A stretch of 64,000 bases of DNA, taken from assembly GCA_029931535.1 (NCBI GenBank), contig JAQPZY010000660.1:124001-188000 (forward strand). Reading direction: 5' to 3'. Positions 1-64,000 of the stretch are shown here, piece by piece; the first letter of the stretch is position 1, and each line of letters starts with the position of its first letter. Both the position numbers and the translations under genes were made by a program. The notes beneath the pieces were generated by a model, which made no database searches, had not been told where the DNA came from, and saw only the letters and a program-made list of their open reading frames with translations. Source of the DNA: Margaritifera margaritifera (taxonomy: Eukaryota; Mollusca; Bivalvia; Unionida; Margaritiferidae).

Positions 1-12
1 CTGTAGATAGGT

Positions 13-20
13 TATAAAAG
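13..20 (+). promoter_or_regulatory. TATA-like box at the unit start
   Basis: TATAAAAG lies 187 bp upstream of the homing-endonuclease frame and recurs at the same place in every unit. It is a plausible + strand core promoter element, but the surroundings are so AT-rich that chance is a fair alternative. Confidence 0.2.
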
Positions 21-138
21 TTTAAATTGTTATCCTGAGTTTATTATTGAAGGTAGATGCATGAAATTTGGACATTTTGTGTATATAACTTTTAAAAATA
101 GAACTATGAAATGAAAAATGAAAAAATGTAAATATTTG

Positions 139-160
139 TAAAAATTTAAATTTAAATTAA
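139..160. repeat. Left arm of an AT-rich inverted repeat
   Basis: Matches the reverse complement of 2862-2883 at 21 of 22 positions. The pair brackets the endonuclease remnant, ribozyme and transposase remnant, as terminal inverted repeats of a transposon would. All bases but one are A/T and no target-site duplication is visible outside, so chance remains possible. Most units have both arms. Confidence 0.4.
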
Positions 161-164
161 TTTT

Positions 165-167
<3 letters not shown>

Positions 168-198
<31 letters not shown>
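168..198 (+). repeat. Poly(T) tract before the endonuclease remnant
   Basis: About 31 T's in unit 1. It is present in every unit and ranges from about 23 (unit 7) upward. On the - strand it is a poly(A) run lying 3' of the transposase remnant and ribozyme, so it could mark an old reverse-transcribed 3' end. No flanking direct repeat was found to support that. Confidence 0.85.
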
Positions 199-199
<1 letters not shown>

Positions 200-201
<2 letters not shown>

Positions 202-649
202 GCACCCTGTGGGGTTGATACTCATTATTATCAGCATGTATGTATTTCTACATCTTATACAAGTTACAAAGGCGGATATTTTTGAAATTCTGTCAGAGAA
301 AATCTTGTTCAAATCTGTGCCAGCACCTAACAGTATTTGTATACTTTGGACAGGCAATGTAACATCAAATAGGTTATATGGGCTATTGTCATATAGGGAC
401 CCTGAGACTAACATTTGGAAAAAGAAACATGTCCATAGACTGGCATTCACAATAAAGATGAGAAGTGTAAACATTTCAAAAGAGTTAGATGCATCGCATT
501 TATGCCACAATAGTTTGTGTGTGTGAATGCGGATCACCTCAGCCTGGCACCCCATCATATCAACAACAAATAGGCAGTACTGCATAGGATATGGGAATTA
601 TTTTGGACATGGTGAATTTCCAAACTGCATGCTACAGTTGAAATTGTGA
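200..649 (+). pseudogene. His-Me finger homing endonuclease remnant (zinc-loop domain), unit 1
   Basis: Looks like the zinc-binding loop region of His-Me finger homing endonucleases (the I-PpoI type), which cut double-stranded DNA. The first frame (200-526) has ILWTGN, then HVHRLAF, then SHLCHNSLC near its end. A 2-base expansion of the GT run near 516-525 shifts the frame. The next frame reads NADHLSLAPHHINN. One extra A near 567-572 shifts it again, into NRQYC...GHGEFPNCMLQ, ending at TGA 647-649. The candidate catalytic His (SHLCH) and Asn (HINN) and the Cys/His zinc ligands are still visible. Both frameshifts occur in all 16 units, so the gene was dead before amplification. The ATG at 200 is probably not the true start: units 4 and 5 lack it. 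Family assignment is from recalled motifs. Confidence 0.75.
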
Positions 650-770
650 TATGGAAAAATTACAGGTATAATGATATGCCCTGAAACCCACCCACCTACC
701 TACATCCATATAGAAATGTACATTAGCATGACATGGCTGGCTTGCTGGTTGCATGGTTAAATGGGATTAG

Positions 771-773
<3 letters not shown>

Positions 774-815
<42 letters not shown>

Positions 816-1068
816 GAATAGATTTATGCATTGATGATTGTTTGTTATGAGTAAGGAGGATATAAGGAAGAAAGAGAGACTGGTCTTTATTTTATTTCAC
901 TATTCTGGTATGACAGTTTTATCTTAAATCATACATACACTATTCCATTCATTCATTCATTCAATGCTACATTCATTCATTCATTCATTAATTCATTCAG
1001 TCAGACAGTCAGTCAGTCAGTTCATGTTATTATAGAATATGTTTGTTTGTTTGTTTGTTTGTTTGTTT
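774..1068. repeat. Cluster of four tetranucleotide microsatellites
   Basis: (GATT)n at 774-815, (ATTC)n at about 945-988 with one break, (AGTC)n at about 998-1022 and (GTTT)n at 1041-1068. The cluster recurs in every unit between the endonuclease remnant and the ribozyme, with copy-number differences that make these tracts the most variable part of the unit. No gene is visible in 650-1096. Confidence 0.9.
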
Positions 1069-1096
1069 ATTTCTTTATTTATGTCTTGATATTCTG

Positions 1097-1203
1097 AGAA
1101 AACTGTTTCGACCTCTCCATAGGTCTCATCAGGTGGTAGCAGGTAACACAACTGCACATAACATGCGTTGTGTTACCTACGGATTTCCCCACGACAGTTT
1201 TCC
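1097..1203 (-). ncRNA. Hammerhead ribozyme, stem III open (type III), unit 1
   Basis: A self-cleaving RNA on the - strand, complete by inspection. Stem III: GGAAAACUGU (1203-1194) pairs with ACAGUUUUCU (1106-1097), nine Watson-Crick pairs plus a G-U. The cleavage triplet GUC ends at C17 (1193); the cut falls between 1193 and 1192. Stem I starts with GUGG (1192-1189) paired to CCAC (1136-1133). An 8/2 internal loop follows, then a 14-bp helix (1180-1167 with 1152-1139, one G-U) and an apical loop. The core CUGAUGA is 1132-1126. Stem II is five pairs (1125-1121 with 1114-1110) with loop AUGGAG. GAA is 1109-1107, and A15.1 (1106) pairs with U16.1 (1194). Every invariant core residue is present. 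Cleavage would leave a 2',3'-cyclic phosphate on the upstream part, including the transposase remnant. Confidence 0.9.
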
Positions 1204-1287
1204 TTTCTGTATTATGTGTTTTTCATTGTGTCTTTTGGGCACTGTCCTTTTGTACATGGACTAAGATCCTCTTTTCTGTCTGCAGTG

Positions 1288-2497
1288 TCATTGGCTCCTG
1301 GTGAACCTGTGCATAGGAGTGATCACCCTTGGAATGACTGTGCAGCATGACTTCCTGTTCTGGGCTGAGTTCTGTACCTTAGATGAGCCTGTATCATATA
1401 TCCCTGTCTTTCCAGTACACATTTCCTGTTTTCCGGATACTTTGGATACAAATGATGGTAAGTACAGTGTTTTATCCATTTGATCCAGTGATCTCAGAGT
1501 ACTTGGTGAAAGTATACCCCCAAGTGTTTTACTTTTGTTTTCAGAGATGATCCAAGTCTGTTATTGAGTCTGTGTATTGTTGAATGCACTCTTGCCTCAA
1601 AGTTTCTTGAATAGTTGACATTTTTAGGTACGGAAACACTGATTGATCTGTTCACAGCCTCACATTTCTGCGTGTTTGTATTAAGTTGCAGTCTTTGTAC
1701 AACATCACAGGAAAGTTTCATTTTCAGCACTTCCAGGAGAATATTCTTATCACTTTCTGTCATGTTTAGATGAGTCACTTGATGAGGGCCCATTGTCTGC
1801 CATATCCATTTCATTTAGCTGTACAGTAGCTTGACCTACAATGTTGGAAGCCCTTTGCATAGATGTTCTACTAGGTGGTGGAATGTAAGAGGCTGCAAGT
1901 AGGTATCTAGCCCTGGTGTTGCCCATTGGTGTATCCTGTAGTCCAGCTTGAAACGTCATATTTACAGCAGCAGGATTTGGCCCAGGTTTAGCTGTTTTTA
2001 TCTCGTCATACAGCTAATACTCATGTGACTTAAAACTGCAGTTTTTACATATCATAGTATGCTTCCAAGCAAGTCCCCATTTTGTTTCATTAGCAATTTT
2101 GAAATCAGGTCTCACATCTGTTGTCTTGATTTCCATGATGATGGATGATATCATTCCAGATTTCCACATTTTTATTCCTACAGATCATACATGTCCCCTC
2201 ATGCTGATTCACTTCTGTCTCTTTCAGGGTCAGTCTTGCTTTGGATGATGGCCATAGAATTCTAGCAGACCCAGGTGTGCCATTACAGTCTGGTGCCACA
2301 ACTGACTGGAGACCCCCACCTGTCGGCTTCGTCACTGCCATGAGAGAGAACTTGTCTGCATCCATTCTTCTGGTCACTTGAGCAGATGCAGCACTGGAAC
2401 TTGGTAGAGTATCATCAGTCAGAAATCTGACCCCTTTGTTATGTGGAATATTTCCTGGTTTAAAAAAAGTTTTCTTCTTCTTGGTGTACCCTTTCAT
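1288..2497 (-). pseudogene. Mutator-like transposase remnant, internally deleted, unit 1
   Basis: Resembles the animal proteins annotated as Mutator-like transposase, DNA-transposon enzymes. Frame 2497-2105 opens with MKGYTKKKKTFFKPGN and IPHNKGV, then APDCNGTPGSARIL and EIWNDII. A 1-base shift near 2112 leads to NETKWGLAWKHTMICKNC (a CXXC pair). A TAG at 2016-2014 interrupts before LYDEIKTAKPGPNPAA. Frame 1959-1750 then gives FQAGLQDTPMGNTRARYLLA and IPPPSRTSMQRASN. Near 1750-1800 the sequence jumps to a C-terminal part in another frame (1814-1494) with NTNTQKCEAVNRS and PKNVNYSRNFEARVHSTIH. One more shift near 1513 leads into 1479-1288. The central part, where the catalytic core should lie, is missing. 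Shared breaks show it was dead before amplification. The family call is from recalled motifs. Confidence 0.75.
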
Positions 2498-3197
2498 GGT
2501 TTCAGATAAAATAACTGCATGTAAAAGTACAAGAATTATCCTCTCTCCCCCTTATATAACTGGGAAAAGGTGTGCTGCCCTGGTATCATATAACTTCACG
2601 AACTCTTCAATACCATTGGATCCCTAGCATCTAACAGCTCCTTCCCTTAAGGGGTGAAAATTACATCACTACCTTAGTTACTACCCCTAACTAGCGTATT
2701 CAGATGCTACCAGATTTCAGGTGCTACCTATTATTGACAGGCCCTGGTTTAATTACTTCACACCTGATAAGGAAAACCATTGATGTTTGTGATAAAGGAT
2801 TGGAGACATGTTGCAAAAGAACAAAATTTGTCAACTTGAGTTTTTAAATTTTCATGATAATTTAATTTAAATTCAAATTTTTAACTAAAAATATGTATCA
2901 TATTTTAAAATTGACTCTCCACAGAGAGTTTAGCAGCCAGGTTTAATTTCTAGTAATTTCCAGATTTGTATGAGGACTAAAAACTAACTACAGTTTATTT
3001 CAAGTGTTTATCTTAATTAATAAATTCACCATTCAACTTTAAGTTTTGTGCATTGTTCACAGTCAGCCATTTTGAAGTTCATACTGTTTGTAATACAATG
3101 GTGTCCGATAAAATTTATATGCATGCATCAAATTCATTGAAACTTTGCAGCAGTATTTCAGACACATTTATTTGAGTTTTTTTCCATTCAGGTGAAA
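2498..3197. other. Unit region without a recognised gene
   Basis: Between the transposase remnant and the long-only segment. I see a CCCCTTAAGGGG palindrome in most units (unit 1 has CCC), the near-repeat GATGCTACC / GGTGCTACC, an ACTCTC-CACA-GAGAGT hairpin (2914-2929) and AT-rich sequence. No coding region. It may hold the old promoter of the transposase gene. Confidence 0.6.
2862..2883. repeat. Right arm of the AT-rich inverted repeat
   Basis: Partner of 139-160, lying upstream of the transposase remnant. Unit 5 has lost this arm in a 43-bp deletion. Confidence 0.4.
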
Positions 3198-3278
3198 ATG
3201 TCTGACCCTGATAGGAATCAGGACACAATTAATACTTCCGGTTCAGTACCTACGAATGTAGTCCGAGTCTATTTTTAG
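3198..3278 (+). other. Short conserved ATG frame spanning the variable junction
   Basis: 26 codons beginning MSDPDRNQDTINTSGS, directly after an acceptor-like pyrimidine tract ending CAG (3191) and with A at -3. Long units 3, 4 and 5 break it near the end. Short units keep only MSDP before running into the next unit. It could be a lost 5' exon, but codon evidence is too thin to call a gene. Confidence 0.15.
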
Positions 3279-3668
3279 ATCCTTTTTTCCTCTCTCATTT
3301 TGGTGGTGATGTATGCATTAGATTTAGTCATTCTTAGTATTGATTTAAAGGAAATTGGTTATTGTTTAGAATATGAGCATTATAGTGTGGTTGTCTGTGT
3401 GTATTTTGGCGACAGTGCACAGTGAGTAATGAGGCATTGGTGCTGATCCGGAAGTGAAATCTGTGACTCATTGCACGTTGCTTTGTTTACAGTCCAGCCA
3501 TTCACAAGAATGCCGGTTAACCTTTGACAAGAACTTCAGCGTGAGTTCATCTTTGAAGATACTTTACAGCAAGATATGATTTATTAGGATTTGGACACAG
3601 TGGAAAGTTCAGTACTGACAAACAAATGTAGAGACTATATAGGAAAATGAATTGTGGTCTGATTCCTG
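3211..3668. other. 458-bp segment present only in long units
   Basis: Equivalent positions: 6876-7333, 10538-10996, 14203-14660, 26625-27079, 30266-30723, 37116-37573, 59972-60429 and 63642-64000 (cut). Absent from units 7 and 9-14. It is flanked by CCTG direct repeats. Its edges lie in an imperfect inverted repeat, CTGATAGGAATCAG against CAGACAGGAATCAG (12 of 14). It is either an inserted element with a 4-bp duplication or sequence lost once by deletion between short repeats. Confidence 0.9.
3493..3540 (+). other. Possible 48-nt mini-exon
   Basis: Bounded by TTTGTTTACAG on the left and a good donor GTGAGT on the right. Open in one frame for exactly 16 codons (SSHSQECRLTFDKNFS), so it would be skippable without shifting frame. 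Present in long units only. No family recognised. Confidence 0.2.
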
Positions 3669-3833
3669 TCTGTAGATAGGTTATAAAAGTTTAAATTGTT
3701 ATCCTGAGTTTATTATTGAAGGTAGATGCATGAAATTTGGACATTTTGTGTATATAACTTTTAAAAATAGAACTATGAAATGAAAAATGAAAAAATGTAA
3801 ATATTTGTAAAAATTTAAATTTAAATTAATTTT

Positions 3834-3867
<34 letters not shown>

Positions 3868-3869
<2 letters not shown>

Positions 3870-4317
3870 GCACCCTGTGGGGTTGATACTCATTATTATC
3901 AGCATGTATGTATTTCTACATCTTATACAAGTTACAAAGGCGGATATTTTTGAAATTCTGTCAGAGAAAATCTTGTTCAAATCTGTGCCAGCACCTAACA
4001 GTATTTGTATACTTTGGACAGGCAATGTAACATCAAATAGGTTATATGGGCTATTGTCATATAGGGACCCTGAGACTAACATTTGGAAAAAGAAACATGT
4101 CCATAGACTGGCATTCACAATAAAGATGAGAAGTGTAAACATTTCAAAAGAGTTAGATGCATCGCATTTATGCCACAATAGTTTGTGTGTGTGAATGCGG
4201 ATCACCTCAGCCTGGCACCCCATCATATCAACAACAAATAGGCAGTACTGCATAGGATATGGGAATTATTTTGGACATGGTGAATTTCCAAACTGCATGC
4301 TACAGTTGAAATTGTGA
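3868..4317 (+). pseudogene. Homing endonuclease remnant, unit 2
   Basis: Same first-frame protein as unit 1, with the same two frameshifts (GT run, extra A) and the same terminal TGA. Confidence 0.75.
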
Positions 4318-4438
4318 TATGGAAAAATTACAGGTATAATGATATGCCCTGAAACCCACCCACCTACCTACATCCATATAGAAATGTACATTAGCATGAC
4401 ATGGCTGGCTTGCTGGTTGCATGGTTAAATGGGATTAG

Positions 4439-4479
<41 letters not shown>

Positions 4480-4760
4480 GAATAGATTTATGCATTGATG
4501 ATTGTTTGTTATGAGTAAGGAGGATATAAGGAAGAAAGAGAGACTGGTCTTTATTTTATTTCACTATTCTGGTATGACAGTTTTATCTTAAATCATACAT
4601 ACACTATTCCATTCATTCATTCATTCAATGCTACATTCATTCATTCATTCATTAATTCATTCAGTCAGACAGTCAGTCAGTCAGTTCATGTTATTATAGA
4701 ATATGTTTGTTTGTTTGTTTGTTTGTTTGTTTATTTCTTTATTTATGTCTTGATATTCTG

Positions 4761-4867
4761 AGAAAACTGTTTCGACCTCTCCATAGGTCTCATCAGGTGG
4801 TAGCAGGTAACACAACTGCACATAACATGCGTTGTGTTACCTACGGATTTCCCCACGACAGTTTTCC
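4761..4867 (-). ncRNA. Hammerhead ribozyme, unit 2
   Basis: Sequence identical to the unit 1 ribozyme, core and all helices kept. Confidence 0.9.
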
Positions 4868-4951
4868 TTTCTGTATTATGTGTTTTTCATTGTGTCTTTT
4901 GGGCACTGTCCTTTTGTACATGGACTAAGATCCTCTTTTCTGTCTGCAGTG

Positions 4952-6162
4952 TCATTGGCTCCTGGTGAACCTGTGCATAGGAGTGATCACCCTTGGAATG
5001 ACTGTGCAGCATGACTTCCTGTTCTGGGCTGAGTTCTGTACCTTAGATGAGCCTGTATCATATATCCCTGTCTTTCCAGTACACATTTCCTGTTTTCCGG
5101 ATACTTTGGATACAAATGATGGTAAGTACAGTGTTTTATCCATTTGATCCAGTGATCTCAGAGTACTTGGTGAAAGTATACCCCCAAGTGTTTTACTTTT
5201 GTTTTCAGAGATGATCCAAGTCTGTTATTGAGTCTGTGTATTGTTGAATGCACTCTTGCCTCAAAGTTTCTTGAATAGTTGACATTTTTAGGTACGGAAA
5301 CACTGATTGATCTGTTCACAGCCTCACATTTCTGCGTGTTTGTATTAAGTTGCAGTCTTTGTACAACATCACAGGAAAGTTTCATTTTCAGCACTTCCAG
5401 GAGAATATTCTTATCACTTTCTGTCATGTTTAGATGAGTCACTTGATGAGGGCCCATTGTCTGCCATATCCATTTCATTTAGCTGTACAGTAGCTTGACC
5501 TACAATGTTGGAAGCCCTTTGCATAGATGTTCTACTAGGTGGTGGAATGTAAGAGGCTGCAAGTAGGTATCTAGCCCTGGTGTTGCCCATTGGTGTATCC
5601 TGTAGTCCAGCTTGAAACGTCATATTTACAGCAGCAGGATTTGGCCCAGGTTTAGCTGTTTTTATCTCGTCATACAGCTAATACTCATGTGACTTAAAAC
5701 TGCAGTTTTTACATATCATAGTATGCTTCCAAGCAAGTCCCCATTTTTGTTTCATTAGCAATTTTGAAATCAGGTCTCACATCTGTTGTCTTGATTTCCA
5801 TGATGATGGATGATATCATTCCAGATTTCCACATTTTTATTCCTACAGATCATACATGTCCCCTCATGCTGATTCACTTCTGTCTCTTTCAGGGTCAGTC
5901 TTGCTTTGGATGATGGCCATAGAATTCTAGCAGACCCAGGTGTGCCATTACAGTCTGGTGCCACAACTGACTGGAGACCCCCACCTGTCGGCTTCGTCAC
6001 TGCCATGAGAGAGAACTTGTCTGCATCCATTCTTCTGGTCACTTGAGCAGATGCAGCACTGGAACTTGGTAGAGTATCATCAGTCAGAAATCTGACCCCT
6101 TTGTTATGTGGAATATTTCCTGGTTTAAAAAAAGTTTTCTTCTTCTTGGTGTACCCTTTCAT
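4952..6162 (-). pseudogene. Mutator-like transposase remnant, unit 2
   Basis: As unit 1 plus a private extra base in the run near 5743-5747 (KWGLAWK region), which adds a frameshift. Confidence 0.75.
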
Positions 6163-7499
6163 GGTTTCAGATAAAATAACTGCATGTAAAAGTACAAGAA
6201 TTATCCTCTCTCCCCCTTATATAACTGGGAAAAGGTGTGCTGCCCTGGTATCATATAACTTCACGAACTCTTCAATACCATTGGATCCCTAGCATCTAAC
6301 AGCTCCTCCCCTTAAGGGGTGAAAATTACATCACTACCTTAGTTACTACCCCTAACTAGCGTATTCAGATGCTACCAGATTTCAGGTGCTACCTATTATT
6401 GACAGGCCCTGGTTTAATTACTTCACACCTGATAAGGAAAACCATTGATGTTTGTGATAAAGGATTGGAGACATGTTGCAAAAGAACAAAATTTGTCAAC
6501 TTGAGTTTTTAAATTTTCATGATAATTTAATTTAAATTCAAATTTTTAACTAAAAATATGTATCATATTTTAAAATTGACTCTCCACAGAGAGTTTAGCA
6601 GCCAGGTTTAATTTCTAGTAATTTCCAGATTTGTATGAGGACTAAAAACTAACTACAGTTTATTTCAAGTGTTTATCTTAATTAATAAATTCACCATTCA
6701 ACTTTAAGTTTTGTGCATTGTTCACAGTTGGCCATTTTGAAATTCATACTGTTTGTAATACAATGGTGTCCGATAAAATTTATATGCATGCATCAAATTC
6801 ATTGAAACTTTGCAGCAGTATTTCAGACACATTTATTTGAGTTTTTTTCCATTCAGGTGAAAATGTCTGACCCTGATAGGAATCAGGACACAATTAATAC
6901 TTCCGGTTCAGTACCTACGAATGTAGTCCGAGTCTATTTTTAGATCCTTTTTTCCTCTCTCATTTTGGTGGTGATGTATGCATTAGATTTAGTCATTCTT
7001 AGTATTGATTTAAAGGAAATTGGTTATTGTTTAGAATATGAGCATTATAGTGTGGTTGTCTGTGTGTATTTTGGCGACAGTGCACAGTGAGTAATGAGGC
7101 ATTGGTGCTGATCCGGAAGTGAAATCTGTGACTCATTGCACGTTGCTTTGTTTACAGTCCAGCCATTCACAAGAATGCCGGTTAACCTTTGACAAGAACT
7201 TCAGCGTGAGTTCATCTTTGAAGATACTTTACAGCAACATATGATTTATTAGGATTTGGACACAGTGGAAAGTTCAGTACTGACAAACAAATGTAGAGAC
7301 TATATAGGAAAATTAATTGTGGTCTGATTCCTGTCTGTAGATAGGTTATAAAAGTTTAAATTGTTATCCTGAGTTTATTATTGAAGGTAGATGCATGAAA
7401 TTTGGACATTTTGTGTATATAACTTTTAAAAATAGAACTATGAAATGAAAAATTAAAAAATTTAAATATTTGTAAAAATTTAAATTTAAATTAATTTTT

Positions 7500-7534
<35 letters not shown>

Positions 7535-7536
<2 letters not shown>

Positions 7537-7984
7537 GCACCCTGTGGGGTTGATACTCATTATTATCAGCATGTATGTATTTCTACATCTTATACAAGTT
7601 ACAAAGGCGGATATTTTTGAAATTCTGTCAGAGAAAATCTTGTTCAAATCTGTGCCAGCACCTAACAGTATTTGTATACTTTGGACAGGCAATGTAACAT
7701 CAAATAGGTTATATGGGCTATTGTCATATAGGGACCCTGAGACTAACATTTGGAAAAAGAAACATGTCCATAGACTGGCATTCACAATAAAGATGAGAAG
7801 TGTAAACATTTCAAAAGAGTTAGATGCATCGCATTTATGCCACAATAGTTTGTGTGTGTGAATGCGGATCACCTCAGCCTGGCACCCCATCATATCAACA
7901 ACAAATAGGCAGTACTGCATAGGATATGGGAATTATTTTGGACATGGTGAATTTCCAAACTGCATGCTACAGTTGAAATTGTGA
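7535..7984 (+). pseudogene. Homing endonuclease remnant, unit 3
   Basis: Same first-frame protein as unit 1 and the same two shared frameshifts. Confidence 0.75.
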
Positions 7985-8105
7985 TATGGAAAAATTACAG
8001 GTATAATGATATGCCCTGAAACCCACCCACCTACCTACATCCATATAGAAATGTACATTAGCATGACATGGCTGGCTTGCTGGTTGCATGGTTAAATGGG
8101 ATTAG

Positions 8106-8146
<41 letters not shown>

Positions 8147-8423
8147 AGATTTATGCATTGATGATTGTTTGTTATGAGTAAGGAGGATATAAGGAAGAAA
8201 GAGAGACTGGTCTTTATTTTATTTCACTATTCTGGTATGACAGTTTTATCTTAAATCATACATACACTATTCCATTCATTCAATGCTACATTCATTCATT
8301 CATTCATTAATTCATTCAGTCAGACAGTCAGTCAGTCAGTTCATGTTATTATAGAATATGTTTGTTTGTTTGTTTGTTTGTTTGTTTGTTTGTTTATTTC
8401 TTTATTTATGTCTTGATATTCTG

Positions 8424-8530
8424 AGAAAACTGTTTCGACCTCTCCATAGGTCTCATCAGGTGGTAGCAGGTAACACAACTGCACATAACATGCGTTGTGT
8501 TACCTACGGATTTCCCCACGACAGTTTTCC
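8424..8530 (-). ncRNA. Hammerhead ribozyme, unit 3
   Basis: Identical to unit 1 although the GTTT microsatellite next to it is expanded. Confidence 0.9.
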
Positions 8531-8614
8531 TTTCTGTATTATGTGTTTTTCATTGTGTCTTTTGGGCACTGTCCTTTTGTACATGGACTAAGATCCTCTT
8601 TTCTGTCTGCAGTG

Positions 8615-9824
8615 TCATTGGCTCCTGGTGAACCTGTGCATAGGAGTGATCACCCTTGGAATGACTGTGCAGCATGACTTCCTGTTCTGGGCTGAGTTCT
8701 GTACCTTAGATGAGCCTGTATCATATATCCCTGTCTTTCCAGTACACATTTCCTGTTTTCCGGATACTTTGGATACAAATGATGGTAAGTACAGTGTTTT
8801 ATCCATTTGATCCAGTGATCTCAGAGTACTTGGTGAAAGTATACCCCCAAGTGTTTTACTTTTGTTTTCAGAGATGATCCAAGTCTGTTATTGAGTCTGT
8901 GTATTGTTGAATGCACTCTTGCCTCAAAGTTTCTTGAATAGTTGACATTTTTAGGTACGGAAACACTGATTGATCTGTTCACAGCCTCACATTTCTGCGT
9001 GTTTGTATTAAGTTGCAGTCTTTGTACAACATCACAGGAAAGTTTCATTTTCAGCACTTCCAGGAGAATATTCTTATCACTTTCTGTCATGTGTAGATGA
9101 GTCACTTGATGAGTGCCCATTGTCTGCCATATCCATTTCATTTAGCTGTACAGTAGCTTGACCTACAATGTTGGAAGCCCTTTGCATAGATGTTCTACTA
9201 GGTGGTGGAATGTAAGAGGCTGCAAGTAGGTATCTAGCCCTGGTGTTGCCCATTGGTGTATCCTGTAGTCCAGCTTGAAACGTCATATTTACAGCAGCAG
9301 GATTTGGCCCAGGTTTAGCTGTTTTTATCTCGTCATACAGCTAATACTCATGTGACTTAAAACTGCAGTTTTTACATATCATAGTATGCTTCCAAGCAAG
9401 TCCCCATTTTGTTTCATTAGCAATTTTGAAATCAGGTCTCACATATGTTGTCTTGATTTCCATGATGATGGATGATATCATTCCAGATTTCCACATTTTT
9501 ATTCATACAGATCATACATGTCCCCTCATGCTGATTCACTTCTGTCTCTTTCAGGGTCAGTCTTGCTTTGGATGATGGCCATAGAATTCTAGCAGACCCA
9601 GGTGTGCCATTACAGTCTGGTGCCACAACTGACTGGAGACCCCCACCTGTCGGCTTCGTCACTGCCATGAGAGAGAACTTGTCTGCATCCATTCTTCTGG
9701 TCACTTGAGCAGATGCAGCACTGGAACTTGGTAGAGTATCATCAGTCAGAAATCTGACCCCTTTGTTATGTGGAATATTTCCTGGTTTAAAAAAAGTTTT
9801 CTTCTTCTTGGTGTACCCTTTCAT
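8615..9824 (-). pseudogene. Mutator-like transposase remnant, unit 3
   Basis: Shares with units 4 and 5 the changes GTHQVTHLHMTES, DNICET and CMICMNK. Confidence 0.75.
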
Positions 9825-11162
9825 GGTTTCAGATAAAATAACTGCATGTAAAAGTACAAGAATTATCCTCTCTCCCCCTTATATAACTGGGAAAAGGTGT
9901 GCTGCCCTGGTATCATATAACTTCAGGAACTCTTCAATACCATTGGATCCCTAGCATCTAACAGCTCCTCCCCTTAAGGGGTGAAAATTACATCACTACC
10001 TTAGTTACTACCCCTAACTAGCGTATTCAGATGCTACCAGATTTCAGGTGCTACCTATTATTGACAGGCCCTGGTTTAATTACTTCACACCTGATAAGGA
10101 AAACCATTGATGTTTGTGATAAAGGATTGGAGACATGTTGCAAAAGAACAAAATTTGTCAACTTGAGTTTTTAAATTTTCATGATAATTTAATTTAAATT
10201 CAAATTTTTAACTAAAAATATGTATCATATTTTAAAATTGACTCTCCACAGAGAGTTTAGCAGCCAGGTTTAATTTCTAGTAATTTCCAGATTTGTATGA
10301 GGACTAAAAACTAACTACAGTTTATTTCAAGTGTTTATCTTAATTAATAAATGAACCATTCAACTTTAAGTTTTGTGCATTGTTCACAGTCGGCCATTTT
10401 GAAATTCATACTGTTTGTAATACAATGGTGTCCGATAAAATTTATATGCATGCATCAAATTCATTGAAACTTTGCAGCAGTATTTCAGACACATTTATTT
10501 GAGTTTTTTTCCATTCAGGTGAAAATGTCTGACCCTGATAGGAATCAGGACACAATTAATACTTCCGGTTCAGTACCTACGAATGTAGTCCTGAGTCTAT
10601 TTTTAGATCCTTTTTTCCTCTCTCATTTTGGTGGTGATGTATGCATTAGATTTAGTCATTCTTAGTATTGATTTAAAGGAAATTGGTTATTGTTTAGAAT
10701 ATGAGCATTATAGTGTGGTTGTCTGTGTGTATTTTGGCAACAGTGCACAGTGAGTAATGAGGCATTGGTGCTGATCCGGAAGTGAAATCTGTGACTCATT
10801 GCACGTTGCTTTGTTTACAGTCCAGCCATTCACAAGAATGCCGGTTAACCTTTGACAAGAACTTCAACGTGAGTTCATCTTTGAAGATACTTTACAGCAA
10901 CATATGATTTATTAGGATTTGGACACAGTGGAAAGTTCAGTACTGACAAACAAATGTAGAGACTATATAGGAAAATTAATTGTGGTCTGATTCCTGTCTG
11001 TAGATAGGTTATAAAAGTTTAAATTGTTATCCTGAGTATATTATTGAAGGTAGATGCATGAAATTTGGACATTTTGTGTATATAACTTTTAAAAATAGAA
11101 CTATGAAATGAAAAATTAAAAAATTTAAATATTTGTAAAAATTTAAATTTAAATTAATTTTT

Positions 11163-11195
<33 letters not shown>

Positions 11196-11196
<1 letters not shown>

Positions 11197-11645
11197 TGCA
11201 CCCTGTGGGGTTGATACTCATTATTATCAGCATGTATGTATTTCTACATCTTATACAAGTTACAAAGGCGGATATTTTTGAAATTCTGTCAGAGAAAATC
11301 TTGTTCAAATCTGTGCCAGCACCTAACAGTATTTGTATACTTTGGACAGGCAATGTAACATCAAATAGGTTATATGGGCTATTGTCATATAGGGACCCTG
11401 AGACTAACATTTGGAAAAAGAAACATGTCCATAGACTGGCATTCACAATAAAGATGAGAAGTGTAAACATTTCAAAAGAGTTAGATGCATCGCATTTATG
11501 CCACAATAGTTTGTGTGTGTGAATGCGGATCACCTCAGCCTGGCACCCCATCATATCAACAACAAATAGGCAGTACTGCATAGGATATGGGAATTATTTT
11601 GGACATGGTGAATTTCCAAACTGCATGCTACAGTTGAAATTGTGA
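11196..11645 (+). pseudogene. Homing endonuclease remnant, unit 4
   Basis: First codon is TTG instead of ATG; the rest matches unit 1, including both frameshifts. This argues against the ATG of other units being a functional start. Confidence 0.75.
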
Positions 11646-11766
11646 TATGGAAAAATTACAGGTATAATGATATGCCCTGAAACCCACCCACCTACCTACA
11701 TCCATATAGAAATGTACATTAGCATGACATGGCTGGCTTGCTGGTTGCATGGTTAAATGGGATTAG

Positions 11767-11807
<41 letters not shown>

Positions 11808-12088
11808 AGATTTATGCATTGATGATTGTTTGTTATGAGTAAGGAATATATAAGGAAGAAAGAGAGACTGGTCTTTATTTTATTTCACTATTCTGGTATG
11901 ACAGTTTTATCTTAAATCATACATACACTATTTCATTCATTCATTCAATGCTACATTCATTCATTCATTCATTAATTCATTCAGTCAGACAGTCAGTCAG
12001 TCAGTTCATGTTATTATAGAATATGTTTGTTTGTTTGTTTGTTTGTTTGATTGTTTGTTTATTTCTTTATTTATGTCTTGATATTCTG

Positions 12089-12195
12089 AGAAAACTGTTT
12101 CGACCTCTCCATAGGTCTCATCAGGTGGTAGCAGGTAACACAACTGCACATAACATGTGTTGTGTTACCTACGGATTTCCCCACGACAGTTTTCC
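12089..12195 (-). ncRNA. Hammerhead ribozyme, unit 4 (one apical change)
   Basis: One substitution (plus-strand C to T at 12158) weakens a single pair near the tip of stem I. Core, stems II and III and the cleavage triplet are unchanged, so activity should persist. Confidence 0.88.
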
Positions 12196-12279
12196 TTTCT
12201 GTATTATGTGTTTTTCATTGTGTCTTTTGGGCACTGTCCTTTTGTACATGGACTAAGATCCTCTTTTCTGTCTGCAGTG

Positions 12280-13489
12280 TCATTGGCTCCTGGTGAACCT
12301 GTGCATAGGAGTGATCACCCTTGGAATGACTGTGCAGCATGACTTCCTGTTCTGGGCTGAGTTCTGTACCTTAGATGAGCCTGTATCATATATCCCTGTC
12401 TTTCCAGTACACATTTCCTGTTTTCCGGATACTTTGGATACAAATGATGGTAAGTACAGTGTTTTATCCATTTGATCCAGTGATCTCAGAGTACTTGGTG
12501 AAAGTATACCCCCAAGTGTTTTACTTTTGTTTTCAGAGATGATCCAAGTCTGTTATTGAGTCTGTGTATTGTTGAATGCACTCTTGCCTCAAAGTTTCTT
12601 GAATAGTTGACATTTTTAGGTACGGAAACACTGATTGATCTGTTCACAGCCTCACATTTCTGCGTGTTTGTATTAAGTTGCAGTCTTTGTACAACATCAC
12701 AGGAAAGTTTCATTTTCAGCACTTCCAGGAGAATATTCTTATCACTTTCTGTCATGTGTAGATGAGTCACTTGATGAGTGCCCATTGTCTGCCATATCCA
12801 TTTCATTTAGCTGTACAGTAGCTTGACCTACAATGTTGGAAGCCCTTTGCATAGATGTTCTACTAGGTGGTGGAATGTAAGAGGCTGCAAGTAGGTATCT
12901 AGCCCTGGTGTTGCCCATTGGTGTATCCTGTAGTCCAGCTTGAAACGTCATATTTACAGCAGCAGGATTTGGCCCAGGTTTAGCTGTTTTTATCTCGTCA
13001 TACAGCTAATACTCATGTGACTTAAAACTGCAGTTTTTACATATCATAGTATGCTTCCAAGCAAGTCCCCATTTTGTTTCATTAGCAATTTTGAAATCAG
13101 GTCTCACATATGTTGTCTTGATTTCCATGATGATGGATGATATCATTCCAGATTTCCACATTTTTATTCATACAGATCATACATGTCCCCTCATGCTGAT
13201 TCACTTCTGTCTCTTTCAGGGTCAGTCTTGCTTTGGATGATGGCCATAGAATTCTAGCAGACCCAGGTGTGCCATTACAGTCTGGTGCCACAACTGACTG
13301 GAGACCCCCACCTGTCGGCTTCGTCACTGCCATGAGAGAGAACTTGTCTGCATCCATTCTTCTGGTCACTTGAGCAGATGCAGCACTGGAACTTGGTAGA
13401 GTATCATCAGTCAGAAATTTGACCCCTTTGTTATGTGGAATATTTCCTGGTTTAAAAAAAGTTTTCTTCTTCTTGGTGTACCCTTTCAT
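12280..13489 (-). pseudogene. Mutator-like transposase remnant, unit 4
   Basis: Like unit 3, with a private R to K change (NKGVKFL). Confidence 0.75.
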
Positions 13490-14826
13490 GGTTTCAGATA
13501 AAATAACTGCATGTAAAAGTACAAGAATTATCCTCTCTCCCCCTTATATAACTGGGAAAAGGTGTGCTGCCCTGGTATCATATAACTTCAGGAACTCTTC
13601 AATACCATTGGATCCCTAGCATCTAACAGCTCCTCCCCTTAAGGGGTGAAAATTACATCACTACCTTAGTTACTACCCCTAACTAGCGTATTCAGATGCT
13701 ACCAGATTTCAGGTGCTACCTATTATTGACAGGCCCTGGTTTAATTACTTCACACCTGATAAGGAAAACCATTGATGTTTGTGATAAAGGATTGGAGACA
13801 TGTTGCAAAAGAACAAAATTTGTCAACTTGAGTTTTTAAATTTTCATGATAATTTAATTTAAATTCAAATTTTTAACTAAAAATATGTATCATATTTTAA
13901 AATTGACTCTCCACAGAGAGTTTAGCAGCCAGGTTTAATTTCTAGTAATTTCCAGATTTGTATGAGGACTAAAAACTAACTACAGTTTATTTCAAGTGTT
14001 TATCTTAATTAATAAATGAACCATTCAACTTTAAGTTTTGTGCATTGTTCACAGTCGGCCATTTTGAAATTCATACTGTTTATAATACAATGGTGTCCGA
14101 TAAAATTTATATGCATGCATCAAATTCATTGAAACTTTGCAGCAGTATTTCAGACACATTTATTTGAGTTTTTTTCCATTCAGGTGAAAATGTCTGACCC
14201 TGATAGGAATCAGGACACAATTAATACTTCCGGTTCAGTACCTACGAATGTAGTCTGAGTCTATTTTTAGATCCTTTTTTCCTCTCTCATTTTGGTGGTG
14301 ATGTATGCATTAGATTTAGTCATTCTTAGTATTGATTTAAAGGAAATTGGTTATTGTTTAGAATATGAGCATTATAGTGTGGTTGTCTGTGTGTATTTTG
14401 GCAACAGTGCACAGTGAGTAATGAGGCATTGGTGCTGATCCGGAAGTGAAATCTGTGACTCATTGCACGTTGCTTTGTTTACAGTCCAGCCATTCACAAG
14501 AATGCCGGTTAACCTTTGACAAGAACTTCAACGTGAGTTCATCTTTGAAGATACTTTACAGCAACATATGATTTATTAGGATTTGGACACAGTGGAAAGT
14601 TCAGTACTGACAAACAAATGTAGAGACTATATAGGAAAATTAATTGTGGTCTGATTCCTGTCTGTAGATAGCATATAAAAGTTTAAATTGTTATCCTGAG
14701 TATATTATTGAAGGTAGATGCATGAAATTTGGACATTTTGTGTATATAACTTTTAAAAATAGAACTATGAAATGAAAAATTAAAAAATTTAAATATTTGT
14801 AAAAATTTAAATTTAAATTAATTTTT

Positions 14827-14859
<33 letters not shown>

Positions 14860-14860
<1 letters not shown>

Positions 14861-15309
14861 TGCACCCTGTGGGGTTGATACTCATTATTATCAGCATGTA
14901 TGTATTTCTACATCTTATACAAGTTACAAAGGCGGATATTTTTGAAATTCTGTCAGAGAAAATCTTGTTCAAATCTGTGCCAGCACCTAACAGTATTTGT
15001 ATACTTTGGACAGGCAATGTAACATCAAATAGGTTATATGGGCTATTGTCATATAGGGACCCTGAGACTAACATTTGGAAAAAGAAACATGTCCATAGAC
15101 TGGCATTCACAATAAAGATGAGAAGTGTAAACATTTCAAAAGAGTTAGATGCATCGCATTTATGCCACAATAGTTTGTGTGTGTGAATGCGGATCACCTC
15201 AGCCTGGCACCCCATCATATCAACAACAAATAGGCAGTACTGCATAGGATATGGGAATTATTTTGGACATGGTGAATTTCCAAACTGCATGCTACAGTTG
15301 AAATTGTGA
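14860..15309 (+). pseudogene. Homing endonuclease remnant, unit 5
   Basis: TTG at the start position, as in unit 4. Intact relative to the other copies; the LINE lies outside it. Confidence 0.75.
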
Positions 15310-15430
15310 TATGGAAAAATTACAGGTATAATGATATGCCCTGAAACCCACCCACCTACCTACATCCATATAGAAATGTACATTAGCATGACATGGCTGG
15401 CTTGCTGGTTGCATGGTTAAATGGGATTAG

Positions 15431-15483
<53 letters not shown>

Positions 15484-15772
15484 AGATTTATGCATTGATG
15501 ATTGTTTGTTATGAGTAAGGAATATATAAGGAAGAAAGAGAGACTGGTCTTTATTTTATTTCACTATTCTGGTATGACAGTTTTATCTTAAATCATACAT
15601 ACACTATTCCATTCATTCATTCATTCAATGCTACATTCATTCATTCATTCATTAATTCATTCAGTCAGACAGTCAGTCAGTCAGTTCATGTTATTATAGA
15701 ATATGTTTGTTTGTTTGTTTGTTTGTTTGTTTGTTTGTTTGTTTATTTCTTTATTTATGTCTTGATATTCTG

Positions 15773-15879
15773 AGAAAACTGTTTCGACCTCTCCATAGGT
15801 CTCATCAGGTGGTAGCAGGTAACACAACTGCACATAACATGCGTTGTGTTACCTACGGATTTCCCCACGACAGTTTTCC
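15773..15879 (-). ncRNA. Hammerhead ribozyme, unit 5
   Basis: Identical to unit 1. It lies about 1.3 kb downstream of the LINE 3' end on the same strand, so read-through RNA from the LINE would contain it. Confidence 0.9.
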
Positions 15880-15963
15880 TTTCTGTATTATGTGTTTTTC
15901 ATTGTGTCTTTTGGGCACTGTCCTTTTGTACATGGACTAAGATCCTCTTTTCTGTCTGCAGTG

Positions 15964-17173
15964 TCATTGGCTCCTGGTGAACCTGTGCATAGGAGTGATC
16001 ACCCTTGGAATGACTGTGCAGCATGACTTCCTGTTCTGGGCTGAGTTCTGTACCTTAGATGAGCCTGTATCATATATCCCTGTCTTTCCAGTACACATTT
16101 CCTGTTTTCCGGATACTTTGGATACAAATGATGGTAAGTACAGTGTTTTATCCATTTGATCCAGTGATCTCAGAGTACTTGGTGAAAGTATACCCCCAAG
16201 TGTTTTACTTTTGTTTTCAGAGATGATCCAAGTCTGTTATTGAGTCTGTGTATTGTTGAATGCACTCTTGCCTCAAAGTTTCTTGAATAGTTGACATTTT
16301 TAGGTACGGAAACACTGATTGATCTGTTCACAGCGTCACATTTCTGCGTGTTTGTATTAAGTTGCAGTCTTTGTACAACATCACAGGAAAGTTTCATTTT
16401 CAGCACTTCCAGGAGAATATTCTTATCACTTTCTGTCATGTGTAGATGAGTCACTTGATGAGTGCCCATTGTCTGCCATATCCATTTCATTTAGCTGTAC
16501 AGTAGCTTGACCTACAATGTTGGAAGCCCTTTGCATAGATGTTCTACTAGGTGGTGGAATGTAAGAGGCTGCAAGTAGGTATCTAGCCCTGGTGTTGCCC
16601 ATTGGTGTATCCTGTAGTCCAGCTTGAAACGTCATATTTACAGCAGCAGGATTTGGCCCAGGTTTAGCTGTTTTTATCTCGTCATACAGCTAATACTCAT
16701 GTGACTTAAAACTGCAGTTTTTACATATCATAGTATGCTTCCAAGCAAGTCCCCATTTTGTTTCATTAGCAATTTTGAAATCAGGTCTCACATATGTTGT
16801 CTTGATTTCCATGATGATGGATGATATCATTCCAGATTTCCACATTTTTATTCATACAGATCATACATGTCCCCTCATGCTGATTCACTTCTGTCTCTTT
16901 CAGGGTCAGTCTTGCTTTGGATGATGGCCATAGAATTCTAGCAGACCCAGGTGTGCCATTACAGTCTGGTGCCACAACTGACTGGAGACCCCCACCTGTC
17001 GGCTTCGTCACTGCCATGAGAGAGAACTTGTCTGCATCCATTCTTCTGGTCACTTGAGCAGATGCAGCACTGGAACTTGGTAGAGTATCATCAGTCAGAA
17101 ATCTGACCCCTTTGTTATGTGGAATATTTCCTGGTTTAAAAAAAGTTTTCTTCTTCTTGGTGTGCCCTTTCAT
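15964..17173 (-). pseudogene. Mutator-like transposase remnant, unit 5
   Basis: Private changes MKGHTKKK and QKCDAVN. The LINE is inserted about 40 bp upstream of its start codon, separating it from its former 5' region. Confidence 0.75.
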
Positions 17174-17201
17174 GGTTTCAGATAAAATAACTGCATGTAA
17201 A

Positions 17202-17214
17202 AGTACAAGAATTA
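17202..17214. repeat. Target-site duplication, left copy
   Basis: AGTACAAGAATTA, matched exactly at 25983-25995. The uninterrupted units have this sequence once, so it is the duplicated insertion target of the LINE. Confidence 0.95.
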
Positions 17215-17880
17215 CTTACTTATTTGGATTAGACTCGCGTGCAACCTATTTGGTCATGTGCGAGGAATTAATGTGCGCACTGCGCACTATTTAATTTGCC
17301 CCCAAACTGTTGCTGTAGCATCAGTTTGGGGTTCGTCAAGCGGTTAAAACAGAGATGTAAAATCCGCTTGCGCTTTACTGCATGCACCGCATGCTATTTA
17401 ATTAATCGGCGTGGGGGTGCATATCGCCCTCATGCCATTTAATTGTGTGCCCAGCACACTGTCTGTTGCTTTGTAATGTCCGGGCGTGGAAAAGGCGGAG
17501 TCGGGAACGGCCAGAGAGGAGCTTCTGCGTCACATGGTGGTGTCTGTGGTCCAGGGTGTGATTTTGCCTAAATATTGATGTCGTCTTGCATGTGTCGCTA
17601 TTTTAAAAATTTTTAATTTTAATGAACTCTATATGATTGGCTGACTGGTACCGTGTTGAAGTTGGGTTAAGTCCAAGGAGCTTTGCCCTATACTTGATTC
17701 TATGCATGTCGTAGTGTTGTTGTTGAAGTAATCGTTGCCACTTTGTGTGGCTGGGCCTGATGGCTTTTGGTTTTAAGCCACCTTATATTGTCTAAGGGTT
17801 TTGGGTCAAGGTTTTTAAGTTTCTTGTTAGCAATTGAATTTGCTGCCTTTTTGTTTGGAAACTGGGTTTAAGTTGTAGAA

Positions 17881-18104
17881 TATATACCGCTTTGTGCAGT
17901 GGGCCCCTGATGGTTTGGACTTGTGACCACCTTATATTCTTAGGTTCGATTTGGGCCATTGAGAGGGTCCTATTTAGGTAGTTTCAGTGGATCTGGGATA
18001 AAGCATGAACTATATACCGCATTGTGCAGTCGGCCCCTGATGGTTTGGACTTGTGACCACCTTATACTCTTAGGTTCGATTGGGGCCATTGTAAGGGTCC
18101 TATT
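17881..18104. repeat. Two 94-bp direct repeats in the LINE 3' UTR
   Basis: Copies 17881-17974 and 18011-18104 begin TATATACCGC and contain CCCCTGATGGTTTGGACTTG; they differ at a handful of bases. A more diverged third copy is recognisable around 17738-17810 (GGGCCTGATGG). Confidence 0.85.
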
Positions 18105-18242
18105 ATTGTTTCATTGGTGCGTTGTTCTGATACTCCTTGGACTGTTTTTTTCGAATATCGGTACCAGTGTGGGTGTTTAGAGAGAGCGTTAGAGAAAGCA
18201 GAGTATACAGTCATGCATGTATTAATTAAAAAAGAAACAACC

Positions 18243-18269
18243 TTTTTTTTTTTTTTTTTTTTTTAAAAA

Positions 18270-18301
<32 letters not shown>
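18243..18301. repeat. Double poly(T) tract in the LINE 3' UTR
   Basis: T runs of 22 and about 26 separated by AAAAATAAGA. On the element's strand these are A runs, but they lie about 1 kb before the 3' end, so they are not its tail. Confidence 0.85.
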
Positions 18302-18309
<8 letters not shown>

Positions 18310-18443
18310 AAACTTTCATTCATCAATTCATCCATTCTTTTCCTTCCTTTCGTTAGTAGTCATGCATGGGGGATGGTTATGGTTGTTGAAAAATAGCGAA
18401 AACAAAACTTGCTTTGCTTGTTATTAATTGTCCTATTTTTCAG

Positions 18444-18759
18444 ATACTTGCAGTGCGAGGGCCCAAGTTTGTTTAGACGTACCCTCCACCGTAAGGGCTG
18501 GGGATTTACCTGGTTCCTCCCTGCGTTTTGATCTGATCTTTTAATTTATTTTAAATTTTAAGTTTATTTTAGATTTTGTGTCTAAGTTTTGCTTGGCTGT
18601 CCTAATGATTTGAGGTTCAAATACTTGCAGTGCGAGGGCCCAAGTTCGTTTAGACGTACCCTCCACCGTAAGGGCTGGGGATTTACCTGGTTCCTCCCTG
18701 CGTTTTGATCTGACCTTTTAATTTTATTTTAAATTTTAAGTTTATTTTAGATTTTTGTG
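18444..18759. repeat. Two ~137-bp direct repeats in the LINE 3' UTR
   Basis: Copies 18444-18580 and 18621-18759 start ATACTTGCAGTGCGAGGGCC at a spacing of 177 bp and are almost identical, so the duplication is recent relative to the first pair. Confidence 0.88.
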
Positions 18760-18820
18760 AGGAGACCGGAACTTTGTGTGTATGTGTGTGTGTGTGTGTG
18801 GGGGGGGTGTTTTAATTTGG

Positions 18821-20513
18821 TTATAATTTTCCCCTTTTCCCTATGGCAGAGATGAACCCTAAGATGTTTGCATACATCGAGTTGATGTTGTTCGTTTTGG
18901 TGTTAAAAAACGTCAGGTACTGGGCTGGTGCGTTTATTTTTGTTTGTTTTTCCTGGAAATCTGTCCTTTCTGGTGTGTATTTGGGGCAGGTATTAAAGAT
19001 ATGATCTAATGTTTCCGGGACGGGGCAGTGAGGGCAATTTATGCCTGCTTCTCTTATCTCTGGTATAAACCTTCCAAAACTGCTGGCTAAAAGGGTTTTG
19101 CCAGTTTTGAGTCGAGTTATGACTTTGGAGTCGTATGGGTTTACCAATTTAGGGGCTGATATATTCCTGTAAACTTGCTTTTGCAGTCGATAGAGTTTTC
19201 TCCCTTTTGCTGAGTTATCCCATTCCCTTTGCCATTTAGTATCTATTTTCTGCCTTATTATACTGTAAATTTCCAGTACACTATAATCCATTTGGTGTAT
19301 TTCAGATTCTTTAAGCTTTCTTTTGGCTTCTTGGTCTGCCCTTTCATTCCCTGGAATATCGATGTGGGAGGGTACCCACATGAATTCCACAGTATATTTT
19401 TGTTGGTCCAGGGTTTTTAGTTTTAAATATACTTCCCGTAACATGTTTTCCCTGCTGGACGAGTTATTTGTTTCCAGGGTTCGTAGCACACTGAGGGAGT
19501 CGCTGATTATCACTGTTTTGGCTGTGTGGGTTTCTTCAATCCATTTTATAGCTTCGTTAATTGCCCAAAACTCGACTGTATAAATGGAGCAGTGATCAGG
19601 CAGCCTTGCCCCCAGTGTGATATTCTCCCCCGGGATTACGACTGCGGCTGCCGTACGCATGGGTTCCAGTGATTTTGACCCATCGGTGTATATTTGTGTG
19701 TAGCCCTCATATCTATTCGCAAGATCAGTTAAGATTTTTGCCCTGATTTCTAACGGGTTATGTTGTTTGTCCCCATAGTTTAATGCTTCGACATTGATTT
19801 TGGGGGCCTTACAGGTCCATGGTGCGGTGTCCAGGTGTTGTATTATTTCCGCTTGGGTATTGATCAGTTCTAACTCCCTGTGTAGTTCATGGATTTTTTT
19901 CCCTCCTGGTAGGTTTGCTTTTAGTTTATGTCGGAAGGGCTTGTTGCACTTGTTTATGATAATGCGGGTGGGGTGAGATTTCGGGTGAATTGATAGCCGT
20001 GTCTCGTAGCGCAGGAGTAACTCCTCCCTTCTAAGGTGTAGAGGGGGTTCCCCTGTTAAAACTCGTAGCTCGTCCCCAGAAGTGCTACTGAGAGCGCCGG
20101 TGCAAATAACAAGAGCCTGGTACTGAATTCGATCTAGTTGTTTAAGTACATTAGGGTGAGCCGAAGCATATGCCTGGGACCCGTAATCTATTTTCGATCG
20201 AATGAGTGTCCTATATAATGTAAGGAGTGTGGTCTGATCCGCCCCCCACTCAGTCCCTTTAAGGTTTTGTAAGAGGTTTAGATCTTTTCCGCATCTCCTT
20301 ACTAGCTCTGTTATGTGCTTGCTCCATGTAAGGTGCTCATCAAATAGCATTCCCAAGAAACGAGCCACTTTTTCAAACTTTATCTCTGTACCGTTTAAGT
20401 ATAATTTTGGGGGGTCCCTGCGTGTTTTAAGTTTAGGTGTAAAAAGCACCCCTATTGTTTTACCGGGGGATATTTTGAAACCCCACCTATCTGCCCATCT
20501 ACCAATCCCATCT
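18821..20513 (-). pseudogene. LINE ORF2, RT thumb, RNase H and C-terminal zinc motif
   Basis: Continues ORF2 after the second frameshift; the frame is open before its first ATG at 20449. It begins with the end of the RT domain (ARFLGMLFDEHLTWSKHI). RNase H follows with all four acidic positions: YTDGSKS, VEFWAINEA, IISDSLSVL and NERADQEA. It would remove RNA from the RNA-DNA hybrid. Near the end is CPHCPVPETLDHIFNTC, the CCHC-type zinc motif usual at LINE C termini. The normal stop is at 18821. Confidence 0.93.
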
Positions 20514-21695
20514 AGTCCATCTGCATTTCGCTCACCACAGCTTCACTGGACGGGTTTCCCGCTTTCCAGATTCCGCTGTCATCAGCAAACTGAGATATGT
20601 CCAGCTGAGTTTGGTTTATTGACTTTTCCAGGTCATTTATCATGATATTGAAAAGGGTGGGACTCAGTACACTCCCCTGAGGGGTGCCGTTTTCCAGCTC
20701 ATGTATTTCCAAATACTGTCCTCCCACCCTCGTTTGGATAGTTCGACCGGTTAAGAAGTTTGATATGAATTTATGCATGTGGCCAGTGATTCCATATTGG
20801 TTTAATTTGGCAATTAATCCTTTGGTCCAGATTAGATCATAGGCTTTTTCGAGGTCAAGGAAGACGGCGATTAGATGTCGATTACTTTTATGTCTTGCAT
20901 TGAATGCCAGTCTTATGCTTGACTCCAGTCGTATAAGTTGATCTAATGTGGAGCGTTTATTGCGGAATCCGCTTTGATTTTTGGATATCAAATTCTTACT
21001 CTCTAGGTGGAATTTAAGCCTATTATTTATCATGGTCTCCATAACCTTGCATATGTTATCTGTAAGCGATATTGGTCTGTACGAATTTATATCTGTTGGA
21101 TCTTTTCCAGGTTTTGGGATTGCGATGACAATTGCTTGTTTCCATCTTGTTGGAATCTCTCCCGATCGCCAGATCGCATTCAACAGATCTAAAATCAGCA
21201 GTTCGGTTCTTTTGGGGAGATTTTTGTAAATTTCATAGCCTAGTGTGTCCTCCCCCGGCGAGGTAGTTTTTTTCCTGCATAAAGCTTTTCGCCATTCATG
21301 AATGGTGAAATCAACATTTAGGGGGCTGTCTTGGTTACTCCTATCTGTGAATAAGTGAGGGTATTGTGTTTCGACCCTGTTGCGGTGTATTTGGAAGTTA
21401 GCTGTATGGTTTGTGTTGCTGCTCATCCCGGCGAAGTGTGATGCTAATTTTTCTGCTTTTTCCCTGTCAGTTGTAAGCCCTGGGAGTTTAGGGGTTGCAA
21501 AGGATTTTTTTCCTCTTATTTTCCTAATTTTATCCCATACCTGCTTTGAATTAGCCTTAAGATTTATGGATGAGCAGAATTTTTGCCATGAGGTTTGTTT
21601 TGCCTTAAATATTATGTTTTTCGCCAGGCGATCTTTTTCTTTGTAAACAAGAAAATCGAGGTTGTTTTTGGAGTGCCGAAACCTGTTTAGGGCCC
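20512..21695 (-). pseudogene. LINE ORF2, reverse transcriptase part
   Basis: The frame is open from the homopolymer frameshift; its first ATG is at 21426. Reverse transcriptase motifs in order: PGEDTLGYEIYKNLP, AIPKPGKDPTDINSYRPIS, NQSGFRNKRSTLDQL, HLIAVFLDLEKAYD (first catalytic Asp), GTPQGSVLSPTLFNIMIND and QFADDSGI (catalytic Asp pair). It ends early at TAG 20514-20512, just past the catalytic centre. The next frame continues with GIGRWADRWGFKISPGKT, so a one-base loss near 20514-20518 broke it. Confidence 0.93.
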
Positions 21696-22657
21696 TTTTT
21701 TTTATCTCTTAATGCTTGTTTACAATCCTCATTCCACCATGGTACGGACTGTTTGATGCCCCGCCCTCCCGTTTTGGGAATACTTTGCTCCGCTGCTGAT
21801 GATAGTGCTTTAATGACGTTTTCGTTAAAGGTTTCAATGTTTTCGTCATATAATTGGACGTCGTCTATCTCTTCACAGAGAGTGCGAAACATCTCCCAGT
21901 CCGCCTTATCATATCTCCATTTTGGGGGCATTTGTGTATTATTTTTATGTGTTTTGAGTTGAACTGTGATCAATATGGAAAAATGGTCGCTGCCTAGTGT
22001 GCTGGTATGATCTACTTCCCAATCGGCTATCTCCGCTACCTTGGGTGTGCACAAAGTTAGATCGATTGCTGACATGTTCCCATTTATTGGGTTAATTCTG
22101 GTACGTGCACCATTGTTTAGTATGACTAGGTTGGATAGTGCGACCCATCTTTCAATATTGACACCCCTCCTATCCAAGTGGGTCCCTCCCCATTGCTCGC
22201 TGTGGGCATTAAAGTCGCCGCATATAATTGTGTGATCCCCGAGCTCGCCAACGATTGCGTTGAATGTTTCCGGTTTTATGACTTCCCTACCTGGGTCGTA
22301 CATGTTTACAATTGTTATTGGTCTACTACCATTGTTTATTTTGACAATTTGGTGTTCCGGTTTCGGCTCGGGATCTGGTACTAGTTGTGTACATTCGACA
22401 GACTCACTTGATATAGCATCACTGACATAGATTGCCAGTCCGCCTCCCTGCTGCCCTTGGGGTCGATTTTTGGTGTAACAGGTAGAGTACCCTGGTAGTT
22501 TAGGGCAGCTTTTCTGCTCATTCAAGTGAGTCTCCTGAATGCACACAACGTCCGGCTTGTTTAGGGCGCTATTTACTCTAAGGACTAATTCGGAAATGTT
22601 TTTCCGTATTCCCCTACTATTCCACTGTAGTATGTAAATTGTTTCTGTTGTATTCAT
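21605..22657 (-). pseudogene. LINE ORF2, AP-type endonuclease part
   Basis: Starts with MNTTETIYILQWNSRGI at the ATG overlapping the ORF1 stop. The endonuclease nicks target DNA to prime reverse transcription. Visible motifs in order: the Asn in QWNSRG, CIQETHLN with the catalytic Glu, GGGLAIYVSD, ICGDFNAHSEQWGG (Asp/Asn), AIDLTLC and the terminal GSDHFSI (Asp-His). VPWWNEDCKQA marks the usual end of the domain. At 21696-21703 a run of eight A's on the coding strand shifts the frame. With one base fewer the reading would continue into the next part, so the last residues here (after RDKKK) are not native. Confidence 0.9.
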
Positions 22658-23593
22658 TGTTGGGTCCCCCTATTTACGTTTATGTTTTCTCTACCGTGGT
22701 TTTCGGTTTGTGTAGGGTTCTGGGGTCTAATCCGCAGTATTGCAAGGTCTAATATCTGGGTTAGTACGTTACCGGCAGGGATTTGATTGTCCTTAGTTAG
22801 TTTGATGACCCCGTCAATTATGTCCCGGATAAGTTCTAGAACTTGAATAGCTGTTATGTTGTTAGGGATTTCTTTCTTGCCGGTGGATGGTGCTTTAGTT
22901 GATTTTGTATCCAGGGTTGATTTAGTATTTCTGTTATTATTGTTTTGTGCCGCGCTGGGGGGATGTTTTTCTGTTGTCGGTATGGTGTTTGTTTTATCCT
23001 GCTCCTTAGTTCTATTGGGGTTGGGTGGTGTTGTTTTTGTTGATTCGGGTGTCTGTCTGTTGGTTTGTTTGGTTGTTTGTCCTGTTTTGTTGTGTTGGTG
23101 CGCTGGGACCTCTCTGATAGGTTTTGATTTAGTTTGACTGGTGGTTGGGGCGGTAATTTTGGTGCTATTAGTGGTTTGCATACTATTATTGATTTCAGTC
23201 TTAGCGACTGGGTATGGTACTTTGTTTATTGACATGTACTCGATGATAGCATTTTCTTTGATGCTGTATCTGCACTCACGTGATCGTGGGTGGTGGGGTT
23301 CTTTGCAGTTTGCACACTTTTGTCCCTGGAATTTACATTGACCCTCGTGGGGTCCCCCACACCGTCTGCATCTTTTGTTAAATCTACACTTGCTGGTGAA
23401 ATGCCCCCACCCCTGGCATTTGGTACAATACCTAGTTTCGGGGTTGTACTCTGTCACCTGATAGTTTCTACCTGTTGGTCCTAGGTGGATCGTAGCTGGG
23501 GGGGTCTGTTCAAATTGTAAGAGCACTGCAGTAGATTGCTCGCTCTGTTTATTATTTAATCGTTTTGCCTGTTTGATTTCCTGGCCCTGTCTA
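22654..23593 (-). pseudogene. LINE ORF1, C-terminal part with three CCHC zinc knuckles
   Basis: Continues ORF1 after the frameshift; the frame is open from about 23593, upstream of its first start-like codon at 23526. Three knuckles follow each other: CTKCQGWGHFTSKC, CRRCGGPHEGQC and CANCKEPHHPRSREC. These bind nucleic acid in gag-like ORF1 proteins. A long Thr/Asn/Lys-rich tail follows. The stop TGA (22656-22654) overlaps the ORF2 start as ATGA. Confidence 0.88.
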
Positions 23594-24886
23594 TTTAATT
23601 CCTGTGTTAAGCATTGTGTTGTGCTCCCTATCTATCCTAATGATTTTGTTTATTACTGGTTTAGGTTTACTGTTAAGGTGGACGTGATTTTGTGGTCTGA
23701 TATTCATGTGGCGAGTAATTGTTACTCGGAATGGGCCAATTTTGTGGATTTCTAAGTATTTGGCGACTTGTTTGGAAGTAGCGCATCTAATCACTACATA
23801 TTTTTCCCTGGTGTGAAGGATTTTGAAATTTCCTCCTTGGGTTTTGCTCAAAGTGGTGGCTATGGTTCTGTCGCTTATGTTCCGAATATTTATTTCCTTG
23901 CTTGTTAGGAATAGTGTTAGTTCCCGTGGGTGGTACGCGAGCTTGTGATTTGAAGGGTAGTTGAATGTGTTGTTATTTTGGTTTTGTTTGTTTTCCTTTG
24001 GAGGTTGTATTTCTTGTGTTTGTGTCCTGTGGTTATTGTGGCTGTTTTTATAGTTGTTTTGTTTAATATTGCCTGATCGTTTGAATTTGGGTTGCCCTAC
24101 AAGTGGCCTTTTCCCTTTGCCTTGAATTATTGTTGTTGATTTTTTTACCGGGGTGGTTTGTGGCAGCCTAGTGGGTTTTTCTGGGGTTATCTGTCTGGGT
24201 TTTGAGGGGCCTGCTACCTGACTGTTGTGTACATTTTGGTGGTTATTTTTTTCGTGGGTGGGTGTTGTTATTATTTTTTCCCTGTCTTTGTTGTTAGAAG
24301 TAATGCCTAATCCTGTTTGTTTGTTTTTTTGTGTATGGGTTGTTGTTTGATTGGAGTCTTTGTGACTTTTCTTTTGATAATTGGTGTTAATCGGGGGTGG
24401 TGTTTCTATGACACGGTGTGTGTCTTGGTTCCCCCCTTCCGCCCTGCTAATTGGAGTTATGATCATTGGTAGGGTTTTGGTTGGTTGTGGCGATAGTTCT
24501 AACATGGGTAGTGTAGGGTCCTGGTCATAAGAGTCGACTGTGTTTCGGTTCCTATTTATAAATACCTCTGAATCCGATTCTGAGTCCATAATGTTTGAGT
24601 TAGGAGTGGATGTCATAGGGTTTGCAGTGGTTTCCATGGGCACTGTATCGTTCATATCCGGGGTGTCCTGACTGGAGTTTTGAGACCTATTGAATTTGAA
24701 TGACACCCCCGGCGGCGTGTTATCTAGGGAGGACTGGCTTTCATCAAAGATTAATCTGGTTTCCCTAACTGTGCTGTTTTCGTTTGTATTTAGTGCACCT
24801 AAGTGAGTTGCTGGCGGGGTTTGAGTAATACTTCTGTTGATCTGTTTTCTGGGGATCCTTTGTTTCTTCATTTGAACTTTGCTCAT
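23591..24886 (-). pseudogene. LINE ORF1, N-terminal part (gag-like RNA-binding protein)
   Basis: 431 codons from ATG at 24886. The first 300 or so residues are low-complexity, rich in Asn, Thr, Gln and Pro, which suggests disorder. Residues from about 320 to 410 (LTLFLTSKEINIRN through GPFRVTITRHMN) look like the folded domain found before the zinc knuckles in ORF1 proteins of this LINE group. The frame stops at 23591, but the next frame is open from before that point and continues into the zinc-knuckle part. This is therefore one ORF1 broken by a single frameshift, somewhere around 23595-23640. ORF1 proteins coat the element RNA. Confidence 0.85.
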
Positions 24887-25982
24887 TTCCGACTGGTGTA
24901 TTTTACTTACTTAGTGTAACGGAAATGTGGTTTGAAAAATAGCTAACATGGTGATTTTATTGTTGTGTTTGGAATTAAGAATTAACCCTAAGTCCTATGA
25001 ATGACAAACAATGCAAAAACCAAAAACGGAGCTATATTAGATTACTAAGGAGATGTTAAAATACCAAATTGTTAGATTAGTGAAGGGTCTTTAATGGAGT
25101 TATTTGTTATTAGTTGCCAACACCAGAATGGAATAATAAACATTGGGATAAATAAAGGATACAAATGAATATGATTGAAATATGAAGAAAGTATAGAGTT
25201 ACTATAAAATTGTTCAGTGGTTAGATTTTGAACTGAACCTCGGATTTGGGAGCGAGTGTGAAGATTTTGTTTGCAAAGCTCAATGTAACAGAAAATCTTG
25301 CAGTGATCTCACGGAGCTAGAGGATATGCAAGGATTCTGTCCAGGTTTTATGCTAGTATGGTTCCTAGCGCCTGTTTCTAAGCCTGGTTTTAAAATCTTC
25401 ACAAAGTACTCGGTTTGAAATATCAAATATTTGAATTGGCGCCAAAAATTGCTGATAATGGGATTGAATTTGTAAGTCTCGGTTCAGAGAATTAAGTTAA
25501 ACTGTTAGTGAATAAATTGAAAAAATGTAATATGTTATTAAATTCTGCACTCACACACGCTTTAAATAATAAAAAGAAAATTGCTAAGATGAATGATAGA
25601 GAGAGGGAGAGACAAGAAGTAGTTATGTGTTCCTATTTCGCCAATTACAGAGTTCAGGTTTACAAAATGATTCCTATCTTACCCTAATAATTTGGATTTT
25701 GACCTAGATTCCGGTTCAAATGAACAAAGAGAATTTCCTATGTTGTGGTGGTGTGATTTTAGCTGGCTGGTGGGCGGGCTGCTAGGCGGGCTGCAATAGT
25801 GATGGTAGTAGAGATCTGCTAGGCGGGCTGCAAGGCAGGCGGGGTTGATGGATGCTGCGAAGTGCTGCTGGTGGTGGTGGTGGTTAATAGCCGAGTTAAA
25901 AACGGAGAGTAAGCAAGCTCTCACCGCTCCATGGCTGTGACACGTCCGAACGACCCAAACTACACAAAAAAAAAGACTGCTG
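24887..25982 (-). promoter_or_regulatory. LINE 5' UTR
   Basis: About 1.1 kb without a convincing gene. Contains the direct repeat CTGCTAGGCGGGCTGCAA at 25779-25796 and 25816-25833 and an A/T run (25966-25974) close to the 5' end. LINEs carry an internal promoter in this region; none can be pinpointed here. A His-rich 81-codon frame at 25924-25679 looks like chance. Confidence 0.6.
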
Positions 25983-25995
25983 AGTACAAGAATTA
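25983..25995. repeat. Target-site duplication, right copy
   Basis: AGTACAAGAATTA, after which unit 5 resumes with TCCTCTCTCC as in every other unit. Confidence 0.95.
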
Positions 25996-27080
25996 TCCTC
26001 TCTCCCCCTTATATAACTGGGAAAAGGTGTGCTGCCCTGGTATCATATAACTTCAGGAACTCTTCAATACCATTGGATCCCTAGCATCTAACAGCTCCTC
26101 CCCTTAAGGGGTGAAAATTACATCACTACCTTAGTTACTACCCCTAACTAGCGTATTCAGATGCTACCAGATTTCAGGTGCTACCTATTATTGACAGGTC
26201 CTGGTTTAATTACTTCACACCTGATAAGGAAAACCATTGATGTTTGTGATAAAGGATTGGAGACATGTTGCAAAAGAACAAAATTTGTCAACTTGAGTTT
26301 TTTAATTTTCATGATATTTTAAAATTGACTCTCCACAGAGAGTTTAGCAGCCAGGTTTAATTTCTAGTAATTTCCAGATTTGTATGAGGACTAAAAACTA
26401 ACTACAGTTTATTTCAAGTGTTTATCTTAATTAATAAATGAACCATTCAACTTTAAGTTTTGTGCATTGTTCACAGTCGGCCATTTTGAAATTCATACTG
26501 TTTGTAATACAATGGTGTCTGATAAAATTTATATGCATGCATCAAATTCATTGAAACTTTGCAGCAGTATTTCAGACACATTTATTTGAGTTTTTTTCCA
26601 TTCAGGTAAAAATGTCTGACCCTGATAGGAATCAGGACACAATTAATACTTCCGGTTCAGTACCTACGAATGTAGTCTGAGTCTATTTTTAGATCCTTTT
26701 TTCCTCTCTCATTTTGGTGGTGATGTATGCATTAGATTTAGTCATTCTTAGTATTGATTTAAAGGAAATTGGTTATTGTTTAGAATATGAGCATAGTGTG
26801 GTTGTCTGTGTGTATTTTGGCGACAGTGCACAGTGAGTAATGAGGCATTGGTGCTGATCCGGAAGTGAAATCTGTGACTCATTGCACGTTGCTTTGTTTA
26901 CAGTCCAGCCATTCACAAGAATGCCGGTTAACCTTTGACAAGAACTTCAGCGTGAGTTCATCTTTGAAGATACTTTACAGCAACATATGATTTATTAGGA
27001 TTTGGACACAGTGGAAAGTTCAGTACTGACAAACAAATGTAGAGACTATATAGGAAAATTAATTGTGGTCTGATTCCTGT
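25983..27080. repeat. Tandem repeat unit 5, right part
   Basis: Resumes unit 5 after the retrotransposon, beginning with the right copy of the target-site duplication. It carries the long-only segment (26625-27079). A private 43-bp deletion near 26314 removes the right-hand AT-rich inverted repeat. Confidence 0.97.
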
Positions 27081-27275
27081 CTGTAGATAGGTTATAAAAG
27101 TTTAAATTGTTATCCTGAGTTTATTATTGAAGGTAGATGCATGAAATTTGGACATTTTGTGTATATAACTTTTAAAAATAGAACTATGAAATGAAAAATT
27201 AAAAAATTTAAATATTTGTAAAAATTTAAATTTAAATTAATTTTTAATTTTTTTTTTTTTTTTTTTTTTTTTTTA

Positions 27276-27725
27276 ATGCACCCTGTGGGGTTGATACTCA
27301 TTATTATCAGCATGTATGTATTTCTACATCTTATACAAGTTACAAAGGCGGATATTTTTGAAATTCTGTCAGAGAAAATCTTGTTCAAATCTGTGCCAGC
27401 ACCTAACAGTATTTGTATACTTTGGACAGGCAATGTAACATCAAATAGGTTATATGGGCTATTGTCATATAGGGACCCTGAGACTAACATTTGGAAAAAG
27501 AAACATGTCCATAGACTGGCATTCACAATAAAGATGAGAAGTGTAAACATTTCAAAAGAGTTAGATGCATCGTATTTATGCCACAATAGTTTGTGTGTGT
27601 GAATGCGGATCACCTCAGCCTGGCACCCCATCATATCAACAACAAATAGGCAGTACTGCATAGGATATGGGAATTATTTTGGACATGGTGAATTTCCAAA
27701 CTGCATGCTACAGTTGAAATTGTGA
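27276..27725 (+). pseudogene. Homing endonuclease remnant, unit 6
   Basis: Private change ASYLCHNSLC for ASHLCHNSLC. This removes the His that I take as the candidate catalytic residue, so the copy would be inactive even without the frameshifts. Confidence 0.75.
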
Positions 27726-27846
27726 TATGGAAAAATTACAGGTATAATGATATGCCCTGAAACCCACCCACCTACCTACATCCATATAGAAATGTACATT
27801 AGCATGACATGGCTGGCTTGCTGGTTGCATGGTTAAATGGGATTAG

Positions 27847-27879
<33 letters not shown>

Positions 27880-28152
27880 GAATAGATTTATGCATTGATG
27901 ATTGTTTGTTATGAGTAAGGAGGATATAAGGAAGAAAGAGAGACTGGTCTTTATTTTATTTCACTATTCTGGTATGACAGTTTTATCTTAAATCATACAT
28001 ACACTATTCCATTCATTCATTCATTCAATGCTACATTCATTCATTCATTCATTAATTCATTCAGTCAGACAGTCAGTCAGTCAGTTCATGTTATTATAGA
28101 ATATGTTTGTTTGTTTGTTTGTTTATTTCTTTATTTATGTCTTGATATTCTG

Positions 28153-28259
28153 AGAAAACTGTTTCGACCTCTCCATAGGTCTCATCAGGTGGTAGCAGGT
28201 AACACAACTGCACATAACATGCGTTGTGTTACCTACGGATTTCCCCACGACAGTTTTCC
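28153..28259 (-). ncRNA. Hammerhead ribozyme, unit 6
   Basis: Identical to unit 1 by inspection. Confidence 0.9.
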
Positions 28260-28343
28260 TTTCTGTATTATGTGTTTTTCATTGTGTCTTTTGGGCACTG
28301 TCCTTTTGTACATGGACTAAGATCCTCTTTTCTGTCTGCAGTG

Positions 28344-29553
28344 TCATTGGCTCCTGGTGAACCTGTGCATAGGAGTGATCACCCTTGGAATGACTGTGCA
28401 GCATGACTTCCTGTTCTGGGCTGAGTTCTGTACCTTAGATGAGCCTGTATCATATATCCCTGTCTTTCCAGTACACATTTCCTGTTTTCCGGATACTTTG
28501 GATACAAATGATGGTAAGTACAGTGTTTTATCCATTTGATCCAGTGATCTCAGAGTACTTGGTGAAAGTATACCCCCAAGTGTTTTACTTTTGTTTTCAG
28601 AGATGATCCAAGTCTGTTATTGAGTCTGTGTATTGTTGAATGCACTCTTGCCTCAAAGTTTCTTGAATAGTTGACATTTTTAGGTACGGAAACACTGATT
28701 GATCTGTTCACAGCCTCACATTTCTGCGTGTTTGTATTAAGTTGCAGTCTTTGTACAACATCACAGGAAAGTTTCATTTTCAGCACTTCCAGGAGAATAT
28801 TCTTATCACTTTCTGTCATGTTTAGATGAGTCACTTGATGAGGGCCCATTGTCTGCCATATCCATTTCATTTAGCTGTACAGTAGCTTGACCTACAATGT
28901 TGGAAGCCCTTTGCATAGATGTTCTACTAGGTGGTGGAATGTAAGAGGCTGCAAGTAGGTATCTAGCCCTGGTGTTGCCCATTGGTGTATCCTGTAGTCC
29001 AGCTTGAAACGTCATATTTACAGCAGCAGGATTTGGCCCAGGTTTAGCTGTTTTTATCTCGTCATACAGCTAATACTCATGTGACTTAAAACTGCAGTTT
29101 TTACATATCATAGTATGCTTCCAAGCAAGTCCCCATTTTGTTTCATTAGCAATTTTGAAATCAGGTCTCACATCTGTTGTCTTGATTTCCATGATGATGG
29201 ATGATATCATTCCAGATTTCCACATTTTTATTCATACAGATCATACATGTCCCCTCATGCTGATTCACTTCTGTCTCTTTCAGGGTCAGTCTTGCTTTGG
29301 ATGATGGCCATAGAATTCTAGCAGACCCAGGTGTGCCATTACAGTCTGGTGCCACAACTGACTGGAGACCCCCACCTGTCGGCTTCGTCACTGCCATGAG
29401 AGAGAACTTGTCTGCATCCATTCTTCTGGTCACTTGAGCAGATGCAGCACTGGAACTTGGTAGAGTATCATCAGTCAGAAATCTGACCCCTTTGTTATGT
29501 GGAATATTTCCTGGTTTAAAAAAAGTTTTCTTCTTCTTGGTGTACCCTTTCAT
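28344..29553 (-). pseudogene. Mutator-like transposase remnant, unit 6
   Basis: CMICMNK with DNRCET, the commonest combination (units 6-11, 13, 14). Confidence 0.75.
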
Positions 29554-30915
29554 GGTTTCAGATAAAATAACTGCATGTAAAAGTACAAGAATTATCCTCT
29601 CTCCCCCTTATATAACTGGGAAAAGGTGTGCTGCCCTGGTATCATATAACTTCACGAACTCTTCAATACCATTGGATCCCTAGCATCTAACAGCTCCTCC
29701 CCTTAAGGGGTGAAAATTACATCACTACCTTAGTTACTACCCCTAACTAGCGTATTCAGATGCTACCAGATTTCAGGTGCTACCTATTATTGACAGGCCC
29801 TGGTTTAATTACTTCACACCTGATAAGGAAAACCATTGATGTTTGTGATAAAGGATTGGAGACATGTTGCAAAAGAACAAAATTTGTCAACTTGAGTTTT
29901 TAAATTTTCATGATAATTTAATTTAAATTCAAATTTTTAACTAAAAATATGTATCTTACTTTAAATTGACTCTCCACAGAGAGTTTAGCAGCCAGGTTTA
30001 ATTTCTAGTAATTTCCAGATTTGTATGAGGACTAAAAACTAACTACAGTTTATTTCAAGTGTTTATCTTAATTAATAAATGAACCATTCAACTTTAAGTT
30101 TTGTGCATTGTTCACAGTCGGCCATTTTGAAATTCATACTGTTTGTAATACAATGGTGTCCGATAAAATTGATATGCATGCATCAAATTCATTGAAACTT
30201 TGCAGCAGTATTTCAGACACATTTATTTGAGTTTTTTTCCATTCAGGTGAAAATGTCTGACCCTGATAGGAATCAGGACACAATTAATACTTCCGGTTCA
30301 GTACCTACGAATGTAGTCCGAGTCTATTTTTAGATCCTTTTTTCCTCTCTCATTTTGGTGGTGATGTATGCATTAGATTTAGTCATTCTTAGTATTGATT
30401 TAAAGGAAATTGGTTATTGTTTAGAATATGAGCATTATAGTGTGGTTGTCTGTGTGTATTTTGGCGACAGTGCACAGTGAGTAATGAGGCATTGGTGCTG
30501 ATCCGGAAGTGAAATCTGTGACTCATTGCACGTTGCTTTGTTTACAGTCCAGCCATTCACAAGAATGCCGGTTAACCTTTGACAAGAACTTCAGCGTGAG
30601 TTCATCTTTGAAGATACTTTACAGCAACATATGATTTATTAGGATTTGGACACAGTGGAAAGTTCAGTACTGACAAACAAATGTAGAGACTATATAGGAA
30701 AATTAATTGTGGTCTGATTCCTGTCTGTAGATAGGTTATAAAAGTTTAAATTGTTATCCTGAGTTTATTATTGAAGGTAGATGCATGAAATTTGGACATT
30801 TTGTGTATATAACTTTTAAAAATAGAACTATGAAATGAAAAATTAAAAAATTTAAATATTTGTAAAAATTTAAATTTAAATTAATTTTTAATTTTTTTTT
30901 TTTTTTTTTTTTTTA

Positions 30916-31365
30916 ATGCACCCTGTGGGGTTGATACTCATTATTATCAGCATGTATGTATTTCTACATCTTATACAAGTTACAAAGGCGGATATTTTTG
31001 AAATTCTGTCAGAGAAAATCTTGTTCAAATCTGTGCCAGCACCTAACAGTATTTGTATACTTTGGACAGGCAATGTAACATCAAATAGGTTATATGGGCT
31101 ATTGTCATATAGGGACCCTGAGACTAACATTTGGAAAAAGAAACATGTCCATAGACTGGCATTCACAATAAAGATGAGAAGTGTAAACATTTCAAAAGAG
31201 TTAGATGCATCGCATTTATGCCACAATAGTTTGTGTGTGTGAATGCGGATCACCTCAGCCTGGCACCCCATCATATCAACAACAAATAGGCAGTACTGCA
31301 TAGGATATGGGAATTATTTTGGACATGGTGAATTTCCAAACTGCATGCTACAGTTGAAATTGTGA
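30916..31365 (+). pseudogene. Homing endonuclease remnant, unit 7
   Basis: First-frame protein as in unit 1, in the first short unit. The poly(T) tract ahead of it is the shortest in the array. Confidence 0.75.
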
Positions 31366-31486
31366 TATGGAAAAATTACAGGTATAATGATATGCCCTGA
31401 AACCCACCCACCTACCTACATCCATATAGAAATGTACATTAGCATGACATGGCTGGCTTGCTGGTTGCATGGTTAAATGGGATTAG

Positions 31487-31527
<41 letters not shown>

Positions 31528-31804
31528 AGATTTATGCATTGATGATTGTTTGTTATGAGTAAGGAGGATATAAGGAAGAAAGAGAGACTGGTCTTTATTT
31601 TATTTCACTATTCTGGTATGACAGTTTTATCTTAAATCATACATACACTATTCCATTCATTCATTCATTCAATGCTACATTCATTCATTCATTCATTAAT
31701 TCATTCAGTCAGACAGTCAGTCAGTCAGTTCATGTTATTATAGAATATGTTTGTTTGTTTGTTTGTTTGTTTGTTTATTTCTTTATTTATGTCTTGATAT
31801 TCTG

Positions 31805-31911
31805 AGAAAACTGTTTCGACCTCTCCATAGGTCTCATCAGGTGGTAGCAGGTAACACAACTGCACATAACATGCGTTGTGTTACCTACGGATTTCCCCAC
31901 GACAGTTTTCC
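31805..31911 (-). ncRNA. Hammerhead ribozyme, unit 7
   Basis: Identical to unit 1; first ribozyme in a short unit. Confidence 0.9.
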
Positions 31912-31968
31912 TTTCTGTATTATGTGTTTTTCATTGTGTCTTTTGGGCACTGTCCTTTTGTACATGGA

Positions 31969-33205
31969 CTAAGATCCTCTTTTCTGTCTGCAGTGTCCTT
32001 GGCTCCTGGTGAACCTGTGCATAGGAGTGATCACCCTTGGAATGACTGTGCAGCATGACTTCCTGTTCTGGGCTGAGTTCTGTACCTTAGATGAGCCTGT
32101 ATCATATATCCCTGTCTTTCCAGTACACATTTCCTGTTTTCCGGATACTTTGGATACAAATGATGGTAAGTACAGTGTTTTATCCATTTGATCCAGTGAT
32201 CTCAGAGTACTTGGTGAAAGTATACCCCCAAGTGTTTTACTTTTGTTTTCAGAGATGATCCAAGTCTGTTATTGAGTCTGTGTATTGTTGAATGCACTCT
32301 TGCCTCAAAGTTTCTTGAATAGTTGACATTTTTAGGTACGGAAACACTGATTGATCTGTTCACAGCCTCACATTTCTGCGTGTTTGTATTAAGTTGCAGT
32401 CTTTGTACAACATCACAGGAAAGTTTCATTTTCAGCACTTCCAGGAGAATATTCTTATCACTTTCTGTCATGTTTAGATGAGTCACTTGATGAGGGCCCA
32501 TTGTCTGCCATATCCATTTCATTTAGCTGTACAGTAGCTTGACCTACAATGTTGGAAGCCCTTTGCATAGATGTTCTACTAGGTGGTGGAATGTAAGAGG
32601 CTGCAAGTAGGTATCTAGCCCTGGTGTTGCCCATTGGTGTATCCTGTAGTCCAGCTTGAAACGTCATATTTACAGCAGCAGGATTTGGCCCAGGTTTAGC
32701 TGTTTTTATCTCGTCATACAGCTAATACTCATGTGACTTAAAACTGCAGTTTTTACATATCATAGTATGCTTCCAAGCAAGTCCCCATTTTGTTTCATTA
32801 GCAATTTTGAAATCAGGTCTCACATCTGTTGTCTTGATTTCCATGATGATGGATGATATCATTCCAGATTTCCACATTTTTATTCATACAGATCATACAT
32901 GTCCCCTCATGCTGATTCACTTCTGTCTCTTTCAGGGTCAGTCTTGCTTTGGATGATGGCCATAGAATTCTAGCAGACCCAGGTGTGCCATTACAGTCTG
33001 GTGCCACAACTGACTGGAGACCCCCACCTGTCGGCTTCGTCACTGCCATGAGAGAGAACTTGTCTGCATCCATTCTTCTGGTCACTTGAGCAGATGCAGC
33101 ACTGGAACTTGGTAGAGTATCATCAGTCAGAAATCTGACCCCTTTGTTATGTGGAATATTTCCTGGTTTAAAAAAAGTTTTCTTCTTCTTGGTGTACCCT
33201 TTCAT
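31969..33205 (-). pseudogene. Mutator-like transposase remnant, unit 7
   Basis: A TGA to GGA change after FTRSQ lets the last frame run nine residues further (GHCRQKRGS). Units 10-13 share this. Confidence 0.75.
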
Positions 33206-34084
33206 GGTTTCAGATAAAATAACTGCATGTAAAAGTACAAGAATTATCCTCTCTCCCCCTTATATAACTGGGAAAAGGTGTGCTGCCCTGGTATCATATA
33301 ACTTCACGAACTCTTCAATACCATTGGATCCCTAGCATCTAACAGCTCCTCCCCTTAAGGGGTGAAAATTACATCACTACCTTAGTTACTACCCCTAACT
33401 AGCGTATTCAGATGCTACCAGATTTCAGGTGCTACCTATTATTGACAGGCCCTGGTTTAATTACTTCACACCTGATAAGGAAAACCATTGATGTTTGTGA
33501 TAAAGGATTGGAGACATGTTGCAAAAGAACAAAATTTGTCAACTTGAGTTTTTAAATTTTCATGATAATTTAATTTAAATTCAAATTTTTAACTAAAAAT
33601 ATGTATCATATTTTAAAATTGACTCTCCACAGAGAGTTTAGCAGCCAGGTTTAATTTCTAGTAATTTCCAGATTTGTATGAGGACTAAAAACTAACTACA
33701 GTTTATTTCAAGTGTTTATCTTAATTAATAAATGAACCATTCAACTTTAAGTTTTGTGCATTGTTCACAGTCGGCCATTTTGAAATTCATACTGTTTGTA
33801 ATACAATGGTGTCCGATAAAATTTATATGCATGCATCAAATTCATTGAAACTTTGCAGCAGTATTTCAGACACATTTATTTGAGTTTTTTTCCATTCAGG
33901 TGAAAATGTCTGACCCTGTCTGTAGATAGGTTATAAAAGTTTAAATTGTTATCCTGAGTTTATTATTGAAGGTAGATGCATGAAATTTGGACATTTTGTG
34001 TATATAACTTTTAAAAATAGAACTATGAAATGAAAAATTAAAAAATTTAAATATTTGTAAAAATTTAAATTTAAATTAATTTTT

Positions 34085-34116
<32 letters not shown>

Positions 34117-34118
<2 letters not shown>

Positions 34119-34566
34119 GCATCCTGTGGGGTTGATACTCATTATTATCAGCATGTATGTATTTCTACATCTTATACAAGTTACAAAGGCGGATATTTGT
34201 GAAATTCTGTCAGAGAAAATCTTGTTCAAATCTGTGCCAGCACCTAACAGTATTTGTATACTTTGGACAGGCAATGTAACATCAAATAGGTTATATGGGC
34301 TATTGTCATATAGGGACCCTGAGACTAACATTTGGAAAAAGAAACATGTCCATAGACTGGCATTCACAATAAAGATGAGAAGTGTAAACATTTCAAAAGA
34401 GTTAGATGCATCGCATTTATGCCACAATAGTTTGTGTGTGTGAATGCGGATCACCTCAGCCTGGCACCCCATCATATCAACAACAAATAGGCAGTACTGC
34501 ATAGGATATGGGAATTATTTTGGACATGGTGAATTTCCAAACTGCATGCTACAGTTGAAATTGTGA
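34117..34566 (+). pseudogene. Homing endonuclease remnant, unit 8
   Basis: Private F to C change (KADICEILSE); otherwise as unit 1. Confidence 0.75.
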
Positions 34567-34687
34567 TATGGAAAAATTACAGGTATAATGATATGCCCTG
34601 AAACCCACCCACCTACCTACATCCATATAGAAATGTACATTAGCATGACATGGCTGGCTTGCTGGTTGCATGGTTAAATGGGATTAG

Positions 34688-34720
<33 letters not shown>

Positions 34721-35001
34721 GAATAGATTTATGCATTGATGATTGTTTGTTATGAGTAAGGAGGATATAAGGAAGAAAGAGAGACTGGTCTTTATTTTAT
34801 TTCACTATTCTGGTATGACAGTTTTATCTTAAATCATACATACACTATTCCATTCATTCATTCATTCAATGCTACATTCATTCATTCATTCATTAATTCA
34901 TTCAGTCAGACAGTCAGTCAGTCAGTTCATGTTATTATAGAATATGTTTGTTTGTTTGTTTGTTTGTTTGTTTATTTCTTTATTTATGTCTTGATATTCT
35001 G

Positions 35002-35108
35002 AGAAAACTGTTTCGACCTCTCCATAGGTCTCATCAGGTGGTAGCAGGTAACACAACTGCACATAACATGCGTTGTGTTACCTACGGATTTCCCCACGAC
35101 AGTTTTCC
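35002..35108 (-). ncRNA. Hammerhead ribozyme, unit 8
   Basis: Identical to unit 1 by inspection. Confidence 0.9.
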
Positions 35109-35192
35109 TTTCTGTATTATGTGTTTTTCATTGTGTCTTTTGGGCACTGTCCTTTTGTACATGGACTAAGATCCTCTTTTCTGTCTGCAGTG

Positions 35193-36402
35193 TCATTGGC
35201 TCCTGGTGAACCTGTGCATAGGAGTGATCACCCTTGGAATGACTGTGCAGCATGACTTCCTGTTCTGGGCTGAGTTCTGTACCTTAGATGAGCCTGTATC
35301 ATATATCCCTGTCTTTCCAGTACACATTTCCTGTTTTCCGGATACTTTGGATACAAATGATGGTAAGTACAGTGTTTTATCCATTTGATCCAGTGATCTC
35401 AGAGTACTTGGTGAAAGTATACCCCCAAGTGTTTTACTTTTGTTTTCAGAGATGATCCAAGTCTGTTATTGAGTCTGTGTATTGTTGAATGCACTCTTGC
35501 CTCAAAGTTTCTTGAATAGTTGACATTTTTAGGTACGGAAACACTGATTGATCTGTTCACAGCCTCACATTTCTGCGTGTTTGTATTAAGTTGCAGTCTT
35601 TGTACAACATCACAGGAAAGTTTCATTTTCAGCACTTCCAGGAGAATATTCTTATCACTTTCTGTCATGTTTAGATGAGTCACTTGATGAGGGCCCATTG
35701 TCTGCCATATCCATTTCATTTAGCTGTACAGTAGCTTGACCTACAATGTTGGAAGCCCTTTGCATAGATGTTCTACTAGGTGGTGGAATGTAAGAGGCTG
35801 CAAGTAGGTATCTAGCCCTGGTGTTGCCCATTGGTGTATCCTGTAGTCCAGCTTGAAACGTCATATTTACAGCAGCAGGATTTGGCCCAGGTTTAGCTGT
35901 TTTTATCTCGTCATACAGCTAATACTCATGTGACTTAAAACTGCAGTTTTTACATATCATAGTATGCTTCCAAGCAAGTCCCCATTTTGTTTCATTAGCA
36001 ATTTTGAAATCAGGTCTCACATCTGTTGTCTTGATTTCCATGATGATGGATGATATCATTCCAGATTTCCACATTTTTATTCATACAGATCATACATGTC
36101 CCCTCATGCTGATTCACTTCTGTCTCTTTCAGGGTCAGTCTTGCTTTGGATGATGGCCATAGAATTCTAGCAGACCCAGGTGTGCCATTACAGTCTGGTG
36201 CCACAACTGACTGGAGACCCCCACCTGTCGGCTTCGTCACTGCCATGAGAGAGAACTTGTCTGCATCCATTCTTCTGGTCACTTGAGCAGATGCAGCACT
36301 GGAACTTGGTAGAGTATCATCAGTCAGAAATCTGACCCCTTTGTTATGTGGAATATTTCCTGGTTTAAAAAAAGTTTTCTTCTTCTTGGTGTACCCTTTC
36401 AT
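35193..36402 (-). pseudogene. Mutator-like transposase remnant, unit 8
   Basis: Same breaks as unit 1; C-terminal frame ends at FTRSQ. Confidence 0.75.
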
Positions 36403-37739
36403 GGTTTCAGATAAAATAACTGCATGTAAAAGTACAAGAATTATCCTCTCTCCCCCTTATATAACTGGGAAAAGGTGTGCTGCCCTGGTATCATATAACT
36501 TCACGAACTCTTCAATACCATTGGATCCCTAGCATCTAACAGCTCCTCCCCTTAAGGGGTGAAAATTACATCACTACCTTAGTTACTACCCCTAACTAGC
36601 GTATTCAGATGCTACCAGATTTCAGGTGCTACCTATTATTGACAGGCCCTGGTTTAATTACTTCACACCTGATAAGGAAAACCATTGATGTTTGTGATAA
36701 AGGATTGGAGACATGTTGCAAAAGAACAAAATTTGTCAACTTGAGTTTTTAAATTTTCATGATAATTTAATTTAAATTCAAATTTTTAACTAAAAATATG
36801 TATCATATTTTAAAATTGACTCTCCACAGAGAGTTTAGCAGCCAGGTTTAATTTCTAGTAATTTCCAGATTTGTATGAGGACTAAAAACTAACTACAGTT
36901 TATTTCAAGTGTTTATCTTAATTAATAAATTCACCATTCAACTTTAAGTTTTGTGCATTGTTCACAGTCGGCCATTTTGAAATTCATACTGTTTGTAATA
37001 CAATGGTGTCCGATAAAATTTATATGCATGCATCAAATTCATTGAAACTTTGCAGCAGTATTTCAGACACATTTATTTGAGTTTTTTTCCATTCAGGTGA
37101 AAATGTCTGACCCTGATAGGAATCAGGACACAATTAATACTTCCGGTTCAGTACCTACGAATGTAGTCCGAGTCTATTTTTAGATCCTTTTTTCCTCTCT
37201 CATTTTGGTGGTGATGTATGCATTAGATTTAGTCATTCTTAGTATTGATTTAAAGGAAATTGGTTATTGTTTAGAATATGAGCATTATAGTGTGGTTGTC
37301 TGTGTGTATTTTGGCGACAGTGCACAGTGAGTAATGAGGCATTGGTGCTGATCCGGAAGTGAAATCTGTGACTCATTGCACGTTGCTTTGTTTACAGTCC
37401 AGCCATTCACAAGAATGCCGGTTAACCTTTGACAAGAACTTCAGCGTGAGTTCATCTTTGAAGATACTTTACAGCAACATATGATTTATTAGGATTTGGA
37501 CACAGTGGAAAGTTCAGTACTGACAAACAAATGTAGAGACTATATAGGAAAATTAATTGTGGTCTGATTCCTGTCTGTAGATAGGTTATAAAAGTTTAAA
37601 TTGTTATCCTGAGTTTATTATTGAAGGTAGATGCATGAAATTTGGACATTTTGTGTATATAACTTTTAAAAATAGAACTATGAAATGAAAAATTAAAAAA
37701 TTTAAATATTTGTAAAAATTTAAATTTAAATTAATTTTT

Positions 37740-37773
<34 letters not shown>

Positions 37774-37775
<2 letters not shown>

Positions 37776-38223
37776 GCACCCTGTGGGGTTGATACTCATT
37801 ATTATCAGCATGTATGTATTTCTACATCTTATACAAGTTACAAAGGCGGATATTTTTGAAATTCTGTCAGAGAAAATCTTGTTCAAATCTGTGCCAGCAC
37901 CTAACAGTATTTGTATACTTTGGACAGGCAATGTAACATCAAATAGGTTATATGGGCTATTGTCATATAGGGACCCTGAGACTAACATTTGGAAAAAGAA
38001 ACATGTCCATAGACTGGCATTCACAATAAAGATGAGAAGTGTAAACATTTCAAAAGAGTTAGATGCATCGCATTTATGCCACAATAGTTTGTGTGTGTGA
38101 ATGCGGATCACCTCAGCCTGGCACCCCATCATATCAACAACAAATAGGCAGTACTGCATAGGATATGGGAATTATTTTGGACATGGTGAATTTCCAAACT
38201 GCATGCTACAGTTGAAATTGTGA
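37774..38223 (+). pseudogene. Homing endonuclease remnant, unit 9
   Basis: Same first-frame protein as unit 1, with the shared frameshifts. Confidence 0.75.
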
Positions 38224-38344
38224 TATGGAAAAATTACAGGTATAATGATATGCCCTGAAACCCACCCACCTACCTACATCCATATAGAAATGTACATTAG
38301 CATGACATGGCTGGCTTGCTGGTTGCATGGTTAAATGGGATTAG

Positions 38345-38381
<37 letters not shown>

Positions 38382-38658
38382 GAATAGATTTATGCATTGA
38401 TGATTGTTTGTTATGAGTAAGGAGGATATAAGGAAGAAAGAGAGACTGGTCTTTATTTTATTTCACTATTCTGGTATGACAGTTTTATCTTAAATCATAC
38501 ATACACTATTCCATTCATTCATTCATTCAATGCTACATTCATTCATTCATTCATTAATTCATTCAGTCAGACAGTCAGTCAGTCAGTTCATGTTATTATA
38601 GAATATGTTTGTTTGTTTGTTTGTTTGTTTATTTCTTTATTTATGTCTTGATATTCTG

Positions 38659-38765
38659 AGAAAACTGTTTCGACCTCTCCATAGGTCTCATCAGGTGGTA
38701 GCAGGTAACACAACTGCACATAACATGCGTTGTGTTACCTACGGATTTCCCCACGACAGTTTTCC
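38659..38765 (-). ncRNA. Hammerhead ribozyme, unit 9
   Basis: Identical to unit 1 by inspection. Confidence 0.9.
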
Positions 38766-38849
38766 TTTCTGTATTATGTGTTTTTCATTGTGTCTTTTGG
38801 GCACTGTCCTTTTGTACATGGACTAAGATCCTCTTTTCTGTCTGCAGTG

Positions 38850-40059
38850 TCATTGGCTCCTGGTGAACCTGTGCATAGGAGTGATCACCCTTGGAATGAC
38901 TGTGCAGCATGACTTCCTGTTCTGGGCTGAGTTCTGTACCTTAGATGAGCCTGTATCATATATCCCTGTCTTTCCAGTACACATTTCCTGTTTTCCGGAT
39001 ACTTTGGATACAAATGATGGTAAGTACAGTGTTTTATCCATTTGATCCAGTGATCTCAGAGTACTTGGTGAAAGTATACCCCCAAGTGTTTTACTTTTGT
39101 TTTCAGAGATGATCCAAGTCTGTTATTGAGTCTGTGTATTGTTGAATGCACTCTTGCCTCAAAGTTTCTTGAATAGTTGACATTTTTAGGTACGGAAACA
39201 CTGATTGATCTGTTGACAGCCTCACATTTCTGCGTGTTTGTATTAAGTTGCAGTCTTTGTACAACATCACAGGAAAGTTTCATTTTCAGCACTTCCAGGA
39301 GAATATTCTTATCACTTTCTGTCATGTTTAGATGAGTCACTTGATGAGGGCCCATTGTCTGCCATATCCATTTCATTTAGCTGTACAGTAGCTTGACCTA
39401 CAATGTTGGAAGCCCTTTGCATAGATGTTCTACTAGGTGGTGGAATGTAAGAGGCTGCAAGTAGGTATCTAGCCCTGGTGTTGCCCATTGGTGTATCCTG
39501 TAGTCCAGCTTGAAACGTCATATTTACAGCAGCAGGATTTGGCCCAGGTTTAGCTGTTTTTATCTCGTCATACAGCTAATACTCATGTGACTTAAAACTG
39601 CAGTTTTTACATATCATAGTATGCTTCCAAGCAAGTCCCCATTTTGTTTCATTAGCAATTTTGAAATCAGGTCTCACATCTGTTGTCTTGATTTCCATGA
39701 TGATGGATGATATCATTCCAGATTTCCACATTTTTATTCATACAGATCATACATGTCCCCTCATGCTGATTCACTTCTGTCTCTTTCAGGGTCAGTCTTG
39801 CTTTGGATGATGGCCATAGAATTCTAGCAGACCCAGGTGTGCCATTACAGTCTGGTGCCACAACTGACTGGAGACCCCCACCTGTCGGCTTCGTCACTGC
39901 CATGAGAGAGAACTTGTCTGCATCCATTCTTCTGGTCACTTGAGCAGATGCAGCACTGGAACTTGGTAGAGTATCATCAGTCAGAAATCTGACCCCTTTG
40001 TTATGTGGAATATTTCCTGGTTTAAAAAAAGTTTTCTTCTTCTTGGTGTACCCTTTCAT
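38850..40059 (-). pseudogene. Mutator-like transposase remnant, unit 9
   Basis: Same breaks as unit 1; first unit with CTGTTGACAG (silent in the NRSIS region). Confidence 0.75.
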
Positions 40060-40938
40060 GGTTTCAGATAAAATAACTGCATGTAAAAGTACAAGAATTA
40101 TCCTCTCTCCCCCTTATATAACTGGGAAAAGGTGTGCTGCCCTGGTATCATATAACTTCACGAACTCTTCAATACCATTGGATCCCTAGCATCTAACAGC
40201 TCCTCCCCTTAAGGGGTGAAAATTACATCACTACCTTAGTTACTACCCCTAACTAGCGTATTCAGATGCTACCAGATTTCAGGTGCTACCTATTATTGAC
40301 AGGCCCTGGTTTAATTACTTCACACCTGATAAGGAAAACCATTGATGTTTGTGATAAAGGATTGGAGACATGTTGCAAAAGAACAAAATTTGTCAACTTG
40401 AGTTTTTAAATTTTCATGATAATTTAATTTAAATTCAAATTTTTAACTAAAAATATGTATCATATTTTAAAATTGACTCTCCACAGAGAGTTTAGCAGCC
40501 AGGTTTAATTTCTAGTAATTTCCAGATTTGTATGAGGACTAAAAACTAACTACAGTTTATTTCAAGTGTTTATCTTAATTAATAAATTCACCATTCAACT
40601 TTAAGTTTTGTGCATTGTTCACAGTCGGCCATTTTGAAATTCATACTGTTTGTAATACAATGGTGTCCGATAAAATTTATATGCATGCATCAAATTCATT
40701 GAAACTTTGCAGCAGTATTTCAGACACATTTATTTGAGTTTTTTTCCATTCAGGTGAAAATGTCTGACCCTGTCTGTAGATAGGTTATAAAAGTTTAAAT
40801 TGTTATCCTGAGTTTATTATTGAAGGTAGATGCATGAAATTTGGACATTTTGTGTATATAACTTTTAAAAATAGAACTATGAAATGAAAAATTAAAAAAT
40901 TTAAATATTTGTAAAAATTTAAATTTAAATTAATTTTT

Positions 40939-40969
<31 letters not shown>

Positions 40970-40971
<2 letters not shown>

Positions 40972-41419
40972 GCATTCTGTGGGGTTGATACTCATTATTA
41001 TCAGCATGTATGTATTTCTACATCTTATACAAGTTACAAAGGCGGATATTTTTGAAATTCTGTCAGAGAAAATCTTGTTCAAATCTGTGCCAGCACCTAA
41101 CAGTATTTGTATACTTTGGACAGGCAATGTAACATCAAATAGGTTATATGGGCTATTGTCATATAGGGACCCTGAGACTAACATTTGGAAAAAGAAACAT
41201 GTCCATAGACTGGCATTCACAATAAAGATGAGAAGTGTAAACATTTCAAAAGAGTTAGATGCATCGCATTTATGCCACAATAGTTTGTGTGTGTGAATGC
41301 GGATCACCTCAGCCTGGCACCCCATCATATCAACAACAAATAGGCAGTACTGCATAGGATATGGGAATTATTTTGGACATGGTGAATTTCCAAACTGCAT
41401 GCTACAGTTGAAATTGTGA
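40970..41419 (+). pseudogene. Homing endonuclease remnant, unit 10
   Basis: Starts MHSVG instead of MHPVG, a change shared only with unit 11. Confidence 0.75.
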
Positions 41420-41540
41420 TATGGAAAAATTACAGGTATAATGATATGCCCTGAAACCCACCCACCTACCTACATCCATATAGAAATGTACATTAGCATG
41501 ACATGGCTGGCTTGCTGGTTGCATGGTTAAATGGGATTAG

Positions 41541-41581
<41 letters not shown>

Positions 41582-41854
41582 AGATTTATGCATTGATGAT
41601 TGTTTGTTATGAGTAAGGAGGATATAAGGAAGAAAGAGAGACTGGTCTTTATTTTATTTCACTATTCTGGTATGACAGTTTTATCTTAAATCATACATAC
41701 ACTATTCCATTCATTCATTCATTCAATGCTACATTCATTCATTCATTCATTAATTCATTCAGTCAGACAGTCAGTCAGTCAGTTCATGTTATTATAGAAT
41801 ATGTTTGTTTGTTTGTTTGTTTGTTTATTTCTTTATTTATGTCTTGATATTCTG

Positions 41855-41961
41855 AGAAAACTGTTTCGACCTCTCCATAGGTCTCATCAGGTGGTAGCAG
41901 GTAACACAACTGCACATAACATGCGTTGTGTTACCTACGGATTTCCCCACGACAGTTTTCC
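41855..41961 (-). ncRNA. Hammerhead ribozyme, unit 10
   Basis: Identical to unit 1 by inspection. Confidence 0.9.
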
Positions 41962-42018
41962 TTTCTGTATTATGTGTTTTTCATTGTGTCTTTTGGGCAC
42001 TGTCCTTTTGTACATGGA

Positions 42019-43255
42019 CTAAGATCCTCTTTTCTGTCTGCAGTGTCCTTGGCTCCTGGTGAACCTGTGCATAGGAGTGATCACCCTTGGAATGACTGTG
42101 CAGCATGACTTCCTGTTCTGGGCTGAGTTCTGTACCTTAGATGAGCCTGTATCATATATCCCTGTCTTTCCAGTACACATTTCCTGTTTTCCGGATACTT
42201 TGGATACAAATGATGGTAAGTACAGTGTTTTATCCATTTGATCCAGTGATCTCAGAGTACTTGGTGAAAGTATACCCCCAAGTGTTTTACTTTTGTTTTC
42301 AGAGATGATCCAAGTCTGTTATTGAGTCTGTGTATTGTTGAATGCACTCTTGCCTCAAAGTTTCTTGAATAGTTGACATTTTTAGGTACGGAAACACTGA
42401 TTGATCTGTTCACAGCCTCACATTTCTGCGTGTTTGTATTAAGTTGCAGTCTTTGTACAACATCACAGGAAAGTTTCATTTTCAGCACTTCCAGGAGAAT
42501 ATTCTTATCACTTTCTGTCATGTTTAGATGAGTCACTTGATGAGGGCCCATTGTCTGCCATATCCATTTCATTTAGCTGTACAGTAGCTTGACCTACAAT
42601 GTTGGAAGCCCTTTGCATAGATGTTCTACTAGGTGGTGGAATGTAAGAGGCTGCAAGTAGGTATCTAGCCCTGGTGTTGCCCATTGGTGTATCCTGTAGT
42701 CCAGCTTGAAACGTCATATTTACAGCAGCAGGATTTGGCCCAGGTTTAGCTGTTTTTATCTCGTCATACAGCTAATACTCATGTGACTTAAAACTGCAGT
42801 TTTTACATATCATAGTATGCTTCCAAGCAAGTCCCCATTTTGTTTCATTAGCAATTTTGAAATCAGGTCTCACATCTGTTGTCTTGATTTCCATGATGAT
42901 GGATGATATCATTCCAGATTTCCACATTTTTATTCATACAGATCATACATGTCCCCTCATGCTGATTCACTTCTGTCTCTTTCAGGGTCAGTCTTGCTTT
43001 GGATGATGGCCATAGAATTCTAGCAGACCCAGGTGTGCCATTACAGTCTGGTGCCACAACTGACTGGAGACCCCCACCTGTCGGCTTCGTCACTGCCATG
43101 AGAGAGAACTTGTCTGCATCCATTCTTCTGGTCACTTGAGCAGATGCAGCACTGGAACTTGGTAGAGTATCATCAGTCAGAAATCTGACCCCTTTGTTAT
43201 GTGGAATATTTCCTGGTTTAAAAAAAGTTTTCTTCTTCTTGGTGTACCCTTTCAT
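42019..43255 (-). pseudogene. Mutator-like transposase remnant, unit 10
   Basis: C-terminal frame extended to GHCRQKRGS as in unit 7. Confidence 0.75.
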
Positions 43256-44134
43256 GGTTTCAGATAAAATAACTGCATGTAAAAGTACAAGAATTATCCT
43301 CTCTCCCCCTTATATAACTGGGAAAAGGTGTGCTGCCCTGGTATCATATAACTTCACGAACTCTTCAATACCATTGGATCCCTAGCATCTAACAGCTCCT
43401 CCCCTTAAGGGGTGAAAATTACATCACTACCTTAGTTACTACCCCTAACTAGCGTATTCAGATGCTACCAGATTTCAGGTGCTACCTATTATTGACAGGC
43501 CCTGGTTTAATTACTTCACACCTGATAAGGAAAACCATTGATGTTTGTGATAAAGGATTGGAGACATGTTGCAAAAGAACAAAATTTGTCAACTTGAGTT
43601 TTTAAATTTTCATGATAATTTAATTTAAATTCAAATTTTTAACTAAAAATATGTATCATATTTTAAAATTGACTCTCCACAGAGAGTTTAGCAGCCAGGT
43701 TTAATTTCTAGTAATTTCCAGATTTGTATGAGGACTAAAAACTAACTACAGTTTATTTCAAGTGTTTATCTTAATTAATAAATTCACCATTCAACTTTAA
43801 GTTTTGTGCATTGTTCACAGTCGGCCATTTTGAAATTCATACTGTTTGTAATACAATGGTGTCCGATAAAATTTATATGCATGCATCAAATTCATTGAAA
43901 CTTTGCAGCAGTATTTCAGACACATTTATTTGAGTTTTTTTCCATTCAGGTGAAAATGTCTGACCCTGTCTGTAGATAGGTTATAAAAGTTTAAATTGTT
44001 ATCCTGAGTTTATTATTGAAGGTAGATGCATGAAATTTGGACATTTTGTGTATATAACTTTTAAAAATAGAACTATGAAATGAAAAATTAAAAAATTTAA
44101 ATATTTGTAAAAATTTAAATTTAAATTAATTTTT

Positions 44135-44165
<31 letters not shown>

Positions 44166-44167
<2 letters not shown>

Positions 44168-44615
44168 GCATTCTGTGGGGTTGATACTCATTATTATCAG
44201 CATGTATGTATTTCTACATCTTATACAAGTTACAAAGGCGGATATTTTTGAAATTCTGTCAGAGAAAATCTTGTTCAAATCTGTGCCAGCACCTAACAGT
44301 ATTTGTATACTTTGGACAGGCAATGTAACATCAAATAGGTTATATGGGCTATTGTCATATAGGGACCCTGAGACTAACATTTGGAAAAAGAAACATGTCC
44401 ATAGACTGGCATTCACAATAAAGATGAGAAGTGTAAACATTTCAAAAGAGTTAGATGCATCGCATTTATGCCACAATAGTTTGTGTGTGTGAATGCGGAT
44501 CACCTCAGCCTGGCACCCCATCATATCAACAACAAATAGGCAGTACTGCATAGGATATGGGAATTATTTTGGACATGGTGAATTTCCAAACTGCATGCTA
44601 CAGTTGAAATTGTGA
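44166..44615 (+). pseudogene. Homing endonuclease remnant, unit 11
   Basis: Starts MHSVG like unit 10, evidence that these neighbours are recent duplicates over this part. Confidence 0.75.
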
Positions 44616-44736
44616 TATGGAAAAATTACAGGTATAATGATATGCCCTGAAACCCACCCACCTACCTACATCCATATAGAAATGTACATTAGCATGACAT
44701 GGCTGGCTTGCTGGTTGCATGGTTAAATGGGATTAG

Positions 44737-44781
<45 letters not shown>

Positions 44782-45054
44782 AGATTTATGCATTGATGAT
44801 TGTTTGTTATGAGTAAGGAGGATATAAGGAAGAAAGAGAGACTGGTCTTTATTTTATTTCACTATTCTGGTATGACAGTTTTATCTTAAATCATACATAC
44901 ACTATTCCATTCATTCATTCATTCAATGCTACATTCATTCATTCATTCATTAATTCATTCAGTCAGACAGTCAGTCAGTCAGTTCATGTTATTATAGAAT
45001 ATGTTTGTTTGTTTGTTTGTTTGTTTATTTCTTTATTTATGTCTTGATATTCTG

Positions 45055-45161
45055 AGAAAACTGTTTCGACCTCTCCATAGGTCTCATCAGGTGGTAGCAG
45101 GTAACACAACTGCACATAACATGCGTTGTGTTACCTACGGATTTCCCCACGACAGTTTTCC
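45055..45161 (-). ncRNA. Hammerhead ribozyme, unit 11
   Basis: Identical to unit 1 by inspection; exactly 3200 bp from the unit 10 copy. Confidence 0.9.
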
Positions 45162-45218
45162 TTTCTGTATTATGTGTTTTTCATTGTGTCTTTTGGGCAC
45201 TGTCCTTTTGTACATGGA

Positions 45219-46455
45219 CTAAGATCCTCTTTTCTGTCTGCAGTGTCCTTGGCTCCTGGTGAACCTGTGCATAGGAGTGATCACCCTTGGAATGACTGTG
45301 CAGCATGACTTCCTGTTCTGGGCTGAGTTCTGTACCTTAGATGAGCCTGTATCATATATCCCTGTCTTTCCAGTACACATTTCCTGTTTTCCGGATACTT
45401 TGGATACAAATGATGGTAAGTACAGTGTTTTATCCATTTGATCCAGTGATCTCAGAGTACTTGGTGAAAGTATACCCCCAAGTGTTTTACTTTTGTTTTC
45501 AGAGATGATCCAAGTCTGTTATTGAGTCTGTGTATTGTTGAATGCACTCTTGCCTCAAAGTTTCTTGAATAGTTGACATTTTTAGGTACGGAAACACTGA
45601 TTGATCTGTTGACAGCCTCACATTTCTGCGTGTTTGTATTAAGTTGCAGTCTTTGTACAACATCACAGGAAAGTTTCATTTTCAGCACTTCCAGGAGAAT
45701 ATTCTTATCACTTTCTGTCATGTTTAGATGAGTCACTTGATGAGGGCCCATTGTCTGCCATATCCATTTCATTTAGCTGTACAGTAGCTTGACCTACAAT
45801 GTTGGAAGCCCTTTGCATAGATGTTCTACTAGGTGGTGGAATGTAAGAGGCTGCAAGTAGGTATCTAGCCCTGGTGTTGCCCATTGGTGTATCCTGTAGT
45901 CCAGCTTGAAACGTCATATTTACAGCAGCAGGATTTGGCCCAGGTTTAGCTGTTTTTATCTCGTCATACAGCTAATACTCATGTGACTTAAAACTGCAGT
46001 TTTTACATATCATAGTATGCTTCCAAGCAAGTCCCCATTTTGTTTCATTAGCAATTTTGAAATCAGGTCTCACATCTGTTGTCTTGATTTCCATGATGAT
46101 GGATGATATCATTCCAGATTTCCACATTTTTATTCATACAGATCATACATGTCCCCTCATGCTGATTCACTTCTGTCTCTTTCAGGGTCAGTCTTGCTTT
46201 GGATGATGGCCATAGAATTCTAGCAGACCCAGGTGTGCCATTACAGTCTGGTGCCACAACTGACTGGAGACCCCCACCTGTCGGCTTCGTCACTGCCATG
46301 AGAGAGAACTTGTCTGCATCCATTCTTCTGGTCACTTGAGCAGATGCAGCACTGGAACTTGGTAGAGTATCATCAGTCAGAAATCTGACCCCTTTGTTAT
46401 GTGGAATATTTCCTGGTTTAAAAAAAGTTTTCTTCTTCTTGGTGTACCCTTTCAT
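45219..46455 (-). pseudogene. Mutator-like transposase remnant, unit 11
   Basis: Extended C-terminal frame together with CTGTTGACAG, a recombinant-looking combination. Confidence 0.75.
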
Positions 46456-47334
46456 GGTTTCAGATAAAATAACTGCATGTAAAAGTACAAGAATTATCCT
46501 CTCTCCCCCTTATATAACTGGGAAAAGGTGTGCTGCCCTGGTATCATATAACTTCACGAACTCTTCAATACCATTGGATCCCTAGCATCTAACAGCTCCT
46601 CCCCTTAAGGGGTGAAAATTACATCACTACCTTAGTTACTACCCCTAACTAGCGTATTCAGATGCTACCAGATTTCAGGTGCTACCTATTATTGACAGGC
46701 CCTGGTTTAATTACTTCACACCTGATAAGGAAAACCATTGATGTTTGTGATAAAGGATTGGAGACATGTTGCAAAAGAACAAAATTTGTCAACTTGAGTT
46801 TTTAAATTTTCATGATAATTTAATTTAAATTCAAATTTTTAACTAAAAATATGTATCATATTTTAAAATTGACTCTCCACAGAGAGTTTAGCAGCCAGGT
46901 TTAATTTCTAGTAATTTCCAGATTTGTATGAGGACTAAAAACTAACTACAGTTTATTTCAAGTGTTTATCTTAATTAATAAATTCACCATTCAACTTTAA
47001 GTTTTGTGCATTGTTCACAGTCGGCCATTTTGAAATTCATACTGTTTGTAATACAATGGTGTCCGATAAAATTTATATGCATGCATCAAATTCATTGAAA
47101 CTTTGCAGCAGTATTTCAGACACATTTATTTGAGTTTTTTTCCATTCAGGTGAAAATGTCTGACCCTGTCTGTAGATAGGTTATAAAAGTTTAAATTGTT
47201 ATCCTGAGTTTATTATTGAAGGTAGATGCATGAAATTTGGACATTTTGTGTATATAACTTTTAAAAATAGAACTATGAAATGAAAAATTAAAAAATTTAA
47301 ATATTTGTAAAAATTTAAATTTAAATTAATTTTT

Positions 47335-47366
<32 letters not shown>

Positions 47367-47368
<2 letters not shown>

Positions 47369-47816
47369 GCACCCTGTGGGGTTGATACTCATTATTATCA
47401 GCATGTATGTATTTCTACATCTTATACAAGTTACAAAGGCGGATATTTTTGAAATTCTGTCAGAGAAAATCTTGTTCAAATCTGTGCCAGCACCTAACAG
47501 TATTTGTATACTTTGGACAGGCAATGTAACATCAAATAGGTTATATGGGCTATTGTCATATAGGGACCCTGAGACTAACATTTGGAAAAAGAAACATGTC
47601 CATAGACTGGCATTCACAATAAAGATGAGAAGTGTAAACATTTCAAAAGAGTTAGATGCATCGCATTTATGCCACAATAGTTTGTGTGTGTGAATGCGGA
47701 TCACCTCAGCCTGGCACCCCATCATATCAACAACAAATAGGCAGTACTGCATAGGATATGGGAATTATTTTGGACATGGTGAATTTCCAAACTGCATGCT
47801 ACAGTTGAAATTGTGA
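47367..47816 (+). pseudogene. Homing endonuclease remnant, unit 12
   Basis: Same first-frame protein as unit 1; the MHSVG change of units 10-11 is absent. Confidence 0.75.
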
Positions 47817-47937
47817 TATGGAAAAATTACAGGTATAATGATATGCCCTGAAACCCACCCACCTACCTACATCCATATAGAAATGTACATTAGCATGACA
47901 TGGCTGGCTTGCTGGTTGCATGGTTAAATGGGATTAG

Positions 47938-47978
<41 letters not shown>

Positions 47979-48251
47979 AGATTTATGCATTGATGATTGT
48001 TTGTTATGAGTAAGGAGGATATAAGGAAGAAAGAGAGACTGGTCTTTATTTTATTTCACTATTCTGGTATGACAGTTTTATCTTAAATCATACATACACT
48101 ATTCCATTCATTCATTCATTCAATGCTACATTCATTCATTCATTCATTAATTCATTCAGTCAGACAGTCAGTCAGTCAGTTCATGTTATTATAGAATATG
48201 TTTGTTTGTTTGTTTGTTTGTTTATTTCTTTATTTATGTCTTGATATTCTG

Positions 48252-48358
48252 AGAAAACTGTTTCGACCTCTCCATAGGTCTCATCAGGTGGTAGCAGGTA
48301 ACACAACTGCACATAACATGCGTTGTGTTACCTACGGATTTCCCCACGACAGTTTTCC
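48252..48358 (-). ncRNA. Hammerhead ribozyme, unit 12
   Basis: Identical to unit 1 by inspection. Confidence 0.9.
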
Positions 48359-48415
48359 TTTCTGTATTATGTGTTTTTCATTGTGTCTTTTGGGCACTGT
48401 CCTTTTGTACATGGA

Positions 48416-49652
48416 CTAAGATCCTCTTTTCTGTCTGCAGTGTCCTTGGCTCCTGGTGAACCTGTGCATAGGAGTGATCACCCTTGGAATGACTGTGCAG
48501 CATGACTTCCTGTTCTGGGCTGAGTTCTGTACCTTAGATGAGCCTGTATCATATATCCCTGTCTTTCCAGTACACATTTCCTGTTTTCCGGATACTTTGG
48601 ATACAAATGATGGTAAGTACAGTGTTTTATCCATTTGATCCAGTGATCTCAGAGTACTTGGTGAAAGTATACCCCCAAGTGTTTTACTTTTGTTTTCAGA
48701 GATGATCCAAGTCTGTTATTGAGTCTGTGTATTGTTGAATGCACTCTTGCCTCAAAGTTTCTTGAATAGTTGACATTTTTAGGTACGGAAACACTGATTG
48801 ATCTGTTCACAGCCTCACATTTCTGCGTGTTTGTATTAAGTTGCAGTCTTTGTACAACATCACAGGAAAGTTTCATTTTCAGCACTTCCAGGAGAATATT
48901 CTTATCACTTTCTGTCATGTTTAGATGAGTCACTTGATGAGGGCCCATTGTCTGCCATATCCATTTCATTTAGCTGTACAGTAGCTTGACCTACAATGTT
49001 GGAAGCCCTTTGCATAGATGTTCTACTAGGTGGTGGAATGTAAGAGGCTGCAAGTAGGTATCTAGCCCTGGTGTTGCCCATTGGTGTATCCTGTAGTCCA
49101 GCTTGAAACGTCATATTTACAGCAGCAGGATTTGGCCCAGGTTTAGCTGTTTTTATCTCGTCATACAGCTAATACTCATGTGACTTAAAACTGCAGTTTT
49201 TACATATCATAGTATGCTTCCAAGCAAGTCCCCATTTTGTTTCATTAGCAATTTTGAAATCAGGTCTCACATCTGTTGTCTTGATTTCCATGATGATGGA
49301 TGATATCATTCCAGATTTCCACATTTTTATTCCTACAGATCATACATGTCCCCTCATGCTGATTCACTTCTGTCTCTTTCAGGGTCAGTCTTGCTTTGGA
49401 TGATGGCCATAGAATTCTAGCAGACCCAGGTGTGCCATTACAGTCTGGTGCCACAACTGACTGGAGACCCCCACCTGTCGGCTTCGTCACTGCCATGAGA
49501 GAGAACTTGTCTGCATCCATTCTTCTGGTCACTTGAGCAGATGCAGCACTGGAACTTGGTAGAGTATCATCAGTCAGAAATCTGACCCCTTTGTTATGTG
49601 GAATATTTCCTGGTTTAAAAAAAGTTTTCTTCTTCTTGGTGTACCCTTTCAT
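48416..49652 (-). pseudogene. Mutator-like transposase remnant, unit 12
   Basis: Extended C-terminal frame; CMICRNK as in units 1 and 2. Confidence 0.75.
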
Positions 49653-50531
49653 GGTTTCAGATAAAATAACTGCATGTAAAAGTACAAGAATTATCCTCTC
49701 TCCCCCTTATATAACTGGGAAAAGGTGTGCTGCCCTGGTATCATATAACTTCACGAACTCTTCAATACCATTGGATCCCTAGCATCTAACAGCTCCTCCC
49801 CTTAAGGGGTGAAAATTACATCACTACCTTAGTTACTACCCCTAACTAGCGTATTCAGATGCTACCAGATTTCAGGTGCTACCTATTATTGACAGGCCCT
49901 GGTTTAATTACTTCACACCTGATAAGGAAAACCATTGATGTTTGTGATAAAGGATTGGAGACATGTTGCAAAAGAACAAAATTTGTCAACTTGAGTTTTT
50001 AAATTTTCATGATAATTTAATTTAAATTCAAATTTTTAACTAAAAATATGTATCATATTTTAAAATTGACTCTCCACAGAGAGTTTAGCAGCCAGGTTTA
50101 ATTTCTAGTAATTTCCAGATTTGTATGAGGACTAAAAACTAACTACAGTTTATTTCAAGTGTTTATCTTAATTAATAAATTCACCATTCAACTTTAAGTT
50201 TTGTGCATTGTTCACAGTCGGCCATTTTGAAATTCATACTGTTTGTAATACAATGGTGTCCGATAAAATTTATATGCATGCATCAAATTCATTGAAACTT
50301 TGCAGCAGTATTTCAGACACATTTATTTGAGTTTTTTTCCATTCAGGTGAAAATGTCTGACCCTGTCTGTAGATAGGTTATAAAAGTTTAAATTGTTATC
50401 CTGAGTTTATTATTGAAGGTAGATGCATGAAATTTGGACATTTTGTGTATATAACTTTTAAAAATAGAACTATGAAATGAAAAATTAAAAAATTTAAATA
50501 TTTGTAAAAATTTAAATTTAAATTAATTTTT

Positions 50532-50564
<33 letters not shown>

Positions 50565-50566
<2 letters not shown>

Positions 50567-51014
50567 GCACCCTGTGGGGTTGATACTCATTATTATCAGC
50601 ATGTATGTATTTCTACATCTTATACAAGTTACAAAGGCGGATATTTTTGAAATTCTGTCAGAGAAAATCTTGTTCAAATCTGTGCCAGCACCTAACAGTA
50701 TTTGTATACTTTGGACAGGCAATGTAACATCAAATAGGTTATATGGGCTATTGTCATATAGGGACCCTGAGACTAACATTTGGAAAAAGAAACATGTCCA
50801 TAGACTGGCATTCACAATAAAGATGAGAAGTGTAAACATTTCAAAAGAGTTAGATGCATCGCATTTATGCCACAATAGTTTGTGTGTGTGAATGCGGATC
50901 ACCTCAGCCTGGCACCCCATCATATCAACAACAAATAGGCAGTACTGCATAGGATATGGGAATTATTTTGGACATGGTGAATTTCCAAACTGCATGCTAC
51001 AGTTGAAATTGTGA
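50565..51014 (+). pseudogene. Homing endonuclease remnant, unit 13
   Basis: Same first-frame protein as unit 1. Confidence 0.75.
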
Positions 51015-51135
51015 TATGGAAAAATTACAGGTATAATGATATGCCCTGAAACCCACCCACCTACCTACATCCATATAGAAATGTACATTAGCATGACATG
51101 GCTGGCTTGCTGGTTGCATGGTTAAATGGGATTAG

Positions 51136-51172
<37 letters not shown>

Positions 51173-51449
51173 GAATAGATTTATGCATTGATGATTGTTT
51201 GTTATGAGTAAGGAGGATATAAGGAAGAAAGAGAGACTGGTCTTTATTTTATTTCACTATTCTGGTATGACAGTTTTATCTTAAATCATACATACACTAT
51301 TCCATTCATTCATTCATTCAATGCTACATTCATTCATTCATTCATTAATTCATTCAGTCAGACAGTCAGTCAGTCAGTTCATGTTATTATAGAATATGTT
51401 TGTTTGTTTGTTTGTTTGTTTATTTCTTTATTTATGTCTTGATATTCTG

Positions 51450-51556
51450 AGAAAACTGTTTCGACCTCTCCATAGGTCTCATCAGGTGGTAGCAGGTAAC
51501 ACAACTGCACATAACATGCGTTGTGTTACCTACGGATTTCCCCACGACAGTTTTCC
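51450..51556 (-). ncRNA. Hammerhead ribozyme, unit 13
   Basis: Identical to unit 1 by inspection. Confidence 0.9.
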
Positions 51557-51613
51557 TTTCTGTATTATGTGTTTTTCATTGTGTCTTTTGGGCACTGTCC
51601 TTTTGTACATGGA

Positions 51614-52850
51614 CTAAGATCCTCTTTTCTGTCTGCAGTGTCCTTGGCTCCTGGTGAACCTGTGCATAGGAGTGATCACCCTTGGAATGACTGTGCAGCA
51701 TGACTTCCTGTTCTGGGCTGAGTTCTGTACCTTAGATGAGCCTGTATCATATATCCCTGTCTTTCCAGTACACATTTCCTGTTTTCCGGATACTTTGGAT
51801 ACAAATGATGGTAAGTACAGTGTTTTATCCATTTGATCCAGTGATCTCAGAGTACTTGGTGAAAGTATACCCCCAAGTGTTTTACTTTTGTTTTCAGAGA
51901 TGATCCAAGTCTGTTATTGAGTCTGTGTATTGTTGAATGCACTCTTGCCTCAAAGTTTCTTGAATAGTTGACATTTTTAGGTACGGAAACACTGATTGAT
52001 CTGTTGACAGCCTCACATTTCTGCGTGTTTGTATTAAGTTGCAGTCTTTGTACAACATCACAGGAAAGTTTCATTTTCAGCACTTCCAGGAGAATATTCT
52101 TATCACTTTCTGTCATGTTTAGATGAGTCACTTGATGAGGGCCCATTGTCTGCCATATCCATTTCATTTAGCTGTACAGTAGCTTGACCTACAATGTTGG
52201 AAGCCCTTTGCATAGATGTTCTACTAGGTGGTGGAATGTAAGAGGCTGCAAGTAGGTATCTAGCCCTGGTGTTGCCCATTGGTGTATCCTGTAGTCCAGC
52301 TTGAAACGTCATATTTACAGCAGCAGGATTTGGCCCAGGTTTAGCTGTTTTTATCTCGTCATACAGCTAATACTCATGTGACTTAAAACTGCAGTTTTTA
52401 CATATCATAGTATGCTTCCAAGCAAGTCCCCATTTTGTTTCATTAGCAATTTTGAAATCAGGTCTCACATCTGTTGTCTTGATTTCCATGATGATGGATG
52501 ATATCATTCCAGATTTCCACATTTTTATTCATACAGATCATACATGTCCCCTCATGCTGATTCACTTCTGTCTCTTTCAGGGTCAGTCTTGCTTTGGATG
52601 ATGGCCATAGAATTCTAGCAGACCCAGGTGTGCCATTACAGTCTGGTGCCACAACTGACTGGAGACCCCCACCTGTCGGCTTCGTCACTGCCATGAGAGA
52701 GAACTTGTCTGCATCCATTCTTCTGGTCACTTGAGCAGATGCAGCACTGGAACTTGGTAGAGTATCATCAGTCAGAAATCTGACCCCTTTGTTATGTGGA
52801 ATATTTCCTGGTTTAAAAAAAGTTTTCTTCTTCTTGGTGTACCCTTTCAT
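51614..52850 (-). pseudogene. Mutator-like transposase remnant, unit 13
   Basis: Extended C-terminal frame with CTGTTGACAG, as unit 11. Confidence 0.75.
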
Positions 52851-53729
52851 GGTTTCAGATAAAATAACTGCATGTAAAAGTACAAGAATTATCCTCTCTC
52901 CCCCTTATATAACTGGGAAAAGGTGTGCTGCCCTGGTATCATATAACTTCACGAACTCTTCAATACCATTGGATCCCTAGCATCTAACAGCTCCTCCCCT
53001 TAAGGGGTGAAAATTACATCACTACCTTAGTTACTACCCCTAACTAGCGTATTCAGATGCTACCAGATTTCAGGTGCTACCTATTATTGACAGGCCCTGG
53101 TTTAATTACTTCACACCTGATAAGGAAAACCATTGATGTTTGTGATAAAGGATTGGAGACATGTTGCAAAAGAACAAAATTTGTCAACTTGAGTTTTTAA
53201 ATTTTCATGATAATTTAATTTAAATTCAAATTTTTAACTAAAAATATGTATCATATTTTAAAATTGACTCTCCACAGAGAGTTTAGCAGCCAGGTTTAAT
53301 TTCTAGTAATTTCCAGATTTGTATGAGGACTAAAAACTAACTACAGTTTATTTCAAGTGTTTATCTTAATTAATAAATTCACCATTCAACTTTAAGTTTT
53401 GTGCATTGTTCACAGTCGGCCATTTTGAAATTCATACTGTTTGTAATACAATGGTGTCCGATAAAATTTATATGCATGCATCAAATTCATTGAAACTTTG
53501 CAGCAGTATTTCAGACACATTTATTTGAGTTTTTTTCCATTCAGGTGAAAATGTCTGACCCTGTCTGTAGATAGGTTATAAAAGTTTAAATTGTTATCCT
53601 GAGTTTATTATTGAAGGTAGATGCATGAAATTTGGACATTTTGTGTATATAACTTTTAAAAATAGAACTATGAAATGAAAAATTAAAAAATTTAAATATT
53701 TGTAAAAATTTAAATTTAAATTAATTTTT

Positions 53730-53762
<33 letters not shown>

Positions 53763-53764
<2 letters not shown>

Positions 53765-54212
53765 GCACCCTGTGGGGTTGATACTCATTATTATCAGCAT
53801 GTATGTATTTCTACATCTTATACAAGTTACAAAGGCGGATATTTTTGAAATTCTGTCAGAGAAAATCTTGTTCAAATCTGTGCCAGCACCTAACAGTATT
53901 TGTATACTTTGGACAGGCAATGTAACATCAAATAGGTTATATGGGCTATTGTCATATAGGGACCCTGAGACTAACATTTGGAAAAAGAAACATGTCCATA
54001 GACTGGCATTCACAATAAAGATGAGAAGTGTAAACATTTCAAAAGAGTTAGATGCATCGCATTTATGCCACAATAGTTTGTGTGTGTGAATGCGGATCAC
54101 CTCAGCCTGGCACCCCATCATATCAACAACAAATAGGCAGTACTGCATAGGATATGGGAATTATTTTGGACATGGTGAATTTCCAAACTGCATGCTACAG
54201 TTGAAATTGTGA
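53763..54212 (+). pseudogene. Homing endonuclease remnant, unit 14
   Basis: Same first-frame protein as unit 1. Confidence 0.75.
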
Positions 54213-54333
54213 TATGGAAAAATTACAGGTATAATGATATGCCCTGAAACCCACCCACCTACCTACATCCATATAGAAATGTACATTAGCATGACATGGC
54301 TGGCTTGCTGGTTGCATGGTTAAATGGGATTAG

Positions 54334-54378
<45 letters not shown>

Positions 54379-54651
54379 AGATTTATGCATTGATGATTGT
54401 TTGTTATGAGTAAGGAGGATATAAGGAAGAAAGAGAGACTGGTCTTTATTTTATTTCACTATTCTGGTATGACAGTTTTATCTTAAATCATACATACACT
54501 ATTCCATTCATTCATTCATTCAATGCTACATTCATTCATTCATTCATTAATTCATTCAGTCAGACAGTCAGTCAGTCAGTTCATGTTATTATAGAATATG
54601 TTTGTTTGTTTGTTTGTTTGTTTATTTCTTTATTTATGTCTTGATATTCTG

Positions 54652-54758
54652 AGAAAACTGTTTCGACCTCTCCATAGGTCTCATCAGGTGGTAGCAGGTA
54701 ACACAACTGCACATAACATGCGTTGTGTTACCTACGGATTTCCCCACGACAGTTTTCC
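54652..54758 (-). ncRNA. Hammerhead ribozyme, unit 14
   Basis: Identical to unit 1 by inspection. Confidence 0.9.
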
Positions 54759-54842
54759 TTTCTGTATTATGTGTTTTTCATTGTGTCTTTTGGGCACTGT
54801 CCTTTTGTACATGGACTAAGATCCTCTTTTCTGTCTGCAGTG

Positions 54843-56052
54843 TCATTGGCTCCTGGTGAACCTGTGCATAGGAGTGATCACCCTTGGAATGACTGTGCAG
54901 CATGACTTCCTGTTCTGGGCTGAGTTCTGTACCTTAGATGAGCCTGTATCATATATCCCTGTCTTTCCAGTACACATTTCCTGTTTTCCGGATACTTTGG
55001 ATACAAATGATGGTAAGTACAGTGTTTTATCCATTTGATCCAGTGATCTCAGAGTACTTGGTGAAAGTATACCCCCAAGTGTTTTACTTTTGTTTTCAGA
55101 GATGATCCAAGTCTGTTATTGAGTCTGTGTATTGTTGAATGCACTCTTGCCTCAAAGTTTCTTGAATAGTTGACATTTTTAGGTACGGAAACACTGATTG
55201 ATCTGTTGACAGCCTCACATTTCTGCGTGTTTGTATTAAGTTGCAGTCTTTGTACAACATCACAGGAAAGTTTCATTTTCAGCACTTCCAGGAGAATATT
55301 CTTATCACTTTCTGTCATGTTTAGATGAGTCACTTGATGAGGGCCCATTGTCTGCCATATCCATTTCATTTAGCTGTACAGTAGCTTGACCTACAATGTT
55401 GGAAGCCCTTTGCATAGATGTTCTACTAGGTGGTGGAATGTAAGAGGCTGCAAGTAGGTATCTAGCCCTGGTGTTGCCCATTGGTGTATCCTGTAGTCCA
55501 GCTTGAAACGTCATATTTACAGCAGCAGGATTTGGCCCAGGTTTAGCTGTTTTTATCTCGTCATACAGCTAATACTCATGTGACTTAAAACTGCAGTTTT
55601 TACATATCATAGTATGCTTCCAAGCAAGTCCCCATTTTGTTTCATTAGCAATTTTGAAATCAGGTCTCACATCTGTTGTCTTGATTTCCATGATGATGGA
55701 TGATATCATTCCAGATTTCCACATTTTTATTCATACAGATCATACATGTCCCCTCATGCTGATTCACTTCTGTCTCTTTCAGGGTCAGTCTTGCTTTGGA
55801 TGATGGCCATAGAATTCTAGCAGACCCAGGTGTGCCATTACAGTCTGGTGCCACAACTGACTGGAGACCCCCACCTGTCGGCTTCGTCACTGCCATGAGA
55901 GAGAACTTGTCTGCATCCATTCTTCTGGTCACTTGAGCAGATGCAGCACTGGAACTTGGTAGAGTATCATCAGTCAGAAATCTGACCCCTTTGTTATGTG
56001 GAATATTTCCTGGTTTAAAAAAAGTTTTCTTCTTCTTGGTGTACCCTTTCAT
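54843..56052 (-). pseudogene. Mutator-like transposase remnant, unit 14
   Basis: C-terminal frame ends at FTRSQ again, with CTGTTGACAG. Confidence 0.75.
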
Positions 56053-56931
56053 GGTTTCAGATAAAATAACTGCATGTAAAAGTACAAGAATTATCCTCTC
56101 TCCCCCTTATATAACTGGGAAAAGGTGTGCTGCCCTGGTATCATATAACTTCACGAACTCTTCAATACCATTGGATCCCTAGCATCTAACAGCTCCTCCC
56201 CTTAAGGGGTGAAAATTACATCACTACCTTAGTTACTACCCCTAACTAGCGTATTCAGATGCTACCAGATTTCAGGTGCTACCTATTATTGACAGGCCCT
56301 GGTTTAATTACTTCACACCTGATAAGGAAAACCATTGATGTTTGTGATAAAGGATTGGAGACATGTTGCAAAAGAACAAAATTTGTCAACTTGAGTTTTT
56401 AAATTTTCATGATAATTTAATTTAAATTCAAATTTTTAACTAAAAATATGTATCATATTTTAAAATTGACTCTCCACAGAGAGTTTAGCAGCCAGGTTTA
56501 ATTTCTAGTAATTTCCAGATTTGTATGAGGACTAAAAACTAACTACAGTTTATTTCAAGTGTTTATCTTAATTAATAAATTCACCATTCAACTTTAAGTT
56601 TTGTGCATTGTTCACAGTCGGCCATTTTGAAATTCATACTGTTTGTAATACAATGGTGTCCGATAAAATTTATATGCATGCATCAAATTCATTGAAACTT
56701 TGCAGCAGTATTTCAGACACATTTATTTGAGTTTTTTTCCATTCAGGTGAAAATGTCTGACCCTGTCTGTAGATAGGTTATAAAAGTTTAAATTGTTATC
56801 CTGAGTTTATTATTGAAGGTAGATGCATGAAATTTGGACATTTTGTGTATATAACTTTTAAAAATAGAACTATGAAATGAAAAATTAAAAAATTTAAATA
56901 TTTGTAAAAATTTAAATTTAAATTAATTTTT

Positions 56932-56964
<33 letters not shown>

Positions 56965-56966
<2 letters not shown>

Positions 56967-57414
56967 GCACCCTGTGGGGTTGATACTCATTATTATCAGC
57001 ATGTATGTATTTCTACATCTTATACAAGTTACAAAGGCGGATATTTTTGAAATTCTGTCAGAGAAAATCTTGTTCAAATCTGTGCCAGCACCTAACAGTA
57101 TTTGTATACTTTGGACAGGCAATGTAACATCAAATAGGTTATATGGGCTATTGTCATATAGGGACCCTGAGACTAACATTTGGAAAAAGAAACATGTCCA
57201 TAGACTGGCATTCACAATAAAGATGAGAAGTGTAAACATTTCAAAAGAGTTAGATGCATCGCATTTATGCCACAATAGTTTGTGTGTGTGAATGCGGATC
57301 ACCTCAGCCTGGCACCCCATCATATCAACAACAAATAGGCAGTACTGCATAGGATATGGGAATTATTTTGGACATGGTGAATTTCCAAACTGCATGCTAC
57401 AGTTGAAATTGTGA
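56965..57414 (+). pseudogene. Homing endonuclease remnant, unit 15
   Basis: Same first-frame protein as unit 1. Confidence 0.75.
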
Positions 57415-57535
57415 TATGGAAAAATTACAGGTATAATGATATGCCCTGAAACCCACCCACCTACCTACATCCATATAGAAATGTACATTAGCATGACATG
57501 GCTGGCTTGCTGGTTGCATGGTTAAATGGGATTAG

Positions 57536-57580
<45 letters not shown>

Positions 57581-57857
57581 AGATTTATGCATTGATGATT
57601 GTTTGTTATGAGTAAGGAGGATATAAGGAAGAAAGAGAGACTGGTCTTTATTTTATTTCACTATTCTGGTATGACAGTTTTATCTTAAATCATACATACA
57701 CTATTCCATTCATTCATTCATTCAATGCTACATTCATTCATTCATTCATTAATTCATTCAGTCAGACAGTCAGTCAGTCAGTTCATGTTATTATAGAATA
57801 TGTTTGTTTGTTTGTTTGTTTGTTTGTTTATTTCTTTATTTATGTCTTGATATTCTG

Positions 57858-57964
57858 AGAAAACTGTTTCGACCTCTCCATAGGTCTCATCAGGTGGTAG
57901 CAGGTAACACAACTGCACATAACATGCGTTGTGTTACCTACGGATTTCCCCACGACAGTTTTCC
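57858..57964 (-). ncRNA. Hammerhead ribozyme, unit 15
   Basis: Identical to unit 1 by inspection. Confidence 0.9.
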
Positions 57965-58048
57965 TTTCTGTATTATGTGTTTTTCATTGTGTCTTTTGGG
58001 CACTGTCCTTTTGTACATGGACTAAGATCCTCTTTTCTGTCTGCAGTG

Positions 58049-59258
58049 TCATTGGCTCCTGGTGAACCTGTGCATAGGAGTGATCACCCTTGGAATGACT
58101 GTGCAGCATGACTTCCTGTTCTGGGCTGAGTTCTGTACCTTAGATGAGCCTGTATCATATATCCCTGTCTTTCCAGTACACATTTCCTGTTTTCCGGATA
58201 CTTTGGATACAAATGATGGTAAGTACAGTGTTTTATCCATTTGATCCAGTGATCTCAGAGTACTTGGTGAAAGTATACCCCCAAGTGTTTTACTTTTGTT
58301 TTCAGAGATGATCCAAGTCTGTTATTGAGTCTGTGTATTGTTGAATGCACTCTTGCCTCAAAGTTTCTTGAATAGTTGACATTTTTAGGTACGGAAAGAC
58401 TGATTGATCTGTTGACAGCCTCACATTTCTGCGTGTTTGTATTAAGTTGCAGTCTTTGTACAACATCACAGGAAAGTTTCATTTTCAGCACTTCCAGGAG
58501 AATATTCTTATCACTTTCTGTCATGTTTAGATGAGTCACTTGATGAGGGCCCATTGTCTGCCATATCCATTTCATTTAGCTGTACAGTAGCTTGACCTAC
58601 AATGTTGGAAGCCCTTTGCATAGATGTTCTACTAGGTGGTGGAATGTAAGAGGCTGCAAGTAGGTATCTAGCCCTGGTGTTGCCCATTGGTGTATCCTGT
58701 AGTCCAGCTTGAAACGTCATATTTACAGCAGCAGGATTTGGCCCAGGTTTAGCTGTTTTTATCTCGTCATACAGCTAATACTCATGTGACTTAAAACTGC
58801 AGTTTTTACATATCATAGTATGCTTCCAAGCAAGTCCCCATTTTGTTTCATTAGCAATTTTGAAATCAGGTCTCAGATCTGTTGTCTTGATTTCCATGAT
58901 GATGGATGATATCATTCCAGATTTCCACATTTTTATTCATACAGATCATACATGTCCCCTCATGCTGATTCACTTCTGTCTCTTTCAGGGTCAGTCTTGC
59001 TTTGGATGATGGCCATAGAATTCTAGCAGACCCAGGTGTGCCATTACAGTCTGGTGCCACAACTGACTGGAGACCCCCACCTGTCGGCTTCGTCACTGCC
59101 ATGAGAGAGAACTTGTCTGCATCCATTCTTCTGGTCACTTGAGCAGATGCAGCACTGGAACTTGGTAGAGTATCATCAGTCAGAAATCTGACCCCTTTGT
59201 TATGTGGAATATTTCCTGGTTTAAAAAAAGTTTTCTTCTTCTTGGTGTACCCTTTCAT
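58049..59258 (-). pseudogene. Mutator-like transposase remnant, unit 15
   Basis: Shares NRSISLSVPKN and DNRSET with unit 16 only. Confidence 0.75.
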
Positions 59259-60595
59259 GGTTTCAGATAAAATAACTGCATGTAAAAGTACAAGAATTAT
59301 CCTCTCTCCCCCTTATATAGCTGGGAAAAGGTGTGCTGCCCTGGTATCATATAACTTCACGAACTCTTCAATACCATTGGATCCCTAGCATCTAACAGCT
59401 CCTCCCCTTAAGGGGTGAAAATTACATCACTACCTTAGTTACTACCCCTAACTAGCGTATTCAGATGCTACCAGATTTCAGGTGCTACCTATTATTGACA
59501 GGCCCTGGTTTAATTACTTCACACCTGATAAGGAAAACCATTGATGTTTGTGATAAAGGATTGGAGACATGTTGCAAAAGAACAAAATTTGTCAACTTGA
59601 GTTTTTAAATTTTCATGATAATTTAATTTAAATTCAAATTTTTAACTAAAAATATGTATCATATTTTAAAATTGACTCTCCACAGAGAGTTTAGCAGCCA
59701 GGTTTAATTTCTAGTAATTTCCAGATTTGTATGAGGACTAAAAACTAACTACAGTTTATTTCAAGTGTTTATCTTAATTAATAAATTCACCATTCAACTT
59801 TAAGTTTTGTGCATTGTTCACAGTTGGCCATTTTGAAATTCATACTGTTTGTAATACAATGGTGTCCGATAAAATTTATATGCATGCATCAAATTCATTG
59901 AAACTTTGCAGCAGTATTTCAGACACATTTATTTGAGTTTTTTTCCATTCAGGTGAAAATGTCTGACCCTGATAGGAATCAGGACACAATTAATACTTCC
60001 GGTTCAGTACCTACGAATGTAGTCCGAGTCTATTTTTAGATCCTTTTTTCCTCTCTCATTTTGGTGGTGATGTATGCATTAGATTTAGTCATTCTTAGTA
60101 TTGATTTAAAGGAAATTGGTTATTGTTTAGAATATGAGCATTATAGTGTGGTTGTCTGTGTGTATTTTGGCGACAGTGCACAGTGAGTAATGAGGCATTG
60201 GTGCTGATCCGGAAGTGAAATCTGTGACTCATTGCACGTTGCTTTGTTTACAGTCCAGCCATTCACAAGAATGCCGGTTAACCTTTGACAAGAACTTCAG
60301 CGTGAGTTCATCTTTGAAGATACTTTACAGCAACATATGATTTATTAGGATTTGGACACAGTGGAAAGTTCAGTACTGACAAACAAATGTAGAGACTATA
60401 TAGGAAAATTAATTGTGGTCTGATTCCTGTCTGTAGATAGGTTATAAAAGTTTAAATTGTTATCCTGAGTTTATTATTGAAGGTAGATGCATGAAATTTG
60501 GACATTTTGTGTATATAACTTTTAAAAATAGAACTATGAAATGAAAAATTAAAAAATTTAAATATTTGTAAAAATTTAAATTTAAATTAATTTTT

Positions 60596-60630
<35 letters not shown>

Positions 60631-60632
<2 letters not shown>

Positions 60633-61080
60633 GCACCCTGTGGGGTTGATACTCATTATTATCAGCATGTATGTATTTCTACATCTTATACAAGTTACAA
60701 AGGCGGATATTTTTGAAATTCTGTCAGAGAAAATCTTGTTCAAATCTGTGCCAGCACCTAACAGTATTTGTATACTTTGGACAGGCAATGTAACATCAAA
60801 TAGGTTATATGGGCTATTGTCATATAGGGACCCTGAGACTAACATTTGGAAAAAGAAACATGTCCATAGACTGGCATTCACAATAAAGATGAGAAGTGTA
60901 AACATTTCAAAAGAGTTAGATGCATCGCATTTATGCCACAATAGTTTGTGTGTGTGAATGCGGATCACCTCAGCCTGGCACCCCATCATATCAACAACAA
61001 ATAGGCAGTACTGCATAGGATATGGGAATTATTTTGGACATGGTGAATTTCCAAACTGCATGCTACAGTTGAAATTGTGA
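60631..61080 (+). pseudogene. Homing endonuclease remnant, unit 16
   Basis: Same first-frame protein as unit 1. Confidence 0.75.
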
Positions 61081-61201
61081 TATGGAAAAATTACAGGTAT
61101 AATGATATGCCCTGAAACCCACCCACCTACCTACATCCATATAGAAATGTACATTAGCATGACATGGCTGGCTTGCTGGTTGCATGGTTAAATGGGATTA
61201 G

Positions 61202-61250
<49 letters not shown>

Positions 61251-61527
61251 GAATAGATTTATGCATTGATGATTGTTTGTTATGAGTAAGGAGGATATAA
61301 GGAAGAAAGAGAGACTGGTCTTTATTTTATTTCACTATTCTGGTATGACAGTTTTATCTTAAATCATACATACACTATTCCATTCATTCATTCATTCAAT
61401 GCTACATTCATTCATTCATTCATTAATTCATTCAGTCAGACAGTCAGTCAGTCAGTTCATGTTATTATAGAATATGTTTGTTTGTTTGTTTGTTTGTTTA
61501 TTTCTTTATTTATGTCTTGATATTCTG

Positions 61528-61634
61528 AGAAAACTGTTTCGACCTCTCCATAGGTCTCATCAGGTGGTAGCAGGTAACACAACTGCACATAACATGCGTT
61601 GTGTTACCTACGGATTTCCCCACGACAGTTTTCC
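61528..61634 (-). ncRNA. Hammerhead ribozyme, unit 16
   Basis: Identical to unit 1 by inspection. Confidence 0.9.
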
Positions 61635-61718
61635 TTTCTGTATTATGTGTTTTTCATTGTGTCTTTTGGGCACTGTCCTTTTGTACATGGACTAAGATCC
61701 TCTTTTCTGTCTGCAGTG

Positions 61719-62928
61719 TCATTGGCTCCTGGTGAACCTGTGCATAGGAGTGATCACCCTTGGAATGACTGTGCAGCATGACTTCCTGTTCTGGGCTGAG
61801 TTCTGTACCTTAGATGAGCCTGTATCATATATCCCTGTCTTTCCAGTACACATTTCCTGTTTTCCGGATACTTTGGATACAAATGATGGTAAGTACAGTG
61901 TTTTATCCATTTGATCCAGTGATCTCAGAGTACTTGGTGAAAGTATACCCCCAAGTGTTTTACTTTTGTTTTCAGAGATGATCCAAGTCTGTTATTGAGT
62001 CTGTGTATTGTTGAATGCACTCTTGCCTCAAAGTTTCTTGAATAGTTGACATTTTTAGGTACGGAAAGACTGATTGATCTGTTGACAGCCTCACATTTCT
62101 GCGTGTTTGTATTAAGTTGCAGTCTTTGTACAACATCACAGGAAAGTTTCATTTTCAGCACTTCCAGGAGAATATTCTTATCACTTTCTGTCATGTTTAG
62201 ATGAGTCACTTGATGAGGGCCCATTGTCTGCCATATCCATTTCATTTAGCTGTACAGTAGCTTGACCTACAATGTTGGAAGCCCTTTGCATAGATGTTCT
62301 ACTAGGTGGTGGAATGTAAGAGGCTGCAAGTAGGTATCTAGCCCTGGTGTTGCCCATTGGTGTATCCTGTAGTCCAGCTTGAAACGTCATATTTACAGCA
62401 GCAGGATTTGGCCCAGGTTTAGCTGTTTTTATCTCGTCATACAGCTAATACTCATGTGACTTAAAACTGCAGTTTTTACATATCATAGTATGCTTCCAAG
62501 CAAGTCCCCATTTTGTTTCATTAGCAATTTTGAAATCAGGTCTCAGATCTGTTGTCTTGATTTCCATGATGATGGATGATATCATTCCAGATTTCCACAT
62601 TTTTATTCATACAGATCATACATGTCCCCTCATGCTGATTCACTTCTGTCTCTTTCAGGGTCAGTCTTGCTTTGGATGATGGCCATAGAATTCTAGCAGA
62701 CCCAGGTGTGCCATTACAGTCTGGTGCCACAACTGACTGGAGACCCCCACCTGTCGGCTTCGTCACTGCCATGAGAGAGAACTTGTCTGCATCCATTCTT
62801 CTGGTCACTTGAGCAGATGCAGCACTGGAACTTGGTAGAGTATCATCAGTCAGAAATCTGACCCCTTTGTTATGTGGAATATTTCCTGGTTTAAAAAAAG
62901 TTTTCTTCTTCTTGGTGTACCCTTTCAT
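61719..62928 (-). pseudogene. Mutator-like transposase remnant, unit 16
   Basis: Shares NRSISLSVPKN and DNRSET with unit 15. Confidence 0.75.
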
Positions 62929-64000
62929 GGTTTCAGATAAAATAACTGCATGTAAAAGTACAAGAATTATCCTCTCTCCCCCTTATATAGCTGGGAAAAG
63001 GTGTGCTGCCCTGGTATCATATAACTTCACGAACTCTTCAATACCATTGGATCCCTAGCATCTAACAGCTCCTCCCCTTAAGGGGTGAAAATTACATCAC
63101 TACCTTAGTTACTACCCCTAACTAGCGTATTCAGATGCTACCAGATTTCAGGTGCTACCTATTATTGACAGGCCCTGGTTTAATTACTTCACACCTGATA
63201 AGGAAAACCATTGATGTTTGTGATAAAGGATTGGAGACATGTTGCAAAAGAACAAAATTTGTCAACTTGAGTTTTTAAATTTTCATGATAATTTAATTTA
63301 AATTCAAATTTTTAACTAAAAATATGTATCATATTTTAAAATTGACTCTCCACAGAGAGTTTAGCAGCCAGGTTTAATTTCTAGTAATTTCCAGATTTGT
63401 ATGAGGACTAAAAACTAACTACAGTTTATTTCAAGTGTTTATCTTAATTAATAAATTCACCATTCAACTTTAAGTTTTGTGCATTGTTCACAGTTGGCCA
63501 TTTTGAAATTCATACTGTTTGTAATACAATGGTGTCCGATAAAATGTATATGCATGCATCAAATTCATTGAAACTTTGCAGCAGTATTTCAGACACATTT
63601 ATTTGAGTTTTTTTCCATTCAGGTGAAAATGTCTGACCCTGATAGGAATCAGGACACAATTAATACTTCCGGTTCAGTACCTACGAATGTAGTCCGAGTC
63701 TATTTTTAGATCCTTTTTTCCTCTCTCATTTTGGTGGTGATGTATGCATTAGATTTAGTCATTCTTAGTATTGATTTAAAGGAAATTGGTTATTGTTTAG
63801 AATATGAGCATTATAGTGTGGTTGTCTGTGTGTATTTTGGCGACAGTGCACAGTGAGTAATGAGGCATTGGTGCTGATCCGGAAGTGAAATCTGTGACTC
63901 ATTGCACGTTGCTTTGTTTACAGTCCAGCCATTCACAAGAATGCCGGTTAACCTTTGACAAGAACTTCAGCGTGAGTTCATCTTTGAAGATACTTTACAG

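Follow-up and report, generated by a model that had tools for sequence, protein, structure and literature searches.

A type III hammerhead motif downstream of the transposase gene in a KolobokP DNA transposon of Margaritifera margaritifera

The window, meaning the whole stretch of 64,000 nucleotides (64 kb) of Margaritifera margaritifera DNA that was analysed, is occupied by a tandem array that continues past both of its ends, terminal repeats having been found from C1113:108872 to 188097 (the window covers 124001-188000). Counted from site to site, 15 complete units measure about 3.2 or 3.66 kb, with one of 3.60 kb once a retrotransposon insertion is set aside, and they differ from their consensus by 1-15 mismatches in about 3.2-3.7 kb, gaps uncounted. 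The features are given by position in the window.

200..649, + strand: broken gene for a His-Me finger (I-PpoI-like) endonuclease, one per unit
1066..1079, - strand: two AATAAA poly(A) signals, putative in function, which begin 17 and 25 nt past the hammerhead
1097..1203, - strand: extended type III hammerhead of unit 1; the predicted cut falls between C17 (1193) and 1192
1300..2497 (ends approximate), - strand: relic of a PF20700 transposase gene, frame-broken
2551..2558, - strand: possible promoter box TATATAAG, about 55 nt upstream of the transposase ATG
3214..3666, unstranded: 453-bp LTDR with terminal inverted repeats of about 20 bp, GGAATCAG...CTGATTCC
4761-4867, 8424-8530, 12089-12195, 15773-15879, 28153-28259, - strand: hammerhead copies 2-6
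17203..25995, - strand: non-LTR retrotransposon, a later insertion in one unit, outside the transposon proper
31805-31911, 35002-35108, 38659-38765, 41855-41961, 45055-45161, - strand: hammerhead copies 7-11
48252-48358, 51450-51556, 54652-54758, 57858-57964, 61528-61634, - strand: hammerhead copies 12-16

The transposase relic, identified by PF20700 in a unit 1 read-through piece (E-value 3e-21, - strand), is without residues ~235-497 of a 666-codon intact frame, and the deletion junction lies near 1792/1793. The missing part includes the FDARYN, TTDGDAQ and SDPTH (DxxH) motifs, which we take to be the catalytic motifs of the transposase. The endonuclease relic was matched by PF05551 with an E-value of 1.5e-10 on a read-through piece and of 0.037, below the cut-off, on an unjoined piece. 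Between the hammerhead and the endonuclease, tetranucleotide runs of ATTG, CATT and TGTT were observed at 774-1087; runs of this kind reappear along the array, with lengths that differ between copies. The LTDR has nine matches in the window and is missing from 7 of the 15 complete units. In the units starting at 31901, 38755, 41951, 45151, 48348, 51546 and 54748, internal regions (INT) abut without a terminal repeat, and the INT-INT junction sequence is TGAC/CCTGTC, which fits an excision of that repeat. The retrotransposon is bordered by a 12-bp target duplication, GTACAAGAATTA (17203-17214 and 25984-25995); endonuclease, reverse transcriptase and RNase H were recognized on its - strand with Pfam, and CCHC-like frames by eye.

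Every repeat unit of the 64 kb carries one complete type III hammerhead motif on the - strand, 16 in total, which bears out what a sequence-only reading of the same DNA had claimed. Fifteen of them are identical over 107 nt, while the copy at 12089-12195 departs from them at one position of the stem I cap. In unit 1, read from 1203 down to 1097, stem III is formed by GGAAAACUGU/ACAGUUUUCU (10 bp, one G.U), basal stem I by GUGG/CCAC (4 bp) and the internal loop of stem I by GGAAAUCC/UA, above which lies a cap helix of 14 bp; the core consists of CUGAUGA, then stem II GACCU/AGGUC (5 bp, 6-nt loop AUGGAG), then GAA. That reading had the anatomy of this unit right (stem II, GAA, GUC triplet, stem III and a bipartite stem I), and the cut that it predicted at the GUC site, after 1193 and with 1192 as the new 5' end, agrees with C17 at position 1193. 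The A15.1-U16.1 pair, the UH site and the CUGANGA...GAA core are all present in one predicted RNA, and sequence complementarity provides three helices with an open stem III. One cut per unit would require both an active motif and transcription of the array.

A full descriptor, comprising the core, A15.1-U16.1, the UH site and stems I-III of at least 4 bp each, matched 16 times in the window and on the - strand only, and had no match in 100 dinucleotide shuffles of the window (12.8 Mb, both strands). The fold z-score of the hammerhead sequence was -6.58. A covariance model was derived from 21 aligned family rows, two of them copies from the window, and its matches to window copies are therefore partly by construction; an independent search also gave 16 copies. 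The covariance search with Rfam models that had been proposed along with the original claim came out mixed, with no match in the window at the gathering threshold and a Hammerhead_3 match at a lax threshold, of 22.1 bits (E 0.013) against a cut-off of 48.5 (RF00008), aligned in the wrong register because stem I is long. The corresponding score of the L070 copy, an intact element presented below, was 21.2. The Rfam gathering threshold is a curated score and no defining feature of a hammerhead ribozyme. The one short-stem type III motif tried from a viral contig (L001) likewise fell below the cut-off, and the gathering score may therefore not discriminate here.

For the window sequence, folding as a hammerhead costs 1.3 kcal/mol relative to the minimum free energy; the minimum-energy fold pairs into the core and slips stem I. 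Across the family this gap amounts to 1.3-3.6 kcal/mol in the 16 of 21 sequences that could be scored (five could not). In 19 distinct type III motifs of viral contigs, used as a yardstick, it amounts to 0-2.1 kcal/mol, and the motifs of L069 (3.6 kcal/mol) and L081 (3.0 kcal/mol) are farther from their minimum than any of these. The internal loop of stem I ends in UCC before a G and loop II holds UGGA, which allows three Watson-Crick pairs and a possible G.U. These three UCC/GGA pairs are preserved in 61 of the 63 cells of the family alignment, where no covariation of the loop pairing was found. A pairing between UCC(G) of the internal loop and (U)GGA of loop II is possible and would fit the interaction published for extended type III hammerheads.

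A separate observation concerns 40 viral contigs (L001-L040) that match CTGATGAGACC..GGTCGAAACAG, 38 of which fit type III with stem I spans of 17-19 nt. By eye, many of them show a hairpin immediately before the hammerhead and, a short distance after it, a likely start codon; hairpin, hammerhead and gene form a recurring order in this phage-like DNA. An exact hammerhead pattern had no match in viral contigs; a looser one, which matched these 40, had none in prokaryote genomes. Relatives of the transposase relic were not found in the viral and prokaryote collections, and a search of the viral contigs with the intact transposase gave none either.

The source genome assembly (2.45 Gb, 1696 contigs) was searched for further copies. 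Its wnt genes (40 matches over the cut-off, as against none in any of 14 control genomes) mark it as that of an animal. Twelve copies fetched as single-site (L049-L060) comprise six isolated elements and six truncated or tandem ones. The six isolated elements carry the 453-bp repeat at both ends and in the same direction, one repeat being truncated, and the array can thus be written as (terminal repeat-internal region)n. These repeats at both ends led to the rejection of two other readings, in which the 453-bp segment was a miniature element that had inserted, or the unit was a satellite containing a piece of a transposon. An LTDR pair is present in seven of the eight isolated copies measured, the eighth having a truncated repeat, and in the seven elements with a pair the two repeats share 95-99% identity. 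A matching ATAT duplication was observed at both ends of four of the eight isolated elements (L053, L056, L070 and L071); the duplication of L050 has one mismatch, and L054, L058 and L060 have none.

A search with a related transposase gave at least 89 matches, from the best 81 of 3783 candidates, and among the matches listed many open transposase frames span about 684 codons from stop to stop. All three full-length loci that were fetched (L069, L070 and L071) possess an open transposase frame of 666 codons, an open endonuclease frame of 148 codons on the opposite strand and, between these convergent genes, a hammerhead in sense orientation about 97 nt past the transposase stop. AATAAA signals start 17-49 nt downstream of the motif in these loci, the first at 17 or 25 nt, unlike the C539 copy, whose nearest AATAAA is 119 nt off and ATTAAA 107 nt. 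The L070 and L071 elements are 4875 and 4874 bp long. The L070 transposase aligned with positions 3-357 of the 357 of PF20700 (E 5e-71) and its endonuclease with PF05551 (E 2.1e-11) and I-PpoI (E 4e-4); both genes were recognized among the element's frames of 80 codons or more, where no reverse transcriptase was seen. Tandem KolobokP arrays with a spacing of about 4.4 kb were also observed in C557, C783 and C1333 (at least 7, 5 and 4 matches, respectively), and most of their copies have open transposase frames; arrays are thus not confined to the deleted form.

KolobokP elements are described in passages of Kojima and Bao (2022, PMC9587614) as having an LTDR of about 450 bp with its own terminal inverted repeats and 5'-GG..CC-3' ends, a transposase on the direct strand and a His-Me endonuclease downstream on the complement. 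The same passages report multimers of the form (LTDR-INT)n, LTDR loss between INTs, deleted derivatives and target duplications of 3-5 bp, attribute the arrays to unequal crossover and list 228 families, those of oyster measuring 4022-4748 bp. In the mussel, the intact transposase has the DxxH motif, the LTDR has short terminal inverted repeats and 5'-RR/YY-3' ends, with some copies starting GGCC, L070 bears the transposase on the direct strand and the His-Me finger nuclease on the complement, and both (LTDR-INT)n multimers and INT-INT junctions occur. By these structural hallmarks the family is a KolobokP, a name that replaces the Mutator label (Pfam: Mutator-like). As judged from sequence, each unit of the window is an internally deleted KolobokP DNA transposon and the array is its multimer. 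The satellite or retrozyme frame given at the outset is not supported and yields to such a multimer: elsewhere the genome holds isolated elements flanked by two LTDRs as well as copies in which the transposase frame is full-length. The motif, its sense position after the frame at three loci, the transposon anatomy and the coexistence of autonomous and deleted multimer arrays are all established at that same level.

Eighteen further stretches downstream of transposases were chosen from the at least 89 matches. Thirteen hold a full-length homologue of the hammerhead, three a broken one and two none, the last two being families at 50-53% protein identity. Of 23 distinct sequences found, two that were truncated or riddled with indels were dropped, as were four partial matches; of the 21 aligned, 20 keep all core letters, one of these 20 having a 1-nt insertion beside the core. 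Six of seven extra copies, chosen from 40 matches, keep the core and one lost G12. This nucleotide was lost by substitution in L074 and by deletion in L093, and the subfamily L072/L073, L091, L094, L095, L097 and L055:9001 shows an A.C at the first stem I pair. No compensatory double change was found at any of the 36 pairs, and pair statistics were not above those of shuffles.

Among 51 distinct contexts of 69, the essential hammerhead positions vary in 17 of 55 columns, as compared with 20 of 52 in the stem I cap (p 0.42) and 64 of 150 in the 150 nt upstream (p 0.15). They vary less than the 150 nt downstream (103 of 150, p 2e-6), a flank rich in microsatellites. Between L070 and C539, identity is 0.925 (92.5%) in the hammerhead, 0.917 (91.7%) in coding sequence, 95.9% in the 97 nt before the hammerhead and 75% in the stretch after it; between L070 and L071 the hammerhead (0.933) is below the coding sequence (0.981). 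Since the units of the window are near-identical, the window alone shows no selection. As a whole, conservation of the hammerhead is compatible with function and is no proof of it, and the conservation and covariation tests on these sequences give weak support for selection.

From its place on the transposase strand, the hammerhead of a unit would probably make a single cut in the RNA that contains it, past the end of the transposase gene, so that the messenger of intact copies would lose its likely poly(A) tail. The transposase RNA would be cleaved at the GUC just downstream of the gene and upstream of the AATAAA signals, and the stretch that holds the hammerhead would be a 3' untranslated region. 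With the tail stripped in intact copies, the dose of transposase could be limited and read-through into the convergent endonuclease gene could be stopped; in arrays, read-through RNA would be chopped to unit lengths, likely as a by-product. With such a cut in its transposase mRNA, a cut-and-paste transposon would carry its own RNA self-destruct switch. The hammerhead in the 3' UTR of Clec2 reportedly limits dose. For this same hammerhead, a review passage names a possible role at polyadenylation. More tentatively, KolobokP may be the first case in eukaryotes of a cut-and-paste DNA transposon that has a self-cleaving ribozyme built in, one in which every transposase message self-destructs, the dose is capped as arrays grow and convergent genes are kept from overlapping; we put this full reading forward as a possibility to which we do not yet lean.

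The same motif might be a passive passenger, acquired by an ancestor, active now or in the past and useless to the transposon, that persists only because the copies are young. The lack of covariation and the weak conservation contrast speak for such a passenger, as does hammerhead identity that tracks the coding sequence or is lower, and the near-identical units of the window (1-15 mismatches, about 3.2-3.7 kb) show no selection by themselves. It is nevertheless rather unlikely, given that 13 of 16 related copies retain the full-length motif in the same position, that these 13 include older ones (L072-L076 and L086) whose coding tail is 89-93% identical to that of L070, and that 12 of the 13 full-length homologues keep the core letters.

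A retrozyme-like life, in which array transcripts are cut to unit RNAs that are circularized by RtcB and serve as spreading intermediates, would account for the head-to-tail arrays and for the single hammerhead in each unit, an arrangement that accounts of retrozymes describe (PMC7229834, PMC7761336). In isolated copies of the mussel element, by contrast, a single hammerhead is flanked by two LTDRs that have terminal inverted repeats, and the ATAT duplication in four of eight points to DNA transposition; L070 encodes a transposase and an endonuclease in its frames of at least 80 codons, with no reverse transcriptase seen, and arrays are ascribed to unequal crossover in a passage of the KolobokP paper (PMC9587614). 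With units of 3.2-4.4 kb in place of 0.15-1 kb, the size above 3 kb, the open genes and the transposon ends contradict the small non-coding repeat by which retrozymes are recognized, and this route appears improbable. Least credible, to the point of being hardly worth entertaining, is an ordinary satellite DNA with a hammerhead-like hairpin arisen by chance: the tandem arrangement and the missing Rfam gathering match would suit it, whereas shuffled sequences gave zero descriptor matches, and dispersed single copies and coding relatives exist, the copies with open genes contradicting it. Self-cleavage of the transposase messenger remains the reading that we favour.

According to the accounts consulted, animal hammerheads are mostly linked to retroelements: those of type I occur in retrozymes, Penelope-like elements and Terminons. 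The extended type III forms are tied to delta-like agents and to unexplained insect loci. A place beside a class II transposase gene gives this ribozyme a new host and a concrete candidate role in transposon self-control. As a matter of speculation, it could also be a cellular source of the type III hammerheads in animal circular RNA agents. The words 'ribozyme' and 'hammerhead' have no occurrence in the main text of the KolobokP paper (PMC9587614), and in a mostly open-access literature, preprints excluded, no work was found that links hammerhead ribozymes with Kolobok; among the titles and abstracts listed, none dealt with a hammerhead in a DNA transposon.

Extended type III hammerheads are described, in passages of de la Pena et al. 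(2021, PMC7936874), from HDV-like agents of toad and termite and from termite and dipteran genomes, with a short basal stem I, an internal loop and a capping hairpin, GCCR of the internal loop pairing with YGGC of loop II. The mussel motif is alike in basal stem I, internal loop and cap, and possibly in the predicted loop pairing. It differs from the forms in those passages (PMC7936874) by a basal stem of 4 bp (5 there), a stem II of 5 bp (6 there), a cap helix of 14 bp or longer in the window form, UCC(G)/(U)GGA in place of GCCR/YGGC and a location inside a DNA transposon, not in a delta-like RNA or at an isolated genomic site. Retrozymes, which are reported as type III in the LTR forms of plants and type I in the non-LTR forms of metazoans (PMC7229834, PMC7761336 and PMC4918200), share the tandem repeats with one hammerhead per unit (PMC7229834, PMC7761336), whereas the present units are of 3.2-4.4 kb, have coding relatives and DNA-transposon ends, and carry type III in an animal. 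The discontinuous hammerhead of mammalian Clec2, as presented in part of PMC6155905, is also of type III, with a very long stem I and a place in the 3' UTR of a coding gene; there the gene belongs to the host and stem I spans 150-1500 nt, while here the gene is that of a transposase and stem I spans about 60 nt (PMC6155905). IStrons, in which a group I intron is combined with an IS element, likewise join a ribozyme to a DNA transposon, although theirs is a self-splicing intron and bacterial (PMC4227781). Finally, KolobokP in the published passages and the mussel family are alike in LTDRs, ends, gene strands, multimers, LTDR loss and deleted derivatives; the mussel family differs by the hammerhead in its INT and by the slightly greater length of L070 and L071 than of the oyster families. 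The hammerhead in KolobokP is a new combination of two known kinds.
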